A stretch of DNA of 64,000 nucleotides from Spirochaetota bacterium (GTDB lineage Bacteria > Spirochaetota > Spirochaetia > SZUA-6). The notes beneath the pieces are model-generated. The model was not told the origin of the DNA and ran no database searches. It saw only the letters and a program-made list of their open reading frames with translations. A program made the position numbers and the translations under genes. Below are positions 1 to 64,000 of this stretch, one piece after another; within the stretch, counting starts at the first letter, position 1; the number at the start of each line of letters is the position of its first letter. The stretch is taken from positions 20,096-84,095 of the forward strand of contig JAADHF010000045.1 of the NCBI GenBank assembly GCA_013151965.1, in the 5' to 3' direction.

Positions 1-1
1 A

Positions 2-1699
2 ATCGGAGCGGTAATAAGCGGTCTTTGTACTGCGGACAGGTATAAAGACTTTTTTAACGGTACACTGCTCTACGGACCTCTGTTTGACCGGAATGCAAAT
101 GTAACAGCCCGTCTGGGAAAAGACGGGGAAGTATACTACTCAAGTATCGATAACTTTGATTCTGACAATTATCATTCGAAGTTTCACAAAATAGAAGAAG
201 ATTACGATATAGATATTGTTTACGGCAAACGGCTTTTAGTTAATGAATTCAATGTAAATAAAAAGAATACGGTAGATACGATACTTGTATCGATAAACCG
301 GATTAACGAAGATAAGCTGAATAGATTTAAATTTGAATTATGGCAAAAATACGGAGTCGAATCGGATAGATACTCCAGCTGGGATTACGAACAGTATGTA
401 AGGATAGCCCCTGCCTATCCGGACATTCTAAAAGCATTGTACCCTGACGGGTGTAGGTTTTATCATTTTGCCCACGAGTATATGGGAGTTCCGGCGGGAC
501 TGTCTGTGCTTATTAACGGGTTAAAAAAAGAGTACAACAGAACTATTTTCTATGCTCATGAAATATCACCCTGCAGAGGGGTGGTAGAAGAAAGCCCCGG
601 CCATGATATTTCCTTTTATCCGGCTATGTATGAAAGTATAAGAAGGGGGAGGAATTTCGAAGATGACTACGGAAGCCAGGCGGATAATTACAGAGCTGAA
701 CTTGTCAGGAGTACTGTAAACTTTGATTATGTTTTTGCAGTAAGTGACCTTGTTAAAGATGAGTATAGATATTTTATTCCGCATGCCGATGAGAACAAAA
801 TAAAGGTTGTATATAACGGGATTCCGGTTAAGTTGATAAATCCGGATGAAAAACTTAAGAGCAGGAAACTCCTTCAGGATTATGTGGAAAATCTCTATAA
901 TTATACTCCCGACATTATCTTTACCCATGTAACACGGCTTGTAATCAGTAAAGGAATCTGGCGGGATATAACACTTCTGTATATCCTTGATGAAATATTT
1001 CACCGGTACGGTGTTAAAGGCGCTTTTATTCTTTTAACGACACTTGTCGGCACGGGGAGGGACTCTGCTTCTATCGCGGCCATGGAGGAGGAGTACGGCT
1101 GGCCGGTGGTTCACAGAGAGGGATGGCCCGACCTTGTAGGTTATGAAAAGGATATATACGACTATTTATCACTATTTAATGCACGGTCTAAGAATATAAA
1201 AGCTGTTTTTCTAAATCAATTCGGGTTCGACAGACGAAGCTGCGGCAGAAGGGTGCCTGAAACGGCGAGTTTTAGAGATTTAAGGGTTGGCTCCGATGCT
1301 GAATTCGGGTTTTCGATATATGAACCCTTCGGTATAGCACAGTTAGAGGTTATTCCGTTCGGAGGTATCGCGGCGCTTTCGTCTTCCTGCGGTTCCTCTT
1401 TTCTTTTAAAAAACACCCTTTCCGGCAGTAAATCCGCACATTACAGTATTGTGGATTTTATCGGCCGGGCAAAAGAATTTTCAGGTTCCGGCACCGCTTC
1501 AGCCGCCGGCACCGGTATCGATTCCGATGAAAGGTTTAAAATAGAAAAGTCCATCTTAAAAAGTATAGCAGGTACTCTGTTTAACTCGCTGCCGAAAGAC
1601 GATTCGGAGCGCATAGCGGGGTTAAAGTCAGCTCAGGAATGTGTGGATAAACTCGGATGGGAAGCTATTGTTGATCAGATGGATCTTTCCACTTTATAA
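2..1699 (+). CDS. GT-B glycosyltransferase, glycogen/starch-synthase-like (5' partial)
   Basis: The frame is open from the left edge, so the gene starts outside the window. The track start at 437 is an internal TTG, and upstream codons continue without a stop (for example YYSSIDNFDSDNYHSKFHK). About 565 codons are visible. HFAHEYMGVPAG and VVYNGIP resemble N-domain motifs of retaining GT-B enzymes. Near the C-terminus EPFGIAQLE gives the E-x7-E signature of GT4/GT5 enzymes. Family knowledge makes it a nucleotide-sugar-dependent glucan or glycosyl transferase. Its place beside phosphorylase and debranching enzyme suggests alpha-glucan synthesis, but the donor cannot be read from sequence. There is an unusual insertion between the two halves of the C-domain (FLNQFGFDRRSCGRRVPE). 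The 3' end overlaps the convergent glgP by 35 bp. Confidence 0.75.
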   Translation: MGAVISGLCTADRYKDFFNGTLLYGPLFDRNANVTARLGKDGEVYYSSIDNFDSDNYHSKFHKIEEDYDIDIVYGKRLLVNEFNVNKKNTVDTILVSINRINEDKLNRFKFELWQKYGVESDRYSSWDYEQYVRIAPAYPDILKALYPDGCRFYHFAHEYMGVPAGLSVLINGLKKEYNRTIFYAHEISPCRGVVEESPGHDISFYPAMYESIRRGRNFEDDYGSQADNYRAELVRSTVNFDYVFAVSDLVKDEYRYFIPHADENKIKVVYNGIPVKLINPDEKLKSRKLLQDYVENLYNYTPDIIFTHVTRLVISKGIWRDITLLYILDEIFHRYGVKGAFILLTTLVGTGRDSASIAAMEEEYGWPVVHREGWPDLVGYEKDIYDYLSLFNARSKNIKAVFLNQFGFDRRSCGRRVPETASFRDLRVGSDAEFGFSIYEPFGIAQLEVIPFGGIAALSSSCGSSFLLKNTLSGSKSAHYSIVDFIGRAKEFSGSGTASAAGTGIDSDERFKIEKSILKSIAGTLFNSLPKDDSERIAGLKSAQECVDKLGWEAIVDQMDLSTL

Positions 1700-4205
1700 G
1701 TTCGGGAAACATGGTTTTTATATCCTCATTTGCCGGAACAAGGCGCACATTGATGCTCTGCAGCCCTGAGGATTTTAAAGTAAGCGTCCCCTGGTACTTC
1801 CCGGTTTTGTCTGCATATTTCTCCTTGAAATTAAGTCCGGATACTTGAAGTTTTTCCTGCTTTTCCGAATAGTAGCAGAGTTCGACGTTAAACAGTTCCG
1901 AATCTGCATCATCGAGATAAACATAGCATTCCACCTGTATCGTATCATTTGTGTAGAGGTCTTCATGCTTATCGATATCCGTAAATATGTTTTTAATATA
2001 AATCTCATTCCAGAATGAAACTATTCTGTCATGTTCATTTATAAGTTTTTTCAGGTAGCTTCCGTTATTCTTTAATAATTTTTTATTATTGGCTGCGGCA
2101 GGCAGGTAAAATTTTTCGGTATAATCACTGAGCATTCTGCTGATGGTGAAGTTTTTATAAACAGAATAGATTGATTCCTTCATCATCTGAACCCAGACCC
2201 TCGGTATATCATGATCGTCTCTCTCGTAGTACAGCGGAGCGATTTCTTCTTCTAAAGTATCGTATATCTGCTGAGCTTCCGCATAATCTTTTAGATCCTG
2301 GTTATCGTAAATTTCACCTGCGGTAATTGCCCACCCGTTTCTCCCGTTGTAACACTCCGGCCACCAGCCGTCCATTACGCTTAAATTTAGAACACCGTTC
2401 ATCCCCGCCTTCATGCCCGAAGTTCCGGAAGCCTCCATCGGTTTTATGGGGTTGTTCAGCCATACATCCACACCCTGCACAAGATTCTCTGCGATTTTTC
2501 TGTTATAATTTTCAATAAAGATGAGCTTGTCTTCCACATGATACTCTTTTGAGTAATCGATTATTTCTTTTATCATATTTTTGCCCGCAAGGTCCGCAGG
2601 ATGTGCTTTTCCTGCAAAGATTATCTGAACAGGCCTTTTCGTGTTGGTGATGAGATTCATCAGCCTTTCCTTATCATGTATCAGCAGGGTAGGCCGTTTA
2701 TATGTTGCGAATCTTCTTGCATATCCGATTGTAAGTGTATGAACATCGAGCATTTCCTGTATTCTTTTTATTTTTATAACGGAGAACCCTTTATGAACTG
2801 CCTCTGCTTTTACCGTATCCCTGAGGAAAGAAACCATCTCTCGTTTCCTCTGCATGTGGGCTTCCCATATCTCTTCATCCGGAATATCCGGAATTCTTTT
2901 AAGCATATCCACATTCCTGCCCGAATAAACATAATCGGGTCCTATGTATCTTCGAAACAGATAGCGCATCTCATTGGAAAGCCAGGAATGGTGAACGCCA
3001 TTGGTGACATTGGTAATCGGGACTTCATTTATGACCCTGTTGGGGAAGAGGTCTTTCCACATCTCCTTTGAAACTTCCGAGTGCAGTGCGGAAACTCCGT
3101 TTATGTACTGGGAGAATTTAATGGCAAGTACAGGCAGCCAGAAAGTTTCCTTGCCGTTATATGCCCCGTACTTGATAAAGTTATCAAAGGTAACTCCCAT
3201 GGCTTCGATATCTTTTTTTAAATACTTTTTTATCATTTCCACCGGAAAATTCTCATTTCCCGCCTGAACCGGTGTATGCGTTGTAAATATGGAAGTGCTT
3301 TTAATTAATCCGGCGGCCTCATTAAAAGTATACTTTTCGTCTGTTACCAGTCCTTTTAATCTTTCAATAATAAGAAACGCCGAATGTCCTTCATTAAGAT
3401 GAAAAACAGCAGGTTTTATATTCAGCTTTTTAAGCAGCCGTAAACCGCCGAAACCTAAAATAATTTCCTGCTGGATTCTCTTATCTCTGTCTGCGTCGTA
3501 TAAATAGTTTGTTATTGCCCTGTATTCCGGAGGATTTTCTTCTATATTCGTATCGAGAAGCAGGAGTTTTATCATACCCACGGTAATCTGCCAGGCTTTT
3601 ACCTTTATCTTTGTCCCTAAAATATCCACTGTAATGTAAACGGATTCTCCATCCGAATTTTTAAGTTCTTTAATGGGCATGTAGTATACGTTGTTTTCCG
3701 TATACGCTTCTTCCTGAATGCTGTTCGGGTTTATCCGCTGATCGAAGTATCCGTACCTGTAAAAAAGTCCGATCCCGATTATCGGTATTCCTAAATCCGA
3801 TGCACCCTTTATGTGATCTCCGGAGAGGATTCCGAGTCCTCCTGCATATATCGGAATGGATTTATGCAGGCCGAATTCCATGGAAAAATAGGCTATGGCC
3901 GAATCTTTGAATTTGTCCGCATATATTTTATTATGTTCGGAGTAAAGCTTGTACTTCTCCCATACATTGTTAAGGTCGTATAGAAATGCTTCGTCTTTGG
4001 CCAGTTCTTTCATACGGTCGTCATTAATCAGGTGGAGAAGTTTTACCGGATTTTTATTGAATTTCCGGAAGAGGTTTGTATCTATTCTTTCAAAGAGGTT
4101 TAAGGCATCGTCGTCCCATAATGACCAGATGTTGTATGCAAGCTCAAAAAGTTTTTTCAGCTTTTCGGGATAGCGCGGGTTTACAAAAAAATTTTTTAAA
4201 AACAT
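1665..4205 (-). CDS. glgP: Alpha-glucan (glycogen/maltodextrin) phosphorylase, GT35
   Basis: This cytoplasmic PLP enzyme releases glucose-1-phosphate from alpha-1,4-glucan. YFSMEFGLHKSIPIYAGGLG and SGDHIKGASDLGIP are hallmarks of the short bacterial/archaeal phosphorylase type. EASGTSGMKAGMNG near residue 597 carries the PLP-binding lysine. The track start at 4253 has no ribosome-binding site. An in-frame ATG at 4205 is preceded by AGGAG with 7 nt spacing, so I choose 4205 (846 aa, N-terminus MFLKNFFVNPRYPEKL). The 4205 start also removes the overlap with the upstream GT4 gene, which ends at 4240. It lies in a minus-strand run with GT4 and debranching genes, consistent with one glycogen operon. 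The 3' end overlaps the convergent glycosyltransferase. Confidence 0.9.
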   Translation of the reverse strand: MFLKNFFVNPRYPEKLKKLFELAYNIWSLWDDDALNLFERIDTNLFRKFNKNPVKLLHLINDDRMKELAKDEAFLYDLNNVWEKYKLYSEHNKIYADKFKDSAIAYFSMEFGLHKSIPIYAGGLGILSGDHIKGASDLGIPIIGIGLFYRYGYFDQRINPNSIQEEAYTENNVYYMPIKELKNSDGESVYITVDILGTKIKVKAWQITVGMIKLLLLDTNIEENPPEYRAITNYLYDADRDKRIQQEIILGFGGLRLLKKLNIKPAVFHLNEGHSAFLIIERLKGLVTDEKYTFNEAAGLIKSTSIFTTHTPVQAGNENFPVEMIKKYLKKDIEAMGVTFDNFIKYGAYNGKETFWLPVLAIKFSQYINGVSALHSEVSKEMWKDLFPNRVINEVPITNVTNGVHHSWLSNEMRYLFRRYIGPDYVYSGRNVDMLKRIPDIPDEEIWEAHMQRKREMVSFLRDTVKAEAVHKGFSVIKIKRIQEMLDVHTLTIGYARRFATYKRPTLLIHDKERLMNLITNTKRPVQIIFAGKAHPADLAGKNMIKEIIDYSKEYHVEDKLIFIENYNRKIAENLVQGVDVWLNNPIKPMEASGTSGMKAGMNGVLNLSVMDGWWPECYNGRNGWAITAGEIYDNQDLKDYAEAQQIYDTLEEEIAPLYYERDDHDIPRVWVQMMKESIYSVYKNFTISRMLSDYTEKFYLPAAANNKKLLKNNGSYLKKLINEHDRIVSFWNEIYIKNIFTDIDKHEDLYTNDTIQVECYVYLDDADSELFNVELCYYSEKQEKLQVSGLNFKEKYADKTGKYQGTLTLKSSGLQSINVRLVPANEDIKTMFPELIKWKDPSDQQ

Positions 4206-4239
4206 ACCTGTTCTCCTGTTTATAACATCCAGTCTTATA

Positions 4240-5448
4240 TCACAAATTTTCATGGATGTCTAAATATATTTTAATAATCGACCGGGAAATTGTATCCCAG
4301 CTTGTTTTTTCTACCTCTCTTCCGGCTTTTTCCGCAGTCTTTTTCCTTTCCTGCGGATTTCTTATCAGCCTGCAGGCAAGGGAAGACATTCTGTCGATGT
4401 CGTTAAAATCAGTTTTATATATATTATTCATAAATTCCGAAACCCCCGATCTGCCGGAAGCAATAACGACAACCCCCGATCTCATCGCTTCGAGCACGGT
4501 TATGCCGAAGGGCTCGGATACCGACGGAAGAATAAGTATATCCGACGAATTTAAAATCTCCGCCACTTCTTTTCTGTTTAAAAAACCTGTAAAAATGAAT
4601 TTATCTTCCATTCCGTATTCGGCGGATTTCCTGATTAATTCGCCCTTGTAGTCGCCCTCGCCTGCCATTATAAAAGATGCTTCGGGACAGAGTTCGTGTA
4701 TTTTTTTTGCCGTTTCTAAAAAGTACTCAGGCCCCTTCTGGCGGGTAAGCCTTCCCAAAAAGAGAATTACAGGTTCTTTAGAGGTACGTTTCTCTTCTGC
4801 CGGTATTTCAGGCAATGTATACGAATTATACACTGTTTTGATTTTCTCCGCCTCTATGCCGTACTTTTCCCTGATAACAGACTTAGTGTAATTCGATACG
4901 GCAATAACCGCATCGGACATGAGAAGGCCCATCCGTTCTATTCTGTGTATTATTTCATTTCCCGGGCCGCAGGAACGGTCATATTCGGTTGAATGCACAT
5001 GAACCACAAGCGGTTTTCTCATTTTTTGTTTTAAAAAACCGGCTGCCGGATATGTAAGCCAGTCATGGGCGTGGATAATATCAAATTCAAGTTTTTCACC
5101 ATACCTGGACACTGTTTCCCTTAACCCCCTTACTCTCTGAAAAACCGCATCATTATAGAGATACGTTTCAGGTCCGGGATTTAACCCCAGGTATTGTAAC
5201 CGCTCTGCATAGGATTTAAAGTTTCTCATCTTAAAGTTATCTTCATCTTTCCGCAGGAAGAAGGAGGGTTCCAGGTTATCCGCATCTTCCGGAAGTGTAA
5301 GTTTAAAGTAGAGAGGGAAATTGGCCGGTAGAAAGAGGAAAATGGTTATGTTTAACCTAAGAAGCGCCTTTACAATACCGTAGCAGGCCATGCCGAGCCC
5401 TCCGGCAATAAACGGCGGAAACTCCCAGCAGAGCATTAGAATGGTCAT
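4240..5448 (-). CDS. Glycosyltransferase family 4, glycogen-synthase-like
   Basis: A 402-aa two-domain GT-B enzyme. The N-terminus MTILMLCWEFPPFIAGGLG carries a GGLG donor-loop motif, HAHDWLTYPA is the typical acceptor-side histidine region, and EPFGITVLE near residue 311 is the E-x7-E signature of retaining GT4 enzymes. FLGRLTRQKGPEYFLETA matches the phosphate-binding region of the C-domain. In spirochaetes and archaea such proteins beside GlgP and a GH133 debranching enzyme act as NDP- or ADP-glucose glucan synthases. That role is inferred here from neighbours. The start ATG at 5448 has only a weak AGAGG upstream. It lies 47 bp downstream of the debranching-enzyme stop, probably in the same transcript. 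Confidence 0.82.
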   Translation of the reverse strand: MTILMLCWEFPPFIAGGLGMACYGIVKALLRLNITIFLFLPANFPLYFKLTLPEDADNLEPSFFLRKDEDNFKMRNFKSYAERLQYLGLNPGPETYLYNDAVFQRVRGLRETVSRYGEKLEFDIIHAHDWLTYPAAGFLKQKMRKPLVVHVHSTEYDRSCGPGNEIIHRIERMGLLMSDAVIAVSNYTKSVIREKYGIEAEKIKTVYNSYTLPEIPAEEKRTSKEPVILFLGRLTRQKGPEYFLETAKKIHELCPEASFIMAGEGDYKGELIRKSAEYGMEDKFIFTGFLNRKEVAEILNSSDILILPSVSEPFGITVLEAMRSGVVVIASGRSGVSEFMNNIYKTDFNDIDRMSSLACRLIRNPQERKKTAEKAGREVEKTSWDTISRSIIKIYLDIHENL

Positions 5449-5495
5449 GCAATGGCCTCTACAGTATCAGGCTTATAAAAATATTCCATTTCGAA

Positions 5496-7502
5496 TCAGT
5501 CAGTGCAGTTCTCCTTAATCTTTTCGATACAGTATAAAGCGGCTACCGACCAGGCCTGGGCCGGTGTCCCTTTGGATTCTTCGGGGTTTTTCCCGTCCCA
5601 TATCTCTGCAACGGAAGCATAAATTCCGTCTAATATTTTAGCCTTTATCTCTGCGGTTATCCTCTCGAGTTCCGTATATAAAACATTTTTTTCGCCTGTT
5701 ATCTTCTTAAGTAATTTTGCATAGGGGAGAAGCAGCCACGCCCATACCGTACCCTGATGATAGGCCGAATCCCTTGTTTTCTGATCCCCGATGTACATGC
5801 CCTTAAACATCGGTGAATCTTCGGATAAAGTGCGCAGCCCGTAAGATGTTAACAGTTTATTTTTGGCTGTTTCATATGCTCTGACAAGATGTTTAATATC
5901 CATGAAATCGAAGGGCAGTGAGAGTGCGATTACGAAATTAGGTCTTATTTCGGGAACCGGTCTGTCATCTTCCAGACGATCGCATAATATACCATTACTG
6001 TAGAATTTACCCATACTCTCTTTTATTAAAGCTGCGGTTTTGTTAAGTTCTTCCGTATTTACGGAGTATGTATCGTTGGCTACAACCTTTTCCTTTAATT
6101 CCCCGGCCATTTCGATTACCATCCTGACCGTATTGTACCAGAGAGCGTTTATTTCCACGGGTTTCCCGTAACGGGGTGTAACAGGTATGTTGTCGACTTT
6201 TGCATCCATCCATGTTAAAGCGGCGCCTGTGTTTTTTCTTAAGACGATAAGGCCGTCTCCGGAATCGAAGAAAAAAGGAAGAGTGCCGTTGTACATGTAG
6301 TTTAATAGAATTTCTTTACAGTATTCATAGATTGTCTGTTTTTCTGCGCTGCTAAAATCAGTAAAAGATTCATACGCTCTTTGCACAAACCAAAGTGATG
6401 CATCGACGGTATCGTAATTTGCCCCCATGCCTCCTTCACCCTTTACATTGGGGAGCACGCCGTTTTGCAGTTCTCTGCCGTAGCTTTTAAGAACGGAGAA
6501 AACGAAACCGGATTCCTCTCTTTCCCGGGTATAGGCTTCCAGAGAAATCATGGTATCCCTCCCCCAGGCAGAAAACCAGGGGTATCCCGCAACAATATCC
6601 TTATTGATTCTAAAATCATTCATCATTTCTTTGAGTATACCGGGATAATCCTTCTTTAAAAACCCGGCATGCTGCGCGTTGCCGGTTGTAAAATGATATA
6701 CTCTTCTTTTAAGACGGGCATATCTTTCACGGATTCCTTTTTTGATACTCCCTATGCTGTTTTTTTTCAGGTCGTCTATATCACAACCGGAAAACATGAC
6801 TTCCATACATTCATTCGGTTTAAATATCCCGGTATGCAGAAAGGGAGAAACAAGGTCCTCATAGGCATCGTACCCTCTTAATGCTTCTTTTTTATAGTAA
6901 ACATTTCTGTAGATTACCGGGTCTTCGATTAAATTCCCTGAAAAGGTATAGAGGTATGCCTGCACTTTGTTGTCTTCCCGCTTTATAACTCCGTTTCTGT
7001 AAAGACCGGTATCCTTTATTCTGACCTCTGTGGGAATATAATCGAATAAACCGGGCCGGTTTACACTGTGATGATCCCTTAAGCTGAATTTATATCGAAA
7101 AGAATATTTAAGTGTCTGATTACCCGTATTCCGGTACCTTATAAGAGTAATATTTTCATCTTCATCCATAAATATTTCTTTCAGGATAATAACCGCCCCT
7201 CTTGCTGACGGTACCATGTAATTAAACAGGGGATACGGGCGGAGTTCCGAATGTTCCAGGTAATTCCTGCCATTGGGATATACAGTGTCCGGATAGTTAT
7301 TAGAATCCGTAAAAAAGGTTTCACCCATAATTTCGTATTTTTCTTCCACGGAGGATACAAGGTGTGTACGCTTTAAATCTTTCGATGATGCAATAAGCAG
7401 GCCGTGGTACTTTCTCGAGTTTACCAGGTTTCCGGTTCCCAGGGCATAGCCGCCTTTTCTGTTTGTCAACAGCCATTCCGAATTAGATAAATCTTTATTC
7501 AT
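5496..7502 (-). CDS. Glycogen debranching enzyme, amylo-alpha-1,6-glucosidase (GH133 type)
   Basis: This enzyme hydrolyses alpha-1,6 branches of glycogen after phosphorylase trimming. The N-terminal 270 residues (SEWLLTNRKGGYALGTGNLVNSRKYHGLLIA) are the GDE N-terminal domain. The C-terminal (alpha/alpha)6 domain has the conserved YPWFSAWGRDTMISLEAYT near residues 304-322 and NTGAALTWMDAKV near residue 420, both GH133 hallmarks. At 668 aa it matches the archaeal/bacterial single-function form, not the eukaryotic bifunctional one. ATG 7502 has GGAG about 10 nt upstream. It is the first gene of the minus-strand glycogen operon and is divergent from the winged-helix/GH13-GT5 pair. Confidence 0.88.
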   Translation of the reverse strand: MNKDLSNSEWLLTNRKGGYALGTGNLVNSRKYHGLLIASSKDLKRTHLVSSVEEKYEIMGETFFTDSNNYPDTVYPNGRNYLEHSELRPYPLFNYMVPSARGAVIILKEIFMDEDENITLIRYRNTGNQTLKYSFRYKFSLRDHHSVNRPGLFDYIPTEVRIKDTGLYRNGVIKREDNKVQAYLYTFSGNLIEDPVIYRNVYYKKEALRGYDAYEDLVSPFLHTGIFKPNECMEVMFSGCDIDDLKKNSIGSIKKGIRERYARLKRRVYHFTTGNAQHAGFLKKDYPGILKEMMNDFRINKDIVAGYPWFSAWGRDTMISLEAYTREREESGFVFSVLKSYGRELQNGVLPNVKGEGGMGANYDTVDASLWFVQRAYESFTDFSSAEKQTIYEYCKEILLNYMYNGTLPFFFDSGDGLIVLRKNTGAALTWMDAKVDNIPVTPRYGKPVEINALWYNTVRMVIEMAGELKEKVVANDTYSVNTEELNKTAALIKESMGKFYSNGILCDRLEDDRPVPEIRPNFVIALSLPFDFMDIKHLVRAYETAKNKLLTSYGLRTLSEDSPMFKGMYIGDQKTRDSAYHQGTVWAWLLLPYAKLLKKITGEKNVLYTELERITAEIKAKILDGIYASVAEIWDGKNPEESKGTPAQAWSVAALYCIEKIKENCTD

Positions 7503-7520
7503 TTATTAATTGCTCCACAG

Positions 7521-7550
7521 TTGATTATCGTATTCCATTATAGTTATAAT
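7521..7550 (+). promoter_or_regulatory. Putative sigma70 promoter for the winged-helix/GH13-GT5 pair
   Basis: TTGATT, an 18-bp spacer, then a consensus TATAAT lie in the 127-bp divergent gap. The predicted start site leaves a leader of about 70 nt before the ATG at 7630. Found by eye only. Confidence 0.4.
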
Positions 7551-7629
7551 TCAATACAGTTTAAGAATAAAAAAAAGTTATTAACAGAGATATTTTATTT
7601 TTTTTAGGATAAAAAGTAGGGAGGAAAGA

Positions 7630-7857
7630 ATGGATTTTGTCGAAAGGATAGGCATCGCAGCCGGTGAGGTATGGAAGGCTTTAAAAGCATGGCAGTCGAT
7701 AGAGGACGGAGATTCCGGCATGACGATACCAAAATTAAAGTACCGGACCAACCTGCCCAATGATCTTCTCTACGAAGCTTTAGGCTGGCTTGCACGGGAG
7801 AATAAAGTGGTTTTTTTCGGTGAAGGGAAAAAAGCCAGGGTTTATTTAAAAGAATGA
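7630..7857 (+). CDS. Small winged-helix protein, DUF2582-like
   Basis: A 75-aa basic/hydrophobic protein. The pattern ERIGIAAGEVWKAL...TIPKLKYRTNLPNDLLYEALGWLARENKV...VYLKE matches my recollection of the DUF2582 winged-helix family: helix, helix, recognition helix and beta wing. Such proteins are presumed DNA-binding but have no established role. GGGAGGAAAGA directly before the ATG is a strong ribosome-binding site. Its stop lies 4 bp before the start of the GH13-GT5 gene, so the pair is probably translationally coupled. A role as local regulator of glycogen genes is only inference. Confidence 0.7.
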   Translation: MDFVERIGIAAGEVWKALKAWQSIEDGDSGMTIPKLKYRTNLPNDLLYEALGWLARENKVVFFGEGKKARVYLKE

Positions 7858-7861
7858 TGCC

Positions 7862-10800
7862 ATGGGGATTTTAGCCAGGGGTCCATCTTTAGTTAAAATT
7901 TACGATACTACAAATATCGATGAGGATTTCTTAAATAACGATTCCGTTAAATCCGGGATTAAATCGGCTTTTGCGGAAAACAGGGCATTTCCGTTTTTTC
8001 CCGGTAAAGATATTCTGTCCCGGTTAAATCCGGAACCGGGACAGGAACCGGTACCGGAACTGGAATCGGTTTATTCATATTTATCGGATTTTAAAAATTC
8101 TATTTTTAAGAATATCTCGATAGACAATCCGGGTATTATTGCAGGGTTTAAAAGAGATGCACACCTGTCCTCGAGAGTAACAAATGCCGTTTATTTTATT
8201 CACAATGCCATAATCAGAAGTAAAAGCAGGGATTTAACAAAACGCCGCTTTGTGGTCATTAAAGAGAAAAGCGGTATGCCTTCATTTTTTCATCTGCCCG
8301 GCATAGCAACCATAATTTCTCATGTAGGCCCGGGTCCTGATTGGCCGGAAATTCCGACTGTTTATCTGCCGCTTACTCTGTTTGATACTCTTTTTTACAG
8401 TATAAAACATGATAATGGGAATCTGTTGTCCGTGTTTACATCATTAATGATTATCGAAGAGCGCGCCATAGAAACAGGTTTTCTGCATACGGAAGAAATT
8501 CATAAGAAAACTGCATTGGCACTTGATAGTTTTACCGATGAGATGGTACGTATCTCATTAATTGTTCAGGAAGAAAAGCCGGTCATCCCTTTTTATAAAA
8601 AGGTTCCGAAATTTACGATGAGCAGCAGGCATACATATGCTTTGCGGTTAAATGAGCATTTTCATGATAATACGGAACGGTTTAATTACGAAGAAAATGT
8701 AAAGGCGATTAAAGAATTGGACAGGCTGGCCAGGAGATATAAAAGATCCGATGATTATGTTTCATTGCGGGAGATCATCCGGCTTGTTGTTTCCGCGTCA
8801 GGGCATGATATCCATGAAGTACGAAAAAGAGCGAATATAATCCTTGAACGTATATTCTCTCCGAAGGAATATGATGCCCCCCTGGCAACTGCATTTGCCA
8901 GCATTATCATAGGAACGAAGCATGATTTCGTTTTTGATCTTCCGCCGACAAAGCTTGATTATTTTTTAAGAATATATATAAATAATTCCTCTCACGGTGT
9001 CACCCTGGAAAAATATCTTAAGTATACCGATATAAAATTAGAAAGGACTAAACTGCCCGGACTGAATAAAGGAAGATACGAAGGCAGTTACACGTTTAAA
9101 AAGCTCGGACAGTATGACTATACCGTATTTAAAAAAGGTAAAAAGAATACCCGGTGGATGCTCTGTCCGGAATGCAGCGGAAGAATCAATGTAATTCCTG
9201 ATATACGGGGACGAATTATTTTAGAGATATTTCCGGATATTCACGGATTTACAAGAGTATACTGGTGGAAGAACCGGGAGCATCCCGGTCTTGTCTATAA
9301 TGAGCACGGAGAAATTATCAGATTGGCTCAATTTGCCGATATTACCGCGCATCTTGACGATATGAAGGACCGTTATCGAATTACCGATATATACATTTTA
9401 GGTGCTCAGAGAAGGGGGAGCAACAGGGAAGACTGGGCTGAAGGGGCGACTTCGCCGTCACCCTTTTCGCCCATGAGCCTTGTTGAAATAGAAGGGGCGC
9501 TTGGCGGCGCCGATGCTTTTAAACAATTAGTGGAAAAGGCACACTCGCTTGATATAAAAGTAATAATGGATGTAATTCCCCACTTAAACAGAAAAAGCAG
9601 GGAAATTCCGGATGATTGCGTAGTCAAATGTTATGACGCCTCCGGCAACCTGGTGGAACGGGCTGCGACCGACGGCAGATACGGAAGCTGGAATGACGGG
9701 AAACTTCTCAATTACAGAAAATTCGAGGTCTGGGAGTGGCTTTCCGGATCGATAGAAAAAATGATAGAGCTGTATAATATCGATGGAATCAGGTTCGATT
9801 CGGCGCACGCCGTTCCCGTTATGATGAAGAGAAACAATTACCCCTTTATCTATAATACCGAAAGAAGCGCCGAGGATATGCTGGAAGGTGCCGTTATTGT
9901 AAATGACAGGGAGGATGAACACTTTATAACAACCGGGTACTACGATTCGGTCTGCAGAGATGTTATTGCGTGTCCCTTTCATCACTATGTGATGAATGTT
10001 ATCGAAAACAAGCTGAAGGAAAAACGGAAGGATTTTTTTATCAATGTGGCCGAATGCTACTGGGGCCGTGAAAAGTATCTGGCAAGATCGGGTATTATTT
10101 CCTATAACTCGGCACTTTTTAAAATATGCGAAAATATAACCCATGGTAAAACGGATGTAAGAGAAATCTACCATCTCTACGAAAACTATTTCCCGAACAC
10201 TCTGCCGGAGGGAACGGAACTGCTGGGCATATTGGGTAACCACGATGAAGACCGGCCCCTTTACGCTTTCGGACAGAGGGGATTACCGGCTGCGGCAATG
10301 CTTACCTCGTTTATGAGTAATATAGTTCTGGATTACGAAGGAAATGCAGAGGGAGAAATGTGGAAGGTTTATCTGGATAATATATACGTAAACTGGAATC
10401 AATTCGAGGATGTTTCCAACAGGACCATAACAGGCTTTTATGAACGTCTGTATGAATTTCATAGGGAGAACAGAGGAAAGGGTTATCTTGTCCGGACAAA
10501 TAACCGTATGGTTGCCGCAGCGGTAAAGTTCTCCGGCGACACCCTGTGGATCGGAGCTTTCAGCTTTTCCGGCAGCACCGAACATGTATTGATACAATTT
10601 GACCAGCCCGAACTGCCTGTCGATGAAGGCAAATATTTTAGAATCGTTGATCCGTTATACTCCCATATAACGGGCAGATACGGCTATATTACAGGAAAAG
10701 AACTACGTATTTCAAAAATATCCGCTGTTATCCCCTATACGGACCGCGTAAAGCTGTTAAAACTGGAAGTATTAAAAAATCCGGAGCAATTTTATGAGGA

Positions 10801-12796
10801 TTTTCTGTTCCACTCGATCGCCAGACTCCGCACAATTGATAATGCCGGTCATATTCTTTCCAATTTTGCATTCTTAGAGATTGCAGCTCATGCGGGCACA
10901 TTCGACGATTTTATAAGGTTTATTTCCGGTTGCCTGGTGCGTAGTTACCTGTTGCCAGGTTACAAAGGCCGTAAAGGGGAACCGGAAGAAATACTGGAAT
11001 TGGGGTTAAAAAGGGCGCTTTTTTACATGTTTAAGAACGGAATTAAGCCGGGGGAACAGCTTTTAAACTATATTAACCGTATGTCGGAATCTTCCGACAG
11101 CATTATTAATAATCTGGGTAAAAAGTTAAAGGAACATAACAGGCAGGGGCCCCTGGTTTTTATTACGGCAGAGGCTGTTCCGTTTTCCAAAAGCGGCGGA
11201 CTTGCAAATGTCGTGTATGAGCTGCCCCTGGAGCTTGTTAAAATGGGTGAAGAGGTATATGTAATTACACCTCTATATAAAAACGGCGACAGCAATGCGG
11301 TAAAAAAAATGTTTGACTCCCTTAAAAGGTACGGCATAACTTATGCCGGAATTAATATGCGGTTCGAAGTAGGAGACAATTTTTACGAAGTCGGTGTACA
11401 CAGGGGCGATGTCGAGGGGATTCACTTTATACTGCTGGAACACCATGAACTATTTGACGGATTATACTGGGGGTATACGGCCGAAGAGAAATTAAAGAGG
11501 CGTATTGCACTCGGACGTGCCGCCGCAGAGGCCATTACCGTATTAAATCTAAATCCCCTTTTTGTGTTTACAAACGATGCCTTTGCAGGATTGTTTAACG
11601 GAATAGTGCGGACCGATCCTTATTATTATAACAATAAGAATTTCATCAGAACAACTTTTTTCCATATTGTTCACAATGGAAACTGGCAGTACTTTGATTC
11701 CTACGGCAGGTACGAAAACGGCAAGGATTTGTTTAATCTGTTCAACATACCCCGGGACAGGTTTATTGAATTCAGCGATCCGGTGGAACCTGAAAAAATA
11801 AACTGTATGGCTTCGGGCGTAAGATTTTCCGATTGTGTTATTACGGTTAGCCCGTCCTATGCCGGGCAGATTAAAGTGGCGGGCGACGGCCTGGAGCACG
11901 TGCTTAAGGAGGTCGTGGGGATTAATAATGCGATCGGCAGGGATTTTATCGGAGGTATTCAAAAAAAGTTCGATAGTTCCGGATTCGTCGATGAATACTA
12001 TCCGAAACTGTGCGAGTATATCTATAAAAATGAAATTCTTCAGGAAAAGATAGAGATCCGTTATCCCGAATTATTAATAAGTCCCGATTATTATAAATCC
12101 GTAAAGAGTAAAATAAGAAGAGAAACCCTTTATAGAATCAGAAATAAGCTGCTTCTTCAGTTTCAGAGGGGATTTGCCGTTGATCCGGATAAAATTCTTT
12201 TTACCATGATCCACAGAGTTGCCGAGCAGAAAGGATTTAAACTTCTCCTGGAGGCCTCGGAGGGTCTATTTTCCCGCCTTGGTTTTCAGGGTATTATAGG
12301 GGGACCTGTTGCGTGGGGTGACCGGTCAGGTGAAGAGCTGGCACACGGTCTGGTGCAGCTAGGTTCGTATTACAGGGACAGCGTATCGGTTACCATAGGT
12401 TTTCAGGATATAAGTATTCCTCTCCTCTCTTCCGATCTTTTTTTAATGCCCTCCATGTACGAGCCCGGGGGGATATCCCAGCTCGAAGCGATGGCATGCG
12501 GTTGTTTAGTAACTGCAAGGGCAACAGGAGGATTAAGAGATACTGTCCGCCCGGTAAAGATTAAAGGATATATTGTTACAGGGAACGGATTTTTGTTCGG
12601 TGATTATAACGCGGGTTCCTTTTACGATGCCATGGAAAGAAGTATGATGTTCTTTAAGAAAGCGAACGAGATAGTTCTCTATAGGGCGAGGAATAATGCA
12701 AGAAATTCCGTTTATTACTGGGACAGGCCGGCCAGGAAGTATATCGATACGATTTATTCCCGTAAAGAAATAATAAGGGTTGTAGAAAAACAATGA
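7862..12796 (+). CDS. Fusion protein: GH13-type alpha-amylase domain plus GT5 glycogen synthase
   Basis: A 1644-aa cytoplasmic protein (no signal peptide). Residues 1-450 are a helical region I do not recognise. Residues about 455-960 form a GH13 (alpha-amylase superfamily) barrel: region I DVIPHLN near 569, nucleophile in GIRFDSAH near 641, acid/base in NVAECYWG, and transition-state Asp in GNHDED near 793. Residues about 1096-1640 are a GT5 glycogen synthase: FSKSGGLANVVYELP (donor-binding KSGGL), HNGNWQYFDSYGR, IHRVAEQKGF and EPGGISQLEAMACG (E-x7-E). All catalytic signatures appear intact in both halves. The fusion would join glucan elongation (ADP-glucose donor in this family) to alpha-glucan cleavage or transfer. 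The GH13 activity (hydrolase, branching or maltosyl transfer) is not decidable here. Start ATG 7862 sits 4 bp after the upstream stop. Confidence 0.85.
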   Translation: MGILARGPSLVKIYDTTNIDEDFLNNDSVKSGIKSAFAENRAFPFFPGKDILSRLNPEPGQEPVPELESVYSYLSDFKNSIFKNISIDNPGIIAGFKRDAHLSSRVTNAVYFIHNAIIRSKSRDLTKRRFVVIKEKSGMPSFFHLPGIATIISHVGPGPDWPEIPTVYLPLTLFDTLFYSIKHDNGNLLSVFTSLMIIEERAIETGFLHTEEIHKKTALALDSFTDEMVRISLIVQEEKPVIPFYKKVPKFTMSSRHTYALRLNEHFHDNTERFNYEENVKAIKELDRLARRYKRSDDYVSLREIIRLVVSASGHDIHEVRKRANIILERIFSPKEYDAPLATAFASIIIGTKHDFVFDLPPTKLDYFLRIYINNSSHGVTLEKYLKYTDIKLERTKLPGLNKGRYEGSYTFKKLGQYDYTVFKKGKKNTRWMLCPECSGRINVIPDIRGRIILEIFPDIHGFTRVYWWKNREHPGLVYNEHGEIIRLAQFADITAHLDDMKDRYRITDIYILGAQRRGSNREDWAEGATSPSPFSPMSLVEIEGALGGADAFKQLVEKAHSLDIKVIMDVIPHLNRKSREIPDDCVVKCYDASGNLVERAATDGRYGSWNDGKLLNYRKFEVWEWLSGSIEKMIELYNIDGIRFDSAHAVPVMMKRNNYPFIYNTERSAEDMLEGAVIVNDREDEHFITTGYYDSVCRDVIACPFHHYVMNVIENKLKEKRKDFFINVAECYWGREKYLARSGIISYNSALFKICENITHGKTDVREIYHLYENYFPNTLPEGTELLGILGNHDEDRPLYAFGQRGLPAAAMLTSFMSNIVLDYEGNAEGEMWKVYLDNIYVNWNQFEDVSNRTITGFYERLYEFHRENRGKGYLVRTNNRMVAAAVKFSGDTLWIGAFSFSGSTEHVLIQFDQPELPVDEGKYFRIVDPLYSHITGRYGYITGKELRISKISAVIPYTDRVKLLKLEVLKNPEQFYEDFLFHSIARLRTIDNAGHILSNFAFLEIAAHAGTFDDFIRFISGCLVRSYLLPGYKGRKGEPEEILELGLKRALFYMFKNGIKPGEQLLNYINRMSESSDSIINNLGKKLKEHNRQGPLVFITAEAVPFSKSGGLANVVYELPLELVKMGEEVYVITPLYKNGDSNAVKKMFDSLKRYGITYAGINMRFEVGDNFYEVGVHRGDVEGIHFILLEHHELFDGLYWGYTAEEKLKRRIALGRAAAEAITVLNLNPLFVFTNDAFAGLFNGIVRTDPYYYNNKNFIRTTFFHIVHNGNWQYFDSYGRYENGKDLFNLFNIPRDRFIEFSDPVEPEKINCMASGVRFSDCVITVSPSYAGQIKVAGDGLEHVLKEVVGINNAIGRDFIGGIQKKFDSSGFVDEYYPKLCEYIYKNEILQEKIEIRYPELLISPDYYKSVKSKIRRETLYRIRNKLLLQFQRGFAVDPDKILFTMIHRVAEQKGFKLLLEASEGLFSRLGFQGIIGGPVAWGDRSGEELAHGLVQLGSYYRDSVSVTIGFQDISIPLLSSDLFLMPSMYEPGGISQLEAMACGCLVTARATGGLRDTVRPVKIKGYIVTGNGFLFGDYNAGSFYDAMERSMMFFKKANEIVLYRARNNARNSVYYWDRPARKYIDTIYSRKEIIRVVEKQ

Positions 12797-12842
12797 TATC
12801 AAAAAAATAGAGATTGACAATAAAGGATTTCAATTTTACCTT

Positions 12843-13484
12843 GTGAGTATGAATAATATTTCGTTTTTAAGAAAGCCGATCGCCTATAAATTTTATAATG
12901 CGACAATAGGGCTTATAATTATCAATTTTATAATGTTTCTCTTTAATTATATTAATCCTTATGTCCTGGGCTATCTTGCATTAACCCCGATTCTTGTAAT
13001 TAGAAGAATGTTCGTCTGGCAGATTTTTACGTATATGTTCATTCATGCCAATTTTACCCATATATTCTTAAATATGCTTGCCCTTTTTATCTTCGGAGTG
13101 CCTCTGGAGAGGAAGCTCGGAAGTACCGAGTTTTTAGTATTTTACTTTACAGTCGGGATAGGCGCGGGTCTTTTTACGCTTATCTTTAACTGGTATTCCG
13201 GAATGGCTTTAATACCGGTTGTCGGAGCATCGGGGGCAATATACGGACTGCTTCTGGCATATGCTGCGCTTTTCCCCGATTCCGTACTGTTTATTTTCGG
13301 GATTCTTCCGTTAAGAGCGCCGATAGCCGTCCTGCTTTTTGCAGGTCTCGAAATTTTCTTCCAGCTTACCAACCTGCAGACAGGGATTGCACATCTTACG
13401 CACCTTGCAGGAATTGCCTTTGCCTATTTTTACTTTTTGATCAGGTACAGGATTAATGCCATAAAAGTATTCTTTAAAAAATAG
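12843..13484 (+). CDS. Rhomboid-family intramembrane serine protease
   Basis: A 213-aa inner-membrane protein with about six hydrophobic segments. It has the rhomboid features HANFTHIFLNMLALFIFG (H/N of TM2), catalytic serine in GASGAIYG near residue 129, and catalytic histidine in HLTHLAG near residue 185. It cleaves transmembrane substrates; the target is unknown. The track start is GTG 12843. An ATG two codons later (12849) is equally possible, and neither has a well-placed ribosome-binding site. It is 46 bp downstream of the GH13-GT5 gene, so probably the same transcript, without obvious functional link. Confidence 0.88.
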   Translation: MSMNNISFLRKPIAYKFYNATIGLIIINFIMFLFNYINPYVLGYLALTPILVIRRMFVWQIFTYMFIHANFTHIFLNMLALFIFGVPLERKLGSTEFLVFYFTVGIGAGLFTLIFNWYSGMALIPVVGASGAIYGLLLAYAALFPDSVLFIFGILPLRAPIAVLLFAGLEIFFQLTNLQTGIAHLTHLAGIAFAYFYFLIRYRINAIKVFFKK

Positions 13485-13550
13485 GTCTGCCGGATATTCT
13501 ACGAATCGCTTTTACGCGTAAGCGAAGACTTGTATTTACCGATAAAAGTA

Positions 13551-14207
13551 ATGGTGAAGAACATTTTTTTCTGTATTCTTTTTATCTTCTCTTTAACGGC
13601 GGGATATTCGGAGAGGCTCTCCGTTAATGTATGGTGGGAACTGGAACCGATGGTTTCTCTGGAAGGAGAATATCCTGTTCCGAAGGAAGTGGCCATAAAG
13701 AAGCTTCTGGAAGAGGCAAGGATCTTTTTATCTTCCATGATTTACGGATACAGTTTTATATACACACCCTCCGATAAGACGAGGAAGATTAAGGATGTGT
13801 TTGTACTTAAGCCGGCGGCCCTGATAAAGTGGGGCGATAAACGGCTGGAAGTGACGGATGTCCGGCAGGAAGATAAAAGACTCCATGCAAAGGTGCTGTA
13901 TCATTTGCTGGAATTTCAATATTTAAACAGAGAGGCATGGTCCAGCAGTGCAATAGCCGTTTCTTCGGGCATGGGCACCGGAAATATTTTTAAAGGTTCC
14001 GCGGAGAGAAGAGTATCTTTTAAGAACGCTGTTAAAGACGCAGTCAGGAACTATCTAAGACCGAGAATATACAATAAGCCCCGTGAAGTAAGCGGAGAGG
14101 TTATTGTATGGAACAGCCCTGAAGTAACTGTGAATGACGGAATGTATGTTACAACGGTAAGAATTAAGATCAGGATAAAAAAGGTTGTTCCTTATAGAAT
14201 ATTCTAA
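13551..14207 (+). CDS. Exported hypothetical protein
   Basis: The track begins at TTG 13530, but ATG 13551 gives a clean signal peptide (MVKNIFFCILFIFSLTAGYS, then ERLSVNVWWELEP), so I choose 13551 (218 aa). I do not recognise the family. The mature part is mixed alpha/beta with many charged residues, and contains a glycine/serine stretch (SSAIAVSSGMGTGNIFKGS). It ends in a beta-rich tail (VTTVRIKIRIKKVVPYRIF). It is probably periplasmic or outer-membrane associated. It lies between rhomboid and an oligopeptide-binding protein on the same strand, 23 bp before the latter, so the two may be cotranscribed. Confidence 0.65.
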   Translation: MVKNIFFCILFIFSLTAGYSERLSVNVWWELEPMVSLEGEYPVPKEVAIKKLLEEARIFLSSMIYGYSFIYTPSDKTRKIKDVFVLKPAALIKWGDKRLEVTDVRQEDKRLHAKVLYHLLEFQYLNREAWSSSAIAVSSGMGTGNIFKGSAERRVSFKNAVKDAVRNYLRPRIYNKPREVSGEVIVWNSPEVTVNDGMYVTTVRIKIRIKKVVPYRIF

Positions 14208-14230
14208 TAAAAACGTTTATCTTCTTTATC

Positions 14231-15853
14231 ATGATGAAACCGGATAAATTAAAAAGCAGAATTCTTTATATTTTCTTCGCTGTTCTTATTTTTTCTCTGC
14301 CGATGATGCGGCTGGCAGCAGAGAAAAATTCCGATAAAGAAAATTCTGAAGAAGACAGAATCGTGATAGCTTTCGGATCGGGAAGCTGGAGCCTCGATCC
14401 GCTCCATCTCTATACGACTGTCGGACTTCAGATATCTACAGGTATCTATGAGGGGCTTGTAACATATCATCCGTTTACTCTGGAACCGCTGCCCGGTGTT
14501 GCAAAGAGGTGGGAGATTTCCGATGACGGGCTTACCTACAAATTCTTCCTGCGCAGTGATGCTGTGTATAGCAACGGCGAACCGGTTACAGCGGAGGATT
14601 TTCGCAGTTCATGGCTCAGAATGCTTAATCCGAAGGCAAAAGCAGAGTATTCATTTTTATTCGATATAATAAAAGGAGCCGCCGATTACAGGAATGGGAA
14701 AACAAAAAATGCAGACGGGGTTGGAATAAAAGCGGTTTCGGAGAAGGAACTCGATGTGGTGCTTAATAAACCTGCATCTCACTTTTTAAAGATACTCTGC
14801 CATACAAGTTTTGTCCCCTTAAATAAAAGATATATCAGGGATAAAAACTGGAACGGATCAGGTGTTATTGTCGGCAATGGCCCCTTCCTGATGTATAAAA
14901 GAACAAAGGGAGAAATTGTTCTAAAAAAAAATATGCTCTACTGGGATAAAAAGAATGTAAAAGTAGATACCATTCGAATAATTTTTACCGATGATACGAA
15001 GAAGATTTCGAAGGAATTTAACAGGGGAGAAATCCAGTGGGCGGATGACTGGGATCCTAAACTTATAAAGGATACATCTAATATTATTGCCTATCCCCTG
15101 TTCGGAACAGGCTATCTATTCTTTGTGACGGATAAAAAACCCTGGAACGACTACAGAGTAAGAAGGGGTCTGGCGCTTATGGTGCCCTGGGGAAAATTAA
15201 GATCCGATAATTTTCGTATACCGGCTTCCACACTGGTTCCGTCTATTCCCGGGTATCCGAAGCTTGAGGGAATTGTTAAGCAGAATAAAAAAGAGGCGGA
15301 GAATCTGCTTAGAGAAGCAGGGTATCCTGATGGCAGGGGCCTTCCGGAAATAATTATTAAGGTTTCCAATTCCTCCGGTGCATTAAAAATTGTCAAAAGT
15401 ATAGCTCAAATATGGCGTAAAGAGGTTTCTGCGAAAGTAACGATTAAAACGTATCCCTATGATGAATACCTTAAGGAGCTTAAAAAGGATGATTACACTA
15501 TAGGCAGTGCAACATGGATCGGAGATTTTGCAGATCCTCTTACTTTTCTTCAGCTCTGGATGAGCGGAGGCAACTTAAATGATTCACGGTTTAACAGTAA
15601 AGAGTACGACGGCATAATAGAAAAGTCGTACGGCGAGAAGGGCATGGAGAGATATAAACGCCTTGCCGAAGGAGAAAAAATACTTCTCGACCGGGCTGTG
15701 GTTCTTCCCCTTAATAATCCGCCCTCTTTTAATCTTATAAATCTCGAGTTAATCGGAGGCTGGTACCCCAATCCCCTTAATATCCATCCGTTTAAATATC
15801 TGTACTATAAAACTGTAACACTGCCCCCGGGAATAGCCATGGGGAGAAAATAG
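14231..15853 (+). CDS. ABC transporter substrate-binding protein, family 5 (OppA/DppA-like)
   Basis: A 540-aa protein with an N-terminal signal segment (ILYIFFAVLIFSLPMMRLAAE). The fold signatures of family 5 solute-binding proteins are present: SWSLDPLHLYTTVGLQISTGIYEGLVTY, GVAKRWEISDDGLTYKFFLR, PVTAEDFRSSWLRMLNPK and a C-terminal GDFADPLTFLQLW. It is expected to bind oligopeptides in the periplasm. No permease or ATPase gene is adjacent, so it is an orphan binding protein that must use a transporter encoded elsewhere, or serve as an environmental sensor. Start is ATG 14231 or 14234; no good ribosome-binding site is visible. Confidence 0.88.
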   Translation: MMKPDKLKSRILYIFFAVLIFSLPMMRLAAEKNSDKENSEEDRIVIAFGSGSWSLDPLHLYTTVGLQISTGIYEGLVTYHPFTLEPLPGVAKRWEISDDGLTYKFFLRSDAVYSNGEPVTAEDFRSSWLRMLNPKAKAEYSFLFDIIKGAADYRNGKTKNADGVGIKAVSEKELDVVLNKPASHFLKILCHTSFVPLNKRYIRDKNWNGSGVIVGNGPFLMYKRTKGEIVLKKNMLYWDKKNVKVDTIRIIFTDDTKKISKEFNRGEIQWADDWDPKLIKDTSNIIAYPLFGTGYLFFVTDKKPWNDYRVRRGLALMVPWGKLRSDNFRIPASTLVPSIPGYPKLEGIVKQNKKEAENLLREAGYPDGRGLPEIIIKVSNSSGALKIVKSIAQIWRKEVSAKVTIKTYPYDEYLKELKKDDYTIGSATWIGDFADPLTFLQLWMSGGNLNDSRFNSKEYDGIIEKSYGEKGMERYKRLAEGEKILLDRAVVLPLNNPPSFNLINLELIGGWYPNPLNIHPFKYLYYKTVTLPPGIAMGRK

Positions 15854-15866
15854 AATGGTACCGGTA

Positions 15867-16916
15867 CTATTTTTCTTTTGCAAATCTTAAAAGCTTCATC
15901 AGCAACGGCGAAAGGGGTTTATTCTTCGGTCTTTTTTTAAGGTCGAAGTTCAGTCTGCCCCATATGGGAAAACTTGTTATCTCTGCAAGCTCGACCCATG
16001 TTCCGTCCGGATCGCTTACATAGGCGAAAAATGCGGAACTGCCTCCTCCCATATCAAACTTATCGGTATTCGCCTCTATTACAGGTCCTGCACCCGACCG
16101 GACGAGCTGTCTGTAAGTAGCTTCTATATCATTCACATCGAAGCAGAGTTCCATGATTCCCGAATCCCCCCATCCTCTTTTCCTGTACCTGTGAATATGC
16201 CTCCCCTTATCCGCATGAACAAGTTCGATCATTCCGCCTTTTAGGTAAAAGCTGAACAGGGAGGTGGGTTTTCTGTTCATTTTTAAAAGAATACGTCTTA
16301 AAGTCCCGCCGGCTCCAGGAATCCCGGTTAACCTTTTATCTTCCCCTTTATAATCATAAACAACCGTGTCGAAGCCGAGAATATCTCTGTAAAAGTGCAG
16401 TGATTTCTCCATATCGGAAACACCGACGGTCGGGAACAGTATCCCCCCTATGTTTGAATTCTTTTCGGACAGGGAGAATTCCGTATCCGGCAGCCGGATC
16501 AGGCTTAAAAGATTTCCCTCCGGATCATAAAAAAACAGCTGTTCGGGAAGAGTACCCCGGGATTCCGGGGGATTTATTATCCTTGTTCCCGATTCTTTTA
16601 AGTCGCTGTATGCTTTATTGATATCTTTAACTTTCAGTGCAATGGAAAGTATTCCCAGATCACCGTAATTAAAATCGGGGGCAGGAAGAGGTTCTTTTGA
16701 GAGAAACTGAAATATTTCCACCAGGGCGCCCCCTAAGAGGTTAAGCGCTATGACAACCTGTCTCTCCTGAGGACCGCCGGTAAGTTTACCCATTCTCTCT
16801 GCAGTACGCTGCGACCTGCTTAAAGGAACATCAAAATGAAGAACTTTTTTGTAAAAATCCCACGCCCTGTTAATGTCTTTAAATCCTATTCCTATATGCT
16901 GTAATCCGTGTATCAT
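15867..16916 (-). CDS. Two-domain VOC superfamily protein (glyoxalase/dioxygenase fold)
   Basis: A 349-aa protein made of two VOC modules: residues 1-125 (MIHGLQHIGIGFKDINRAWDFYKKVLHF ... LFFYDPEGNLLSLIR) and residues about 140-320 (GILFPTVGVSDMEKSLHFYRDILGF ... AYVSDPDGTWVELAE). Each ends with the DPxGxxxEL-type strand. Metal ligands are plausible (an N-terminal His in the first module, Glu at each module end), but substrate and reaction cannot be read off. Candidates are glyoxalase, dioxygenase or isomerase. It is divergent from the PanE-like gene across 64 bp. Confidence 0.8.
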   Translation of the reverse strand: MIHGLQHIGIGFKDINRAWDFYKKVLHFDVPLSRSQRTAERMGKLTGGPQERQVVIALNLLGGALVEIFQFLSKEPLPAPDFNYGDLGILSIALKVKDINKAYSDLKESGTRIINPPESRGTLPEQLFFYDPEGNLLSLIRLPDTEFSLSEKNSNIGGILFPTVGVSDMEKSLHFYRDILGFDTVVYDYKGEDKRLTGIPGAGGTLRRILLKMNRKPTSLFSFYLKGGMIELVHADKGRHIHRYRKRGWGDSGIMELCFDVNDIEATYRQLVRSGAGPVIEANTDKFDMGGGSSAFFAYVSDPDGTWVELAEITSFPIWGRLNFDLKKRPKNKPLSPLLMKLLRFAKEK

Positions 16917-16980
16917 GTCTGTCAGAATAATGATAAATTAAAGGATTGACAATACTTTATCAGATATTATGAGGGTCTTA

Positions 16981-18036
16981 ATGGTAAACGATAACTTGAC
17001 AGTGGGAGTAGTCGGCTGCGGAAGCCTCGGAGGGGTAATTGCAGGCAAACTGTTTAAAAAACACGGTAGGAAATTATGGATTGTAAGCAGGAACAGGAGG
17101 ATAAACGGCACGATTCGGGATAAAGGCCTTGTTGTTGTAGAAGGTAAAGTTAAGGAAGGAAAAGTTGAGGGAGGTAAAACCATAACCACCGCTAAGCCGC
17201 TGGTAGTCGAATCACCGGCTGATATTGATAATCCTCTCGATGTGGTTATTGTAACAACAAAGCTCAATACACTTAACGATGCGGTAAAAACTATTCTGCC
17301 CTGCCTGTCGGAAAGCGGAAAGGTAGTTCTTATTCAGAACGGTCTGGAAGGGCTTAATTTAAAAGAGAAATTTGGCGCGGACAGGATTTTTATTGCCTCT
17401 GTGCTGTGGGGAGCATCTATGACGGAGCCCGGAAGGTACAGGGTGACTGCCCGGGGGCCCTTTGCGGCGGAAAAGGAGAAGGGTAGTAATGCGGCAAGTA
17501 ATGTTCTTGCGGAAATATTTCCGGTTAAATTAACCTGCGATATTAAGGGTGTTTTATGGTCGAAACTGGCGGTAACTGCTTCTCTTACCTCGCTCGGAGC
17601 GGTAACCGGCATGCCTTTCGGAAAACTCACGGAAAACAGGCGGATTCTTGAGCTAAGTTTAAAGATAGGCAATGAGGTTTATGCGGTAGCACGGAAGAGC
17701 GGGGTAAGGTTAAAAGCCCTGCCCGGTGTCCCCTTCGGCATAAATATTCCCCTTCTTCTGGCCGGAAAATTCCTTCCGCAAAAGATAAAGTACGCTCTTA
17801 TCCGGCTTATAGGCAAAAAACACGGAGAAACGGAATCGTCGATGCTTGCATCCCTTAAACACGGCAGGAAAACGGAAATAGATTACTTAAACGGAGAAAT
17901 CGTAAAACTCGGTGAAAGTTTTAATACGGAAACACCTGTTAACAGAAGAGTCGTAGAAATTGTAAAAATGCTGGAAGAGGGCAGGCTTAAACCTGATCCT
18001 GATAATCTTTCCCTTTTTCGCTCTTTTGTCCGCTGA
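16981..18036 (+). CDS. 2-dehydropantoate 2-reductase-like oxidoreductase (KPR family)
   Basis: A cytoplasmic NADP-dependent reductase-like protein. The Rossmann motif GVVGCGSLGG is at the N-terminus, followed by VVIVTTKLN, VLIQNGLEG (conserved Asn kept) and a C-domain with GRKTEIDYLNGEIV. In canonical ketopantoate reductases the helix after the catalytic Lys carries two Asn residues (K-x3-N-x3-N). Here it reads KLAVTASLT, so both are Thr. That makes a pantoate role uncertain, and I leave the symbol empty. I choose ATG 16981 (351 aa) over 16969 because GAGGG sits 5 nt before it. The 3' end overlaps the convergent VTT gene by 50 bp. Confidence 0.75.
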   Translation: MVNDNLTVGVVGCGSLGGVIAGKLFKKHGRKLWIVSRNRRINGTIRDKGLVVVEGKVKEGKVEGGKTITTAKPLVVESPADIDNPLDVVIVTTKLNTLNDAVKTILPCLSESGKVVLIQNGLEGLNLKEKFGADRIFIASVLWGASMTEPGRYRVTARGPFAAEKEKGSNAASNVLAEIFPVKLTCDIKGVLWSKLAVTASLTSLGAVTGMPFGKLTENRRILELSLKIGNEVYAVARKSGVRLKALPGVPFGINIPLLLAGKFLPQKIKYALIRLIGKKHGETESSMLASLKHGRKTEIDYLNGEIVKLGESFNTETPVNRRVVEIVKMLEEGRLKPDPDNLSLFRSFVR

Positions 18037-18814
18037 TATTCTGATTAGGACCGCACTTTTCCGTATCTTTCGATTTCGCCGGCTGTTTTGCTGCAGTGTT
18101 CTGCGAAAGAGATGCGATCCACAGCTCTAATTTTTCCCGAAAGAGAAATCCGATAAAAAAAAGGACAACGGCTATGGTGAATATGATCCCTGCGAATACC
18201 CATTGTTTGCCCGCGGCGGCATCACCCATCATAACACTTCCTATTATCCCCGGCAGACGCCCGGTTGTGGATATAAGGAGAAAGATGAGGATTTTCATGG
18301 GAGAAAGCCCTGCAATGTAGCAGAGTATATCCTTCGGGATCCCCGGTATAAGGAAGAGAAGGAAAAAGGCAAGTTTTGACCTCGGTGAAACTATAAGTTT
18401 TTCCATCTTTTCCACCTGCCGGGGTTTAAAGATGCTGCGCACGAACGGGATTCCGAGTATCCTGGAAAGGTAAAAACTCAATGTCGAGCCTATTGCAATA
18501 CCTACAACGGAGAGGAGAATCCCGTCCGGTATGCCGAACAGGTAGCCTCCTGCAATTTGAGGGACTTCGCCGGGGATAATAAAAACGATAACCTGAAGAG
18601 CCTGCAGACCGATAAAGAGAAGCGGCGAAAGAATTCCGCCGGAGATTACCCATCTTTTAAGTTTATCGGGCGATGAAAAGATTTCCCATAACTGCCGGTG
18701 GAATATGAAAACAAAGAGAAAAATAAGAACAAAGAGCAGGGGGAAAGCGATGATGGAAATAATATTTTTCCCCTTTTGTTTTTCTGCCTTCCTGCCGGTT
18801 GGTTTTTTGCCCAT
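17987..18814 (-). CDS. TVP38/TMEM64 (VTT/DedA-like) membrane protein
   Basis: A 275-aa inner-membrane protein. It has a basic N-terminus (MGKKPTGRKAEKQKGK), about five to six hydrophobic segments, and the VTT core IPGEVPQIAGGYLFG ... IGSTLSFYLSRILG ... LIPGIPKDILCYIAGLS. The C-terminal tail of about 40 residues is polar and Lys/Gln-rich. Family members are implicated in lipid scrambling or membrane homeostasis; the exact function is unknown. It lies 12 bp after the E1 stop, so it is probably the last gene of the dehydrogenase operon. Confidence 0.85.
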   Translation of the reverse strand: MGKKPTGRKAEKQKGKNIISIIAFPLLFVLIFLFVFIFHRQLWEIFSSPDKLKRWVISGGILSPLLFIGLQALQVIVFIIPGEVPQIAGGYLFGIPDGILLSVVGIAIGSTLSFYLSRILGIPFVRSIFKPRQVEKMEKLIVSPRSKLAFFLLFLIPGIPKDILCYIAGLSPMKILIFLLISTTGRLPGIIGSVMMGDAAAGKQWVFAGIIFTIAVVLFFIGFLFREKLELWIASLSQNTAAKQPAKSKDTEKCGPNQNISGQKSEKGKDYQDQV

Positions 18815-18826
18815 ACAAGAATAAAT

Positions 18827-21283
18827 TTACACCCCTTTTCTGTTTCTATAAAGGATATTTTCTGTTTTTTGAACAGTAGCAGGTCTATGGCCGGGCAGGG
18901 GGAGTATCCTCTCGTGTATTGCATCTATAATCCATTCCTTCTGCGGAAAAAAATCCGGTTCCATCTCTGCAGACGGGGTTATCCAGTTTCGTGCGCCGAT
19001 TATAGCCGGAGGAGCATCGAGATAGTCGAAGGCAAGCTGCGACACATTCGATGCGATCGTATGGAGAAAGGACCCTCTCTCGCAGGCATCCGATGCAAGA
19101 ATAATCTTACCTGTTTTTTTTACCGATTGTATAATAGTTTCGTAATTTAAGGGGTTAATAAACCGGGCATCTATAACCTCTGCGGAGACACCGTAATTTT
19201 CTTTAAGATCTTCAGCAGCTTCTACCGCCCTGTAAAGGGCCGCGCCTATAGTGAGTATTGTAATATCACTGCCTTTTCTCCGCACTGCAGGTTCGCCCTC
19301 CGGTATTTCGTAGTACCCTTCCGGCACACCGCCGGAAACAAATATCTCCCCGGTATCGTAGAGCCGCTGGCTTTCGAAAAACACAACCGGATCGGAACCG
19401 TGAAGTGCAAGGTTGAGCATACCCTTTGCATCGTAGGGTGTTGCAGGGAACATTACCTTTAGCCCCGGTATATGTGCGGCGATGGATGTCCAGTCCTGGG
19501 AATGCTGGGCTCCGTATTTGTTGCCAACGGAAACCCTTAAGACAAGCGGCATCGTAAGTATCCCTGCAGACATAGACTGCCACTTGGACATCTGATTAAA
19601 AATCTCATCTCCTGCCCTGCCCATAAAATCGCAATACATAAGCTCCGCAACCACACGCCCGCCGCTTAAGGCATAACCTACTGCAGAACCTGCAATGGCA
19701 CCCTCCGAGATGGGAGTGTTAAACAGCCTGTGATAAGGAAGGCTTTCCGTAAGCCCCCTGTAAACGGCAAAAGCACCGCCCCAGTCCCTGTTTTCCTCAC
19801 CGTATGCGGTCATTGTAGGATCGATGTAGAATCTGTGAATAAGGGCTTCGAACAGGGCCTCGCGGAATGTTATCACTTTAAGTTTGGGAAGCGGATTCCC
19901 CTCCGCATCGATTCCGCTCCTCGATTTCCGGCTTATGGACTTTACTCTGGGGTTGTCCTTTAAAGGAAGCAGTACTTCCGGCTCCCTGCTGCCGAATTTA
20001 TCAATTTTTTTATCGGAGAACATTATGCCGGAAATATATTCTCCCCGGACCCTTGGGGATATCTTAAGTGATACGGCTTTTTCCGCTGCTTTTGTAATTT
20101 TTTCTATGATTTTCTCATGCATCTCTCTGCGTAGTTCTTCCGTTAAAAGGCTGTTTTCGGTAAGGTAGGATGCGTAATGTTCTATGCTGTCATTGTTCTT
20201 CCAGAGTTCTATTTCCTCTTTTGTCCTGTATGATGATGCATCCGATGGGGAATGGCCGGAAATCCTGTAGGTAACCGTGTCCATGAGGACAGGACCTTTG
20301 CCTTTAAGAAGAAGTTCCTTTTTTCTCTCAACTGCATCGGCTACTGCAAGCGGATTGTAGCCGTCCACGCGTTCGGAATACATATTTTCCGGGTTAACAC
20401 CTGCCCCCACACGGGCTAAAATCTTAAAGCCCATTGTTTCCCCTGCCGTCTGTCCTCCCATTCCGTAAAAATTGTTAAAGAAGTTAAACATAATCGGAGG
20501 GGCTCCGCCCAAATTCTTATCCCATAAGGTGTGGTACTGGTCCATGGCTGCAAGGGACATAGCTTCCCATACCGGCCCGCAGCCCATGGATGCATCTCCG
20601 ATATTTGCAATTACAATTCCCTCTTTCCGGTTTATTCTCTTATACAGGGCAGCGCCGACGCTGATATCTGCAGAACCGCCTACTATTGCGTTATTCGGCA
20701 TACTTCCGAATGGGGCAAAAAACGCATGCATGGAACCTCCCAGTCCCATGTTAAATCCCGTTTTTCGTCCGAAGATTTCGGCAAGTGTTCCGTAGAGCAC
20801 AAAATCCTCTGCAAGTTCCTTAATGCTTCCCCTTTTCTCTTTTTCCACTACCTTAAGTATCGTTCCGTCTAAATAACTTTTCATTACCGACTCGAGCTCT
20901 TTATCGCTTAATTTGTCTATTGCAGAGTAACATTTTGCGAGGATTTCACCGTGGCTCCTGTGAGAACCGAATACAAGGTCATCCTTTGTAAGGTTCACGC
21001 TTAAGCCCGCGGCTGCAGCCTCCTGGCCTATGGAGAGGTGCGCCGGGCCATGATGTTTGTATTCGAGTCCCCTGTAGGACCCTTTGGTTTTTATGAAGTT
21101 CAGCATTGTCTCGAATTCCCTGATTGCAAGCATTGTTTCGAATATCCTTAAGAGGGTTTTTTCTCCGTACTTTTTAACTTCGGTCCCGATATCGGGTTTA
21201 TACTGGTTTAACGGGATATCCTTTATCTTTAAAAAACCTCTTTTTCGGACTTCTTTCGGGTCTATAAGTATCGATCTGGGCAT
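18827..21283 (-). CDS. 2-oxoacid dehydrogenase E1, fused alpha and beta subunits
   Basis: An 818-aa ThDP enzyme that decarboxylates a 2-oxoacid and reductively acylates the lipoyl group of E2. Residues about 30-400 are E1-alpha: [12 protein letters not shown], then the ThDP motif [14 protein letters not shown] ... FNFFNN (GDA where many have GDG), and [11 protein letters not shown]. Residues about 460-800 are E1-beta: [44 protein letters not shown] and FINPLN. The fused form is known in spirochaetes and some other bacteria. Substrate (pyruvate, acetoin or branched chain) is undetermined. AGGAGG lies 6 nt before the ATG. No E3 gene is nearby, so lipoamide dehydrogenase must come from elsewhere. 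Confidence 0.88.
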
Positions 21284-21351
21284 TGTTTTCCTCCTGCATG
21301 AATAACTGATAAAAATAATGGTTTTATGATATTTACGTGCCTCTTCACATC

Positions 21352-22554
21352 TTAACCCGCAAGCAGCAGATCGAAATTCTCTATGGCTTTGCAGAGTGCA
21401 CTCAGAAAGCGTGCTCCCGGAGCTCCGTCGATAACCCTGTGGTCTAAGGTAAGTGACAGCTGAAGGGCCGGGATAAACCGTACTTCATAGGTATCCGAAA
21501 CTGTCTTGTCTGCAAAGACCGGCTTGGGCAGAATACTGCATACGCCGAGAATACCTGCCTGCGGCGGGTTTAATATCGGTGTAAAGGTTTCGATGTTTAA
21601 ACTGCCTAAATTGGTTACGGTGAATGTTCCGCCTGCATATTCATCAGGGCGTATAGTGCCGTTTCTGCATGCATCCCTTAATCTTTTTGCTTCGGAAGCT
21701 AATTCTAATAATGAAAGCTTTTCCGCATTCCTGATGACAGGTACGATCAGTCCCCCCGGTGTATCCACTGCAAACCCGAGATCTACCGATTTTCTTTCCG
21801 TAATTTTACCGTCTGTTAAAAGGCTGTTTATATTGGTGTACTTAACTAAAGTTTTTACCGCGGCAAAAAGTACAATATCGTTTATCGTTATGGAAGAGAG
21901 AACCGGTTGTTCCTCCGCATTTTTAAGCCTCTTTCTGTATGCAAGTATCTTTCTTGCGTCAGCGGAGGCCGTGAGGGTGTACTGTGCACTGTTTTGAATG
22001 GATTTAAGCATTTTCTCTGCGGTTAATTTTCTGATGCCTCTTAAAGGTTTCTCTGTTTCCTGCGGCTCACCGGGATATTCTTCCGGGGGATATTCCTCCG
22101 AAATCTCCGCTGCCTTAACAGGACCCGTACTTATGCCGGCTTTTAGATACTGCTTTATATCACATTCGATAATCCTGCCTCCGGGGCCTGTTCCGGAGTA
22201 ATCTTTAAGCCGCTTTAAATCGATGCCGTTCTTTTCCGCAAGTCTCCGGGCCCTGGGGGATATTTTTATCTTCCGCCGTGAAGTTGTTTCCGTTGTATCC
22301 TGACTTCCCAATTCGTCTTTACTGCCTATTAAGGCAATGGGATGCAGGACAGGAACATCGTCTCCTTCGGGGTGCAGTATCTTAACAAGTGTGCCCTCTT
22401 CGGTGGATTCTACTTCCAATGCTGTCTTGTCCGTTTCCACTTCGCAGAGGATATCTCCTTCCTTTACATAATCCCCTTCTTTTTTCCTCCATTCGATAAT
22501 AATGCAGCTTTCGACGGACTGTCCTAACTGCGGCAGTAAAAATTCTCTTGCCAT
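21352..22554 (-). CDS. Dihydrolipoamide acyltransferase E2
   Basis: A 400-aa core of a 2-oxoacid dehydrogenase complex. Residues 1-78 are a single lipoyl domain with the lipoylated Lys in [13 protein letters not shown]. Residues about 92-130 are the peripheral-subunit-binding domain ([19 protein letters not shown]...GTGPGGRI). After a short Glu/Pro-rich linker ([12 protein letters not shown]), residues about 165-400 are the catalytic domain ending in [17 protein letters not shown], which contains the HxxxDG catalytic motif. AGGAG precedes the ATG by 6 nt. It lies between the dehydrogenase and E1 genes in the same operon. Confidence 0.9.
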
Positions 22555-22584
22555 AAAAAACTCCTGTAAACCTTAAACAGGTTT

Positions 22585-24285
22585 TTATTTTTTAGAATCT
22601 TCGAAAAACCGGCTGGATAAAAATCTTTTTTCCGCTTCATTTGTCCAGTATTTACCGTTTAGAAACAAAATTTCCAGATCCGGAATTCTTTTTGCAAGTT
22701 CTTCTGTGGAGTGTATACCCAGGTCCCTTGCATGAGGGTACACAACTACTTTGCCTGTATATGTTCCCTCTGTAAGTGCTTTAACTCCGGCAGATACGGA
22801 ATGCATATCCGTGACCGCAGAGAGAGATATATTTGTAGAAAGCCGGTCTGCCTGCACAAGATTTAAAGTATCTTTCATGGCAGAAAGCGGCGAACCGGAG
22901 GAACCTATGACATTTACATGCTTCTCTGTAAACACTTCCAGGGGAAATGATGCAAAGGTGCCGATGTTTACACCGGCAAAAATATTAACAACCCCTTCAT
23001 TTGCGGAAAAGGGAACAGCCTGTTCTATTACGGAAGAAACAGGTACAAGGGAAATTATATCATCGAACTTTTGAGGAAATTCTTTACTGAGAAATGCATT
23101 AAATTCCTGTTTCGTAAGCTCTGCCGTATTTAAGTATATTATTTCGAGTCTGTCATTGATAATTACCTGGTCTATTCTGTTTTTAAGTGATTTAAGCCTC
23201 CGGGAAGAAAGATCGGTTACCAGAATTTTACCCGGCCTGTTGTCTGTCATAGCAGCCCGTATCACATGCATCTGGCCCATAGGGCCTGCACCGCCGATAA
23301 ACCAGGCCGTACCTTCCGGTTTTAAATCGGTACGTGTATTTGCTCTGTAGGACTGTACTACCTTTCCGGTACCGGAACCGACAATTCTGATGTTGCGGTA
23401 ATGAGCCTTGCCGATATCAACGGGAATTAACCCGGTATCCTGTTTTGCTGCATGAATACTGATAATCCCGCCAGGCTGCATCAGCCCGATGAGTCTTTTA
23501 AATTCCTCGGTACCGGGAATACCCGAATAAACTATGTCATCCATGCCGGACAGCGAATCCGTATCCTGTATTTCTTTAAGAATGTACCCATCTTTACCGG
23601 CCAGGCTCTCCAACCTGCTTCTATTCGATTCGGTTAAATTTTTATGGTAAATTGTTTTAAAACTGCGGTTTTCCAGCCCGGACAGGTCCAGATCGATCTG
23701 GTTTTCTTTTGAGCCTGTAAACAGAATTATTCCTTTTTCTTCGGGTTCTGTTCTTCTCTTTGTCTGATATGCGGCTACAACACATGACCATGGTTCCACA
23801 AGTGCAGCTTCCGCATATCCGGTATTTACCTGCACAGGTATCAGGTAACAGCCCTCATCTCCGTCGATAATTTCCCTTCCCAGGATAACATATTCGGAGA
23901 ATGCTCCGGGAAGTACGTAACCGAAGGCAACGGATTTGCCTTTATAGTAAACATCCGCCTGTACAATATACCTCTCACCGCATTTAAAGGAATCCTTTCT
24001 TTTATCACCAACTCCTACAATAGTCAGAGAAACCTCATGACCCGGTGTTACAGGATTTTTCTTTAAGTCTCTGTTTTTTATCCTGGGGTGTTCATCTCCT
24101 GCTTTAATCAGTTTAACATCAGAGAAACATATCCCCACGGCATCGACTTTTGCAATAAGGTCATCTTCGGAATATTCGGGGAAGGGGATTGTATCCGGCT
24201 GCCCGCTGTTTCCGAAATTTTCAAGGCCCCTGCCTTTTAGCTTCCATATGAGTATTTTGTCCGGTAATTTTTCACAAATTTTCAT
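22585..24285 (-). CDS. Medium-chain (zinc-type) alcohol/polyol dehydrogenase with extra Rossmann-like segment
   Basis: A 566-aa protein, far longer than the usual 340-410 aa of MDR dehydrogenases. The N-terminal GroES-like domain has VDAVGICFSDVKLIKAGDEH, TPGHEVSLTIVGVG and AALVEPWSCVVAAY, so the catalytic Cys-Asp and His-Glu pairs are partly recognisable. Residues about 185-290 look like a degenerate nucleotide-binding segment (IILFTGSKENQ ... MDDIVYSGIPGTEEFKRLIGLMQPGGIISIH). A second, better Rossmann motif follows at GTAWFIGGAGPMGQMHVIRAA. The SorE-like (sorbose-1-phosphate reductase) branch is the closest I recall. The substrate is unknown. AGGAG lies 5 nt before the ATG. It follows deoR and precedes E2/E1, so it probably oxidises a polyol or hydroxyacid feeding the complex. 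Confidence 0.75.
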   Translation of the reverse strand: MKICEKLPDKILIWKLKGRGLENFGNSGQPDTIPFPEYSEDDLIAKVDAVGICFSDVKLIKAGDEHPRIKNRDLKKNPVTPGHEVSLTIVGVGDKRKDSFKCGERYIVQADVYYKGKSVAFGYVLPGAFSEYVILGREIIDGDEGCYLIPVQVNTGYAEAALVEPWSCVVAAYQTKRRTEPEEKGIILFTGSKENQIDLDLSGLENRSFKTIYHKNLTESNRSRLESLAGKDGYILKEIQDTDSLSGMDDIVYSGIPGTEEFKRLIGLMQPGGIISIHAAKQDTGLIPVDIGKAHYRNIRIVGSGTGKVVQSYRANTRTDLKPEGTAWFIGGAGPMGQMHVIRAAMTDNRPGKILVTDLSSRRLKSLKNRIDQVIINDRLEIIYLNTAELTKQEFNAFLSKEFPQKFDDIISLVPVSSVIEQAVPFSANEGVVNIFAGVNIGTFASFPLEVFTEKHVNVIGSSGSPLSAMKDTLNLVQADRLSTNISLSAVTDMHSVSAGVKALTEGTYTGKVVVYPHARDLGIHSTEELAKRIPDLEILFLNGKYWTNEAEKRFLSSRFFEDSKK

Positions 24286-24335
24286 TTTTTCTCCTATAAA
24301 ACGTCAACCGAAAATCAGACTCGGCTTTCATATTT

Positions 24336-24356
24336 TATTCCGACTAAACCGGAATA
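24336..24356. promoter_or_regulatory. Inverted repeat between deoR and the dehydrogenase gene
   Basis: TATTCCG - 7 nt - CGGAATA is a perfect 7-bp inverted repeat in the 94-bp gap between the DeoR stop and the dehydrogenase start. It could be an operator, an intercistronic hairpin or an attenuator. No T-run follows on the minus strand. Confidence 0.35.
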
Positions 24357-24379
24357 TTCTCCTTAATTCTTTAAAGCGG

Positions 24380-25147
24380 TTAATCCTTCTGTCCGGTAAT
24401 TCTTACTATTATCCCTTTTTCTCTTATTCCGCTCACTGCCTCAGGGATAATGGCAGGGTCTGTTATAATTTCATCGATCTGCCTTATATCGAGAACATGA
24501 GCAAATCCTCTTTTGCCGTATTTCGAAGAATCAGCGACCAGGATGGTTTTTTCCGCCTGTGCAGCCATCTTTTTTACTATTTCCGCGCCTTCGATCAGAT
24601 GCGTTGTCAGCCCTGTTTCCAGTGAATATCCGTCTGTTCCAACAAACGCAAGTTTTACATGGAATCTGGAAAGTTCCTCCAGGGCAATCGACCCCACGAG
24701 TGATTCGGTGGCGGGCCGGAATTCCCCCCCGATAATAGTAAGATGTATACCGGGATTTATACGGGCGAAGGGAAGGACAAGCATCGAATTTGATACAAGC
24801 TGAACATCCCGTGTACCCATAAGATACTTCACTATAAGGGATGTTGTTGTGCCGGCTTCGACCATGATTGCATCTCCGTTTTTCACCAGGGATGCCGCCT
24901 GTTTTGCGATACCGTTTTTCTCATCCAGCATCATCTTCTGCCGTTCAAGGACTCCAGGATGAAATGCCGGAGATGCTCCGCCGTGTGTTCTTATAATAAG
25001 ACCTCTGTCTGCCAGGCTTTTTAAATCATTTCGTATTGTTACCGTCGATACACCTAAGAGGCTGCTCATTCCGGAAACGGAAGATGCGTCGGTTTCGGTA
25101 ATGATGCGAAGAAGTTTCTTTTCTCTTTCTGAAAGGTTATGATTAAT
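24380..25147 (-). CDS. DeoR-family transcriptional regulator (probable ATT start)
   Basis: The track ORF (start 25069) lacks the first half of the HTH domain. The frame stays open upstream to a TAA at 25169-25171 and encodes NHNLSEREKKLLRIITETDASSVSGMSSLLGVSTVTIRNDL, a complete DeoR HTH. No ATG, GTG or TTG occurs there. An ATT at 25145-25147 has AAAGGA with 7 nt spacing, giving 255 aa, the normal family length. The C-terminal sugar-phosphate-sensing domain is typical (VEAGTTTSLIVKYL, SNSMLV, IGGEFRP, VGTDGYS, VADSSKYG). It probably represses its own operon in response to a phosphorylated sugar or polyol. A TTGACA/TATTAT promoter and candidate operator lie just upstream. Confidence 0.8.
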   Translation of the reverse strand: MNHNLSEREKKLLRIITETDASSVSGMSSLLGVSTVTIRNDLKSLADRGLIIRTHGGASPAFHPGVLERQKMMLDEKNGIAKQAASLVKNGDAIMVEAGTTTSLIVKYLMGTRDVQLVSNSMLVLPFARINPGIHLTIIGGEFRPATESLVGSIALEELSRFHVKLAFVGTDGYSLETGLTTHLIEGAEIVKKMAAQAEKTILVADSSKYGKRGFAHVLDIRQIDEIITDPAIIPEAVSGIREKGIIVRITGQKD

Positions 25148-25184
25148 ATTATTATCCTTTCGTATTGGTTACTATTTAGTTACA

Positions 25185-25213
25185 ATAATAGTTAAAATGA
25201 TAATATCTGTCAA
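25185..25213 (-). promoter_or_regulatory. Promoter and candidate operator of the deoR operon
   Basis: On the minus strand TTGACA, a 17-bp spacer and TATTAT form a near-consensus sigma70 promoter. The predicted start point is near 25178. The sequence around it, GTAACTAAATAGTAAC, contains a repeated GTAAC unit and could be the DeoR operator. The 318 bp between the canonical track start of deoR and 25388 contain only the deoR N-terminus, this promoter and the hairpin below. Confidence 0.55.
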
Positions 25214-25317
25214 TTAAAAGCAATTAAACAGTATTCCCTTCTGACTTTTTTTTGATTATTTTAAAAACAGGAAAAAAAACATCAATTCCGGGAGAATTCC
25301 CCATAAAAATAGGGGTT

Positions 25318-25348
25318 CTACCTATGGACTTATCCATCTCAATGGTAG
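25318..25348 (+). promoter_or_regulatory. Nested inverted repeat upstream of the lone receiver gene
   Basis: CTACC and GGTAG enclose ATGGA-CTTA-TCCAT, giving a two-tier hairpin about 40 bp before the receiver ATG. It could be a leader structure or protein-binding site. No known riboswitch consensus is recognisable. Confidence 0.3.
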
Positions 25349-25387
25349 TTAATATAAGAATAAAATGTATTTAAATGAGGCAGGGCT

Positions 25388-25756
25388 ATGGTAATGAAGA
25401 GAAAAGTCCTTATAGTCGACGATGATACTTCTATCCAGAGGCTCTTTACCTGGTGTTTAAAGGAGCCGGAATTGGAGGTGGACTGCGCTTCCAATGGAAA
25501 AGAAGCATTACAGCTCATGACTAAAAAGTATTACGATCTTGTTATAACGGATTACGATATGCCTGTGATGAACGGCAGTGATTTCTTAAGAGTGATGAAA
25601 TCTAAATATCCCGGGAAACATACAATAGGGATTACAAGTGATATGTACGAAGAACAGCTCTACAAGGCAGGAGCGGATATATGCATACACAAGCCGTTTA
25701 CTCTCTTCGAGGTGAATAATCTGGTACATAAATTCATCTCGAATGAGAATGAATAG
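25388..25756 (+). CDS. Single-domain response regulator (CheY-like)
   Basis: A 122-aa receiver domain with no output domain. Acidic pocket IVDDD at residues 9-13, phosphoacceptor Asp55 in LVITDYDMPVMNG, the switch residue in GITSD (Thr/Ser position), and the conserved Lys in CIHKPF. It is expected to act by protein-protein contact as a phosphorelay or chemotaxis output. The start is ATG 25388 or 25394; AGG motifs (GAGGCAGGG) lie just upstream. It sits alone 109 bp before the histidine kinase on the same strand and a few kb from the che cluster, so it may serve either. Confidence 0.88.
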   Translation: MVMKRKVLIVDDDTSIQRLFTWCLKEPELEVDCASNGKEALQLMTKKYYDLVITDYDMPVMNGSDFLRVMKSKYPGKHTIGITSDMYEEQLYKAGADICIHKPFTLFEVNNLVHKFISNENE

Positions 25757-25865
25757 ATTACATTAAGCGGAAAAACAAACACTGTTTTATGATTATCTCC
25801 GCCCCGGAATAATTAGATGATATCGTGCTGTAAACAGCTTTATATACATGTTATAATGGTTGGTT

Positions 25866-28337
25866 ATGTCTCTTCGAAAAAGATCACTCTACAGTTTTAT
25901 ACTGATTATTATAATTCTTGTGGTGGTTTTTCTGTTCTATGCAGCAGGAATCCATATAACCGGCAGGATAATGAAAAGCAGAATAGAGGTTGGTGATCTC
26001 TACAAGGAATGGCTGCTGTGTAAATACGAGATACTCAGTGTGTCCTTTGATAAAAACAAACAGGAGAAACTGCTTAAGCTTAAAAACAGGATAAATGATC
26101 TCGATACTGCATTAAAACATTTCGAAAACATACCCCTGTTTTCTGCAGTCGGTCATCTTTATCCCGGCATGAATGATTTAATGCTCAAACTGCATGTGGA
26201 ATGGTCTGTAACAAGGATCATGCTTTTTAGAGAGATGACCTATCTGAAGAACAGCAGCAGTGTAACGATCGATCCCGTTAAAAAGATTAATGAGGAACTT
26301 ATTTCCGGTTCCGGATCTTTCGAGCGGATCTTTAAAAGTGTCCTCTCCTGGATAGATGATTACTACGCAAAACAGATAAGGTCGTTCAGGATGCTGTTTA
26401 TCTTTTTCGGCATTATCCTGATTTTGTCGTCGTTTATTATCTTAACGGCAACTAATTTGAGGATACTGCAGGAGCGCTTGCTGCTGACGGCGATTAATTC
26501 TCTCTCCGATGGAGTTTTGCTTACGGATGCAAGGAGGAGGGTTATCTTCATCAATCCGGGAGCAGAAAAACTGCTTCATGTCGGCGGAAACAGAATAATG
26601 AATACGTATATTAATGAGAATCTTATACTGAAAAGCGATTATTCTAACAATCCCGTCAGAATAGATGATTCGGAGAAACCTAATCCTTCAGAATCTATTC
26701 TATTGACTGATAAAGAGGGTAAAACCACGCCTGTCTCCATAAGCATTACGCCGCTTTTAAATAAGGGTAAAGTAAACATAGGTTCGGTGTATCTTATTAA
26801 AGATCTAACTCAGTGGAAGCGGCTCGTGACTAAAATATCATCCGAATTTGTTACTCTGGAAGAGGAGGAGATAGACAGGGATATAGACAATATCTTAAAG
26901 AGAATCGCAGAAGTGTCCGGGTGCAGCGGGGTATATATTTTTCAGTTTTCCAGAAATGTGGAAAATATCATTGTAACCCACAGGTGGGAGAATGACAGGC
27001 TTAAGAATAAATGGAAAACCGTATCTTTAAGATTGGAGAATTACAGGGAATTTACAGAGAAGCTCGGATCTGAGGATTTTATAGTTCTTAAAGAGTCGGA
27101 TTACGAAGATTTTTTTTATCTGCATGGGTTTGAACCGTTTTTCATGGTACCGCTGAAATACAGCAGCGTCCTGATAGGTTTTATACTTGCAGTATCCTCC
27201 GGGAATACGGAAATCAAAACCGGTGAGATAAGAGTGTGTACGGATGTTATGGCGGATATGGTTGTAAATCTGCTGGAAAGGAAATGGGCTGCGGAAGAGC
27301 TTGCACACATCGGTATGGAAATGCAGAAACTTATAGAGAATGCAAATGCACCCATATGGGGAACGGATAAAAAGGGTCTAATCAATGTATGGAATGACAA
27401 AATAGAAGAGATTTCAGGATACCGGAAAAACGATGCACTTAACAGTAAATTTACGGATTATTGTGCGGATGATATATCAAAGGATTATTTCCTTAAACTT
27501 ATAGAAAATTCATTTCTCGGCAGGGTGGATACGGATTGTGAGGTAAGGCTGAAAACAGATAACGGAGAAGAAGCGGTTATTCTCTTTAATACAACCCCGC
27601 GGAGGGGCAGAGACGGCTCCATAACAGGTGTATTCTTTGTCGGACAGGATATTACAAGGAGGAAACTTGCCGAGATCAAGATACATAAACTAACCCAGGA
27701 ATTAATCCGGATACAGGAGGATGAACGAAAAAGGGTATCCATGGAACTGCACGATAATATTGCCCAGGAATTATTAGCGGTTCGTTTTTCCCTGGAAGAT
27801 CTTGCCGGGCATAAAGAAAAAGCGGCTGATATTGAAAATATTAAATCGCTCTCTTTAAGAATCGGGGAATTGATAGAGTCGATACGGAATATCTCATATA
27901 ATCTTCATCCTGCATATCTGGATCAGTTTGGTCTTAAAAAGGCCCTCGATGTTTTATGCAGGGATTTTTCCGCACGTTACGGGATAACAGTGGATTTTGT
28001 AGCAACAGGTCTGGATGATAATACATCTGTTAAAATGAATACCTCCATACATCTCTACAGGGTCATTCAGGAAGCATTTGCAAACATCTTAAGGCATTCA
28101 CGGGCCGATAATGTAGTGCTCAGGATTGTTGCATCTTATCCGTCCGTTATCTTCAGAGTAGAGGATAACGGAGTAGGATTCGAACCTGATACTATTCTTT
28201 ATGAACATACGGGAAAACATATGGGCTTAAGAAATATGCAGGAAAGGATAAGTCTGATCGGAGGAAAGATAGACATCATGTCGAAGCCCGGTAAAGGCGT
28301 AAAAATACTCATAGAAGTACCCCTGCAGGCAGGGTGA
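25866..28337 (+). CDS. Membrane sensor histidine kinase with PAS-GAF-PAS modules (NarX/LytS-type HisKA_3)
   Basis: An 823-aa inner-membrane kinase. TM1 (FILIIIILVVVFLFYAAG) is followed by an extracytoplasmic region of about 140 aa, then TM2 (MLFIFFGIILILSSFIILTA). The cytoplasmic part has a PAS domain (AINSLSDGVLLTDARRRVIFINPGAEKLL), a GAF-like domain (SGVYIFQFSRNVENIIV...), a second PAS (NANAPIWGTDKKGLINVWNDKIEEISGY), a HisKA_3 dimerisation helix with the phosphorylated His in RVSMELHDNIAQELLAVR, and an HATPase with IQEAFANILRHSRA and VEDNGVGFEP. The track begins at TTG 25860; ATG 25866 is more likely. It is followed within 15 bp by its NarL-type partner. Confidence 0.9.
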   Translation: MSLRKRSLYSFILIIIILVVVFLFYAAGIHITGRIMKSRIEVGDLYKEWLLCKYEILSVSFDKNKQEKLLKLKNRINDLDTALKHFENIPLFSAVGHLYPGMNDLMLKLHVEWSVTRIMLFREMTYLKNSSSVTIDPVKKINEELISGSGSFERIFKSVLSWIDDYYAKQIRSFRMLFIFFGIILILSSFIILTATNLRILQERLLLTAINSLSDGVLLTDARRRVIFINPGAEKLLHVGGNRIMNTYINENLILKSDYSNNPVRIDDSEKPNPSESILLTDKEGKTTPVSISITPLLNKGKVNIGSVYLIKDLTQWKRLVTKISSEFVTLEEEEIDRDIDNILKRIAEVSGCSGVYIFQFSRNVENIIVTHRWENDRLKNKWKTVSLRLENYREFTEKLGSEDFIVLKESDYEDFFYLHGFEPFFMVPLKYSSVLIGFILAVSSGNTEIKTGEIRVCTDVMADMVVNLLERKWAAEELAHIGMEMQKLIENANAPIWGTDKKGLINVWNDKIEEISGYRKNDALNSKFTDYCADDISKDYFLKLIENSFLGRVDTDCEVRLKTDNGEEAVILFNTTPRRGRDGSITGVFFVGQDITRRKLAEIKIHKLTQELIRIQEDERKRVSMELHDNIAQELLAVRFSLEDLAGHKEKAADIENIKSLSLRIGELIESIRNISYNLHPAYLDQFGLKKALDVLCRDFSARYGITVDFVATGLDDNTSVKMNTSIHLYRVIQEAFANILRHSRADNVVLRIVASYPSVIFRVEDNGVGFEPDTILYEHTGKHMGLRNMQERISLIGGKIDIMSKPGKGVKILIEVPLQAG

Positions 28338-28351
28338 CTAAAGGAGTTGTA

Positions 28352-29029
28352 ATGTCAGAAAAAAAAAGTGTAATAATCGTGGATGACCATCCTGCTGTGC
28401 GGGAGGGTTTAAAGTCGATAATAAGAGAAAATGGTAATTTAGAGGTAATAGCGGAGACCGGAAACGGAGAACAGGGTCTTCTTTTGATTGGTAAATATAA
28501 GCCGGATCTTGTATTGCTCGATCTCTCATTGCAGAACGCAAACGGAATAGAGTTAACACGTAGAATATCAAAAGATATGCCGGGAACAAAGGTGCTTATT
28601 TTAAGCGTTCACTCAAAGGTCGATTACATTAAAGAAGCATTTCTTGCCGGAGCCAGAGGTTATATTATAAAGGAAAGTGCGCCCGATAAACTTATGGAGG
28701 GGATAGAGAAAGTACTTGAAGGCAGCTACTTTATGGACAGTTATGTTTCGCATGAAGTAATAGAGGGAATACTTATGGGTGATACGCGTGTTTCGCAGGC
28801 AAAAACGGATGCTTATGGTTCCCTGTCTAACAGAGAACAGCAGGTTCTGCGTTTTCTTGCAGAGGGTATGCAGACAAAGGAAATTGCTGAAAAATTATTT
28901 ATAAGTACGAAAACAGTCGAGAATCACAGGTCGCATATCATGAAAAAACTTGAAATAAAAAGTATGGTGGAGCTTATCAGATATGCTGCAAAAATAGGTC
29001 TTATAGACATCGATTTGTGGAAAGGGTAG
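28352..29029 (+). CDS. NarL/FixJ-type response regulator
   Basis: A 225-aa regulator with a receiver domain (IIVDDHPAVREGL, phosphoacceptor Asp57 in LVLLDLSLQNANG, KESAPDKL) and a LuxR-type HTH (LSNREQQVLRFLAEGMQTKEIAEKLFISTKTVENHRSHIMKKL). The track start (GTG 28334) overlaps the kinase stop. ATG 28352 has AAAGGAG 5 nt upstream, so I choose it. It directly follows the HisKA_3 kinase, a class that normally pairs with NarL-type regulators, so the two form one two-component system. Targets are unknown. Confidence 0.9.
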   Translation: MSEKKSVIIVDDHPAVREGLKSIIRENGNLEVIAETGNGEQGLLLIGKYKPDLVLLDLSLQNANGIELTRRISKDMPGTKVLILSVHSKVDYIKEAFLAGARGYIIKESAPDKLMEGIEKVLEGSYFMDSYVSHEVIEGILMGDTRVSQAKTDAYGSLSNREQQVLRFLAEGMQTKEIAEKLFISTKTVENHRSHIMKKLEIKSMVELIRYAAKIGLIDIDLWKG

Positions 29030-29040
29030 GTATGACGGCT

Positions 29041-30123
29041 TTATGTATCGAGGATTTGTCTGTTTTGTACCGCCTCGATAACAGCATCGCTTATATCCTG
29101 TAATGCGGCGATTTTATCAACAGCTCCGCGTTTAATGGCCTCTCCGGGCATTCCGAAAACAATCGAAGTTGTCTCATCCTGGGCTATGGTAAAGGCGCCT
29201 GTCTTTTTCATTTCCATCATTCCCCGGGCGCCGTCGTCGCCCATTCCGGTCATAATAACTCCTACGGCATTGCTCCCGGCATACCTTGCCGCTGACCGGA
29301 AGAGTACATCGACAGAAGGCCTGTGCCTGTTTACAAGCGGGCCGTCTTTAACTTCGACATAGTAGGTTTCATTGTGCCGTTTAAGAAGTATATGTTTGTT
29401 TCCGGGAGCGATAAGTACAAGGCCGGTTTGTACCGGGTCGTAATTAACAGCTTCTTTTACACGGACACTGCACAGGTTGTCTAACTGTTCGGCAAAGGAT
29501 GCGGTAAAATGCTCGGGCATATGCTGTACGGCAACAATACCCGGAATATTCCGGGGAAGGGATCCTAAAAACAACTTCAGTGCTTCGGTTCCTCCGGTTG
29601 ATGCACCTATGACAATTACGGGAGCACTGCTGTATTTTTTTTCTCTGCCGGTGGGAGCGGAAAGAACAGCATCCGCTGTTAATTTCGGTGCAATAACCAT
29701 TCCGGCAAAGGTTTCGATTTTTTTTATCTCAGCTATCGATGCCGCTTTTACAGCATCGGTAAGCCTTATCCTTGATTCTTCTAAAAACTGTTTTGTTCCT
29801 ATCTTTGGTTTTGTGATAACCTCTACGGCACCATACTTAAAAGCTTTTACTATTTCTTTTGAATTTTCCAGGGTGTGCGAAGAACAGATTACAACGGGAA
29901 TGGGATTTTCCTGCATTATTTTTTTTAAAAATGTAAGTCCGTCCATATGAGGCATCTGAATATCAAGAATAATGACATCGGGTTCTGTTTTTTTTAATTT
30001 GCTGACGGCAAAAATGGGGTCAGATGCAGTACCTATTACTTCTATTTCCGAATCGGATGAGAGGATATCTTTTATAGTCTGACGTACCAATGCGGAATCA
30101 TCGATAATAAAAACTTTTATCAT
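29041..30123 (-). CDS. cheB: Chemotaxis protein-glutamate methylesterase/deamidase
   Basis: A 360-aa protein that demethylates chemoreceptor glutamates when its receiver is phosphorylated. The receiver ([17 protein letters not shown], Asp54 in [13 protein letters not shown]) is followed by a linker and the esterase domain with catalytic Ser ([12 protein letters not shown]), His ([10 protein letters not shown]) and Asp ([12 protein letters not shown]). The track start at 30252 is too early. ATG 30123 overlaps the cheR stop by 4 bp (ATGA) and has GAGGA upstream, so I use it. It is the last gene of the che operon. Confidence 0.93.
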
Positions 30124-30983
30124 ACCCTGTTCCTCTTCGCCGGGAAGTATCTGTATACATTCAAGCCCGCCCGGTGCAGGGGAAGTTTCATGTTGATCAG
30201 GGCTTCTGCATGACCCATAAAAAGATAACCGCCGTCTGTTAAGGAATTGCATATACGTGACAGTATCTCTGTCTGTTTCGAACGCCGAAAATAGATAATA
30301 ACGTTTCTGAAAAAGACAACATCCATTTTACCACGAATATTGTAGTTTTGATCATTAAGATTTAACACTTTAAAGAATATCTTTGAGCGCAGAGAGGGTT
30401 TTATTCTTACGAGCCTGTCCGTTCTATTCTTTGATTTAAGAAAGTATTTCTTTTGTATATTCGAGGGAATGATGGAAATTCTCTCTTCGGGATAGACGGC
30501 ACGTATGGCGCCGTTAAGTGCGCCGACCGATATATCGGTGCCGAGGATCGAGAACTTGAACCCCCTGTGTTTTTCTGCAAATTCACTGAGTGATATCGCC
30601 AGAGAGTACGTTTCTTCCCCGGTCGAACACCCCGCACTCCAGGCATTAAGCGGCCTCTTTATGCCTGTACCGTATTCCGCTATTAGTGCGGGAAGAACGG
30701 TTTCCAGAAGAAACCGGAATTGATAAGATTCACGGAAAAAGCCTGTCTTATTTGTCGTTATTGCATCTATCATTTTAAAACGTTCTCTGCCGTCTGTATC
30801 GAATTCGAAAACAAAATTCAGATATTCTCTGAAATTTTTAAAATTAAGCTTTTTAATCCGGCTGTGAAGGCGTGATTCCAGCATGGTTTTTTTTCCGGCC
30901 GATATTCTTATGCCAAGTCCGGTCTCGATAAATTCTTTTAATTCTTTAAAATCCCTGTCGGACAGCCTATGAAAACCGTTCAT
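30120..30983 (-). CDS. cheR: Chemotaxis protein methyltransferase
   Basis: A 287-aa SAM-dependent enzyme that methylates receptor glutamates. The N-terminal helical domain ([32 protein letters not shown]) precedes the SAM-binding domain with [40 protein letters not shown] and GYLFMGHAE. The track start at 31028 lies deep inside cheW. ATG 30983 has AAGGAA about 4 nt upstream and gives the usual family length, with an overlap of 17 bp with cheW. Its stop overlaps the cheB start. No chemoreceptor gene is in the window. Confidence 0.92.
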
Positions 30984-31479
30984 TTGTTTCCTTGTCCCGA
31001 TGATCTTTTTGAGCAATTGCCAGTTCATCGGGAGCGAATAATCTATTCATATCGAGGATAATGATAAATTTGTCTTCCCGTTTGCCTATGCCCTCTATTA
31101 TTTCATTACTGATCCGCATTCCGATTTTAGGAGGTTCCTCTATTTTATCTTTTTCTATTTCCAGGACCTCATTTACGGCATCCACCAATGCTCCGACTGT
31201 AACCGGTTCATCGTCAAAATATATTTCCATTACTATTACGGCGCTGTCCGCTGTTGTTTCCTGTGCGGGCATATCGAATTTTAAACGCATATCGATTACA
31301 GGCACAACATTTCCCCGTACATTTACTACTCCGAGTATAAACTCAGGGGTTCTGGGTACCTTTGTTACCGGTAAAACCCCGAGCACTTCCCGGATGTAGA
31401 TCACATTTGCCGCGAAAGTTTCTTCTCCAAGCATAAATGTGAGATACTGATTTACCGATGCTGTTTCCGTATTATTCAT
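30967..31479 (-). CDS. cheW: Chemotaxis coupling protein
   Basis: A 170-aa scaffold linking receptors to CheA. It consists of one CheW domain: YLTFMLGEETFAANVIYIREVLGVLPVTKVPRTPEFILGVVNVRGNVVPVIDMRLKF, then ALVDAVNEVLEI and IEGIGKREDKFIIILDMNRLF. The C-terminal tail ([14 protein letters not shown]) is charged and overlaps the cheR start region. GGAGG lies 9 nt before the ATG. It lies 60 bp downstream of the CheA stop. Confidence 0.92.
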   Translation of the reverse strand: MNNTETASVNQYLTFMLGEETFAANVIYIREVLGVLPVTKVPRTPEFILGVVNVRGNVVPVIDMRLKFDMPAQETTADSAVIVMEIYFDDEPVTVGALVDAVNEVLEIEKDKIEEPPKIGMRISNEIIEGIGKREDKFIIILDMNRLFAPDELAIAQKDHRDKETNERFS

Positions 31480-31539
31480 TTTACGTATCCTCCGTCTGAC
31501 AGTCGTGTGTACAAACCGGACATCACATGTACCTTCAGG

Positions 31540-33552
31540 TTAAGCCGGTTGTTCAGCTAATTGTGCAAGTTTTAAAACATCAAGGATTAGTGCCACCGTA
31601 CCGTCGCCTAGAATGGTGGCTCCTGAAATGCCCTCCAGATCTCTGTAAATTCTTCCGAGACTTTTGATGACCGTCTGGTACTGCCCTTCCACTTCGTCCA
31701 CGATATAGCCGATAAGGCTGTCCGAAACTTGAGTAACTACCATCTGCTGAAACTCCGGCGGGTTGCCTCTGATATCAAAAAACTTTCGCAGGCTTATATA
31801 CGGCAGCAGACTGCCCCTAAGTGACAGAATATTTTTTTTCTCTGTAAAAGTAGTATTGCCTGTATATTCGAAACATTCTTTAACAGCGGAGAGGGGTATT
31901 ATAAAATACCGGTCTCCGACTCTTATAAGAAGACCCTCTATGATGGCAAGGGTAAGCGGGATTTTTAATGTTATTGTGGTGCCTTTCCCTTTTTCAGTTG
32001 AAATCATTATGGACCCGTCCAGCGAATCTATGACTCTTTTTACAATATCCATGCCTACGCCTCTTCCGGAGAGGCCGGTTATCCTGCCGGCTGTAGAAAA
32101 CCCGGGTTCGAATATCAGGTCATAGATTTCCGTTTCGGACAGTTTGTTCTCCTCCGGTATAATACCTTTTTTGACGGCGGATTCTTTAAGCTTTTTAAGA
32201 TCCATACCTGCTCCGTCATCTGAAACCTCTATTAATACGTAGGCGCCCGAATATGATGCCTTTAGAATTATACTTCCTGTTTCGGGTTTGCCTGCGTTTT
32301 TGCGCTGCTCCGGGGGTTCGATGCCGTGATCCATGCAGTTTCTGATAAGATGTACAAGCGGGTCGTGCAGGTGTTCCATTATATTTTTATCAAGTTCGGT
32401 ATTACCGCCGATAGTTTTAAGCTTTACATCTTTATGCAGTTCATTCGACAGATCCCGCACAAGCCTCTGAAACCTGTCAAATGTATCTCCTATAGGAATC
32501 ATCCTTAATTTCATTGTATTTTCTCTTAGTTCGGCTGTTAAATTCTCGATTTCTTCTGATACTGTTCTAAGGCCCGGAATTTCATTCTCCCGGGATATTC
32601 TGTCGAGGCGGGCCTGGGAAATAATAAGTTCTCCCACAAGGTTTACAAGGTTGTCCAGCTTATCGGAACTTACCCTGATACTTGCCGGTTTCTCTGTTCT
32701 TTTCGGAATGACCTTCTTTTTTGATGAATCCGAACCCTTTAAGAGCCGGCCGGTTGGATTTTTGTCTGCGGTTATATTTAAATCCTTTTGTTTTTCTTTA
32801 ACCACGGAAATATTTAATTCGCTGTCGTCCTCTATAAAGATAAATACGTCCTTTAATGCATTTAGATTTTTATCTGTTGTAAGTGTGATATCCCAGCTGA
32901 TATAACATAGTTCAGGGTTTATATCTGCAAAGTCAGGTATTTTATCAGTATAAGCTCTGCATTCGATATGGCCGAGATCCTTAAGTTCATCTATCATATT
33001 AAGAGGATTAATGCCGCGCAGGAAAATGTTTTCCGGCGGTTTAAATTCTATTTTAAAAACTTTAAAAACGGATAATTTTTCTTTATCGGCGGAGCTGTTT
33101 AAGCTGTTTTTGGGTGGACTTAGAACTTTCTCTTTTTCCTCGGGTTTTTTCTCCGCATCGGGATATATTCCGCCGGTTATTTTCTTAAATTCCGTAAGGA
33201 TAGTATCTCCGAACTCTTTTTCCCCGGTCGTGCCGGGTGTGTTAAGGAGTTTTTCTATGTAGTCCCCGGCTTTAAGAGTAATATCTATAAGATGTTTTGT
33301 TACCGGAAGTTTATTATTCCTTACAAGATCATAGATTGATTCCATACTGTGTGTAAAACTCGAAATATCATTAAACCCTGCCATTGCGCCGGAGCCTTTT
33401 ATTGTGTGCAATGCTCTGAATATCTTCGATATAAGCAGTATATCCTCCGGATTTCTTTCCAGGGCTAGGAGTGAAATTTCTAATTCCGAAAGGATATCTG
33501 CACATTCCTCCCTGAATGCAGCCGCTAATTTTTCCTTATAGGCATCATCCAT
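31540..33552 (-). CDS. cheA: Chemotaxis histidine kinase
   Basis: A 670-aa kinase with the standard CheA order: Hpt (phosphorylated His49 in ALHTIKGSGAM), a variable region of about 180 aa with one P2-like segment (FKIEFKPPENIFLRGINPLNMIDELKDLGH), P3 dimerisation (IRVSSDKLDNLVNLVGELIISQARL), P4 ATPase (LIRNCMDHGIEPPEQR, SDDGAGMDL, FEPGFSTAGRITGLSGRGVGMDIV) and P5 CheW-like (LLIRVGDRYFIIPLSAVKE). It phosphorylates CheB and a CheY. No cheY lies inside this cluster. The nearest receivers are at 25.4 kb and 28.3 kb. Confidence 0.93.
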   Translation of the reverse strand: MDDAYKEKLAAAFREECADILSELEISLLALERNPEDILLISKIFRALHTIKGSGAMAGFNDISSFTHSMESIYDLVRNNKLPVTKHLIDITLKAGDYIEKLLNTPGTTGEKEFGDTILTEFKKITGGIYPDAEKKPEEKEKVLSPPKNSLNSSADKEKLSVFKVFKIEFKPPENIFLRGINPLNMIDELKDLGHIECRAYTDKIPDFADINPELCYISWDITLTTDKNLNALKDVFIFIEDDSELNISVVKEKQKDLNITADKNPTGRLLKGSDSSKKKVIPKRTEKPASIRVSSDKLDNLVNLVGELIISQARLDRISRENEIPGLRTVSEEIENLTAELRENTMKLRMIPIGDTFDRFQRLVRDLSNELHKDVKLKTIGGNTELDKNIMEHLHDPLVHLIRNCMDHGIEPPEQRKNAGKPETGSIILKASYSGAYVLIEVSDDGAGMDLKKLKESAVKKGIIPEENKLSETEIYDLIFEPGFSTAGRITGLSGRGVGMDIVKRVIDSLDGSIMISTEKGKGTTITLKIPLTLAIIEGLLIRVGDRYFIIPLSAVKECFEYTGNTTFTEKKNILSLRGSLLPYISLRKFFDIRGNPPEFQQMVVTQVSDSLIGYIVDEVEGQYQTVIKSLGRIYRDLEGISGATILGDGTVALILDVLKLAQLAEQPA

Positions 33553-33558
33553 GACTAA

Positions 33559-33945
33559 TTAATCTTCCTTAAAAAGTAAATCCGCACAATCATCCATACA
33601 TTTTAAGTTATCATTTTTCCCCATACAAAAACCGGCATCGATCATTACTTTCACGAACGCTTCGGGAAGCGGCTTTTTTAAGGTTAATTTGATGTTCTTT
33701 TCCTGTGTAGTCCGGAAAAACGAACAGTACAGCTGAATAAAAGAGAGATCGATTTCTTCTACTTCTTTAAATTGTAAATCCATACTTTTTGCACCGGATA
33801 AAGCGGCAAGCAGTTCTTTATGCAGATTCTGAACATTTTCGATTGTCAGTCTTTTTTTGAAGATAAAATTTACATGATCTTTATGCACGGACTTTTTCTT
33901 TTTCATCTCTATACTACATTTTAACGATTCCTTTACTATTTTCAA
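33559..33945 (-). CDS. STAS-domain protein of the che operon
   Basis: A 128-aa cytoplasmic protein with a STAS-like pattern: NFIFKKRLTIENVQNLHKELLAAL ... MDLQFKEVEEIDLSFIQLYCSFFRTTQEKNIKLTL. The Ser in EEIDLSFIQLY corresponds to the site phosphorylated in anti-sigma antagonists. Similar STAS proteins open chemosensory operons in other bacteria, where their role is poorly known. The stop lies 6 bp before cheA, so coupling is likely. The track start is TTG 33945; ATG 33906 is an alternative (115 aa), and neither has a convincing ribosome-binding site. Confidence 0.72.
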   Translation of the reverse strand: MKIVKESLKCSIEMKKKKSVHKDHVNFIFKKRLTIENVQNLHKELLAALSGAKSMDLQFKEVEEIDLSFIQLYCSFFRTTQEKNIKLTLKKPLPEAFVKVMIDAGFCMGKNDNLKCMDDCADLLFKED

Positions 33946-33991
33946 ATATTTGTACTTTTAATTTTAAGAAACAGATAGAATTATGCTTAAG

Positions 33992-34019
33992 TTGACTATA
34001 TGGCAGCCCATGATATATA
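33992..34019 (+). promoter_or_regulatory. Putative sigma70 promoter for the PLP-enzyme gene
   Basis: TTGACT, a 16-bp spacer and TATATA (or an 18-bp spacer and TATAAA) lie about 40 bp before the ATG at 34059, in the gap divergent from the che operon. Confidence 0.4.
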
Positions 34020-34058
34020 AAAAGTATATTTGTGGGTTATTTAAGGAGATGCATAGAG

Positions 34059-35171
34059 ATGTTTATTACAAAACCGACTCTTCTTGTGGATACCGCGCGA
34101 GTAAGGAGAAATATAAAAAGAATTGCCGGCAAGGCGCTTATCAGCGGAGTTGTTTTCCGGCCTCATTTTAAAACGCATCAATCGTCCGGAATAGGAGAAT
34201 TCTTTAAGGAAGAGGGGGTTGCTTCGATTGCCGTATCGAGTATGGATATGGCCCTGTACTTTGCAGATTCGGGCTGGAAAGACATCACGGTTGCCTTTCC
34301 GGTTAATATTCGTCAAATAGATGTAATAAACAGCCTTGCCGGAAGAATAAATCTGCATCTGCTTGTAGAATCGGAACAAACAGTAAATTTTCTGAAAAAT
34401 AATCTTCTCTATCCTGTTGATCTGTGGATAGAGATCGATGTCGGACACAGACGCACGGGAATAGATTGTTCCGATGGAGAAGCGGTTGCAAAGCTTGCCG
34501 GATTAATAAGAAGTTCCCGGAAGTTTAAATTTTCAGGTTTGCTAACCCATGCCGGAAATACATACAGGGCATCCGGTAACGAAGAAATAAAAGAGATATA
34601 CCGTGATATGGTGGATAAACTGTATAAATTAAAAGAGAACCTGAGAAGGAATGGGGTTTCCGATATTGCCCTGTCTATCGGAGATACACCTACAGCAGGT
34701 ATTGTTGCGGACTTTTCAGAGGTCGATGAAATTCGTCCGGGTAACTTTGTATTTTACGATGTAATGCAGTATCTGCTGGGTATCTGTAAAGAGGAGGACA
34801 TTGCTGTTGCCGTAGCATGTCCGGTTGTGGCAAAGTATGGAGGACGGGGAGAAGTTGTGGTTTACGGAGGTGCAGTGCATCTGTCAAAGGAGAGAGCGAG
34901 TCTTAAAAACGGAACGGTAATATACGGCTTGGTTTCGCTGGCTGACGGTGATACTATGGAAGACGGATGGGGGAAGGTATTAAGGAACAGCTATGTCAGG
35001 GCGGTAAGTCAGGAACATGGCGTTATAAAAATAGCAGAGGAGTACTTTGATAAGATTAAAATCGGCGACCTTTTATATATACTTCCTGTGCACAGCTGTT
35101 TAACGGTTAATCTCATGGGAGGCTGTCTAAGTTTATCCGGCAGATATTTTAAGGTGATGGGTCATGGATAG
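34059..35171 (+). CDS. D-threonine aldolase / D-serine dehydratase-like PLP enzyme (alanine racemase fold)
   Basis: A 370-aa protein. The N-terminal TIM-barrel domain begins ITKPTLLVDTARVRRNIKRIAGKA, with the PLP lysine in FRPHFKTHQ. Later motifs include IEIDVGHRRTGID, FSGLLTHAGNTYRA, IGDTPTAG and EIRPGNFVFYDVMQ. The C-terminal domain ends LYILPVHSCLTVNLMGG, whose HSC resembles the metal site (His/Cys) of D-threonine aldolase and D-serine dehydratase enzymes. It probably acts on a D-3-hydroxy-amino acid. The track start GTG 34032 lies before the ribosome-binding site AAGGAG; ATG 34059 follows it by 10 nt. It overlaps the next HAD gene by 8 bp. Confidence 0.83.
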   Translation: MFITKPTLLVDTARVRRNIKRIAGKALISGVVFRPHFKTHQSSGIGEFFKEEGVASIAVSSMDMALYFADSGWKDITVAFPVNIRQIDVINSLAGRINLHLLVESEQTVNFLKNNLLYPVDLWIEIDVGHRRTGIDCSDGEAVAKLAGLIRSSRKFKFSGLLTHAGNTYRASGNEEIKEIYRDMVDKLYKLKENLRRNGVSDIALSIGDTPTAGIVADFSEVDEIRPGNFVFYDVMQYLLGICKEEDIAVAVACPVVAKYGGRGEVVVYGGAVHLSKERASLKNGTVIYGLVSLADGDTMEDGWGKVLRNSYVRAVSQEHGVIKIAEEYFDKIKIGDLLYILPVHSCLTVNLMGGCLSLSGRYFKVMGHG

Positions 35172-36192
35172 AGAAAACCTTGTGCAGATAATAAGGAATT
35201 TAAGTATTCCTCTAAATCCGGTTCCTGTGGGTGAGCTTCCTGACTGGGCTTTAATGCGCGGCCGGCGGAATAATACTGCAGGGGAAGGTTCCGCAATCTC
35301 CTTCGAAGGTTCGTATCCGGAGGCTGTATTGTTTGATGTTTACGGTACTCTTTTTATTTCCGGGTCCGGAGACATAGGCACAGGTGAGGATGCAGACGAT
35401 ATCGAGGCGCTCGGGAAAATAGTGCTTGATGCGGTTTACAAATTTACCGGATCAGATGGTCTTAAGCCTGTTTATAATGAATTCCTTGCCGGAAGGGTGG
35501 GGATGTATGTTAAGAAACTGCTTCCCGAAACAATTAGGAAAACACACAGGAAGCAGAGAAATACCGGTATTACCTATCCGGAAGTGGATATACGGATGAT
35601 ATGGATCGAAGTGATAACCGCCCTTGCCGCTCTTAACATTAAAGGTTTTCCTCTTAAAGCCGGGGAACTTAAATCTTTATCTGTCTGTGGATTGGAAACT
35701 TCTGTTATCGAGGAGCTTGCCGTTCGATATGAGTGTATTGTTAATCCCGTATGGCCGATGCCGGGAAGCGGTACTCTGCTTAAAAAGTTAACGGACATGG
35801 GAGTTATAACAGGTATTGTATCCAATGCCCAGTTTTATACCCCTCTTATATTTAAAGCGCTGCTTGGAGGTTCTCCGGAAGAATTGGGTTTTAAAGATAA
35901 GCTTCTAATCTTTTCCTATGCCTTAAGCGAAGCCAAACCGTCGACAGAATTGTTCCGGAGAGTAACGGAGACTTTAAAGGCCGATTTTGGTATTTCCGGT
36001 AAAAATGTTCTCTATGTCGGCAACGATATCTTAAATGATATTAAACCTGCAAAGGAATCGGGTTTAAGAACAGCTCTCTTCGCAGGTGACGAAAGATCTT
36101 TAAGATTAAGGGAGGATATCCCCGCATGCAGAAATATCTTCCCTGATATGGTTATAAAAGATCTCCGTGAAATAGAGCGGTTGTTTTTATGA
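35164..36192 (+). CDS. HAD-superfamily hydrolase
   Basis: A 342-aa hydrolase-like protein. The N-terminal 50 residues are not part of the HAD core. Motif I is VLFDVYGTLF (nucleophile Asp), motif II GIVSNAQF, motif III Lys in SEAKPSTELF and motif IV LYVGNDILNDI. A cap domain of about 130 aa lies between motifs I and II. It resembles phosphoglycolate-phosphatase/haloacid-dehalogenase types, but the substrate is unknown. It is translationally coupled (8-bp overlap) to the D-threonine-aldolase-like gene, suggesting they act together. The stop is 1 bp from the stop of the convergent ilvC. Confidence 0.8.
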   Translation: MDRENLVQIIRNLSIPLNPVPVGELPDWALMRGRRNNTAGEGSAISFEGSYPEAVLFDVYGTLFISGSGDIGTGEDADDIEALGKIVLDAVYKFTGSDGLKPVYNEFLAGRVGMYVKKLLPETIRKTHRKQRNTGITYPEVDIRMIWIEVITALAALNIKGFPLKAGELKSLSVCGLETSVIEELAVRYECIVNPVWPMPGSGTLLKKLTDMGVITGIVSNAQFYTPLIFKALLGGSPEELGFKDKLLIFSYALSEAKPSTELFRRVTETLKADFGISGKNVLYVGNDILNDIKPAKESGLRTALFAGDERSLRLREDIPACRNIFPDMVIKDLREIERLFL

Positions 36193-36193
36193 A

Positions 36194-37210
36194 CTAATTT
36201 TTATTCTTGTCAACAAGCCTGTTTTTTGCAATCCACGGCATCATGGACCTGAGCTTGTCTCCGACATCCTCGAGCTGATGCCCGGAGGACTCTTTTCTCA
36301 TCGCAAGAAATTTCTTCCTGCCGGCTTTATTTTCGTTCATCCAGTTCTCTGCAAAGGTTCCGTCCTGAATCTCCTTTAGAATCTGCTTCATCTCTGATTT
36401 AACGGATGGTCCTATTACCCGCGGTCCGGATACGTAATCTCCGTATTCTGCAGTGTCGGAAACCGAATACCGCATAAGTCCGAACCCGCCTTCGTAGATA
36501 AGATCGACAATCAGCTTCATCTCATGGATGCATTCGAAGTATGCCATTTCCGGTGCATATCCAGCCTCGACCAGGGTTTCGAAGCCCGCCTGCATCAGGT
36601 GTGTTACCCCTCCGCAGAGAACGGACTGTTCTCCGAAGAGATCGGTTTCGGTTTCCTCTTTGAAAGTTGTCTCTATTATACCGGCTTTGGCCCCGCCTAT
36701 AGCCTTCCCGTAGGCTAAAGCTCTCTGTGCTGCTTTTCCCGTAGCGTCATTGGCAACAGCCAGGAGACACGGAACTCCGTATCCGAGTTCGTACTGACGC
36801 CTTACAGTATGGCCGGGCCCTTTAGGGGCAATCATCGAAACGTCTATATTTCCCGGCGGTTTAATCTGGCCGAAATGAATGTTAAAACCATGAGCAAACA
36901 TCAGTGCATCACCGTCTTTTAATCCCGGCTCTATGTCTTTTTTATATATTTCTCCCTGCAGATGATCGGGTATGAGCATCATAATTACATCCGCCCACTT
37001 CGCCGCTTCTGCCGTATCCATAACCTTTAGTCCGGCCTCCTCTGCCTTTTTCCTGGAGGAGCTTCCCTTTCGCAGACCTACTGCAACCTGGACGCCGGAG
37101 TCCCTCAGGTTATTCGAATGAGCAAAACCCTGGCTCCCGTATCCGATTACCGCCACTTTTTTACCGGAAAGCCAGCTTTCTTCGATATCTTTTTCGTAAT
37201 AAACTTTCAT
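36194..37210 (-). CDS. ilvC: Ketol-acid reductoisomerase (class I, NADPH type)
   Basis: A 338-aa enzyme of branched-chain amino-acid synthesis, converting acetolactate or acetohydroxybutyrate to dihydroxy acids. The Rossmann motif is [19 protein letters not shown], followed by [14 protein letters not shown], whose Ser residues fit NADPH use. The metal site includes [12 protein letters not shown] and [19 protein letters not shown], and GDYVSGPRV is conserved. The track start 37243 is an upstream extension; ATG 37210 has GGAGGAAATAAG before it. No other ilv gene is adjacent. Confidence 0.95.
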
Positions 37211-37245
37211 CTTATTTCCTCCGTCAAAATTAAAAAATATCACTT

Positions 37246-37274
37246 AGAATAATATTAAGAAGAAAAATTAACAA
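37246..37274 (-). promoter_or_regulatory. Putative promoter of ilvC
   Basis: On the minus strand TTGTTA, a 17-bp spacer and TATTCT lie 36-64 bp before the ilvC ATG. I see no T-box or leader-peptide attenuator in the short leader. Confidence 0.35.
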
Positions 37275-37332
37275 GTGTTATACTTATTTTATTGTTTAAT
37301 TTCTGTTATACTGCCGGGGAGGAGTAAAAGTT

Positions 37333-37734
37333 ATGAGCAGAACCTCTAAGAGTATTTTGTATTTCAGTTTTTATATGGAGACCGTAGGTCTTGTTATGAT
37401 AATTTTTCCTCAGATAGTGCTTAAGATACTCGGCATAAGTCCCGGGGCAGATGTTGTGGTCCGGTTTTTAGGCATGGTGGATGTTCTTATGGGCTACTAC
37501 TACTTCCGGGCGGGAATCGGCGGTGAAAAGCTGCGAAATTTTTATCAACTCACACTTCATACCCGCTTTGCCGCTTTGGTGCTTCTGGTGTTTTTTGTTA
37601 TCGTATGGAATGTTAATCCGGTTGTTATACTTTTCGGTTTAATCGATACAGGCGGAGCTGTCTGGACCATTGTGTCCATGCAGCTTGATAAAAATAAGAA
37701 AACAAAAACCGATACGGGAGAACCGGAAAAATAA
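37333..37734 (+). CDS. Small four-helix membrane protein, unknown function
   Basis: A 133-aa protein with four predicted membrane segments: ILYFSFYMETVGLVMIIFPQIVL, VVRFLGMVDVLMGYYYF, FAALVLLVFFVIVW and PVVILFGLIDTGGAVWTIV. It ends in a Lys/Asp-rich cytoplasmic tail (DKNKKTKTDTGEPEK). The GGGGAGGAG before the ATG is a good ribosome-binding site. I do not recognise a named family. It is monocistronic, divergent from ilvC and convergent with the NlpC-like lipoprotein gene. Confidence 0.65.
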   Translation: MSRTSKSILYFSFYMETVGLVMIIFPQIVLKILGISPGADVVVRFLGMVDVLMGYYYFRAGIGGEKLRNFYQLTLHTRFAALVLLVFFVIVWNVNPVVILFGLIDTGGAVWTIVSMQLDKNKKTKTDTGEPEK

Positions 37735-37745
37735 ACCGGGACCAT

Positions 37746-38465
37746 TTAATCATGGTAGAGAAGATATGCCTTTCCGAAATCCCTTAACAGCTGGCTTGCA
37801 AGCCATGCGGAAGGATGGGCAACTCCGGCTATCTTCATCCTCATAGGCGCGTTAACTACAACGGTTTTACCCATGACCTTTTTAGAGTATGTGTCGGGGT
37901 TCCGCAGGTTCATTTTTTCTATTGTAATACCTTTTCTTATATGCTCATGGATATACTCGATAGTTCCGTCATTGTAAACCTTTACCACCATCCCGACGTG
38001 GGTAAGGTAATCGTTCATCTTTCCGTCTCTGTTGCGGTCATACGTGTTGTCCCAGAAGATCAGGTCTCCGGGTACCGGATATTTTGTTATGTAAAGCAGG
38101 TTATTAAACTTCATTATTTTGTAGAGCCTGAGTACGCCGTTTCCTGTGTACTTTGGAAATTCCCCGGACAGATCTATCCCCGCATAGTAATAAATCGCCA
38201 GTACCGTGCCTGTGCAGTCAAAGTTAAAACGTCTTCCCCTTATGATTAATTTTCTTGCGCCTACGATTTTGTAGGCTCCCTGAACGAGTTTAGCCTGAAC
38301 TCCGGAGACGGCACTTCTCTTTTTAGGCAGTGAACGCGGACCGAAGAGTGCGGGACGTTCCGTCGGAGGAGAAAATGCCGTACCGGATACGGTTGCACAT
38401 CCTGAAAACCCTATAACCAGTACGGGGATTGCTGTCAGAAGAATTACCTTTATAGATATCTTCAT
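37746..38465 (-). CDS. NlpC/P60-like cysteine peptidase lipoprotein
   Basis: A 239-aa lipoprotein. The signal peptide MKISIKVILLTAIPVLVIGFSGC ends in a spirochaete-style lipobox (FSGC). The catalytic domain has Cys in RRFNFDCTGTVLAIYYYAGIDL, then PVPGDLIFWDNTYD, His in YLTHVGMVVKV and a second His in EYIHEHI, the Cys-His-His pattern of NlpC/P60 or CHAP peptidases. It probably trims peptidoglycan or another cell-surface polymer. A C-terminal region with ASQLLRDFGKAY follows. No ribosome-binding site is obvious before the ATG. Confidence 0.72.
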   Translation of the reverse strand: MKISIKVILLTAIPVLVIGFSGCATVSGTAFSPPTERPALFGPRSLPKKRSAVSGVQAKLVQGAYKIVGARKLIIRGRRFNFDCTGTVLAIYYYAGIDLSGEFPKYTGNGVLRLYKIMKFNNLLYITKYPVPGDLIFWDNTYDRNRDGKMNDYLTHVGMVVKVYNDGTIEYIHEHIRKGITIEKMNLRNPDTYSKKVMGKTVVVNAPMRMKIAGVAHPSAWLASQLLRDFGKAYLLYHD

Positions 38466-38540
38466 GGTTATAACATATAGTATCGGAACATCGATGAAGT
38501 TTAAATAGGACGGCGGATTAAGATAAATATAAAAAAGTGC

Positions 38541-39434
38541 TTAATTTTTACGGAATTTTACTGCATAAAACTCCGACAGTAAATAGACAACCGATGCTGT
38601 AATGAGCAGAAAATATCCCGGGTACAGGGCTAATGCAGGTTTTTCATGCAGGAATATGTAGGCTGCAATGCCGGAGAGCAGCGGTTCAAAGAGGCTGAAG
38701 AATGATACAAAAAGAGGGCTGAAAAGGCGTACCGCATAGTTATTGGATGTATGTCCTATGAGTGTGGGGAATATCGCGAGCAGAAGAAGGAATAAAAGTG
38801 AATACATGTCATTAAAGACAACCCTGTAAAAATCACCCGTTATAAAAATAAAAGGCAATGTTGCAATACCTCCCCATAAGTATATCAGGTGTATAAAAAG
38901 TGTATGCGGTACTCCGGCAGAGAGCTTTTTTGCACTGAATAGATAGAAAACAAATAAAATTGTAGCAAGAAGGCAGTAGATGTCTCCCTGCCGCCCGAAT
39001 TTTCCGTTTCCTGCTGTAAAGAGCCACACGGCACCGGTTACGACCATTAAAAGAGAAATAAGGGAGGGGAGATTTACTCTGCGTTTGTAGAGAATTCTCT
39101 CTGCTGCCGCAAACAGTATGGGGTTTACAGAGAAAATAAATGTACCGGTTGCTATTAAGGTATTTTTTATGCCCATAACCCATAGCTGAAAGTGTAATCC
39201 TAAAAGTATGCCCGGAATAATGAGGATAATCATTCCGGACATACCTTTCTCTCTGTAAAGATGTATAAATGCCCTGTATGAAAATGGCACAAGCACTATG
39301 CCGGCAATTATCATTCGAAAAGAGGCGATTACAGTTGCAGGGAAAAGGCAGAGTTTAATAAAAAGCGATGAAAAACCGAAGGTCACCGCACCTCCGATCA
39401 GAAATATAAGAGCTGTCTGCTTTTCCCGTTTCAT
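38541..39434 (-). CDS. EamA/DMT-family transporter
   Basis: A 297-aa inner-membrane protein with about ten membrane helices in two EamA repeats (FLIGGAVTFGFSSLFIKL ... VVTGAVWLFTAGN; and YCLLATILFVFYLFSAKKL ... FSPLFVSFFSLFEPLLSGIAAYIFLHEKPALALYPGYFLL). DMT members export metabolites such as amino acids; the substrate is unknown. The track ORF carries 104 non-family N-terminal residues. Met105 (MKREKQTALIFLIGG, ATG 39434) is the credible start, although its ribosome-binding site is weak. It is divergent from the citrate-synthase-like gene. Confidence 0.85.
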   Translation of the reverse strand: MKREKQTALIFLIGGAVTFGFSSLFIKLCLFPATVIASFRMIIAGIVLVPFSYRAFIHLYREKGMSGMIILIIPGILLGLHFQLWVMGIKNTLIATGTFIFSVNPILFAAAERILYKRRVNLPSLISLLMVVTGAVWLFTAGNGKFGRQGDIYCLLATILFVFYLFSAKKLSAGVPHTLFIHLIYLWGGIATLPFIFITGDFYRVVFNDMYSLLFLLLLAIFPTLIGHTSNNYAVRLFSPLFVSFFSLFEPLLSGIAAYIFLHEKPALALYPGYFLLITASVVYLLSEFYAVKFRKN

Positions 39435-39524
39435 CTTAATGTAAAGCCTGTTTCCTTTAGGCAAGTAATTGAATACAATTAAGAGAATATCAGAAGAGAA
39501 TATTTGTATAAAGGAGAAAAAACT

Positions 39525-40358
39525 ATGAGGCTTAAGAGCGGGGATAAGCAGAGGGAACCCTTCCACTGGAGAACCGGTATTGCGTATAAAACAAAAGACA
39601 GGATTGTTATTCGTGGTTATGATCTTAATAATCTGATAGGGAATGTAGATTTCGCATCCATGGCATATCTTGTGCTTACGGGTGAACTGCCGCCGGAGCA
39701 ATACAGGCTTATGGTAAATGCGCTTCTTGTTTCTATGGCGGAGCATGCCTTTTCGCCTTCATCTGTTTCCGCGCGGTTTGTGGCATCCGGGGGAGTTCCT
39801 TTAAATGTTGCAGTTGCAGGCGGGGTTATGACTATGGGAGAAAGGCATGCCTCTGCCGATATTGCCGCCGGAATTTTTAAAGAGGGGATTAGGAGATGCG
39901 GGTATGAAAAAATAAGTATAGAGAAATGTGCGGAATTAATTGTCGCTGAGTATAAAAGAGACAGTAGAATACTTAACGGATTTCATCATCCCCAGCATAT
40001 CAAAGATCCGAGGGTTAAACGGCTCTTTGAGCTTTCGGAGGAGTATAAAATTACCGGTGAACATCAGAAGCTTGCAGAAGCTATGGAAAGGGCAACCGGA
40101 AAGGTGTATGGGAGAGTTCTGTATCTTAATGCCCCCGGGGCTTTTGCTGCAATCGGCTGTGATATGGGGCTTACGCCGGAACAGTTAAAGGGCCTTATTA
40201 TACTCTCACGTACGGTATCTCTGGCGGCCCATAGTATAGAGGAGATGGAACGGGAGAAGGGCTGGAGGGCTTCGGGTAAAAGTAAGATTGTTCAGCCTCT
40301 GGAGTTGAGTATGCAGCTTCCGGAGTACTACGACGGGCCGCCCGACAGGTCGTTATAA
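39525..40358 (+). CDS. Citrate synthase-family protein, citryl-CoA lyase-like
   Basis: A 277-aa protein, much shorter than citrate synthase (about 380-430 aa). The N-terminal segment RTGIAYKTKDRIVIRGYDLNNLIGNVDFASMAYLVLTGELP and the histidine motif GFHHPQHIKDPRVKRLFELS match the citryl-CoA lyase/citrate-synthase-like family, and LSRTVSLAAHSIEEMEREKGWR carries the C-terminal His region. It may cleave citryl-CoA or a related acyl-CoA, or condense acetyl-CoA with an oxoacid. AAAGGAG 8 nt before ATG 39525 favours this start over 39504. It overlaps the convergent HAD gene by 6 bp. Confidence 0.8.
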   Translation: MRLKSGDKQREPFHWRTGIAYKTKDRIVIRGYDLNNLIGNVDFASMAYLVLTGELPPEQYRLMVNALLVSMAEHAFSPSSVSARFVASGGVPLNVAVAGGVMTMGERHASADIAAGIFKEGIRRCGYEKISIEKCAELIVAEYKRDSRILNGFHHPQHIKDPRVKRLFELSEEYKITGEHQKLAEAMERATGKVYGRVLYLNAPGAFAAIGCDMGLTPEQLKGLIILSRTVSLAAHSIEEMEREKGWRASGKSKIVQPLELSMQLPEYYDGPPDRSL

Positions 40359-41129
40359 GAGGATGTCCCGGGAGAAATATTTCACAAGCTCCTCCGCATG
40401 AATTACACCGTTAAAGCTTAAGTTTTTGCCTCCCTTCTTTAAGACACCCTTTTCTCCGTCCGGATCGCCGAGGCACGAAACAATAATATCGGCCTCATCG
40501 AGGTTTTCTTTTTCCGTATAAACATTTGTAGTTGCGATAACATTTAACCCGGCAGCTTTTGCCGCCAGTACTCCGTTTCTGGAGTCCTCTATAACAACAC
40601 ATTCTTCGGGTTTTAATCCGGTTTTCTTTAAAGCAAGCAGATAAATTTCAGGATCGGGTTTTTTATTCTTAACAACGTCACCTGCCAGTACAAAATCGAA
40701 TTTAATGTCCTTCAGTATCCCGCAGGTAACTGCATGGGCTGCCTTTTCATTGGAAGTAGTGCATACCCCGAGTTTTAAACCGAGTCTGTTTATTTCTTTC
40801 ATTATCCTTTTAATTCCCGGGCGCAGCGGAAGCTGTCCGCTCTCTATCAGCTCGATAAAGATCTCTGTTTTTCGTTTGTGGAGTTTCTTAATTAGTTTGT
40901 CTTCTTCCTCCGGTTTTACGGGAACTCCGAACCCCTTTGTATGCAGATAATGTCTCATCCTTTCCTTGCCGCCTGCTATCCGGAGGAGGCCGTGATACTC
41001 ATCCACGTCCCACTCTATATTATAGCCGAATTCCTTAAAGGTTCTGTTAAAAGCAACCCTGTGCCCGTCACGTTCCGTGTCGATAATAACACCGTCCTGA
41101 TCAAAAAAGAATGCCCTTACCGCAGCCAT
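40353..41129 (-). CDS. HAD-IA hydrolase, beta-phosphoglucomutase/sugar-phosphatase-like
   Basis: A 258-aa protein. Motif I is FFFDQDGVIIDTERDGHRVAFNRTF (Asp-x-Asp-Gly), motif II GVCTTSNEK, motif III Lys in VKNKKPDPEIYL and motif IV CVVIEDSRNGVLAAKAAGL. This is the CbbY/GPH/beta-PGM type with a helical cap, usually acting on sugar phosphates or phosphoglycolate. AAGGAG precedes the ATG. It is the last gene of the minus-strand locus headed by the AfuA-like transporter and lies 26 bp after the aminotransferase. I infer it dephosphorylates a pathway intermediate. Confidence 0.87.
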   Translation of the reverse strand: MAAVRAFFFDQDGVIIDTERDGHRVAFNRTFKEFGYNIEWDVDEYHGLLRIAGGKERMRHYLHTKGFGVPVKPEEEDKLIKKLHKRKTEIFIELIESGQLPLRPGIKRIMKEINRLGLKLGVCTTSNEKAAHAVTCGILKDIKFDFVLAGDVVKNKKPDPEIYLLALKKTGLKPEECVVIEDSRNGVLAAKAAGLNVIATTNVYTEKENLDEADIIVSCLGDPDGEKGVLKKGGKNLSFNGVIHAEELVKYFSRDILL

Positions 41130-41155
41130 CGTTATCTCCTTGTTCCTGTTATGTT

Positions 41156-42259
41156 TTAACCGGTGATAAAATCCTTTATAATTTTCACGGCCATTTTGTT
41201 CTCTTCCTCCGTACCCACCGTAATGCGGAAGAATCCGTCGCTTCCGTACATCCCGGGCTGAGGACGCAGTATAACACCGTTTTTCTGTGCATGGGCAACA
41301 ATATCATTGCCCTTTTTGCCCGTGCCCTTCGCATCGAATAGTACATAGTTTCCATGGGAATGGAAAATTGTAAGTCCGTCTATTTCCCCGAGGCTTTTTT
41401 CTATAAACTCTATCTGGCTGTTAATGAAGTTAACCCTTATCTTTAAGCCTTCGGTATCCTCGAATGCTGCAATGGCCGCTCCCATCGTTAAAGTGCTGAC
41501 GTTCCATGGTATAAGGACGGCTGATATTTTAGAGACCACATCTTTATTGCTTAAGAGATACCCGAACCTTAAACCTGCAAGGCCGTATGCCTTGGAAAGC
41601 GTGCGGGTGATCATTACATTTGGGTAATCCTTAATCATACCGATTTTGGATTTCTTAAGCCCTGCAAACTCCACATAGGCTTCGTCTATTACAAAGGGTA
41701 TACCTGTTTCTGCAATGCGGACAAAATCCTTATCATCCATAAAATTCCCGGTGGGATTGTTCGGATTGGCAATAACTATGATTTTTGTTTCAGGTGTAAC
41801 AGCCCTTAGAATGGAATCCGCATCGAATAGAAGTTCGCCGTTTTTATAAATCATGGGAACGGATATGAGCTTTCCTCCGATAACGGCACATCTGAGTTTG
41901 TAAATTCCGAAACATGGGGTATGCTGAATAATCTCTTCCCCGGGCTGTACAAGACTTCTCCAGATCATATCGTATACTTCACTGGAGCCGTTTCCCAGCA
42001 TTACATTTTCAGGTCCGTCAAGTCCGTTTATCTCCGCTATCTTTGTACGTACTGTCAGTCCCTGGTCGGAGTACCTGTTGCCGAGTTTCGAATATTCGGC
42101 TATGGCCTTCAGGACCTTTTGGGACGGTTCGAGCGGATTTTCATTGGACATCATCCTGTGCAGTGACCGGTTTTTCCACGCCAGCTCGATATGGGGAGAT
42201 ACATACATTTTTAACCCGTCGAGCCATGGCACGAAGTAGTCGCTCATTTTTGTCTTCAT
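41156..42259 (-). CDS. PLP aminotransferase, histidinol-phosphate-aminotransferase-like
   Basis: A 367-aa fold-type I class I/II aminotransferase. HisC-like features are SNENPLEPSQKVLKAIAEY, LGNGSSEVYDMI, ANPNNPTGNFM, FVIDEAYVEFAG, the PLP lysine in TRTLSKAYGLAGLRFGY, and the C-terminal Arg in FFRITVGTEEEN. AAGGAG lies 8 nt before the ATG. No other his genes are nearby. It lies inside a catabolic-looking locus (transporter, GntR, aldolase, HAD phosphatases), so it more likely transaminates a phosphorylated or related amino compound than makes histidine. I therefore give no hisC symbol. Confidence 0.83.
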   Translation of the reverse strand: MKTKMSDYFVPWLDGLKMYVSPHIELAWKNRSLHRMMSNENPLEPSQKVLKAIAEYSKLGNRYSDQGLTVRTKIAEINGLDGPENVMLGNGSSEVYDMIWRSLVQPGEEIIQHTPCFGIYKLRCAVIGGKLISVPMIYKNGELLFDADSILRAVTPETKIIVIANPNNPTGNFMDDKDFVRIAETGIPFVIDEAYVEFAGLKKSKIGMIKDYPNVMITRTLSKAYGLAGLRFGYLLSNKDVVSKISAVLIPWNVSTLTMGAAIAAFEDTEGLKIRVNFINSQIEFIEKSLGEIDGLTIFHSHGNYVLFDAKGTGKKGNDIVAHAQKNGVILRPQPGMYGSDGFFRITVGTEEENKMAVKIIKDFITG

Positions 42260-42279
42260 TAATCTTGCTCCTTGTTGTT

Positions 42280-43155
42280 TTATGCTTTTCCGGCAGATCC
42301 GAAGAGATCTATCCAGGATTCTATTCTTTTGATAATTGCTTCTTTCATCGCCTTATCAATTTTGCCCGGGTTGTACTCATCCCTGTGAGAGGAGATATAA
42401 TCGTATGTGGAATCGATAAGAACGTGTTTTAGGTCAGTGGAAACATTAAACTTTGATCCTCCGAGTGAGATGAGTTTTTTTACCACATCCGGCTGTAATC
42501 CTGTTCCTCCGTGTATTACTATTGGTATGGTTGGAGTTTTCCCGTTAAAAAGGTCAAAGATTATTTTAAGCCTGTCGAAATCGAGTTTGGGATTTTTCGT
42601 TTTGTAGATACCATGAGCCGTTCCTATTGCAGGTGCAAAAAGATCCACACCTGTTTTCTCCACAAATTCAATGGCCTTGTCCGGGTCGCAGAGTGCCGCT
42701 TCGTTTTCGGCAACCTTTATCTGATCCTCTACACCCGATACTGTTCCGAGTTCTCCTTCTACTGTAATACTTCCGAGATTATGGACATAATCGCATACAT
42801 ATTTTGTCTGCCGTACATTTTCCCCGAATACCTGTTTGGAGGCATCGATCATGATGTTTGTATAGCCTGCATCCGCGCATTCCTTACAGTACTCTGCGTC
42901 GGTTGAATGGTCTAAGTGAAGGCAGATTGGTATGGGTGCCGATTCCGCAAGCGTTCTGTAAACTGCGGAAAAAACCTTCGGGCCGATAAACTTAGAGGGA
43001 GTTACCGAGGTCTGAATAATAAGAGGCGCATTTTTGTTGACAGCAGCTTCTATGACTGCTTCCATCTGAATAATGTTTGTTACATTAAAAGCGCCGACGG
43101 CATACCGGCCTGCCGTTGCTTTTAACAGTATTTCTTTTGCATTAACGATCGACAT
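42280..43155 (-). CDS. Class II fructose-bisphosphate/tagatose-bisphosphate-type aldolase
   Basis: A 291-aa zinc-dependent aldolase. Family motifs are YAVGAFNVTNIIQMEAVIEAA, ICLHLDHSTDAEYCKECADAGYTNIMIDAS (zinc His and catalytic Asp), VEGELGTVSGVED, LFAPAIGTAHGIYK (zinc His), IPIVIHGGTGLQPDVVKKLI (zinc His in HGG) and GGSKFNVSTDLKH. It cleaves a ketose bisphosphate or related phosphorylated ketose to DHAP plus an aldehyde. Candidates include KbaY/GatY, FbaA and IolJ types, and sequence reading cannot separate them. AGGAG lies 7 nt before the ATG. Its place beside GntR and a transporter argues for a catabolic, not glycolytic, copy. Confidence 0.87.
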   Translation of the reverse strand: MSIVNAKEILLKATAGRYAVGAFNVTNIIQMEAVIEAAVNKNAPLIIQTSVTPSKFIGPKVFSAVYRTLAESAPIPICLHLDHSTDAEYCKECADAGYTNIMIDASKQVFGENVRQTKYVCDYVHNLGSITVEGELGTVSGVEDQIKVAENEAALCDPDKAIEFVEKTGVDLFAPAIGTAHGIYKTKNPKLDFDRLKIIFDLFNGKTPTIPIVIHGGTGLQPDVVKKLISLGGSKFNVSTDLKHVLIDSTYDYISSHRDEYNPGKIDKAMKEAIIKRIESWIDLFGSAGKA

Positions 43156-43182
43156 TTCTGTTCTCCTATTAAATATGTTGTT

Positions 43183-43953
43183 TTATTTAACTTCTCCCGA
43201 ACTCATTTCTCTCCTGTATTCACCTGCTTCAACTGTAAATACATACCGGTCACCCCTGTAATACGACTGGAGGATTTCGATGCAGATGTCCCCGCTTGTA
43301 TATGCAAGGCTTTCCAGCATAATACATGGAATAGCTCTGCTGATTTGTAATCCCTGTGCTATCTCCTTTGCCGGTTTTACGGCTTTGATAGTCTGGATTG
43401 AATGATGCAGGTCGGCGTTGAAATTCTCTGTAAGAAGTTTATACATGGAGCCCTTTATCTCAATTTCCATTAATCCCGAAAACTTCTCGTATGAGTAGAA
43501 CTGACGCTCGAGCAGGAAGGGTATTTTATCGGCAATACGGATTCTTTCCAGCTTTATTATCTTTGCTCCTGTTTTTACCATTAATTTTTCAGCAAGACCG
43601 GCAGGGGCTTTTATAATGTCTTTTGCAGTGATTATATCTTCGATGTTAACGTGGTTCATCTCGAAATCGTCCACAAAACTTGTCATCTTCCCAAGCCGGT
43701 GTATCGGGTGAAGTGTGGTTGTCCGCTTTACAAATGTACCGACCCCTTTCTGTTTTTCCAGCAGTCCTTTCTGAACAAGTACGCTTATTGCCTGGCGTAT
43801 CGTATTCCGGTTAATGCGGAAATCTGCAGCGAGCTTCCCTTCCGATGGTATTTTAGAGCTCACTTTGTATATCCCGTCCTTAATTCTCCTTTCGAGAATA
43901 TTTGCAAGCTGGAGATATATCGGTATCGGATTGTTCTTGTCCACTGTTTCCAT
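43183..43953 (-). CDS. GntR/HutC-family transcriptional regulator with UTRA domain
   Basis: A 256-aa repressor-type regulator. The N-terminal winged HTH is typical (IPIYLQLANILERRIKDGIYKVSSKIPSEGKLAADFRINRNTIRQAISVLVQKGLLEKQKGVGTFV), followed by a UTRA ligand domain (LERIRIADKIPFLLERQFYSYEKFSGL ... MLESLAYTSGDICIEILQSYYRGDRYVF). UTRA domains often sense phosphorylated sugars or phosphonate-related compounds. A TTGACC/TATATA promoter directly upstream overlaps a 13-bp sequence that recurs upstream of the binding-protein gene, fitting autoregulation and control of the whole locus. Confidence 0.9.
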   Translation of the reverse strand: METVDKNNPIPIYLQLANILERRIKDGIYKVSSKIPSEGKLAADFRINRNTIRQAISVLVQKGLLEKQKGVGTFVKRTTTLHPIHRLGKMTSFVDDFEMNHVNIEDIITAKDIIKAPAGLAEKLMVKTGAKIIKLERIRIADKIPFLLERQFYSYEKFSGLMEIEIKGSMYKLLTENFNADLHHSIQTIKAVKPAKEIAQGLQISRAIPCIMLESLAYTSGDICIEILQSYYRGDRYVFTVEAGEYRREMSSGEVK

Positions 43954-43968
43954 ATTACCTGTCTACCT

Positions 43969-44004
43969 ATCTACCTATATATACAAATATTGGCTTAAGG
44001 TCAA
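43969..44004 (-). promoter_or_regulatory. gntR promoter with overlapping candidate operator
   Basis: On the minus strand TTGACC, a 17-bp spacer and TATATA (-10 at 43976-43981) precede gntR. TATATAGGTAGAT (43969-43981) overlaps the -10 box and continues as AGGTAGACAGGT, a near-tandem AGGTAGA repeat. The same 13-mer occurs at 48205-48217 upstream of the binding-protein gene. The 92-bp gap holds nothing else. Confidence 0.5.
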
Positions 44005-44045
44005 GTTTATTATTTAAAACTTTTAAAAAAACCATTAAGCTGGTA

Positions 44046-45758
44046 CTACTCGGATTCTGCAACTACCTTTAGTCCTCTCTTTTTAAAGAGCAGTGCGAAT
44101 ATGGCAAGCATTACTATGACAATGATTATTATAAGTGTAGCCATCGCTGCAGAGGGTCCTTCCTGGCCGTCTTTTTCGAGGTTTATGACCGCTATGGAAG
44201 CGAGATGTACATCCGGGGATATCAGGAATATAACGGCACTGATGGTAACCATGCTTCTCATGAAGTAATAGATAAGATTGCTCATAAATGAGATCCGGTT
44301 TAAGGGGAAGATAATCCGAAGAAAGGTTCTCGTAGTGTTTGCGCCGAGGCTCGTTGCCGCTTCATCCATGGATTTATCTATGTTCTTCATGTTGGAGATA
44401 CTGGAAAGCGTGCCCAGTGTAAAATTTGTAATGATAACATTTATAATAATAATCAGAGGTTTTCCGTACAGTATATTATCCAGATTAAGGAACCGAGTGT
44501 TAAAAATCAAAATATACCCAAGGCCCATAACCAGACCCGGAATTGCTGCCGGAATAACAGAAAAGAGGTATAACGGCTGGGCAAAAAAAGGTTTTTTCTT
44601 TTCGATAATATATCCGTTTAAGATGGTTAGAAAGGCTCCGAAAAAACCGACAAAAAGTGCAATTTTAAGACTTGTCCAGAGTACACTGATACCGCCAGGA
44701 ATTTTAAACTGATAATGACTCGTTGTAAAGGACCAGTTGTACATCCAGACCTTTATAAAAGACTTGAAAACAATTACACCGATTACAGAGAGAAGGATGC
44801 CGGCAATGGTCCAGCTGTATGCCGTAAAGCCGTATTTTTTTAACGGACGTGACGGCGGCAGCTGAGGTTTTGCCTGGCCGCTGATTAAGGAGTGGCTTTT
44901 CTTTGTAAAGTAGTAATTCAACAGGAATGCGATAATCGACGGGACAAGAAGAACGACTGCGATTGTAGTTCCCAGATCAAAACGCTGCATTCCTATAACC
45001 TGCAGGTAAATTTCCGTTGATAAAACATTGTAACCTCTGCCTATTATAATCGGGTTTCCAAAGTCTGTAATGGCAAGATTAAAAACCAGGGCTGCAGCGG
45101 AAAATATGCCGTACCTGGCAGTGGGTACTGTTATCTTAAAAAAGGTTGTGACTTCCGAAGCGCCGAGGCTCGATGCCGCTTCGTCGAGCCTGGAATCCAC
45201 CGCAGAGAGAGTTGTGTAAAGAATGACCATGGCATGGGGGAAACAGTAAAGAACCTCGGAAATAATTATTCCCGTAGGCCCGTAAATGTTCCACTCCACA
45301 TTTAGAAGACCTGCCGTTATAAGTCCGTTGGAACCAAACAGAGATATTAATGCCATTGCCTGCAGCAGTGACGGTGCAATAAGGGGAGTCATGGCAACAT
45401 AGTACAGAGCCTTTTTCCATTTGATTGTTGTTCTTGTTAACCCGTATGCAAAGAAAAAAGCGAGTGTCGTGGTAATCACCATAGACCAGACTGCTATCCA
45501 CAGACTGTGATAGAGTGACTGAACTATAGCCGGTTTACTGAAATAATTGGTAAAATTAGCCAGTGTTAATCTGCCTAAAAATTCATGTTTCCTCGGATCG
45601 TATGCAGTCATACTGAGCCTGAGAATATTTAACACCGGAAGAAGCATGAAAACCAGAAGGAAGAGTCCGATTAATCCTCCCACAACATAGATGAGATATT
45701 TATCATTCAGTATTTTTTTGCCCTTCGGCTGAATATTTTCTGCTGTTATTGTTGACAT
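44046..45758 (-). CDS. ABC transporter permease, double-length FbpB/AfuB type
   Basis: A 570-aa inner-membrane protein with about twelve helices in two BPD_transp_1 halves. Each half has an ATPase-contacting EAA loop: DEAASSLGASEVTTFFKITVP and DEAATSLGANTTRTFLRIIFP. Fused permeases of this kind serve ferric-iron (FbpB), hexose/sugar-phosphate (AfuB) and 2-aminoethylphosphonate importers. GGAG lies 6 nt before the ATG. It lies 13 bp downstream of the ATPase gene and 92 bp upstream of gntR. Together with the ATPase and binding protein it forms a complete importer. Confidence 0.9.
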   Translation of the reverse strand: MSTITAENIQPKGKKILNDKYLIYVVGGLIGLFLLVFMLLPVLNILRLSMTAYDPRKHEFLGRLTLANFTNYFSKPAIVQSLYHSLWIAVWSMVITTTLAFFFAYGLTRTTIKWKKALYYVAMTPLIAPSLLQAMALISLFGSNGLITAGLLNVEWNIYGPTGIIISEVLYCFPHAMVILYTTLSAVDSRLDEAASSLGASEVTTFFKITVPTARYGIFSAAALVFNLAITDFGNPIIIGRGYNVLSTEIYLQVIGMQRFDLGTTIAVVLLVPSIIAFLLNYYFTKKSHSLISGQAKPQLPPSRPLKKYGFTAYSWTIAGILLSVIGVIVFKSFIKVWMYNWSFTTSHYQFKIPGGISVLWTSLKIALFVGFFGAFLTILNGYIIEKKKPFFAQPLYLFSVIPAAIPGLVMGLGYILIFNTRFLNLDNILYGKPLIIIINVIITNFTLGTLSSISNMKNIDKSMDEAATSLGANTTRTFLRIIFPLNRISFMSNLIYYFMRSMVTISAVIFLISPDVHLASIAVINLEKDGQEGPSAAMATLIIIIVIVMLAIFALLFKKRGLKVVAESE

Positions 45759-45771
45759 AATCTACTCCGCT

Positions 45772-46842
45772 CTACTCTATTCCGTATACTATAAAAGCAT
45801 CGGGCGGAAGGTATAGTTCTATATTTTCACCCCGGGATATCTTCATATCCGTAAACCGTTTTTCGAGAATATCAACTATAACATCCTGTGTTTTTAGCCG
45901 GACAACGAGCCTGACGATTAAACCGAGAAATACGATAACAATGAGTTTGCCGGTAACCGTGTTCCCTTTTTTATGTTTGCCTGCTTCCCTGCTGTTTACG
46001 ATTTCGATTTTTTCCGGCCGTATTGCGGCAGTAACATTCCCTTCCGTGATTCCATTGGTATTTGCTACTGTAAAGGTAAGTTCATGGCCGTCTATTTTAC
46101 CCTGCTTTAATTTACCTTCAAAAAAATTGCTCGTTCCCACAAAATCGGCAACATACCGCGACCTCGGGTTTTTATAAATAGCAACGGGCTTATCTATCTG
46201 TTCGATTATTCCATGGTTCATTACGACAACCCTGTCGGAAATGGAAAGTGCTTCTTCCTGGTCATGAGTTACATATATGGTTGTTATACCGAGATCTACC
46301 TGTAGCTGTTTAATTTCCGCTCTGAGCTTTACACGAATTTTTGCATCCAGGGCACTTAAAGGTTCATCCAGGAGAATAACCTCCGGCCTGGGGGCAAGTG
46401 CACGTGCTAATGCAACTCTCTGCTGCATTCCTCCCGAAAGCTCTGCCGGATATTTATGTTTATGTTCTTTAAGCCCGACTATATCGAGAAGTTCATCGAC
46501 CCTGGGCTGGATTTTATCTTTCGGATACCTGTGCATTTTAAGGCCGAAGGCTACATTTTCATTTACTCTCATATGCGGAAACAGAGCGTAGGACTGGAAA
46601 ACAATTCCGAAATTCCTTTGCTGCGGTATAAGGCGGTTAATGACTTTTCCGTTATATACAATTTCACCTGCCGAGGGTATTTCGAATCCTGCTACCATCC
46701 TGAGAGTGGTTGTTTTACCGCACCCCGAAGGTCCCAAAAGTGTTACGAATTCTCCCTCTTTTATTTCGAGTTTTATTTTGTTAACTGCATACAGATTATC
46801 AAATTTTTTTGATACATCCTGTAAAATCAAATTCTTAGCCAT
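45772..46842 (-). CDS. ABC transporter ATP-binding protein (FbpC/AfuC/PotA type)
   Basis: A 356-aa ATPase with Walker [11 protein letters not shown]-loop [11 protein letters not shown], signature [15 protein letters not shown], Walker [13 protein letters not shown] and switch His in VTHDQEEAL. The C-terminal TOBE-like domain ([13 protein letters not shown] ... [11 protein letters not shown]) marks the MOI/CUT1-like subfamily. It energises import through the double permease. It follows the binding-protein gene across a 78-bp gap that contains a strong hairpin, which would let the binding protein be expressed above the ATPase. Confidence 0.92.
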
Positions 46843-46867
46843 ATATGTACCTGCCGATAGATTAATT

Positions 46868-46897
46868 TTAACGCCGGTTATATTTAACCGGCGTTAA
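46868..46897 (-). other. Intercistronic hairpin between binding-protein and ATPase genes
   Basis: A perfect 13-bp inverted repeat, TTAACGCCGGTTA / TAACCGGCGTTAA, with a TATT loop. On the transcribed (minus) strand it is followed by AAAATT, not a U-run, so it is not a classical terminator. Such hairpins in binding-protein operons commonly protect the upstream mRNA and reduce downstream expression. Confidence 0.65.
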
Positions 46898-46920
46898 TGT
46901 GTTTTTTAAAGGTTTAAACT

Positions 46921-47961
46921 CTATTCCGGTTTGGTTTTATCCTGGAATAGGCTTGTCCATTTATTTACAATTTCAATTTTATGCTGTGATGTCCACTTGA
47001 AATCCATGGGGAAGAGCTTTACATCTTTTGGATCCGGCAGGGGAATCGTGCTCTGCGACTTGATGCCAGGGAGTGTGACCATGATTTTGTACTTTGAATA
47101 TGCCTTCATGGCATCTTCGGACAAAGTCCAGTCTAAGAATTTTTTTGCGGCTGCAGGATGTTTGGCTCCTTTTAACAGGGCATTCGCTTCGAGTTCATAA
47201 CCGCTTCCTTCCGACGGAAACACCATTTCTACCGGATAGCCGGCTGATATCTGTTTTGCAACCCTGTACCCGAAAGAGGCTCCCACCGCAATTTCACCCT
47301 TGGAGGCAATTTTAGCAGGAGCGGAACCTGAGTTTGTATATTCTACTATATTTTTGTTGAGTTTCTTTAAGAATTCCCAGCCGTCTTCCTTTCCTTCTTT
47401 GATTCCCTTCCAGAGAAGAATGGAAGAAACCTGCAGGTAGCCTGTTCCCGAACTTCCGGGATTGGGCATGATAACCTCGTTTTTATATTCCGGTTTTGTA
47501 AGGTCTGTCCAGCTGGTCGGTTTATCCAGTCCTTTTTTTGCCAGTCTGTCTTTGTTAACAGCAAAAGCCGCAACGTACATATCGATTGCCGCCCAGTATC
47601 CGGCAGGATCTTTAAACTGTGCAGGGAGTTTATCATAACCCGCAGGTTTGTAGGGCTGGAAAAGGTCCTGTAAAAGCGCCAGCGCTGTTACTGCAGTTCC
47701 CCATACAAGGTCGGCCTGGGGATTTTCTCTTTCCGCAAGCAGCTTGGCAGAAACTTCTCCTGTCGAGTATCTTACCCATTTAATGTCCAGATTGGGAAGC
47801 TCTTTCTTTGCAAGAGCCAGATAATCAGCAGTTTCATCCTCTTCCAGTGCGGTATAAATTACCACCTCACCGGATCCTTTTTCCTGCTTCCCGCCTGCAA
47901 AAACAAAGGCCGGAAGAAGCAGAAAAACTACAAGAAGTACCATTAAAAGTTTCTTATGCAT
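46921..47961 (-). CDS. ABC transporter substrate-binding protein (FbpA/AfuA/phosphonate-like)
   Basis: A 346-aa periplasmic protein. The signal peptide is MHKKLLMVLLVVFLLLPAFVFA; no lipobox Cys is present. The mature part (GEVVIYTALEEDETADYLALAKKELPNLDIKWVRYSTGEVSAKLLAERENPQADLVWGT ... PNPGSSGTGYLQVSSILLW ... SAPAKIASKGEIAVGASFGY) matches the family of ferric-iron, hexose-phosphate (AfuA) and 2-aminoethylphosphonate binding proteins. Neighbouring aldolase and three HAD phosphatases favour a phosphorylated organic ligand over iron; this is inference. AAGGAGG precedes the ATG, and a promoter lies 27-54 bp upstream. Confidence 0.87.
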   Translation of the reverse strand: MHKKLLMVLLVVFLLLPAFVFAGGKQEKGSGEVVIYTALEEDETADYLALAKKELPNLDIKWVRYSTGEVSAKLLAERENPQADLVWGTAVTALALLQDLFQPYKPAGYDKLPAQFKDPAGYWAAIDMYVAAFAVNKDRLAKKGLDKPTSWTDLTKPEYKNEVIMPNPGSSGTGYLQVSSILLWKGIKEGKEDGWEFLKKLNKNIVEYTNSGSAPAKIASKGEIAVGASFGYRVAKQISAGYPVEMVFPSEGSGYELEANALLKGAKHPAAAKKFLDWTLSEDAMKAYSKYKIMVTLPGIKSQSTIPLPDPKDVKLFPMDFKWTSQHKIEIVNKWTSLFQDKTKPE

Positions 47962-47987
47962 AGAAACCTCCTTAAGATTTTTTTATT

Positions 47988-48015
47988 ATTTTAAAGTATA
48001 ATTATTTAAAGTCAA
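47988..48015 (-). promoter_or_regulatory. Putative promoter of the binding-protein/transport operon
   Basis: On the minus strand TTGACT, a 16-bp spacer and TAAAAT, followed by AAGGAGG and the ATG at 47961. The remainder of the 280-bp gap (47962-48241) is AT-rich and holds no gene on either strand. Confidence 0.45.
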
Positions 48016-48185
48016 GTTTTTAAAATTTTATTTAAGCCGTCTTTAATATTGATAGTTTAATAAATACAAATAATAGTATAATAATACAGTTATCTATATT
48101 AAATCACGGGAATTGTTAAAAATATGAATATATATACTTTAAACTCGTATTTGGTTTAATGTATTACAATTATCCGATATTGTAT

Positions 48186-48231
48186 GATAGATAGATATCT
48201 ATACATCTACCTATATACCTATACCCGGAAA
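48186..48231 (-). promoter_or_regulatory. Candidate GntR operator region upstream of the transport genes
   Basis: The block contains TATATAGGTAGAT (48205-48217, minus strand), identical to the sequence over the gntR -10 box, next to a second AGGTA unit and the perfect 12-bp palindrome ATAGATATCTAT. It lies about 190 bp upstream of the nearest good promoter, so it would act at a distance or with an unseen promoter. Confidence 0.4.
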
Positions 48232-48241
48232 GTATATTTAT

Positions 48242-49264
48242 TCAAATTATTTTTTTTAGTTCTTCGAGGGAGGTTATGGAATAAATTCCGTTTTTTTTAC
48301 GGTGGTCTCCGGCAAACGGTAATTCCGGCTCTTCTTCTCTGTCCCGGCCGGTAAAAAGAATACCCTGGTAGTTGTACTTTGATTGCTCGGAAGCTTTCAT
48401 ATCATCCGGCATATCTCCTATAAAGAAACATTTTTTTATATCCCCGCCTGTCTTTTTTGCTATTTCATCGAGCATAAACGGATTCGGTTTGCTTAAGGAA
48501 ACTTTTTTCTTTTCCGTCTGTAAAATCCTCGCCTCCTCCGCCCTGCAATGATCTAATGTCAGTACAAAGGAGAAGTAGTGTTCTATTCCGAATCTTTTTA
48601 ATGTGTAAAGGGCTTCCGCTTTAGGCCGTCCGGTTGCTATGGCTAAAATACCGGTTTCGGATAAACTATCTAAAATTTCTGTATTGATAATAAGAGTTTC
48701 CCTGTCCATCAGCCCTTTGTTTTTATGGAAAAGAGGTTCCGAATTGTATGTTTCAAAGAATATTTTCTCCCCGAGATAGATTTCCTGAAATATCTGTTTA
48801 ATTAGATTGCCCGATCCCACTTCTCCTGTTGACAGCTTCCGTATAACAGGATCTATTCTTTTACCATTGATTTTAAATAATGCCGTAAGAGGATTTTTAT
48901 TTTTTTTAAGGAAGCAAATAAGAGGCCGGATATCCCAGTTTTCCGTGATGCTTCGAAGCAGAAGACAGGTAGAATCAAATTTATGGAATTCATATACTTT
49001 AAGGTCCTTGTTGATATCCCTGTTTATTGCAGATAAGAGCAGAGAGATGGTCACATATGTCAGATCCCAGTCGTTGTTTAAGCCCCCGCTTTCTTTAACC
49101 CGGGATAAATCATCCATCAAAAACGGCTGTCCGGGCAGCATACTGCCGTTTTTTGAATCTTTTAAGAATACAACAGCAGTTTCTCTTACTACAGCACGGT
49201 ACGATTTCGATACATCAACTATAACACCGTCCATATCAAATACTATTAATCTGCTTTTTTTCAT
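48242..49264 (-). CDS. HAD-IA superfamily hydrolase with long cap insert
   Basis: A 340-aa protein. Motif I is LIVFDMDGVIVDVSKSYRAVVRETA, motif II ILAIATGRPKAEAL, motif III Lys in SLSKPNPFML and motif IV CFFIGDMPDDMKAS. Between motifs I and II lies about 170 aa of cap, including GGLNNDWDLTYV, an NNDW motif I associate with a distinct HAD-IA subgroup. It probably dephosphorylates a metabolite related to this locus. It lies 19 bp after the HAD-IB gene and 280 bp before the binding-protein gene. Start ATG 49264 lacks a strong ribosome-binding site. Confidence 0.8.
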   Translation of the reverse strand: MKKSRLIVFDMDGVIVDVSKSYRAVVRETAVVFLKDSKNGSMLPGQPFLMDDLSRVKESGGLNNDWDLTYVTISLLLSAINRDINKDLKVYEFHKFDSTCLLLRSITENWDIRPLICFLKKNKNPLTALFKINGKRIDPVIRKLSTGEVGSGNLIKQIFQEIYLGEKIFFETYNSEPLFHKNKGLMDRETLIINTEILDSLSETGILAIATGRPKAEALYTLKRFGIEHYFSFVLTLDHCRAEEARILQTEKKKVSLSKPNPFMLDEIAKKTGGDIKKCFFIGDMPDDMKASEQSKYNYQGILFTGRDREEEPELPFAGDHRKKNGIYSITSLEELKKII

Positions 49265-49283
49265 GTTCTATTCCGGGCTTTTC

Positions 49284-49988
49284 TTAAGGATTTTGTGTAA
49301 ATTTCAGGTTCCCGCGGTATATTCCTTTAACATAGGGAATAATATCAGCAATTTCAGATATAATACTATAGCGGCAGCCTGAAGAACCCGCTTTTTCGTT
49401 GTTGTTTCTTCTGATCACTACCGGAAAAACCGACCAGTTAAGAAGCGGAATATCTGTCGGTCCGTCACCTACGACTATCGTATCTTCCGGGTTAAAACCC
49501 ATAGAGATGACCGCATTAAGTTTATCGGCCGGTTTTAATGTCCGGTACTCGATGCCGGAAATTACGTGGTCTTTAAAGATAAATCTATTGGCTACTACAT
49601 CGGAGAAACACTTAAGAATACCGGATTTATGCAATACAGCCCTGCTTAAATTTTCCGTGCCGCAGGAAATAAGAACCTGTTTATGACCGGCACGCTGTAA
49701 TGCCTTTAGAGTATTTCTGTCCTCCATAGATATCCGTCCGGCCAATTCTTCGGTAACCCTTTCTATAATATCTTCCTTTGTCCCCTTTGCAGCCCATAGA
49801 TAGAGGGGTTTAAAGTAGTGGCCTATCCATCCTTTCATATCCGCATATATGATTGCCCTGGTAAGTAGTCCCTTAAGGTTTAAAACATGCGGGTGCATTT
49901 CTTTAACTATACAGGATAGAAGACTCTGCTCGCTGTCGTGCGGTGTAAGTGGTAAAATCGTGCCGTCAAAATCCCATACTATATTCAT
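49284..49988 (-). CDS. HAD-IB phosphatase (phosphoserine-phosphatase-like)
   Basis: A 234-aa protein when started at ATG 49988 (MNIVWDFDGTILPLTPHDSE); the track adds 13 residues with no family support. Motif I WDFDGTI, motif II VLISCGTENLSR, motif III Lys in LKPADKLNAVIS, motif IV TIVVGDGPTDIPLL. The four-helix cap between motifs I and II fits PSP-type HAD-IB enzymes. Exact substrate unknown. It is the first of two HAD genes upstream of the transport operon and is divergent from the lipoprotein gene. Together the two may encode sequential or alternative phosphatases. Confidence 0.82.
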   Translation of the reverse strand: MNIVWDFDGTILPLTPHDSEQSLLSCIVKEMHPHVLNLKGLLTRAIIYADMKGWIGHYFKPLYLWAAKGTKEDIIERVTEELAGRISMEDRNTLKALQRAGHKQVLISCGTENLSRAVLHKSGILKCFSDVVANRFIFKDHVISGIEYRTLKPADKLNAVISMGFNPEDTIVVGDGPTDIPLLNWSVFPVVIRRNNNEKAGSSGCRYSIISEIADIIPYVKGIYRGNLKFTQNP

Positions 49989-50074
49989 CCGGAATAGTAT
50001 CTCATCCGTATCCGGGGTTCTTGTCAATATATTTTCTTGACTATTTAAAAGAAAAGATATTAATTTAGAGGCCT

Positions 50075-50803
50075 ATGAAAAATATAAACTTATTTTCCGC
50101 TGTAATTCTGTTAGTAGCAGGTAATTTCCTGACTTCCTGCAGTGTGCGGGAGAATATATATCTAAACAGGGACGGCTCCGGCACGGTATCTTCAAGAGTA
50201 GAGGTTAAACAGATTCTCGCTAATTATTTTTCTAATCTTGCGGAGGTTACCGGAAATTCCAAAGAACTCTCGGACGGGAAACTTTTTGATACTGAAGAGA
50301 TAAAAGCTGAAATTAAAAAACAGCCCGGTGTAGAGGTTAAAAGTATAAAGGCATCAGGGGAAAATATACTTACAACGGAACTTGAATTCAGAGATATTTC
50401 AAAAGTGTTTAAAAATGAAAAAGGTACGGCTGCTGTAAATGTGGTAAGTTTAAAGGATGACGGCGGAAATAAGGTATTTCGGTTTCATCTCGATAAAAAG
50501 AATTTTAAACAGCTCTCTACCCTGATACCGATTCTTTCAAATCCGATTATAGAGAGCCTCGGCCCTCAGGATGGTGACTCTACAACAGAGTCCGAGTATC
50601 TCGAGATGATGTCCTTTGCTCTCGGTGAAAATGGTCCGAAAGCGGTCAAAAATTCCATGGTGAAGGTGATTGTTCATATTAAAGGAAAAGTGATTTCTCA
50701 AAAGGGAGGGAAAATATCCGGGAATGTCGTTACCTTTTCGATACCCCTGATAAAACTCCTGCTTCTGAATAAGCCATTGGATTACTCTGTCACTTTTAAA
50801 TAG
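50075..50803 (+). CDS. Hypothetical lipoprotein
   Basis: A 242-aa protein. The signal peptide MKNINLFSAVILLVAGNFLTSC ends in a lipobox (FLTSC), so it is probably lipid-anchored. The mature part starts SVRENIYLNRDGSGTVSSRVEV, a pattern seen in lipoproteins of unknown function in which a beta strand with NxDGSGxV opens the domain. The rest alternates beta strands and charged helices (FRDISKVFKNEKG, VKVIVHIKGKVISQKGGKISGNVVTFSIPL). No catalytic motif is recognised. It stands alone between the divergent HAD genes and the tRNA. Confidence 0.7.
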   Translation: MKNINLFSAVILLVAGNFLTSCSVRENIYLNRDGSGTVSSRVEVKQILANYFSNLAEVTGNSKELSDGKLFDTEEIKAEIKKQPGVEVKSIKASGENILTTELEFRDISKVFKNEKGTAAVNVVSLKDDGGNKVFRFHLDKKNFKQLSTLIPILSNPIIESLGPQDGDSTTESEYLEMMSFALGENGPKAVKNSMVKVIVHIKGKVISQKGGKISGNVVTFSIPLIKLLLLNKPLDYSVTFK

Positions 50804-50835
50804 CTATGTAACGGATCCGCAGGCGGATAAAAGTT

Positions 50836-50909
50836 TGCCCCAGAGACGACTCGAACGTCCGACCTCCGGTTTAGGAAACCGCTGCTCTATCCTGCTGAGC
50901 TACTGGGGC
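50836..50909 (-). tRNA. tRNA-Arg (anticodon CCU)
   Basis: On the minus strand the sequence folds as a full cloverleaf: acceptor GCCCCAG/CTGGGGC with discriminator A, D-stem GCTC/GAGC, anticodon loop TTCCTAA giving anticodon CCT (reads AGG), and T-arm GGACG-TTCGAGT-CGTCT. The base pair 27-43 is G-G, so the anticodon stem has four Watson-Crick pairs. CCA is not encoded. The 74-nt length is normal. Confidence 0.92.
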
Positions 50910-51010
50910 AGTACCGGATAGCTATCCTATCTTCATTTTTCTATCCTGTCAATCTTAAATAGTGCGGACTTATCTTGATTGTCAGAGTATAAATGTAGTA
51001 CATTCACCAT

Positions 51011-52054
51011 GTGGAACATTCAAGCCGTGTTGATTTTTTTCTTGCCGTTATTGTAGTTTTTGTTATCGGCCTCATACTTAAGCTGGCTGAACATGTTATT
51101 ATTTTAATGCTTCTCTCCTTCCTGCTTGCCTATGTAATGGAACCCGTTGTCGCTCTTTTAAGGAAAATCGGGCTTGCATTATGGCTTTCGGTGCTTATTA
51201 CATCGATACTCTTTTTGTGTGTATTTATCGGTTTCGGAACGGCAATTTACGGTAGCGTCGTGGAGTTTATTCTTTCATTACCGAAATATATCGAGAAACT
51301 GACTTCCATTATAACGGATCTTGTATCCGGAATAGAATCCTTCTCCGGGGGGAGGTTCAGGCTAAATATTGTAAAGGGGCTTCAGGAAATACCGGTAGCT
51401 TCGATTACGCTTAATGCCGCTAAGTCTGTTGTCTCGCATATAGTGCAATTTTCGCTTATCTTTCTTTTTGCCGTCTTATTTGTGTACGGCAAACATGGGT
51501 TTCAGAAAAAACTGATGATGGTGTTCTCAAAGAAAAAAGGGAGATGGGTCCCCATAGTCTTAAACAGAATCGACAAAGAACTCAGAAAGTATATAGCTTT
51601 AAAAACCGCGATAAGCCTGACTACCGGCACTATAGCCGGAATTATTCTCTCCCTATTTCATGTTCAGTTTGCTATTGTCCTGGGGTTCACCACTTTTCTC
51701 CTTAATTATATACCGAATATCGGTTCGATAATTGCGACATTTATACCGTTTTTTATTGCTCTTGCCCAATTCGGCTTAACTGCAGAACCAGTGTGGATCT
51801 TTTTATCTCTTAGTCTGGTGCAGATGGTCATAGGCAGCGGGCTGGATCCTAAATTAATGGGCAATACTATGAATCTCTCCCTGTTTGTAGTATTTTTCTC
51901 ATTGCTCTTCTGGGGGTGGATGTGGGGGCCTGCGGGAGTACTGCTTGCTGTTCCTATGACAACATCGATAAAAATAATACTGGAAAATGTACCAGCCACC
52001 GCTCACTTAGCTGTTCTTTTAGAGCCTGCTTCAAAAAAGAAGAGAAGATTGTAA
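51011..52054 (+). CDS. AI-2E family transporter (PerM/YdiK-like)
   Basis: A 347-aa inner-membrane protein with about seven to eight helices. It carries the family C-terminal signature NYIPNIGSIIATFIPFFIALAQ ... GSGLDPKLMGNTMNLSLFVVFFSLLFWGWMWGPAGVLLAVPMTTSIKIILE. Members include autoinducer-2 exporters, Na+/H+ antiporters and permeases of unknown cargo. The start is GTG 51011, because an in-frame TAG lies 15 bp upstream and no other common start codon fits between them; there is no ribosome-binding site. A TATAAA about 20 bp upstream hints at a very short leader. Confidence 0.87.
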   Translation: MEHSSRVDFFLAVIVVFVIGLILKLAEHVIILMLLSFLLAYVMEPVVALLRKIGLALWLSVLITSILFLCVFIGFGTAIYGSVVEFILSLPKYIEKLTSIITDLVSGIESFSGGRFRLNIVKGLQEIPVASITLNAAKSVVSHIVQFSLIFLFAVLFVYGKHGFQKKLMMVFSKKKGRWVPIVLNRIDKELRKYIALKTAISLTTGTIAGIILSLFHVQFAIVLGFTTFLLNYIPNIGSIIATFIPFFIALAQFGLTAEPVWIFLSLSLVQMVIGSGLDPKLMGNTMNLSLFVVFFSLLFWGWMWGPAGVLLAVPMTTSIKIILENVPATAHLAVLLEPASKKKRRL

Positions 52055-52071
52055 GGCGTTCCTGCTGTTAT

Positions 52072-53937
52072 TTATCGATAATCAAACGGGTTAACCCGGT
52101 TTCCCCATTTATCTCTAGCTTTAACAAGATTTTGCTTTTCCTCTTCAAGTGTAGAGAGAACTATCTTCGGGGTGCCGGAAACCTTTGTCCTGTATATTTC
52201 CAGTATCCTGTCTATCTTGTTGATGTTCTCGGGGACTCTTAAACCGAACTGTTCTATATATTCTTCCTTTGAATAATCTTTATCAACCACATCTTTAAAA
52301 AGCCTTCTTAAATCCTCGTATTTCGGTATAAAACCTGTCGGGCTTTTAACAGCCTCTGCATCTCCATGAACTCTCAGTTCCATCCATTTGAGCCATACTC
52401 TCTTATCCTGCCTTGTATTAAGGAAATTCCCGTTTTCGTCCTTCAGGAAGTAGTTTACGGCAAAGATCAGAGGCGGATTGTCGATACTGCTGCCGAAATC
52501 CAGGTTATTCTGAATGTACCTGCTTATGGGAACAGAGAGGAAGTCAAGATTCGACATGGGGCTGTATTTTCTGACACCTGTCTTGCCAAGAGTCGCTGCT
52601 GTTGTTTCCGATTCCAGAGAGGCGCCTTTTGTTATTATTCCGTGAGACCAGTTAAAGGACTGCTGTACGGGAACCCACGTATCGGAATCTCTACCTCCGT
52701 AGATAATGCCGCCTAAAGGCACTCCTGCCGGATCGTGCATCTTAGGGTCTCTGTTCGGCAGGGAATCGAGTGCAAGGGTAAAACGTGCATTGGGATGCGA
52801 TGCCGGGATCTCTTTCCCGTCTGCGTCCTTTTTCCCCTTAAACCAGTCTCCTGAATGGTTTCTTCCTTTATCAGGAATTTCGCCGTCCATTCCCACCCAG
52901 TAGGGAGTATTATCATGAATCAGTATATTGGAGAAGATCATTTCCCGAGGTGAATGAAGAGCTTTCCATATCTCAGGATCATCCTTGGAATTAATGCCGA
53001 GTATTATTCCGAACATGCCGTTCTCCACATTTGCCGCTCTGACTTCTCCGTCTATTTTTCTTAAATATGCAATATCATCTCCCACTATCCTTTCGCCGGT
53101 TACCATTGCGGTTGATGTTTTTCCGCACATCGACGGAAATGCACCCGTGAAGTATGTTACCCTGTTATCAGGACCGTTTACTCCCATTACAAACATATGT
53201 TCTGTCAGCCAGCCTTCCCTGGATGACTTGTTGATTGCAAGCCTCATGGCAAGTTTTTTAAGCCCTAAAGTATTTCCGCCGTACTGAGTGTTCATGCTGT
53301 AGACGATTTCTCCGTCGAGATCTATATATACCCGACGTTTTTCTATATTTTTACTTACATTGTTTTCCAGTTCCCCTTCGCTGTGTACGAATTTAAAGAA
53401 TCTGTCCATTCCCTTTCTGTTTGTAAATTCTTTGTAGCCGGGCCTGTAAAGTATTGTTTCGCTGTGAGCGACATACGGCGAATCTGTTAACTGCACACAT
53501 GGTATTGTAAACTCGGAATTATTCGGGCCCAGGGAATAAAAACAGATAAACATTTCATGGCCGTCCATTATATTCGTCATTATTCCTTCCAGATCCTTTA
53601 AGCCTTCCTCTTTATCTGTCGAGTTGATATTCGGCCCCAGATTTACACCCGCAGGAAGAAGATACTTTGTCCGTGCCTTATCTCTTGCCTGGTCGTAGTA
53701 ACCGTCGAAGTGTACCGTATGCCCCTCTGTTTTCAGCTTTGTTTCCTCTCCTGCTGCAACGGACCTGTCCCTTATGTATTGTATATCGTCATCCGAATCA
53801 GCGGATACAAAAGCTTTTGCCGGGTTCAGCAGTTTAATATATTTTACAAGAAACTCATTTAAGGTCTTGTTTCCGATGGCCTCGATTTTTTTGTAATTTT
53901 TTTCACCCAGAAAATCTTTAAGAAATTGTTCTGACAT
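52072..53937 (-). CDS. pckG: Phosphoenolpyruvate carboxykinase (GTP)
   Basis: A 621-aa cytoplasmic enzyme interconverting oxaloacetate and PEP with GTP/GDP. The nucleotide-binding P-loop is YFTGAFPSMCGKTSTAM near residues 262-275, whose reactive Cys is typical of the GTP class. Other motifs are FICFYSLGPNNSEFTIPCVQLTDSPYVAHSETILYR, ERIVGDDIAYLR, AANVENGMFGIILGIN and a C-terminal PLIFAVNYFLKDENGNFLN. Length and motifs exclude the ATP type. AGGG lies 7 nt before the ATG. It is convergent with the AI-2E gene (17-bp gap) and divergent from lysS. Confidence 0.96.
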   Translation of the reverse strand: MSEQFLKDFLGEKNYKKIEAIGNKTLNEFLVKYIKLLNPAKAFVSADSDDDIQYIRDRSVAAGEETKLKTEGHTVHFDGYYDQARDKARTKYLLPAGVNLGPNINSTDKEEGLKDLEGIMTNIMDGHEMFICFYSLGPNNSEFTIPCVQLTDSPYVAHSETILYRPGYKEFTNRKGMDRFFKFVHSEGELENNVSKNIEKRRVYIDLDGEIVYSMNTQYGGNTLGLKKLAMRLAINKSSREGWLTEHMFVMGVNGPDNRVTYFTGAFPSMCGKTSTAMVTGERIVGDDIAYLRKIDGEVRAANVENGMFGIILGINSKDDPEIWKALHSPREMIFSNILIHDNTPYWVGMDGEIPDKGRNHSGDWFKGKKDADGKEIPASHPNARFTLALDSLPNRDPKMHDPAGVPLGGIIYGGRDSDTWVPVQQSFNWSHGIITKGASLESETTAATLGKTGVRKYSPMSNLDFLSVPISRYIQNNLDFGSSIDNPPLIFAVNYFLKDENGNFLNTRQDKRVWLKWMELRVHGDAEAVKSPTGFIPKYEDLRRLFKDVVDKDYSKEEYIEQFGLRVPENINKIDRILEIYRTKVSGTPKIVLSTLEEEKQNLVKARDKWGNRVNPFDYR

Positions 53938-54029
53938 TTTAACACCCTTTCCTTAAAATATTTTGTTAAATTCTCCGTGCCAGTATATAGTGCCGGGAGA
54001 ATAAAATAAAGTTATTTATCGTCTATTTC

Positions 54030-54058
54030 TTGAAAAAAATCGATAACTCCCATATATT
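54030..54058 (+). promoter_or_regulatory. Putative sigma70 promoter of lysS, possibly giving a leaderless mRNA
   Basis: TTGAAA, a 17-bp spacer and TATATT. The -10 box ends only 9 nt before the lysS ATG, so the predicted start point leaves a leader of two or three nucleotides. Confidence 0.45.
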
Positions 54059-54067
54059 CCTTAAAGT

Positions 54068-55675
54068 ATGACAAAAAAGAGTTTACATTGGGCAGATATT
54101 ACTGCGGAAAAGATTATAAGAGAAAAGGGCAGGAAGGACCGTTATGTATGTGCTTCGGGAGTTACACCCTCCGGCACCGTACATATAGGCAATTTCAGAG
54201 AGATAATATCGGTAGATCTCGTGGTTCGTGCTCTTAAGAGGCTTGGGGAAAATACCCGGTTTATATATTCCTGGGACGATTATGATGTCTTTAGAAAAGT
54301 ACCGGTAAATATGCCGGATCAGGATAAGCTTAAAAACTACTTAAGACAGCCGATAACGCTGACCCCGGACCCCTACGGCCAGAGTGAGAGTTACGCAAGA
54401 AGGAATGAGATAGAAGTCGAGAAGCTAATGCCTGCCGTGGGAATTTATCCCGAGTATATTTACCAGGCCGAACAGTACAGGAATTCCGTTTATGCGGAAG
54501 GGATAAAAAAGGCTTTAGTGAATAAGGAGATCATTCGCGGAATATTAAACGAACATAGAACGAAGCCTCTTGCGGATAACTGGTGGCCTGTTACGGTTTT
54601 CTGCTCTTCCTGTAACAGGGATACAACGGAGATTACAGGATGGGATGGCGGGTATGATATCAGCTACAAATGTACTTCCTGCGGTAATGAGGAAACAACG
54701 GATTTACGGCGCACTTCATCTGTAAAACTCTTCTGGAGGGTGGACTGGCCGATGCGGTGGGCCTTCGAAAAGGTCGATTTCGAACCTGCAGGAAAGGATC
54801 ATCACTCGGAAGGCGGTTCCTTTGATACCGCAAAAAAAATAGTACGGCAGGTGTACGGCTGCGAACCTCCCGTAACTTTCCAGTATGATTTTATAGGCAT
54901 AAAGGGGCGCGGAGGCAAGATATCGTCTTCCACTGGTGAGGTTGTAAGTTTAAAGGATGTTCTCGAAGTTTATCAGCCGGAGATTGTCAGATATCTATTT
55001 GCAGGAACACGGCCCAATGCCGAATTTGTTATCTCATTCGACCTCGATGTGATAAAGATATACGAAGATTATGACAGGTGCGAGAGAATTTACTATGGCC
55101 TGGAGAATGTATCCGAAAAGAGACAGGAGAAGGAAAAGAGAATATACGAACTTTCATCGGTCTCCGGAGTGCAGGCAGAGGCTCCCTGTCAGCTTCCTTT
55201 CCGCCATCTCTGTAATTTGATGCAGATTCATAACGGAGACAGCGAAAAGGTGTTATCTCTCCTTAAAGAGGAAGCAAAGAGGACCGGCGAAGATGAATAT
55301 ACAAGGTATGTAAATTCTCTGAAAACGTTAAAAACAAGGGCTGCATGCGCCTGGAACTGGGTTACTAATTTTGCGCCTGAGGACTTTCAATTCCGGCTGG
55401 TGGAGGAAAACTCTCCTCCTGTTTCCCTGGAAGAAAACATTATATCCGCTGTTAAACAATTGGCGGAGGAGTTTGATCTTAAATATGATTCTCTTGATGA
55501 GCGTTCATTGTCCGGGCTTATCTATTCCGCTGCCCAGGATAACGATATTGAACCCCGTGATTTTTTTAAAGCTGTATACAGAATACTTATAGGAAAAGAA
55601 AAGGGGCCGAGGCTTGCATCGTTTATGCTCAGTATCGGAAGAGAGAAAATACATTCGATTTTTTCGAGATACTAA
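54068..55675 (+). CDS. lysS: Lysyl-tRNA synthetase, class I
   Basis: A 535-aa class I enzyme, the form found in archaea, spirochaetes and alphaproteobacteria and unrelated to the usual class II LysRS. The N-terminal ATP site is GVTPSGTVHIGNFREI (HIGN at residues 39-42, the HIGH motif), and the KMSKS equivalent is GRGGKISSSTGEVVSL near residue 284. A zinc-binding insert has CSSCNRDTTEITGWDGGYDISYKCTSC. The C-terminal helical domain contacts the anticodon. Start ATG 54068 is 9 nt after a -10-like box and lacks a ribosome-binding site. It precedes rpiA by 50 bp, perhaps in one transcript. Confidence 0.95.
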   Translation: MTKKSLHWADITAEKIIREKGRKDRYVCASGVTPSGTVHIGNFREIISVDLVVRALKRLGENTRFIYSWDDYDVFRKVPVNMPDQDKLKNYLRQPITLTPDPYGQSESYARRNEIEVEKLMPAVGIYPEYIYQAEQYRNSVYAEGIKKALVNKEIIRGILNEHRTKPLADNWWPVTVFCSSCNRDTTEITGWDGGYDISYKCTSCGNEETTDLRRTSSVKLFWRVDWPMRWAFEKVDFEPAGKDHHSEGGSFDTAKKIVRQVYGCEPPVTFQYDFIGIKGRGGKISSSTGEVVSLKDVLEVYQPEIVRYLFAGTRPNAEFVISFDLDVIKIYEDYDRCERIYYGLENVSEKRQEKEKRIYELSSVSGVQAEAPCQLPFRHLCNLMQIHNGDSEKVLSLLKEEAKRTGEDEYTRYVNSLKTLKTRAACAWNWVTNFAPEDFQFRLVEENSPPVSLEENIISAVKQLAEEFDLKYDSLDERSLSGLIYSAAQDNDIEPRDFFKAVYRILIGKEKGPRLASFMLSIGREKIHSIFSRY

Positions 55676-55725
55676 GATTTAAAGCGCAGTACGGCATTAC
55701 AAAAACCATAGAGGTAAAAAGCGTT

Positions 55726-56427
55726 ATGAAACCGGAAGAATTAAAAAAACTCATAGGTTATAAAGCGGTAGATGATCTTGTCGTAAGCGGGATGAAAATA
55801 GGACTGGGAACCGGCTCGACGGCTATCGAATCGGTTCGCAGGGTAGGTGAAAAGTCGCAAAGGGGAGAACTTAAGAATCTTGCAATTGTTGCAACAAGCT
55901 TCGAAACAAAACAGGAATGTCAGAATTACGGGCTTAATGTATATACACTTGGAGACCCTGTGATAAACGGGAATCTTGATCTTACCATCGATGGTGCGGA
56001 CGAAGTCGATCCGGAGTGGAATTTGATAAAGGGCGGCGGCGGAGCTCTTCTCATAGAAAAAATCGTAAGCTATGCTTCGAAAAGATTCTGTATTATTGTC
56101 GATGAATCAAAAATCGTTGCCGAATTAGGGGAAAAACGGCCTGTTCCCATAGAGGTAATTCCCGAAGCGTTTGTTACCGTAAAAGGTACACTGCATGCAC
56201 TGGGGGGAAGAGCCGAAATACGTATGGCAAAAATGAAAGCGGGCCCTGTTAATACTGAAAGAGGGAATATTATAGTGGATTTATATATACGCGGTTTCCG
56301 TCCTGAAGAACTGGAAAAGACATTAAACCAGATACCCGGCGTTGTAGAAAACGGTATATTCGCAGGCAGAACAACGGATCTGTATGTAGCCTACGGAAAC
56401 GGCCGCATAGAGAGTAAAAGCCGTTAG
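55726..56427 (+). CDS. rpiA: Ribose-5-phosphate isomerase A
   Basis: A 233-aa enzyme of the pentose phosphate pathway, interconverting ribose-5-phosphate and ribulose-5-phosphate. Family motifs are MKIGLGTGSTAIESVRRVGE, NLDLTIDGADEVDPEWNLIKGGGGALLIEKIVSYAS (catalytic Asp and Lys region), VDESKIV and PIEVIPEAFVTV. Length is normal. GAGGT lies about 11 nt before the ATG. It follows lysS on the same strand. Confidence 0.95.
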   Translation: MKPEELKKLIGYKAVDDLVVSGMKIGLGTGSTAIESVRRVGEKSQRGELKNLAIVATSFETKQECQNYGLNVYTLGDPVINGNLDLTIDGADEVDPEWNLIKGGGGALLIEKIVSYASKRFCIIVDESKIVAELGEKRPVPIEVIPEAFVTVKGTLHALGGRAEIRMAKMKAGPVNTERGNIIVDLYIRGFRPEELEKTLNQIPGVVENGIFAGRTTDLYVAYGNGRIESKSR

Positions 56428-56454
56428 AACCTGCCAGGTATTTCGGTCTTTTAA

Positions 56455-56592
56455 TCAGCCTATTTTAATTTCTTTCCCGGTTTTTGCATCTTTTATTGTA
56501 CAATTCTTATGCTTCTTCATGATTGATTTCGCAAACTCTTTACTGTCCGTTTCTGCAAGCAGGTCTTTGTCTTCGTAGATATAGAAAAGCAT
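56455..56592 (-). CDS. Small 45-aa protein, unknown function
   Basis: Below the track cut-off. On the minus strand ATG 56592 to TGA 56455 encodes 45 residues: MLFYIYEDKDLLAETDSKEF, then AKSIMKKHKNCTIKDAKTGK and EIKIG. AAGGGG lies about 10 nt upstream. The protein is highly charged, Lys-rich and without membrane segment. Its pattern (strand YIYED, helix, strand, TGKEI turn) looks like a genuine small fold. It lies in the 283-bp gap between rpiA and the exonuclease, opposite in strand to both. I do not recognise a family. Confidence 0.55.
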   Translation of the reverse strand: MLFYIYEDKDLLAETDSKEFAKSIMKKHKNCTIKDAKTGKEIKIG

Positions 56593-56719
56593 CTTTTAAG
56601 TACCCCTTATATTAGTTATTGTTTATTATACTATATATATTTTCGGATGTTAAGGGCCGAACAAACAGAAATTAATTTCTCTTGAACAGTTAAGAATATT
56701 AAGTATACTTTTGTTGTAT

Positions 56720-57277
56720 ATGAAACCTGCACGTAATGTAAAAGAAATTGTAAACACACTTATTCATAACAAACCTGTAATTATCGATACGGAGACTACT
56801 GGCTTAAGAAACAGTGATGAAATTATAGAAATAGCGGTGGTCGATATAGACGGTAATGTTCTGGTGAACACCCTTATACATCCAACTCAATCCGTGCCAT
56901 TGGATGCTTCCGGTGTGCACGGAATAACCGAAACCGATATTAAAGATGCCCCGACATTCGATATTGTCTGGAAGGGTCAGCTGGAGGAGCTGTTTCAAAG
57001 ACATATCGTCTGTGCTTATAATGCGGATTTTGATATGAGAATGTTTGGACAAACCCTTAAAATATACGGGTTTCATTTGCCCTCCGGGATAAAGACCGCC
57101 TGTATAATGAAACTGTTCGCTGAGTATAGAGGTGATTGGGATTACCGGAAGAATCATTTTAGGTGGTTTAAGCTTAAAGAAGCCGCAGAGTTATGCGGCA
57201 TAGATCCTGCAGGCCTGCACAGGGCATTGCAGGATACTCAGCTTGCGCGTAAAGTTCTGCTCCGTATGGCTGAGTAA
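56720..57277 (+). CDS. DnaQ-like 3'-5' exonuclease (DEDDh)
   Basis: A 185-aa protein when started at ATG 56720; the track adds three residues from TTG 56711. The DEDDh motifs are complete: VIIDTETTGL (Exo I), YNADFDMRMFG (Exo II) and the His-x-x-x-x-Asp of LHRALQDTQLARKVL (Exo III). HGITETDIKDAPTF is the usual intervening segment. It matches stand-alone exonucleases related to the DNA polymerase III epsilon subunit, but there is no polymerase-binding tail, so a repair or RNA-processing role is possible. It is convergent with the MFS gene across 17 bp. Confidence 0.86.
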   Translation: MKPARNVKEIVNTLIHNKPVIIDTETTGLRNSDEIIEIAVVDIDGNVLVNTLIHPTQSVPLDASGVHGITETDIKDAPTFDIVWKGQLEELFQRHIVCAYNADFDMRMFGQTLKIYGFHLPSGIKTACIMKLFAEYRGDWDYRKNHFRWFKLKEAAELCGIDPAGLHRALQDTQLARKVLLRMAE

Positions 57278-57294
57278 TCAGCAGACAGGATCGC

Positions 57295-58506
57295 TTATAC
57301 CCTTAAACGTTTCTTTTCTTCAAGGAACAGTACAAGGAATAAAGCTGCGATCAGGAGAATTATGAGCAGCAGAATCGGCAGCAGGTAATGGGAAGACGTT
57401 CTGTGGAGGAGTTCCATAACAGGAACAATTGCAACGGCGGCACCGTTGCCTAAGAGCTGCAGATAGGCGACGGATATCCCCGCGTATTTGGGCCCGCTTA
57501 CTTCAGTGGAGAACGTCAGCAGTATGGGAAGTACCGAAATAAGAAAAAATCCCAGCAGTACGGCATTTATCAGATTGATCGCATAACTGCCGGATATGAG
57601 TAAAACCGAAAGGGAAATTATTGCCGCAGAAGCTCCCAGGAAAAGAAAGGGTTTTCTCTTCATAACAATATCCGAAATAAGAGGAATAATAACACATCCT
57701 GCCATTCCCGAGAAAATAAGTATTCCTGCTATATTACCTGCCCTGACCATCGATATCCCGTGCATTTCCGTAAGTATTTTCTCTAACCAGGTGGCCAGTC
57801 CGTTAAAAACTCCGATCCCGATAAAAGCTATAAAACCCAGAAGTACAAAATTACGGATTCTAAAGAGGTTTTTAATTCCCTCTCCATAGGAAACTTCCTC
57901 TGTAATTTCCTGTTTTTCCGGAGGCAAAGCAGGCCGGGCTTTCCCGAATATGAAAAAGATAAAAATTCCCAAAAAGGCGGATACAAAATAGGTAAGATTC
58001 ATAGTTATAAAACCCTTAGAGGAAACAAGCTGAGGTGTTAAGGAAAGGCTGACCAGCATACCTATAAACAGAGCCAGAGAACCGAGCCCTACGGCTGTTG
58101 CTTCTTCCCGCTTGGGAAACCATACCGATACGAGTTTTGTTACACTGTTAAGAACAAAGGGCTGCCCTATGGCTATGCCGGTTTGCGAGATTATCAGTAT
58201 TGTGTATGAGTATGGATTTATAAGGCGCAGGCCTGCAAATACACCTGTAAACAGGGCTCCGATGCCGATGCTGAATCTGAATCCCTTCCTGTCGATTATT
58301 ATTCCTGCAGGTATGGATAAAAACAGGTATACAATCGGAAAAACAAGTGCCAGAAAACCGACTTTCATGGCAGAAATATTCAGAGTCTTTTCTATGAACG
58401 TATCTATTGCCGCGAAGTTCAGCCAGAAAAGCTGTGTCAGGGCTGTGATATACATATAAACCGCTAAAACAACCCATCTGTACCTGTAAATTCTATAATT
58501 TTCCAT
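57295..58506 (-). CDS. MFS transporter, FLVCR/DIRC2-like
   Basis: A 403-aa inner-membrane protein with twelve predicted helices. Start ATG 58506 (MENYRIYRYRWVVLAVYMY) is preferred over the track start 12 codons earlier because it opens directly into helix 1; neither has a ribosome-binding site. PAGIIIDRKGFRFSIGIGALFTGVFAGLRL and GQPFVLNSVTKLVSVWFPKREEATAVGLGSL resemble the FLVCR-type branch of the major facilitator superfamily, whose eukaryotic members carry haem or choline. The bacterial substrate is unknown. Confidence 0.83.
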   Translation of the reverse strand: MENYRIYRYRWVVLAVYMYITALTQLFWLNFAAIDTFIEKTLNISAMKVGFLALVFPIVYLFLSIPAGIIIDRKGFRFSIGIGALFTGVFAGLRLINPYSYTILIISQTGIAIGQPFVLNSVTKLVSVWFPKREEATAVGLGSLALFIGMLVSLSLTPQLVSSKGFITMNLTYFVSAFLGIFIFFIFGKARPALPPEKQEITEEVSYGEGIKNLFRIRNFVLLGFIAFIGIGVFNGLATWLEKILTEMHGISMVRAGNIAGILIFSGMAGCVIIPLISDIVMKRKPFLFLGASAAIISLSVLLISGSYAINLINAVLLGFFLISVLPILLTFSTEVSGPKYAGISVAYLQLLGNGAAVAIVPVMELLHRTSSHYLLPILLLIILLIAALFLVLFLEEKKRLRV

Positions 58507-58563
58507 ATGGAATACAGTATAATGGTATTGTTTATAAATCAAGTATCTGTTTCTTATAACCTG

Positions 58564-59385
58564 CTAATAGATAACTTCTACTCTTTTTGCCCTGTCATCT
58601 ATAAAACCCGAAAACGAAGAAAGCTTTGTAAGCATGCCGGAGTTAAGTATAATACCCCTGGGAAGCAGCAGGAGCCCGTTTTTTAAGATTATGTCGGTTT
58701 TTAAAAACATCCCCGGCTGCAGGGATTGTATTGGTATAGTGTGTGATTTTTTTTCGAAACTCTTAAGTTTTTTATCGATCAATGTGGAAAATTCCTCGAC
58801 AAGCGACGGATCATACTTTGACGAGGTTTTATTTATAATAGCCGCTTTTGTTTCTTTTAGTGAGAGACCTTTTTTAAAAATATAGCTGTCAAAATCACTG
58901 AGCAGATGAATTACTCTTGCTCCGAATGGTATCGCCTCTCCTTTAAGCTCGTCGGGGAAACCTGTTCCGTTAAAGTGTTCATGATGGGATCTGATAATTC
59001 CGGAGATTCTCTTAAGATTGTATGCACTGTTGATAATTTTTTCTCCGATCAGCGGGTGTTTTGCATACACAGCTCTGTCATCCTTACTGAATATTTCGGG
59101 ATTCCCCGTAATTATATGTTCGGGCATCCCTACTTTCCCTATGTCATGGAGAAGTGCGGAGAAGTAAAGCATTTCACGGATATCTTTGTCATAATTACAT
59201 TGCAGTGCGAATTCTCTGGACATTTCCGCTACTCTCTTTAAATGACCGCCTAGAAATTTATCCGATAGTGAAATTACAGCTATAAGCAACTGCACCATAT
59301 CACGGAAATTCTTACTTGTTGCCCTGTGAATATCCTCCAGAAGTTTTAGTTTTGTCTCCGTTTCGTTATACTCTTCCGGTTTCAT
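58564..59385 (-). CDS. HD-GYP domain protein (putative c-di-GMP phosphodiesterase)
   Basis: A 273-aa cytoplasmic protein. A short N-terminal helix leads into the HD-GYP core: HLKRVAEMSREFA, HDIGKVGMPEHI (HD at residues 80-81), AKHPLIGEKII, HHEHFNGTGFPDELKGEAIPFGARVIHLLSDFDS. The GYP position reads GTGFP, a conservative variant, so catalysis is likely. A C-terminal extension of about 70 aa (LQPGMFLKTDIILKNGLLLLPRGIIL) follows. Its ATG overlaps the hybrid-kinase stop by 4 bp, so it is translationally coupled and probably controlled by that kinase. Confidence 0.88.
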   Translation of the reverse strand: MKPEEYNETETKLKLLEDIHRATSKNFRDMVQLLIAVISLSDKFLGGHLKRVAEMSREFALQCNYDKDIREMLYFSALLHDIGKVGMPEHIITGNPEIFSKDDRAVYAKHPLIGEKIINSAYNLKRISGIIRSHHEHFNGTGFPDELKGEAIPFGARVIHLLSDFDSYIFKKGLSLKETKAAIINKTSSKYDPSLVEEFSTLIDKKLKSFEKKSHTIPIQSLQPGMFLKTDIILKNGLLLLPRGIILNSGMLTKLSSFSGFIDDRAKRVEVIY

Positions 59386-61631
59386 TTTTTACCCTCGCTT
59401 ATGATTTCTTCGATATATTTTGAGAGTTCTGAAATGCTGTAGGGCTTTTGTATCAAATTTGTATTTTTAAGTTCACTTTCAGTATAGCCGGATGTAAAAA
59501 GAAATTTTGTTTCGGGTTTAAGTTCCCGTATTTTTTCTGCAAGTTCGATCCCGCCCATTTCCGGCATTACTACATCACTGATTACCAGATCGACGGCCTC
59601 TGTATCTCCGGTTATTAAAGAGAGCGCTTCCTTCCCGTTGTTTGCCGTCAGAATAGTATATCCGAGAGTTTTTAATGCTCTCTCTGTAAATCTCAGTACC
59701 GATTCGTCGTCTTCGACCAGCATGATAGTTTCGCCGCCCTGTGCCGGGACTGCCCGTTCGGTGTGATTTGTTTTATCCGGAGTTTTTTCTGCACAAGCCG
59801 GCCAGTACACCTTAAAAACCGATCCGCGGTTCATCTCGCTGTAGATATATATAAAGCCGTGATTCTGCTTTACAATACCATATACGGTAGAAAGACCCAT
59901 GCCGGTGCCGCGTTCTTTCCCCTTTGTCGTAAAAAAAGGTTCGAATACTTTTCTTTTTACATCTTCATCCATTCCTGTTCCGTTGTCGCTTACGGAGAAA
60001 AGAACGAAATTACCTTTATAGCTTCCCGGATGATTTATTATATAATCTTCCGTTATTGTAACATTTCGTGTTTCGAAGGAAATAAGTTTTTCTGTTTTAC
60101 CGGGCAGGTTATTATTTACCGCGTCCCTTGCATTGACTGCAAGGTTTATAAGAATCTGGTCTATCTGTGAAGGGTCGGCCTCTATACTGTATAGCGTATT
60201 TGAAAGTTTTTTCTTAAGACTTATATTTTCACCTATTATTCTCGGCAGAATGGAAAAGAGATTATCTATTATAGTATTGATGTCGATTATCTGTGGTTTT
60301 ATGATCTGTCTGCGGCTGAAGGCGAGTAATTTGGATACAAGTTCCGCAGCCTTGCCGCCGCTTTCGTAAATAGCGCGGATTTCTTCGTATAACGGATCTC
60401 CCTTTTTAAGATCGGTAAGTATAAGCTCTGCGTTGCCGTTTATGGCTGTTAAAATGTTGTTAAAATCATGAGCGATACCTCCTGTGAGGTTTCCTATGGA
60501 TTCCATCTTCTGAGCCATGATCAGTTGATTCTGGAGTCTCTTCAGTTCTGTAATATCTTCTTTAACACCGATAAAATTTGTTATTTTACCATTATCATCT
60601 TTAACCGGTGCTATTACCGCAGATTCCCAGTATAACTGCCCGTTCTTTTTTAAATTATGAAATTCTCCCCGCCATATTCTGCCGCCGGTAATCGTTTCCC
60701 ATAATTTTTTATACTCCCCATCGGATGTCTCTCCGGACTTTAATATGCGCGGATTTTTCCCCCTGACTTCCTCTAAAGAGTAGCCTGTGATCTCTGAAAA
60801 TTTGGGATTTATATATTCGATATTTCCGTCTAAATCGGTAATTACTATGGAAACAGGGCTCTGCTCCATAGTAATGCGGAGTTTTTTAAGCTGTTCTCCG
60901 GTTTGTCTGGTAAAGGTGATATCACGTATCATTGCGAGAAGATATCCCCTGTACCCTTTTATACGGTTTAATGAAACCTCGGTGTCGAACAGTGAACCGT
61001 CCGCTTTTTTGTGTTTCCAGTAAAACCTCCGGGGGGTGCCGGAAAGAGCTGTATTTATTATTTCGGCTGCTTTTATAAATGAATCGGAGCCGTCAGGCTG
61101 TTTGGCAGGTGAAAATTCCCAGAGACCATGATTGATAATATCTTTTTTAGCAGAAACTCCGAAAATTTCCAGTGTTTTTCCGTTACAGTCTGTAAATTTA
61201 GAATCCTCCATTATGAGTATTGCATCATTGGCGGAATCAAAGATGTTCCGGTACAGCGTTTTGTCCTTTTCCCGCATCTCTGTACAGGCTGTAATGTCGT
61301 GAAAATAGACAATTGTTTCGGCATCCGAATCCGGCTTAACGGCTGAAACGCGTACCGTTCTTTTTTCATTGTTTTTAGTTGTAATGCGGAACCTGGATTT
61401 TTCAGTGAAGTCTGCAGTCTCTCTGACTTTAAGTATGTTTTTTAAAAAGTCTGCATAACCGTACCCTAGAATTTCGTTTCTGCTGTAACCGGTTATCTTT
61501 TCCAGTGCATGATTGCATTCTGAAATCATGTTATGCCCGCCTATTACGGCAATACCATCCTGAGTATTATTGAATATAGACTCGTAAAGATTTCCCAAAG
61601 GAATAATCCCTTCAGTGTATATTAACAGCAC
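59382..61631 (-). CDS. Cytoplasmic hybrid histidine kinase with three PAS domains and a receiver
   Basis: A 749-aa protein without membrane segments. PAS1 (NLYESIFNNTQDGIAVIGGHNMISECN), PAS2 (RNIFDSANDAILIMEDSKFTDCN) and PAS3 with PAC (MEQSPVSIVITDLDGNIEYINPKFSEITGYSLEE ... IGVKEDITELKRL) precede HisKA (GGIAHDFNNILTAINGNAEL, His near 385), HATPase (NLAVNARDAV, SDNGTGMDEDVKRKVFEPFFTTKGKERGTGMGLSTVYGIV) and a C-terminal receiver (LVEDDESVLRF, Asp near 683 in VDLVISDVVMPEMGG). The track start is GTG. TTG codon 12 is preceded by GAAGGGA and is an alternative. It is coupled to the HD-GYP gene, suggesting a link to c-di-GMP turnover. Confidence 0.9.
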   Translation of the reverse strand: MLLIYTEGIIPLGNLYESIFNNTQDGIAVIGGHNMISECNHALEKITGYSRNEILGYGYADFLKNILKVRETADFTEKSRFRITTKNNEKRTVRVSAVKPDSDAETIVYFHDITACTEMREKDKTLYRNIFDSANDAILIMEDSKFTDCNGKTLEIFGVSAKKDIINHGLWEFSPAKQPDGSDSFIKAAEIINTALSGTPRRFYWKHKKADGSLFDTEVSLNRIKGYRGYLLAMIRDITFTRQTGEQLKKLRITMEQSPVSIVITDLDGNIEYINPKFSEITGYSLEEVRGKNPRILKSGETSDGEYKKLWETITGGRIWRGEFHNLKKNGQLYWESAVIAPVKDDNGKITNFIGVKEDITELKRLQNQLIMAQKMESIGNLTGGIAHDFNNILTAINGNAELILTDLKKGDPLYEEIRAIYESGGKAAELVSKLLAFSRRQIIKPQIIDINTIIDNLFSILPRIIGENISLKKKLSNTLYSIEADPSQIDQILINLAVNARDAVNNNLPGKTEKLISFETRNVTITEDYIINHPGSYKGNFVLFSVSDNGTGMDEDVKRKVFEPFFTTKGKERGTGMGLSTVYGIVKQNHGFIYIYSEMNRGSVFKVYWPACAEKTPDKTNHTERAVPAQGGETIMLVEDDESVLRFTERALKTLGYTILTANNGKEALSLITGDTEAVDLVISDVVMPEMGGIELAEKIRELKPETKFLFTSGYTESELKNTNLIQKPYSISELSKYIEEIISEGKK

Positions 61632-61779
61632 TGCCCATATTATTATGCCCGGAATAAAGAATGGTCAGTTTCTGTACTTAGAGTATAATTTAATATAGCA
61701 GAAATATCAAAAGAAATTAGAGAAATTGGCGGTTTTTTATGAAAAAACTTGTATACGTATATATAATTGTTCTGGTTTC

Positions 61780-61808
61780 TTGACTGCTATCTTATATATT
61801 TCTATTAT
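61780..61808 (+). promoter_or_regulatory. Putative sigma70 promoter of the sulfatase gene
   Basis: TTGACT, a 17-bp spacer and TATTAT lie 24-53 bp before the ATG at 61833. The divergent 201-bp gap also holds the palindrome TATACGTATA near 61752 and no gene. Confidence 0.5.
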
Positions 61809-61832
61809 AATCCGTGGGAGTGTTGTTAAATT

Positions 61833-63257
61833 ATGGGCAAACCCAATATACTTCTTATCTCTTCCGATCATCACCGGGGGGACTGTTTGAGTGTTTCCGG
61901 CCATCATTCCGTGATGACCCCTCAACTGGATCAGCTGGCTTTCGAGGGTGTGCGTTTTGAGCGTGCATACTCAACATGTCCTAAATGTATTCCCGCACGG
62001 CATATGGTTATGACGGGCCGTGACAGTTATGGTTTCGGTATCCATAAGTATATTGAGGGCACAAAAATTCCCCCTGACATGCCGACATTGCAGGGACTGG
62101 TAACCAGAGCCGGGTATCAGACTCAGGCTGTCGGCAAGATGCACCTTTTTCCCCAGCGCTGCAGGTATGGCTTTGAGAATATGGTTATATGTGAAGAGGG
62201 TCGTGTACTTGAAGGTCTTAAAAGGGATGATTATGAGTGGGAACTGGAAGATAAGGGGTACCGGGGAATGATCTGGGCGCATGGTATAGCTAACAACCAG
62301 GCCGCTGCCCGTATATGGCATCTTCCCGAAGAACTGCACAGCACCAACTGGGTGGCCCGGGAGGGATGTAAATTCTTCGAAAGAAGAGATCCTGCAAAAC
62401 CCTTTTTTCTGTGGCTCTCTTTCCCCAAACCTCATCCACCATACGTACCGCCCCTGGCTTATTGGGAGATGTATCGTGATCGTGATGTGCCGGTTCCTGC
62501 CATGGGAGGGTGGCTTAACGAAGATCCTGTCCCTGTATGTCTGCTTGATTCCGTGAGCACATGTAATGTCGACCTGGTCGATGATAAGGAGCGTATGTCT
62601 GTAATGCGTGCATACTATGCATTGATTACTCAAATTGATAACCAGATCGGATTTGTTCTCGGTGATTTAAGAGAGAGAGGTTTGCTGGATGATACCTTTA
62701 TAGTTTATTTTTCCGATCACGGAGACCTTATGTGGGATCACGGTGCCATGTATAAGGCTGCATTTTACGAGGGAGCTGCCCGGGTTCCGCTGATTATCCG
62801 GCCCCATAGAGAGTTCGACCGGAAGAAAACAGACTGGCAGCCGTCTTCCGCCTTTTTTAATCCTGTTGCATTGTACGATATAATGCCCACATTGTTAGAG
62901 GTTGCAGGAGCGGAAGTGCCGGAAGGAATCGAAGCTGTTTCCCTGTTTTCTAAAAAGGAAAGAGAATTTGTATACGGAGATTATGACGGCGATCATTTTG
63001 TCACGGACGGCAGATTTAAATATCTGTGGCACAGGGCAGGTAATATCGAGCAGTTCTTTGATCTTAAAGAAGACCCTAAGGAAGAACATAATATTAATGA
63101 TAATAAAAATGTAAAACCATGGCGTGAACTGTTAATAAATTTCCTTAAAGATAAAGACCCTGTTGTCAGGGATAATGAGCTTATATCCCTTCCCCATCCG
63201 GGCAATAAATTTACAAGGGAGCAGAACCACTGGCATAATAGGGGTGCGCATTTCTAA
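61833..63257 (+). CDS. Type I sulfatase / alkaline-phosphatase-superfamily hydrolase
   Basis: A 474-aa protein with no signal peptide, so cytoplasmic. Metal-binding N-terminus PNILLISSDHHRGDCLSVSGHHSVMTPQLD. The formylglycine signature C-x-P-x-R is CIPARHMVMTGR with Cys52, the residue converted to formylglycine in active enzymes. FIVYFSDHGDLMWDHG supplies the second metal cluster, and the C-terminal FDLKEDPKEEHNI is typical. Related enzymes cleave sulfate esters (choline sulfate, sugar sulfates) or phosphonate monoesters. Substrate unknown. No anSME or FGE activator gene is adjacent. Confidence 0.88.
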   Translation: MGKPNILLISSDHHRGDCLSVSGHHSVMTPQLDQLAFEGVRFERAYSTCPKCIPARHMVMTGRDSYGFGIHKYIEGTKIPPDMPTLQGLVTRAGYQTQAVGKMHLFPQRCRYGFENMVICEEGRVLEGLKRDDYEWELEDKGYRGMIWAHGIANNQAAARIWHLPEELHSTNWVAREGCKFFERRDPAKPFFLWLSFPKPHPPYVPPLAYWEMYRDRDVPVPAMGGWLNEDPVPVCLLDSVSTCNVDLVDDKERMSVMRAYYALITQIDNQIGFVLGDLRERGLLDDTFIVYFSDHGDLMWDHGAMYKAAFYEGAARVPLIIRPHREFDRKKTDWQPSSAFFNPVALYDIMPTLLEVAGAEVPEGIEAVSLFSKKEREFVYGDYDGDHFVTDGRFKYLWHRAGNIEQFFDLKEDPKEEHNINDNKNVKPWRELLINFLKDKDPVVRDNELISLPHPGNKFTREQNHWHNRGAHF

Positions 63258-63291
63258 CATGGAATATTCACATCCGGACAAACTTCTATCC

Positions 63292-63320
63292 TTGAAAACT
63301 CCTGTATCATCATGTATGAT
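63292..63320 (+). promoter_or_regulatory. Putative sigma70 promoter of the truncated membrane-protein gene
   Basis: TTGAAA, a 17-bp spacer and TATGAT lie 29-57 bp before the ATG at 63349. Confidence 0.45.
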
Positions 63321-63348
63321 TTTGCGGGAAGTTTAAAATCTGACAGTT

Positions 63349-64000
63349 ATGTTAATATTATTTGGGAATCTATTTATACCCGGAATAGCCAGTCTGTTAT
63401 GCATTATCTTTTTTTTCTATTTTGTAATGATAGAACAGCTGGAACCTGTCAATGCAAAAAGATTTGCCCTGTTCCTGCTTTCCTTTGGCATTTTTCTTAT
63501 ATCGCGTCCTCTCCAGATTCTATTAGGTCCGTATCCTCTGCCATTGATAATAAATAATTTAAGGCTCCTGTTATTCTGCACGGTAACTGTTCCGATGGTT
63601 CTTATGTTAACAGATGAGGCCGGTAAACCGGAAACCGGATACAGGTTAAAATTAACTATCGGTATCGGCTTTCTTTTAGGCGCCGTATATGGGGTGTTTA
63701 ACATATTGGGAACACAGGGTTCCTATGAAATATTTCGATTCGGTAATATTGTGGCTTATGATAATTTATCCCCCTCCATGCGGAAGCCGTACTACGGCCG
63801 TGAAGTCACAATAGCGGTTTCCGTATTGATGGGTTTTGTCTTATCGGGAAGTGCAGGGTATAGAATATTTAAAACTTACAGGGCAAAGTATAAGGATCAG
63901 AGTAAGAAATCTTTTTACTATAATGCCGGTATCTTAATTTTCGGCCTTTCACTGATTCTCGGCGTGATAATTAAAAAATGGTGGATATACTATTCTTTTT
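63349..64000 (+). CDS. Multi-pass membrane protein, N-terminal part (3' partial)
   Basis: Not in the track because it has no stop in the window. From ATG 63349 the frame is open to the right edge (217 complete codons): MLILFGNLFIPGIASLLCII, FFFYFVMIEQLEPVNAKRFA, then further hydrophobic stretches. About six membrane segments are visible (IASLLCIIFFFYFVMI, FALFLLSFGIFLI, LLLFCTVTVPMVLML, LTIGIGFLLGAVYGVF, TIAVSVLMGFVLSGSAGY, YYNAGILIFGLSLILGVII). The layout resembles an N-terminal membrane sensor of a larger signalling protein, but the output domain lies outside. The overlapping track ORF 63312..63557 is in another frame and is a shadow. Confidence 0.65.
   Translation, partial: MLILFGNLFIPGIASLLCIIFFFYFVMIEQLEPVNAKRFALFLLSFGIFLISRPLQILLGPYPLPLIINNLRLLLFCTVTVPMVLMLTDEAGKPETGYRLKLTIGIGFLLGAVYGVFNILGTQGSYEIFRFGNIVAYDNLSPSMRKPYYGREVTIAVSVLMGFVLSGSAGYRIFKTYRAKYKDQSKKSFYYNAGILIFGLSLILGVIIKKWWIYYSF

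Follow-up and report, generated by a model that had tools for sequence, protein, structure and literature searches.

The window, a 64,000-nt stretch of DNA from a Spirochaetota bacterium, contains a run of nine genes on the minus strand (40353-49988). All nine genes reported by a sequence-only reading are present in the list of open reading frames of the window, and Pfam and NCBIfam back the family named for each. Two HAD phosphatases stand at the upstream end: a HAD-IB phosphatase with the HAD motifs (49284-49988; translation may begin further upstream, at a TTG at 50027) and an "NNDW" HAD (48242-49264), which resembles TIGR01548 with 88 bits against a cut-off of 140. They are followed by a periplasmic binding protein (46921-47961), an ABC ATPase (45772-46842), a double-length permease (44046-45758), a GntR/UTRA regulator (43183-43953), an FBA-type class II aldolase (42280-43155), a HisC-like aminotransferase (41156-42259) and a CbbY-like HAD-IA phosphatase (40353-41129).

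Comparison of genome neighborhoods shows that the gene set is conserved outside this genome, a point on which the sequence-only reading had made itself dependent. Gene order is identical in a genome of another genus (G003; 79-85% identity for importer and enzymes) and is kept in another family (G018; 70-76%). The enzyme core appears again in further phyla: aldolase and HisC-like aminotransferase co-occur together with the CbbY-like HAD, a trio that travels jointly in Spirochaetota, Chloroflexota and Planctomycetota. Since the order recurs in both relatives and the core in other phyla, the run is not a product of chance. The two upstream phosphatases are also part of the system. HAD-IB is linked to it in six genomes (G003, G018, G034, G001, G013 and G021), and clear NNDW matches in relatives adjoin HAD-IB and the pathway genes. 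Both show only weak, generic HAD matches to solved structures (for HAD-IB the nearest is phosphoserine phosphatase, E 1.3e-4), and a comparison of the NNDW HAD with PHROGs was uninformative. The citrate-synthase-like gene next to the run (39504-40358), whose membership had been left undecided, lies outside the system: it is on the opposite strand and convergent, is adjacent in close relatives only (L056 and L057), and is absent beside the G018 copy.

Of the three core enzymes, the aminotransferase scores 274.6 bits against the hisC model TIGR01141 (cut-off 276.55), and a separate, better HisC is encoded on contig C13 of the same genome (332.5 bits); on these two grounds we do not file the locus enzyme as a histidinol-phosphate aminotransferase. 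In the aldolase, the HLDH, GTAHG and HGGTG motifs, which hold the Zn and catalytic residues of class II ketose-bisphosphate aldolases, are invariant among the aligned trio members; the Zn-binding His residues and the catalytic Asp region of class IIB fructose/tagatose-bisphosphate aldolases are conserved. The difference from that class lies in the DPRK motif of FBA, the Arg280 region that binds the 6-phosphate. It reads NPGK in every trio aldolase except that of L070 (DPGK); the FBA of this genome, 3q94 and 1rv8 all have DPRK. In addition, the locus enzyme has Trp281 where PDB relatives carry Lys or Arg.

The third enzyme had been described as a beta-PGM-type HAD, an assignment that has to be revised. 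In a search of solved structures its best matches were AtCbbYA (219 bits, 48% identity) and RsCbbY (147 bits, 42%), the CbbYs of Arabidopsis and Rhodobacter, followed by TM1254 (81 bits) and beta-PGM (69 bits), and a 14-sequence profile of the family gave 259 and 164 bits to the two CbbYs versus 81 for the next family. The Asp-x-Asp pair (D10, D12) and the GGKER cap motif (G53-G54-K55-E56-R57) are invariant in 14 of 14 members and align with both CbbYs. The phosphonatase (PhnX) model reached only 41.9 bits of its 220-bit cut-off. CbbY is selective for xylulose-1,5-bisphosphate (XuBP), from which it removes the 1-phosphate, and XuBP has been produced in vitro by an aldol reaction in which DHAP adds to glycolaldehyde phosphate (PMC10212915). 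No Rubisco large subunit was found in the window's genome (G000), G003 or G018, and a role of the CbbY-like HAD in Rubisco repair is rejected on this ground. We write "CbbY-like" because the association with Rubisco and a cbb operon is missing; it is the context that differs, not the enzyme. The locus aldolase most likely works as a condensing enzyme, which would join DHAP and glycolaldehyde phosphate, rather than in the cleavage direction suggested before.

For the importer, the best NCBIfam models are those of the PhnSTU2 type, which describe putative AEP importers. The binding protein matches phnS2 (TIGR03261) with 346.6 bits, the permease phnU2 (TIGR03262) with 472.9 bits and the ATPase phnT2 (TIGR03265) with 425 bits; as these values are under the curated cut-offs (392.75, 593.25 and 457.7 bits, respectively), the family does not fix the ligand. 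The phosphate-binding residues of AfuA are Ser37 and Ser148-Gly149-Thr150 (PMC8427247), whereas His205 and Asp206 are needed for sugar-phosphate binding (PMC4546632). In the locus protein, Ser37 is replaced by Thr and the Ser-Gly-Thr is retained; Tyr and Arg occupy the positions of His205 and Asp206. By sequence, the importer stands nearer to PhnSTU2-type AEP transporters than it does to AfuABC, and of the earlier label "AfuA-type" the phosphate site survives and the sugar contacts do not. The same holds in relation to the organophosphate importers AfuABC and P5PAB as a group, with which the binding protein shares its fold family and the phosphate-binding Ser/Gly/Thr. Its ligand is most likely phosphoethanolamine (PEA).

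In one form of the original proposal, a phosphorylated sugar or amino sugar enters the cell and is then transaminated, cleaved by the aldolase and dephosphorylated; importer, aldolase and HADs do resemble such systems at the family level. We regard it as very improbable, given the replaced sugar-binding residues, gene neighbors unsuited to a sugar (kinase, PhnWX and demethylation genes, see below) and a transaldolase replacement that it leaves unexplained. What remains of that proposal is a phosphorylated (amino) compound that would be taken up and pass through transamination, aldol chemistry and dephosphorylation. A ferric iron importer lying beside metabolic genes by chance would agree with the labels of distant PDB homologs (iron-binding proteins), but the binding-protein sequence lacks a Tyr-Tyr pair of the FbpA kind, and the importer stays with the aminotransferase even in the distant genomes G105 and G086. 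Together with a motif common to importer and enzymes, this makes the iron explanation extremely improbable.

That motif is a direct repeat resembling an operator. It occurs at two sites only in the 3.6-Mb genome, both on the minus strand: ATATAGGTAGATAGGTAGACA just ahead of gntR (43960-43980) and ATATAGGTAGATGTATAGATA upstream of the binding-protein gene (48196-48216). Close versions precede gntR in six other loci (L056, L062, L064, L073, L102 and L103) and the aminotransferase gene in two (L060 and L065). No common palindrome was found in the upstream regions; what they share is the direct repeat. The regulator itself is PhnF/LSA1692-like, under both cut-offs. Because the motif is confined to gntR and the binding-protein gene, both halves of the locus appear to be co-regulated. 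A promoter-like TTGACT-16-TAAAAT (47988-48015, minus strand) lies ~27 bp before the binding-protein start; it is a consensus match, and such sites in the region are not more numerous than in shuffled sequences. A 13-pair stem-loop between the binding-protein and ATPase genes (46868-46897), likewise a pattern match, is a possible processing or attenuation element.

Neighboring genes in relatives point to the ethanolamine series. Among 19 loci with both flanks, aldolase and CbbY are present in 13 and both are missing in six, and all six of the latter have a transaldolase-like gene near the aminotransferase; L066 and L067 possess aldolase/CbbY and the transaldolase-like gene together. Transketolase adjoins TAL and HisC in L072 and is also encoded in the window's genome. 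A choline/ethanolamine kinase (PF01633) is found at four loci (L064 of G018, L058, L060 and L104), and a kinase and a TRAP importer occur in several loci. The best NCBIfam match of the kinase is GntI, under the cut-off, and its family also holds other alcohol kinases. No such kinase stands next to the window locus and none was detected in G003; an ortholog with 57% identity is encoded elsewhere in the window's genome. Chloroflexota loci hold MttB-superfamily, corrinoid and DAO-GcvT demethylation genes that, though neighbors by position only, fit a conversion of phosphocholine to PEA. In L059, genes for PhnW and PhnX, each scoring over its curated cut-off, adjoin the trio. Ethanolamine ammonia-lyase EutB had no match in G000, G003, G018 or G021.

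These neighbors could also mean that the chemistry is unchanged and the entry differs, with ethanolamine, choline or phosphocholine as the natural substrate, or with an importer mainly for AEP and PEA arising mainly inside the cell. The kinase and TRAP importer, the demethylation genes, PhnWX beside L059 and the PhnSTU2-type importer are all compatible with this, and we consider it unlikely; the core enzymes would in any case stay identical. Entry by AEP meets the further difficulties that no PhnW in the window's genome exceeds the cut-off and that no role for CbbY follows. Degradation of AEP by the trio itself can be discarded, as no member could break the C-P bond and PhnW and PhnX are separate genes in L059. 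HisC-like enzymes act on several amino-alcohol phosphates, and the 6-phosphate site of the aldolase is altered; the aminotransferase might use a different compound of this class, such as serinol phosphate or 3-aminopropanol phosphate, with aldolase and CbbY acting on another ketose bisphosphate. This seems quite unlikely to us. Serinol phosphate would yield DHAP directly and leave aldolase and CbbY without purpose, the kinase and demethylation genes point to the ethanolamine series, and the selectivity of CbbY relatives for XuBP (PMC10212915) speaks against a different bisphosphate.

Based on the CbbY affinity, the lack of Rubisco, the transaldolase exchange, the kinase, PhnWX and demethylation genes, the importer type, the NPGK motif and transketolase, we propose that the locus is probably an operon for PEA assimilation that makes xylulose-5-P via glycolaldehyde phosphate and XuBP. 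The PhnSTU2-type transporter would import PEA, which the kinase of relatives could make from ethanolamine. The aminotransferase would transfer the amino group of PEA to 2-oxoglutarate, leaving glycolaldehyde phosphate; the aldolase would condense this with DHAP to D-xylulose-1,5-bisphosphate; and the CbbY-like phosphatase would release the 1-phosphate and deliver xylulose-5-P to the pentose phosphate pathway. The predicted net reaction is PEA + 2-oxoglutarate + DHAP → xylulose-5-P + glutamate + Pi, and three PEA could give two triose phosphates. In relatives without aldolase and CbbY, the transaldolase-like enzyme may turn glycolaldehyde phosphate into xylulose-5-P in a single step. The GntR/UTRA regulator would control both the importer and gntR-aldolase-aminotransferase-CbbY through the two operators. 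Several observations count against the PEA proposal: its core route leaves HAD-IB and the NNDW HAD unexplained, and G105 and G086 carry the importer with a 50%-identical aminotransferase and neither aldolase nor CbbY. To these are added the importer scores under the cut-offs, the lack of a kinase next to the window locus and of a detected one in G003, the breadth of the kinase family, the presence of both versions in L066 and L067, and the purely positional link of the demethylation genes.

The proposed route resembles AEP utilization (PhnSTU/AepXVW/AepSTU with PhnW and PhnX) in an importer whose binding protein would capture a zwitterionic aminoethyl-P compound, in GntR/UTRA control in some cases, in its HAD phosphatases, and in a first step that would produce a P-bearing C2 aldehyde by transamination. 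It differs in having a HisC-like (class I/II) aminotransferase in place of PhnW (class V) and no PhnX, and in the fate of the aldehyde, which would condense with DHAP and not undergo C-P cleavage. The Eut and ethanolamine-phosphate phospho-lyase routes, which also break down ethanolamine or its phosphate, release acetaldehyde and ammonia, whereas the locus would send nitrogen to glutamate and carbon to pentose phosphate. XuBP is an inhibitor of Rubisco; here it would be an on-path aldolase product and not a Rubisco side product, although the proposed CbbY reaction is that of the Calvin-cycle enzymes.

As the sequence-only reading stated, no pathway with exactly this gene set is known, and we found no published conversion of PEA to xylulose-5-P in the open-access literature. 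We are inclined to believe that this is an undescribed natural C2 route from PEA, and thereby from ethanolamine and choline, to xylulose-5-P, existing in two interchangeable versions (aldolase plus CbbY, or a transaldolase-like enzyme) in mostly uncultured bacteria of several phyla, with XuBP as a true intermediate and CbbY-type phosphatases at work also outside the Calvin cycle. PEA is a breakdown product of membrane lipids, whose ethanolamine and choline head groups are an abundant source of carbon and nitrogen. If the proposal is true, the C-O-P unit would be kept and built into sugar with no carbon loss and no need for O2 or B12, which would suit sediment anaerobes. XuBP would acquire a function in normal physiology, CbbY would have one that does not involve Rubisco, and some annotations as "histidinol-phosphate aminotransferase", "fructose-bisphosphate aldolase" and "beta-phosphoglucomutase" would be wrong. 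The locus would also offer a ready natural module that links C2 compounds to the pentose phosphate pathway.

The run of nine minus-strand genes from position 49988 down to 40353 is present as the sequence-only reading described it, and Pfam and NCBIfam agree with the gene families named there. Neighbouring genes inside the two runs are only 13-92 bp apart; the exception is an AT-rich gap of 280 bp that separates the NNDW HAD gene (48242-49264) from the binding-protein gene. A citrate-synthase-like gene (39504-40358, plus strand) is convergent with the run, scores no higher than cut-off against citryl-CoA lyase models and adjoins the locus in close relatives only. At 34032-36192 (plus strand), a 379-aa ORF resembling PLP-dependent amino-acid racemases or aldolases overlaps a 342-aa HAD-like ORF by 8 bases; the pair is apparently a separate two-gene unit.

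Judged by sequence comparison, the HAD at 40353-41129 is CbbY-like. Against all PDB sequences, this protein matched Arabidopsis CbbYA (4uav; 219 bits, 48% identity) and Rhodobacter CbbY (4uar; 147 bits, 42% identity), with other families far lower (TM1254, 81 bits; beta-PGM, 69), and a 14-member profile gave the same outcome. CbbY removes the 1-phosphate of xylulose-1,5-bisphosphate (XuBP), which AtCbbYA prefers about 5000-fold over RuBP, and XuBP has been prepared by enzyme-catalysed aldol addition of DHAP and glycolaldehyde phosphate (PMC10212915). Since Rubisco was not found in the window's genome or in two relatives, G003 and G018, XuBP must have another source, for which the neighbouring class II aldolase (42280-43155) would be the obvious candidate.

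All eleven trio aldolases (aldolase, aminotransferase and CbbY-like HAD in one locus) carry NPGK (DPGK in locus L070) at the place of DPRK in PDB aldolases and in the genome's own FBA, and Trp281 stands where PDB sequences have Lys/Arg. The Arg of DPRK in FBAs contacts the sugar 6-phosphate, so its replacement suggests an acceptor aldehyde probably other than glyceraldehyde-3-phosphate. Fructose-type aldolases yield a 3S,4R diol and, from a C2 aldehyde phosphate, D-xylulose-1,5-bisphosphate, exactly the CbbY substrate. Besides this aldolase, the window's genome has another FBA and a transketolase.

GTDB genomes were scanned with the aminotransferase family, and genome searches were added. Loci were found in Spirochaetota, Chloroflexota, Planctomycetota (Sedimentisphaerales), Atribacterota and Gottesmanbacteria (taxa as in record titles; nearly all MAGs). 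G003 (same family, other genus) has the entire run in the same order, with 79-85% identity for importer and enzymes, 63% for GntR and 38-46% for the two upstream HADs. The run is also present in G018 (other family; importer and enzymes 70-76%), where HAD-IB is retained and the NNDW HAD is missing from the locus. An aminotransferase of at least 60% identity occurs in 22 loci, the window included. Both flanks are available in 19, of which 13 have the aldolase and CbbY-like HAD, six have neither and none has one alone. Neighbours on short contigs can escape notice. By hand calculation, such perfect agreement has a chance probability of 1/27132 if loci are treated as unrelated and kinship is ignored. 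Each of the six loci lacking the pair has a nearby transaldolase-like gene (PF00923) that keeps the Schiff-base Lys; L066 and L067 have both types. Transaldolase produces the same configuration as fructose-type aldolases and hence xylulose-5-phosphate directly, so transaldolase-only loci would need no phosphatase. L051 (5647-11233) and L052, from G105 and G086, have an importer (53-60%) and aminotransferase (50%) without aldolase, CbbY or transaldolase, and look like either a reduced version or a system for a related substrate.

Glycolaldehyde phosphate would arise by transamination of phosphoethanolamine (PEA) by the HisC-like aminotransferase (41156-42259). This protein retains Lys223, Asp192, Tyr195 and Arg345, whose roles we assume by analogy with HisC; it scores below the HisC cut-off, and a better HisC is encoded elsewhere in the genome. 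The gene neighbours provide supporting context for PEA as the source. In G018 (L064), a choline/ethanolamine kinase (PF01633, E 1.7e-35) immediately follows the last enzyme gene; related kinases occur at L058 (91% identity to it), L060 and L104 (57-62%), with a weaker match in L070 (28%) and an ortholog away from the locus in the window's genome (contig C40, 57%). In L058, L060, L064 and L104, the kinase gene has TRAP importer genes alongside. PhnW and PhnX, each above NCBIfam cut-off, adjoin the aldolase, aminotransferase and CbbY genes in L059. Pfam confirmed an MttB-superfamily methyltransferase and a corrinoid protein in L066 and a DAO-GcvT demethylase-type oxidoreductase in L067; ORFs resembling these can be seen in L063, L070 and L075. 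In the window's genome, EutB was not found, nor was any PhnW above cut-off.

In L059 (2584-4747), PhnX and PhnW face the aldolase-aminotransferase-CbbY genes in convergent orientation, an arrangement that suggests one organism uses aminoethyl phosphonate and aminoethyl phosphate side by side. In G018, choline-kinase-like paralogs of lower identity (31-33%; L083 444-1334; L084 6741-7637) lie near branched-chain-type ABC importer genes and MttB-like ORFs, with a corrinoid-protein-like ORF in L084, and are possibly further phosphocholine or amino-alcohol systems.

The best NCBIfam models for the importer are phnS2/T2/U2, each under its cut-off. Aligned to AfuA, the binding protein keeps the phosphate-contact positions (Ser37 as Thr; Ser148-Gly149-Thr150), and has Tyr and Arg at His205 and Asp206, mutation of which abolishes G6P binding in AfuA (PMC4546632, PMC8427247). 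AepX, of the wider importer family, binds 2-aminoethylphosphonate (AEP) with a Kd of 23 nM (PMC8316502). PEA differs from AEP by one additional oxygen, and by this analogy we infer that the binding protein may take PEA. A strong stem-loop of 13 pairs (46868-46897) between the binding-protein and ATPase genes perhaps keeps binding-protein mRNA in excess.

A direct-repeat motif, ATATAGGTAGAYNNGTAKAYA, has exactly two sites in the 3.6 Mb genome (at most one mismatch), before gntR (43960-43980) and before the binding-protein gene (48196-48216); a reversed-pattern control had none. Close versions lie upstream of gntR in L056, L062, L064, L073, L102 and L103, and of the aminotransferase gene in L060 and L065. 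The motif was derived from these same upstream regions, where its presence is by selection; its absence elsewhere in the genome is the independent part. It is likely a GntR operator, and its sharing likely places importer and enzymes in one regulon.

HAD-IB (49284-49988) and the NNDW HAD belong to the system, being linked to it also in L034, L037, L102 and L103 and located between aminotransferase and kinase in L104. They are less conserved and dispensable, many loci lacking both. At a low-confidence guess, they might serve overflow or repair dephosphorylation, e.g., of glycolaldehyde phosphate, phosphoglycolate or surplus PEA.

HisC-like paralogs (33-34%) in G097 adjoin an FGGY carbohydrate kinase (L048 2711-7092, also with GntR and triosephosphate-isomerase genes; L055 7857-10554), apparently a further route for amino-alcohols or amino-polyols, e.g., via serinol phosphate to DHAP. 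An 874-aa protein with a HisC/CobD-like part in the window's genome (L105 1478-4102, contig C62), amid cobalamin-synthesis-like genes, is probably ordinary.

No published account of such a route was found in the open-access, non-preprint literature. The enzyme families and building blocks are all known, and the predicted pathway itself would be new.
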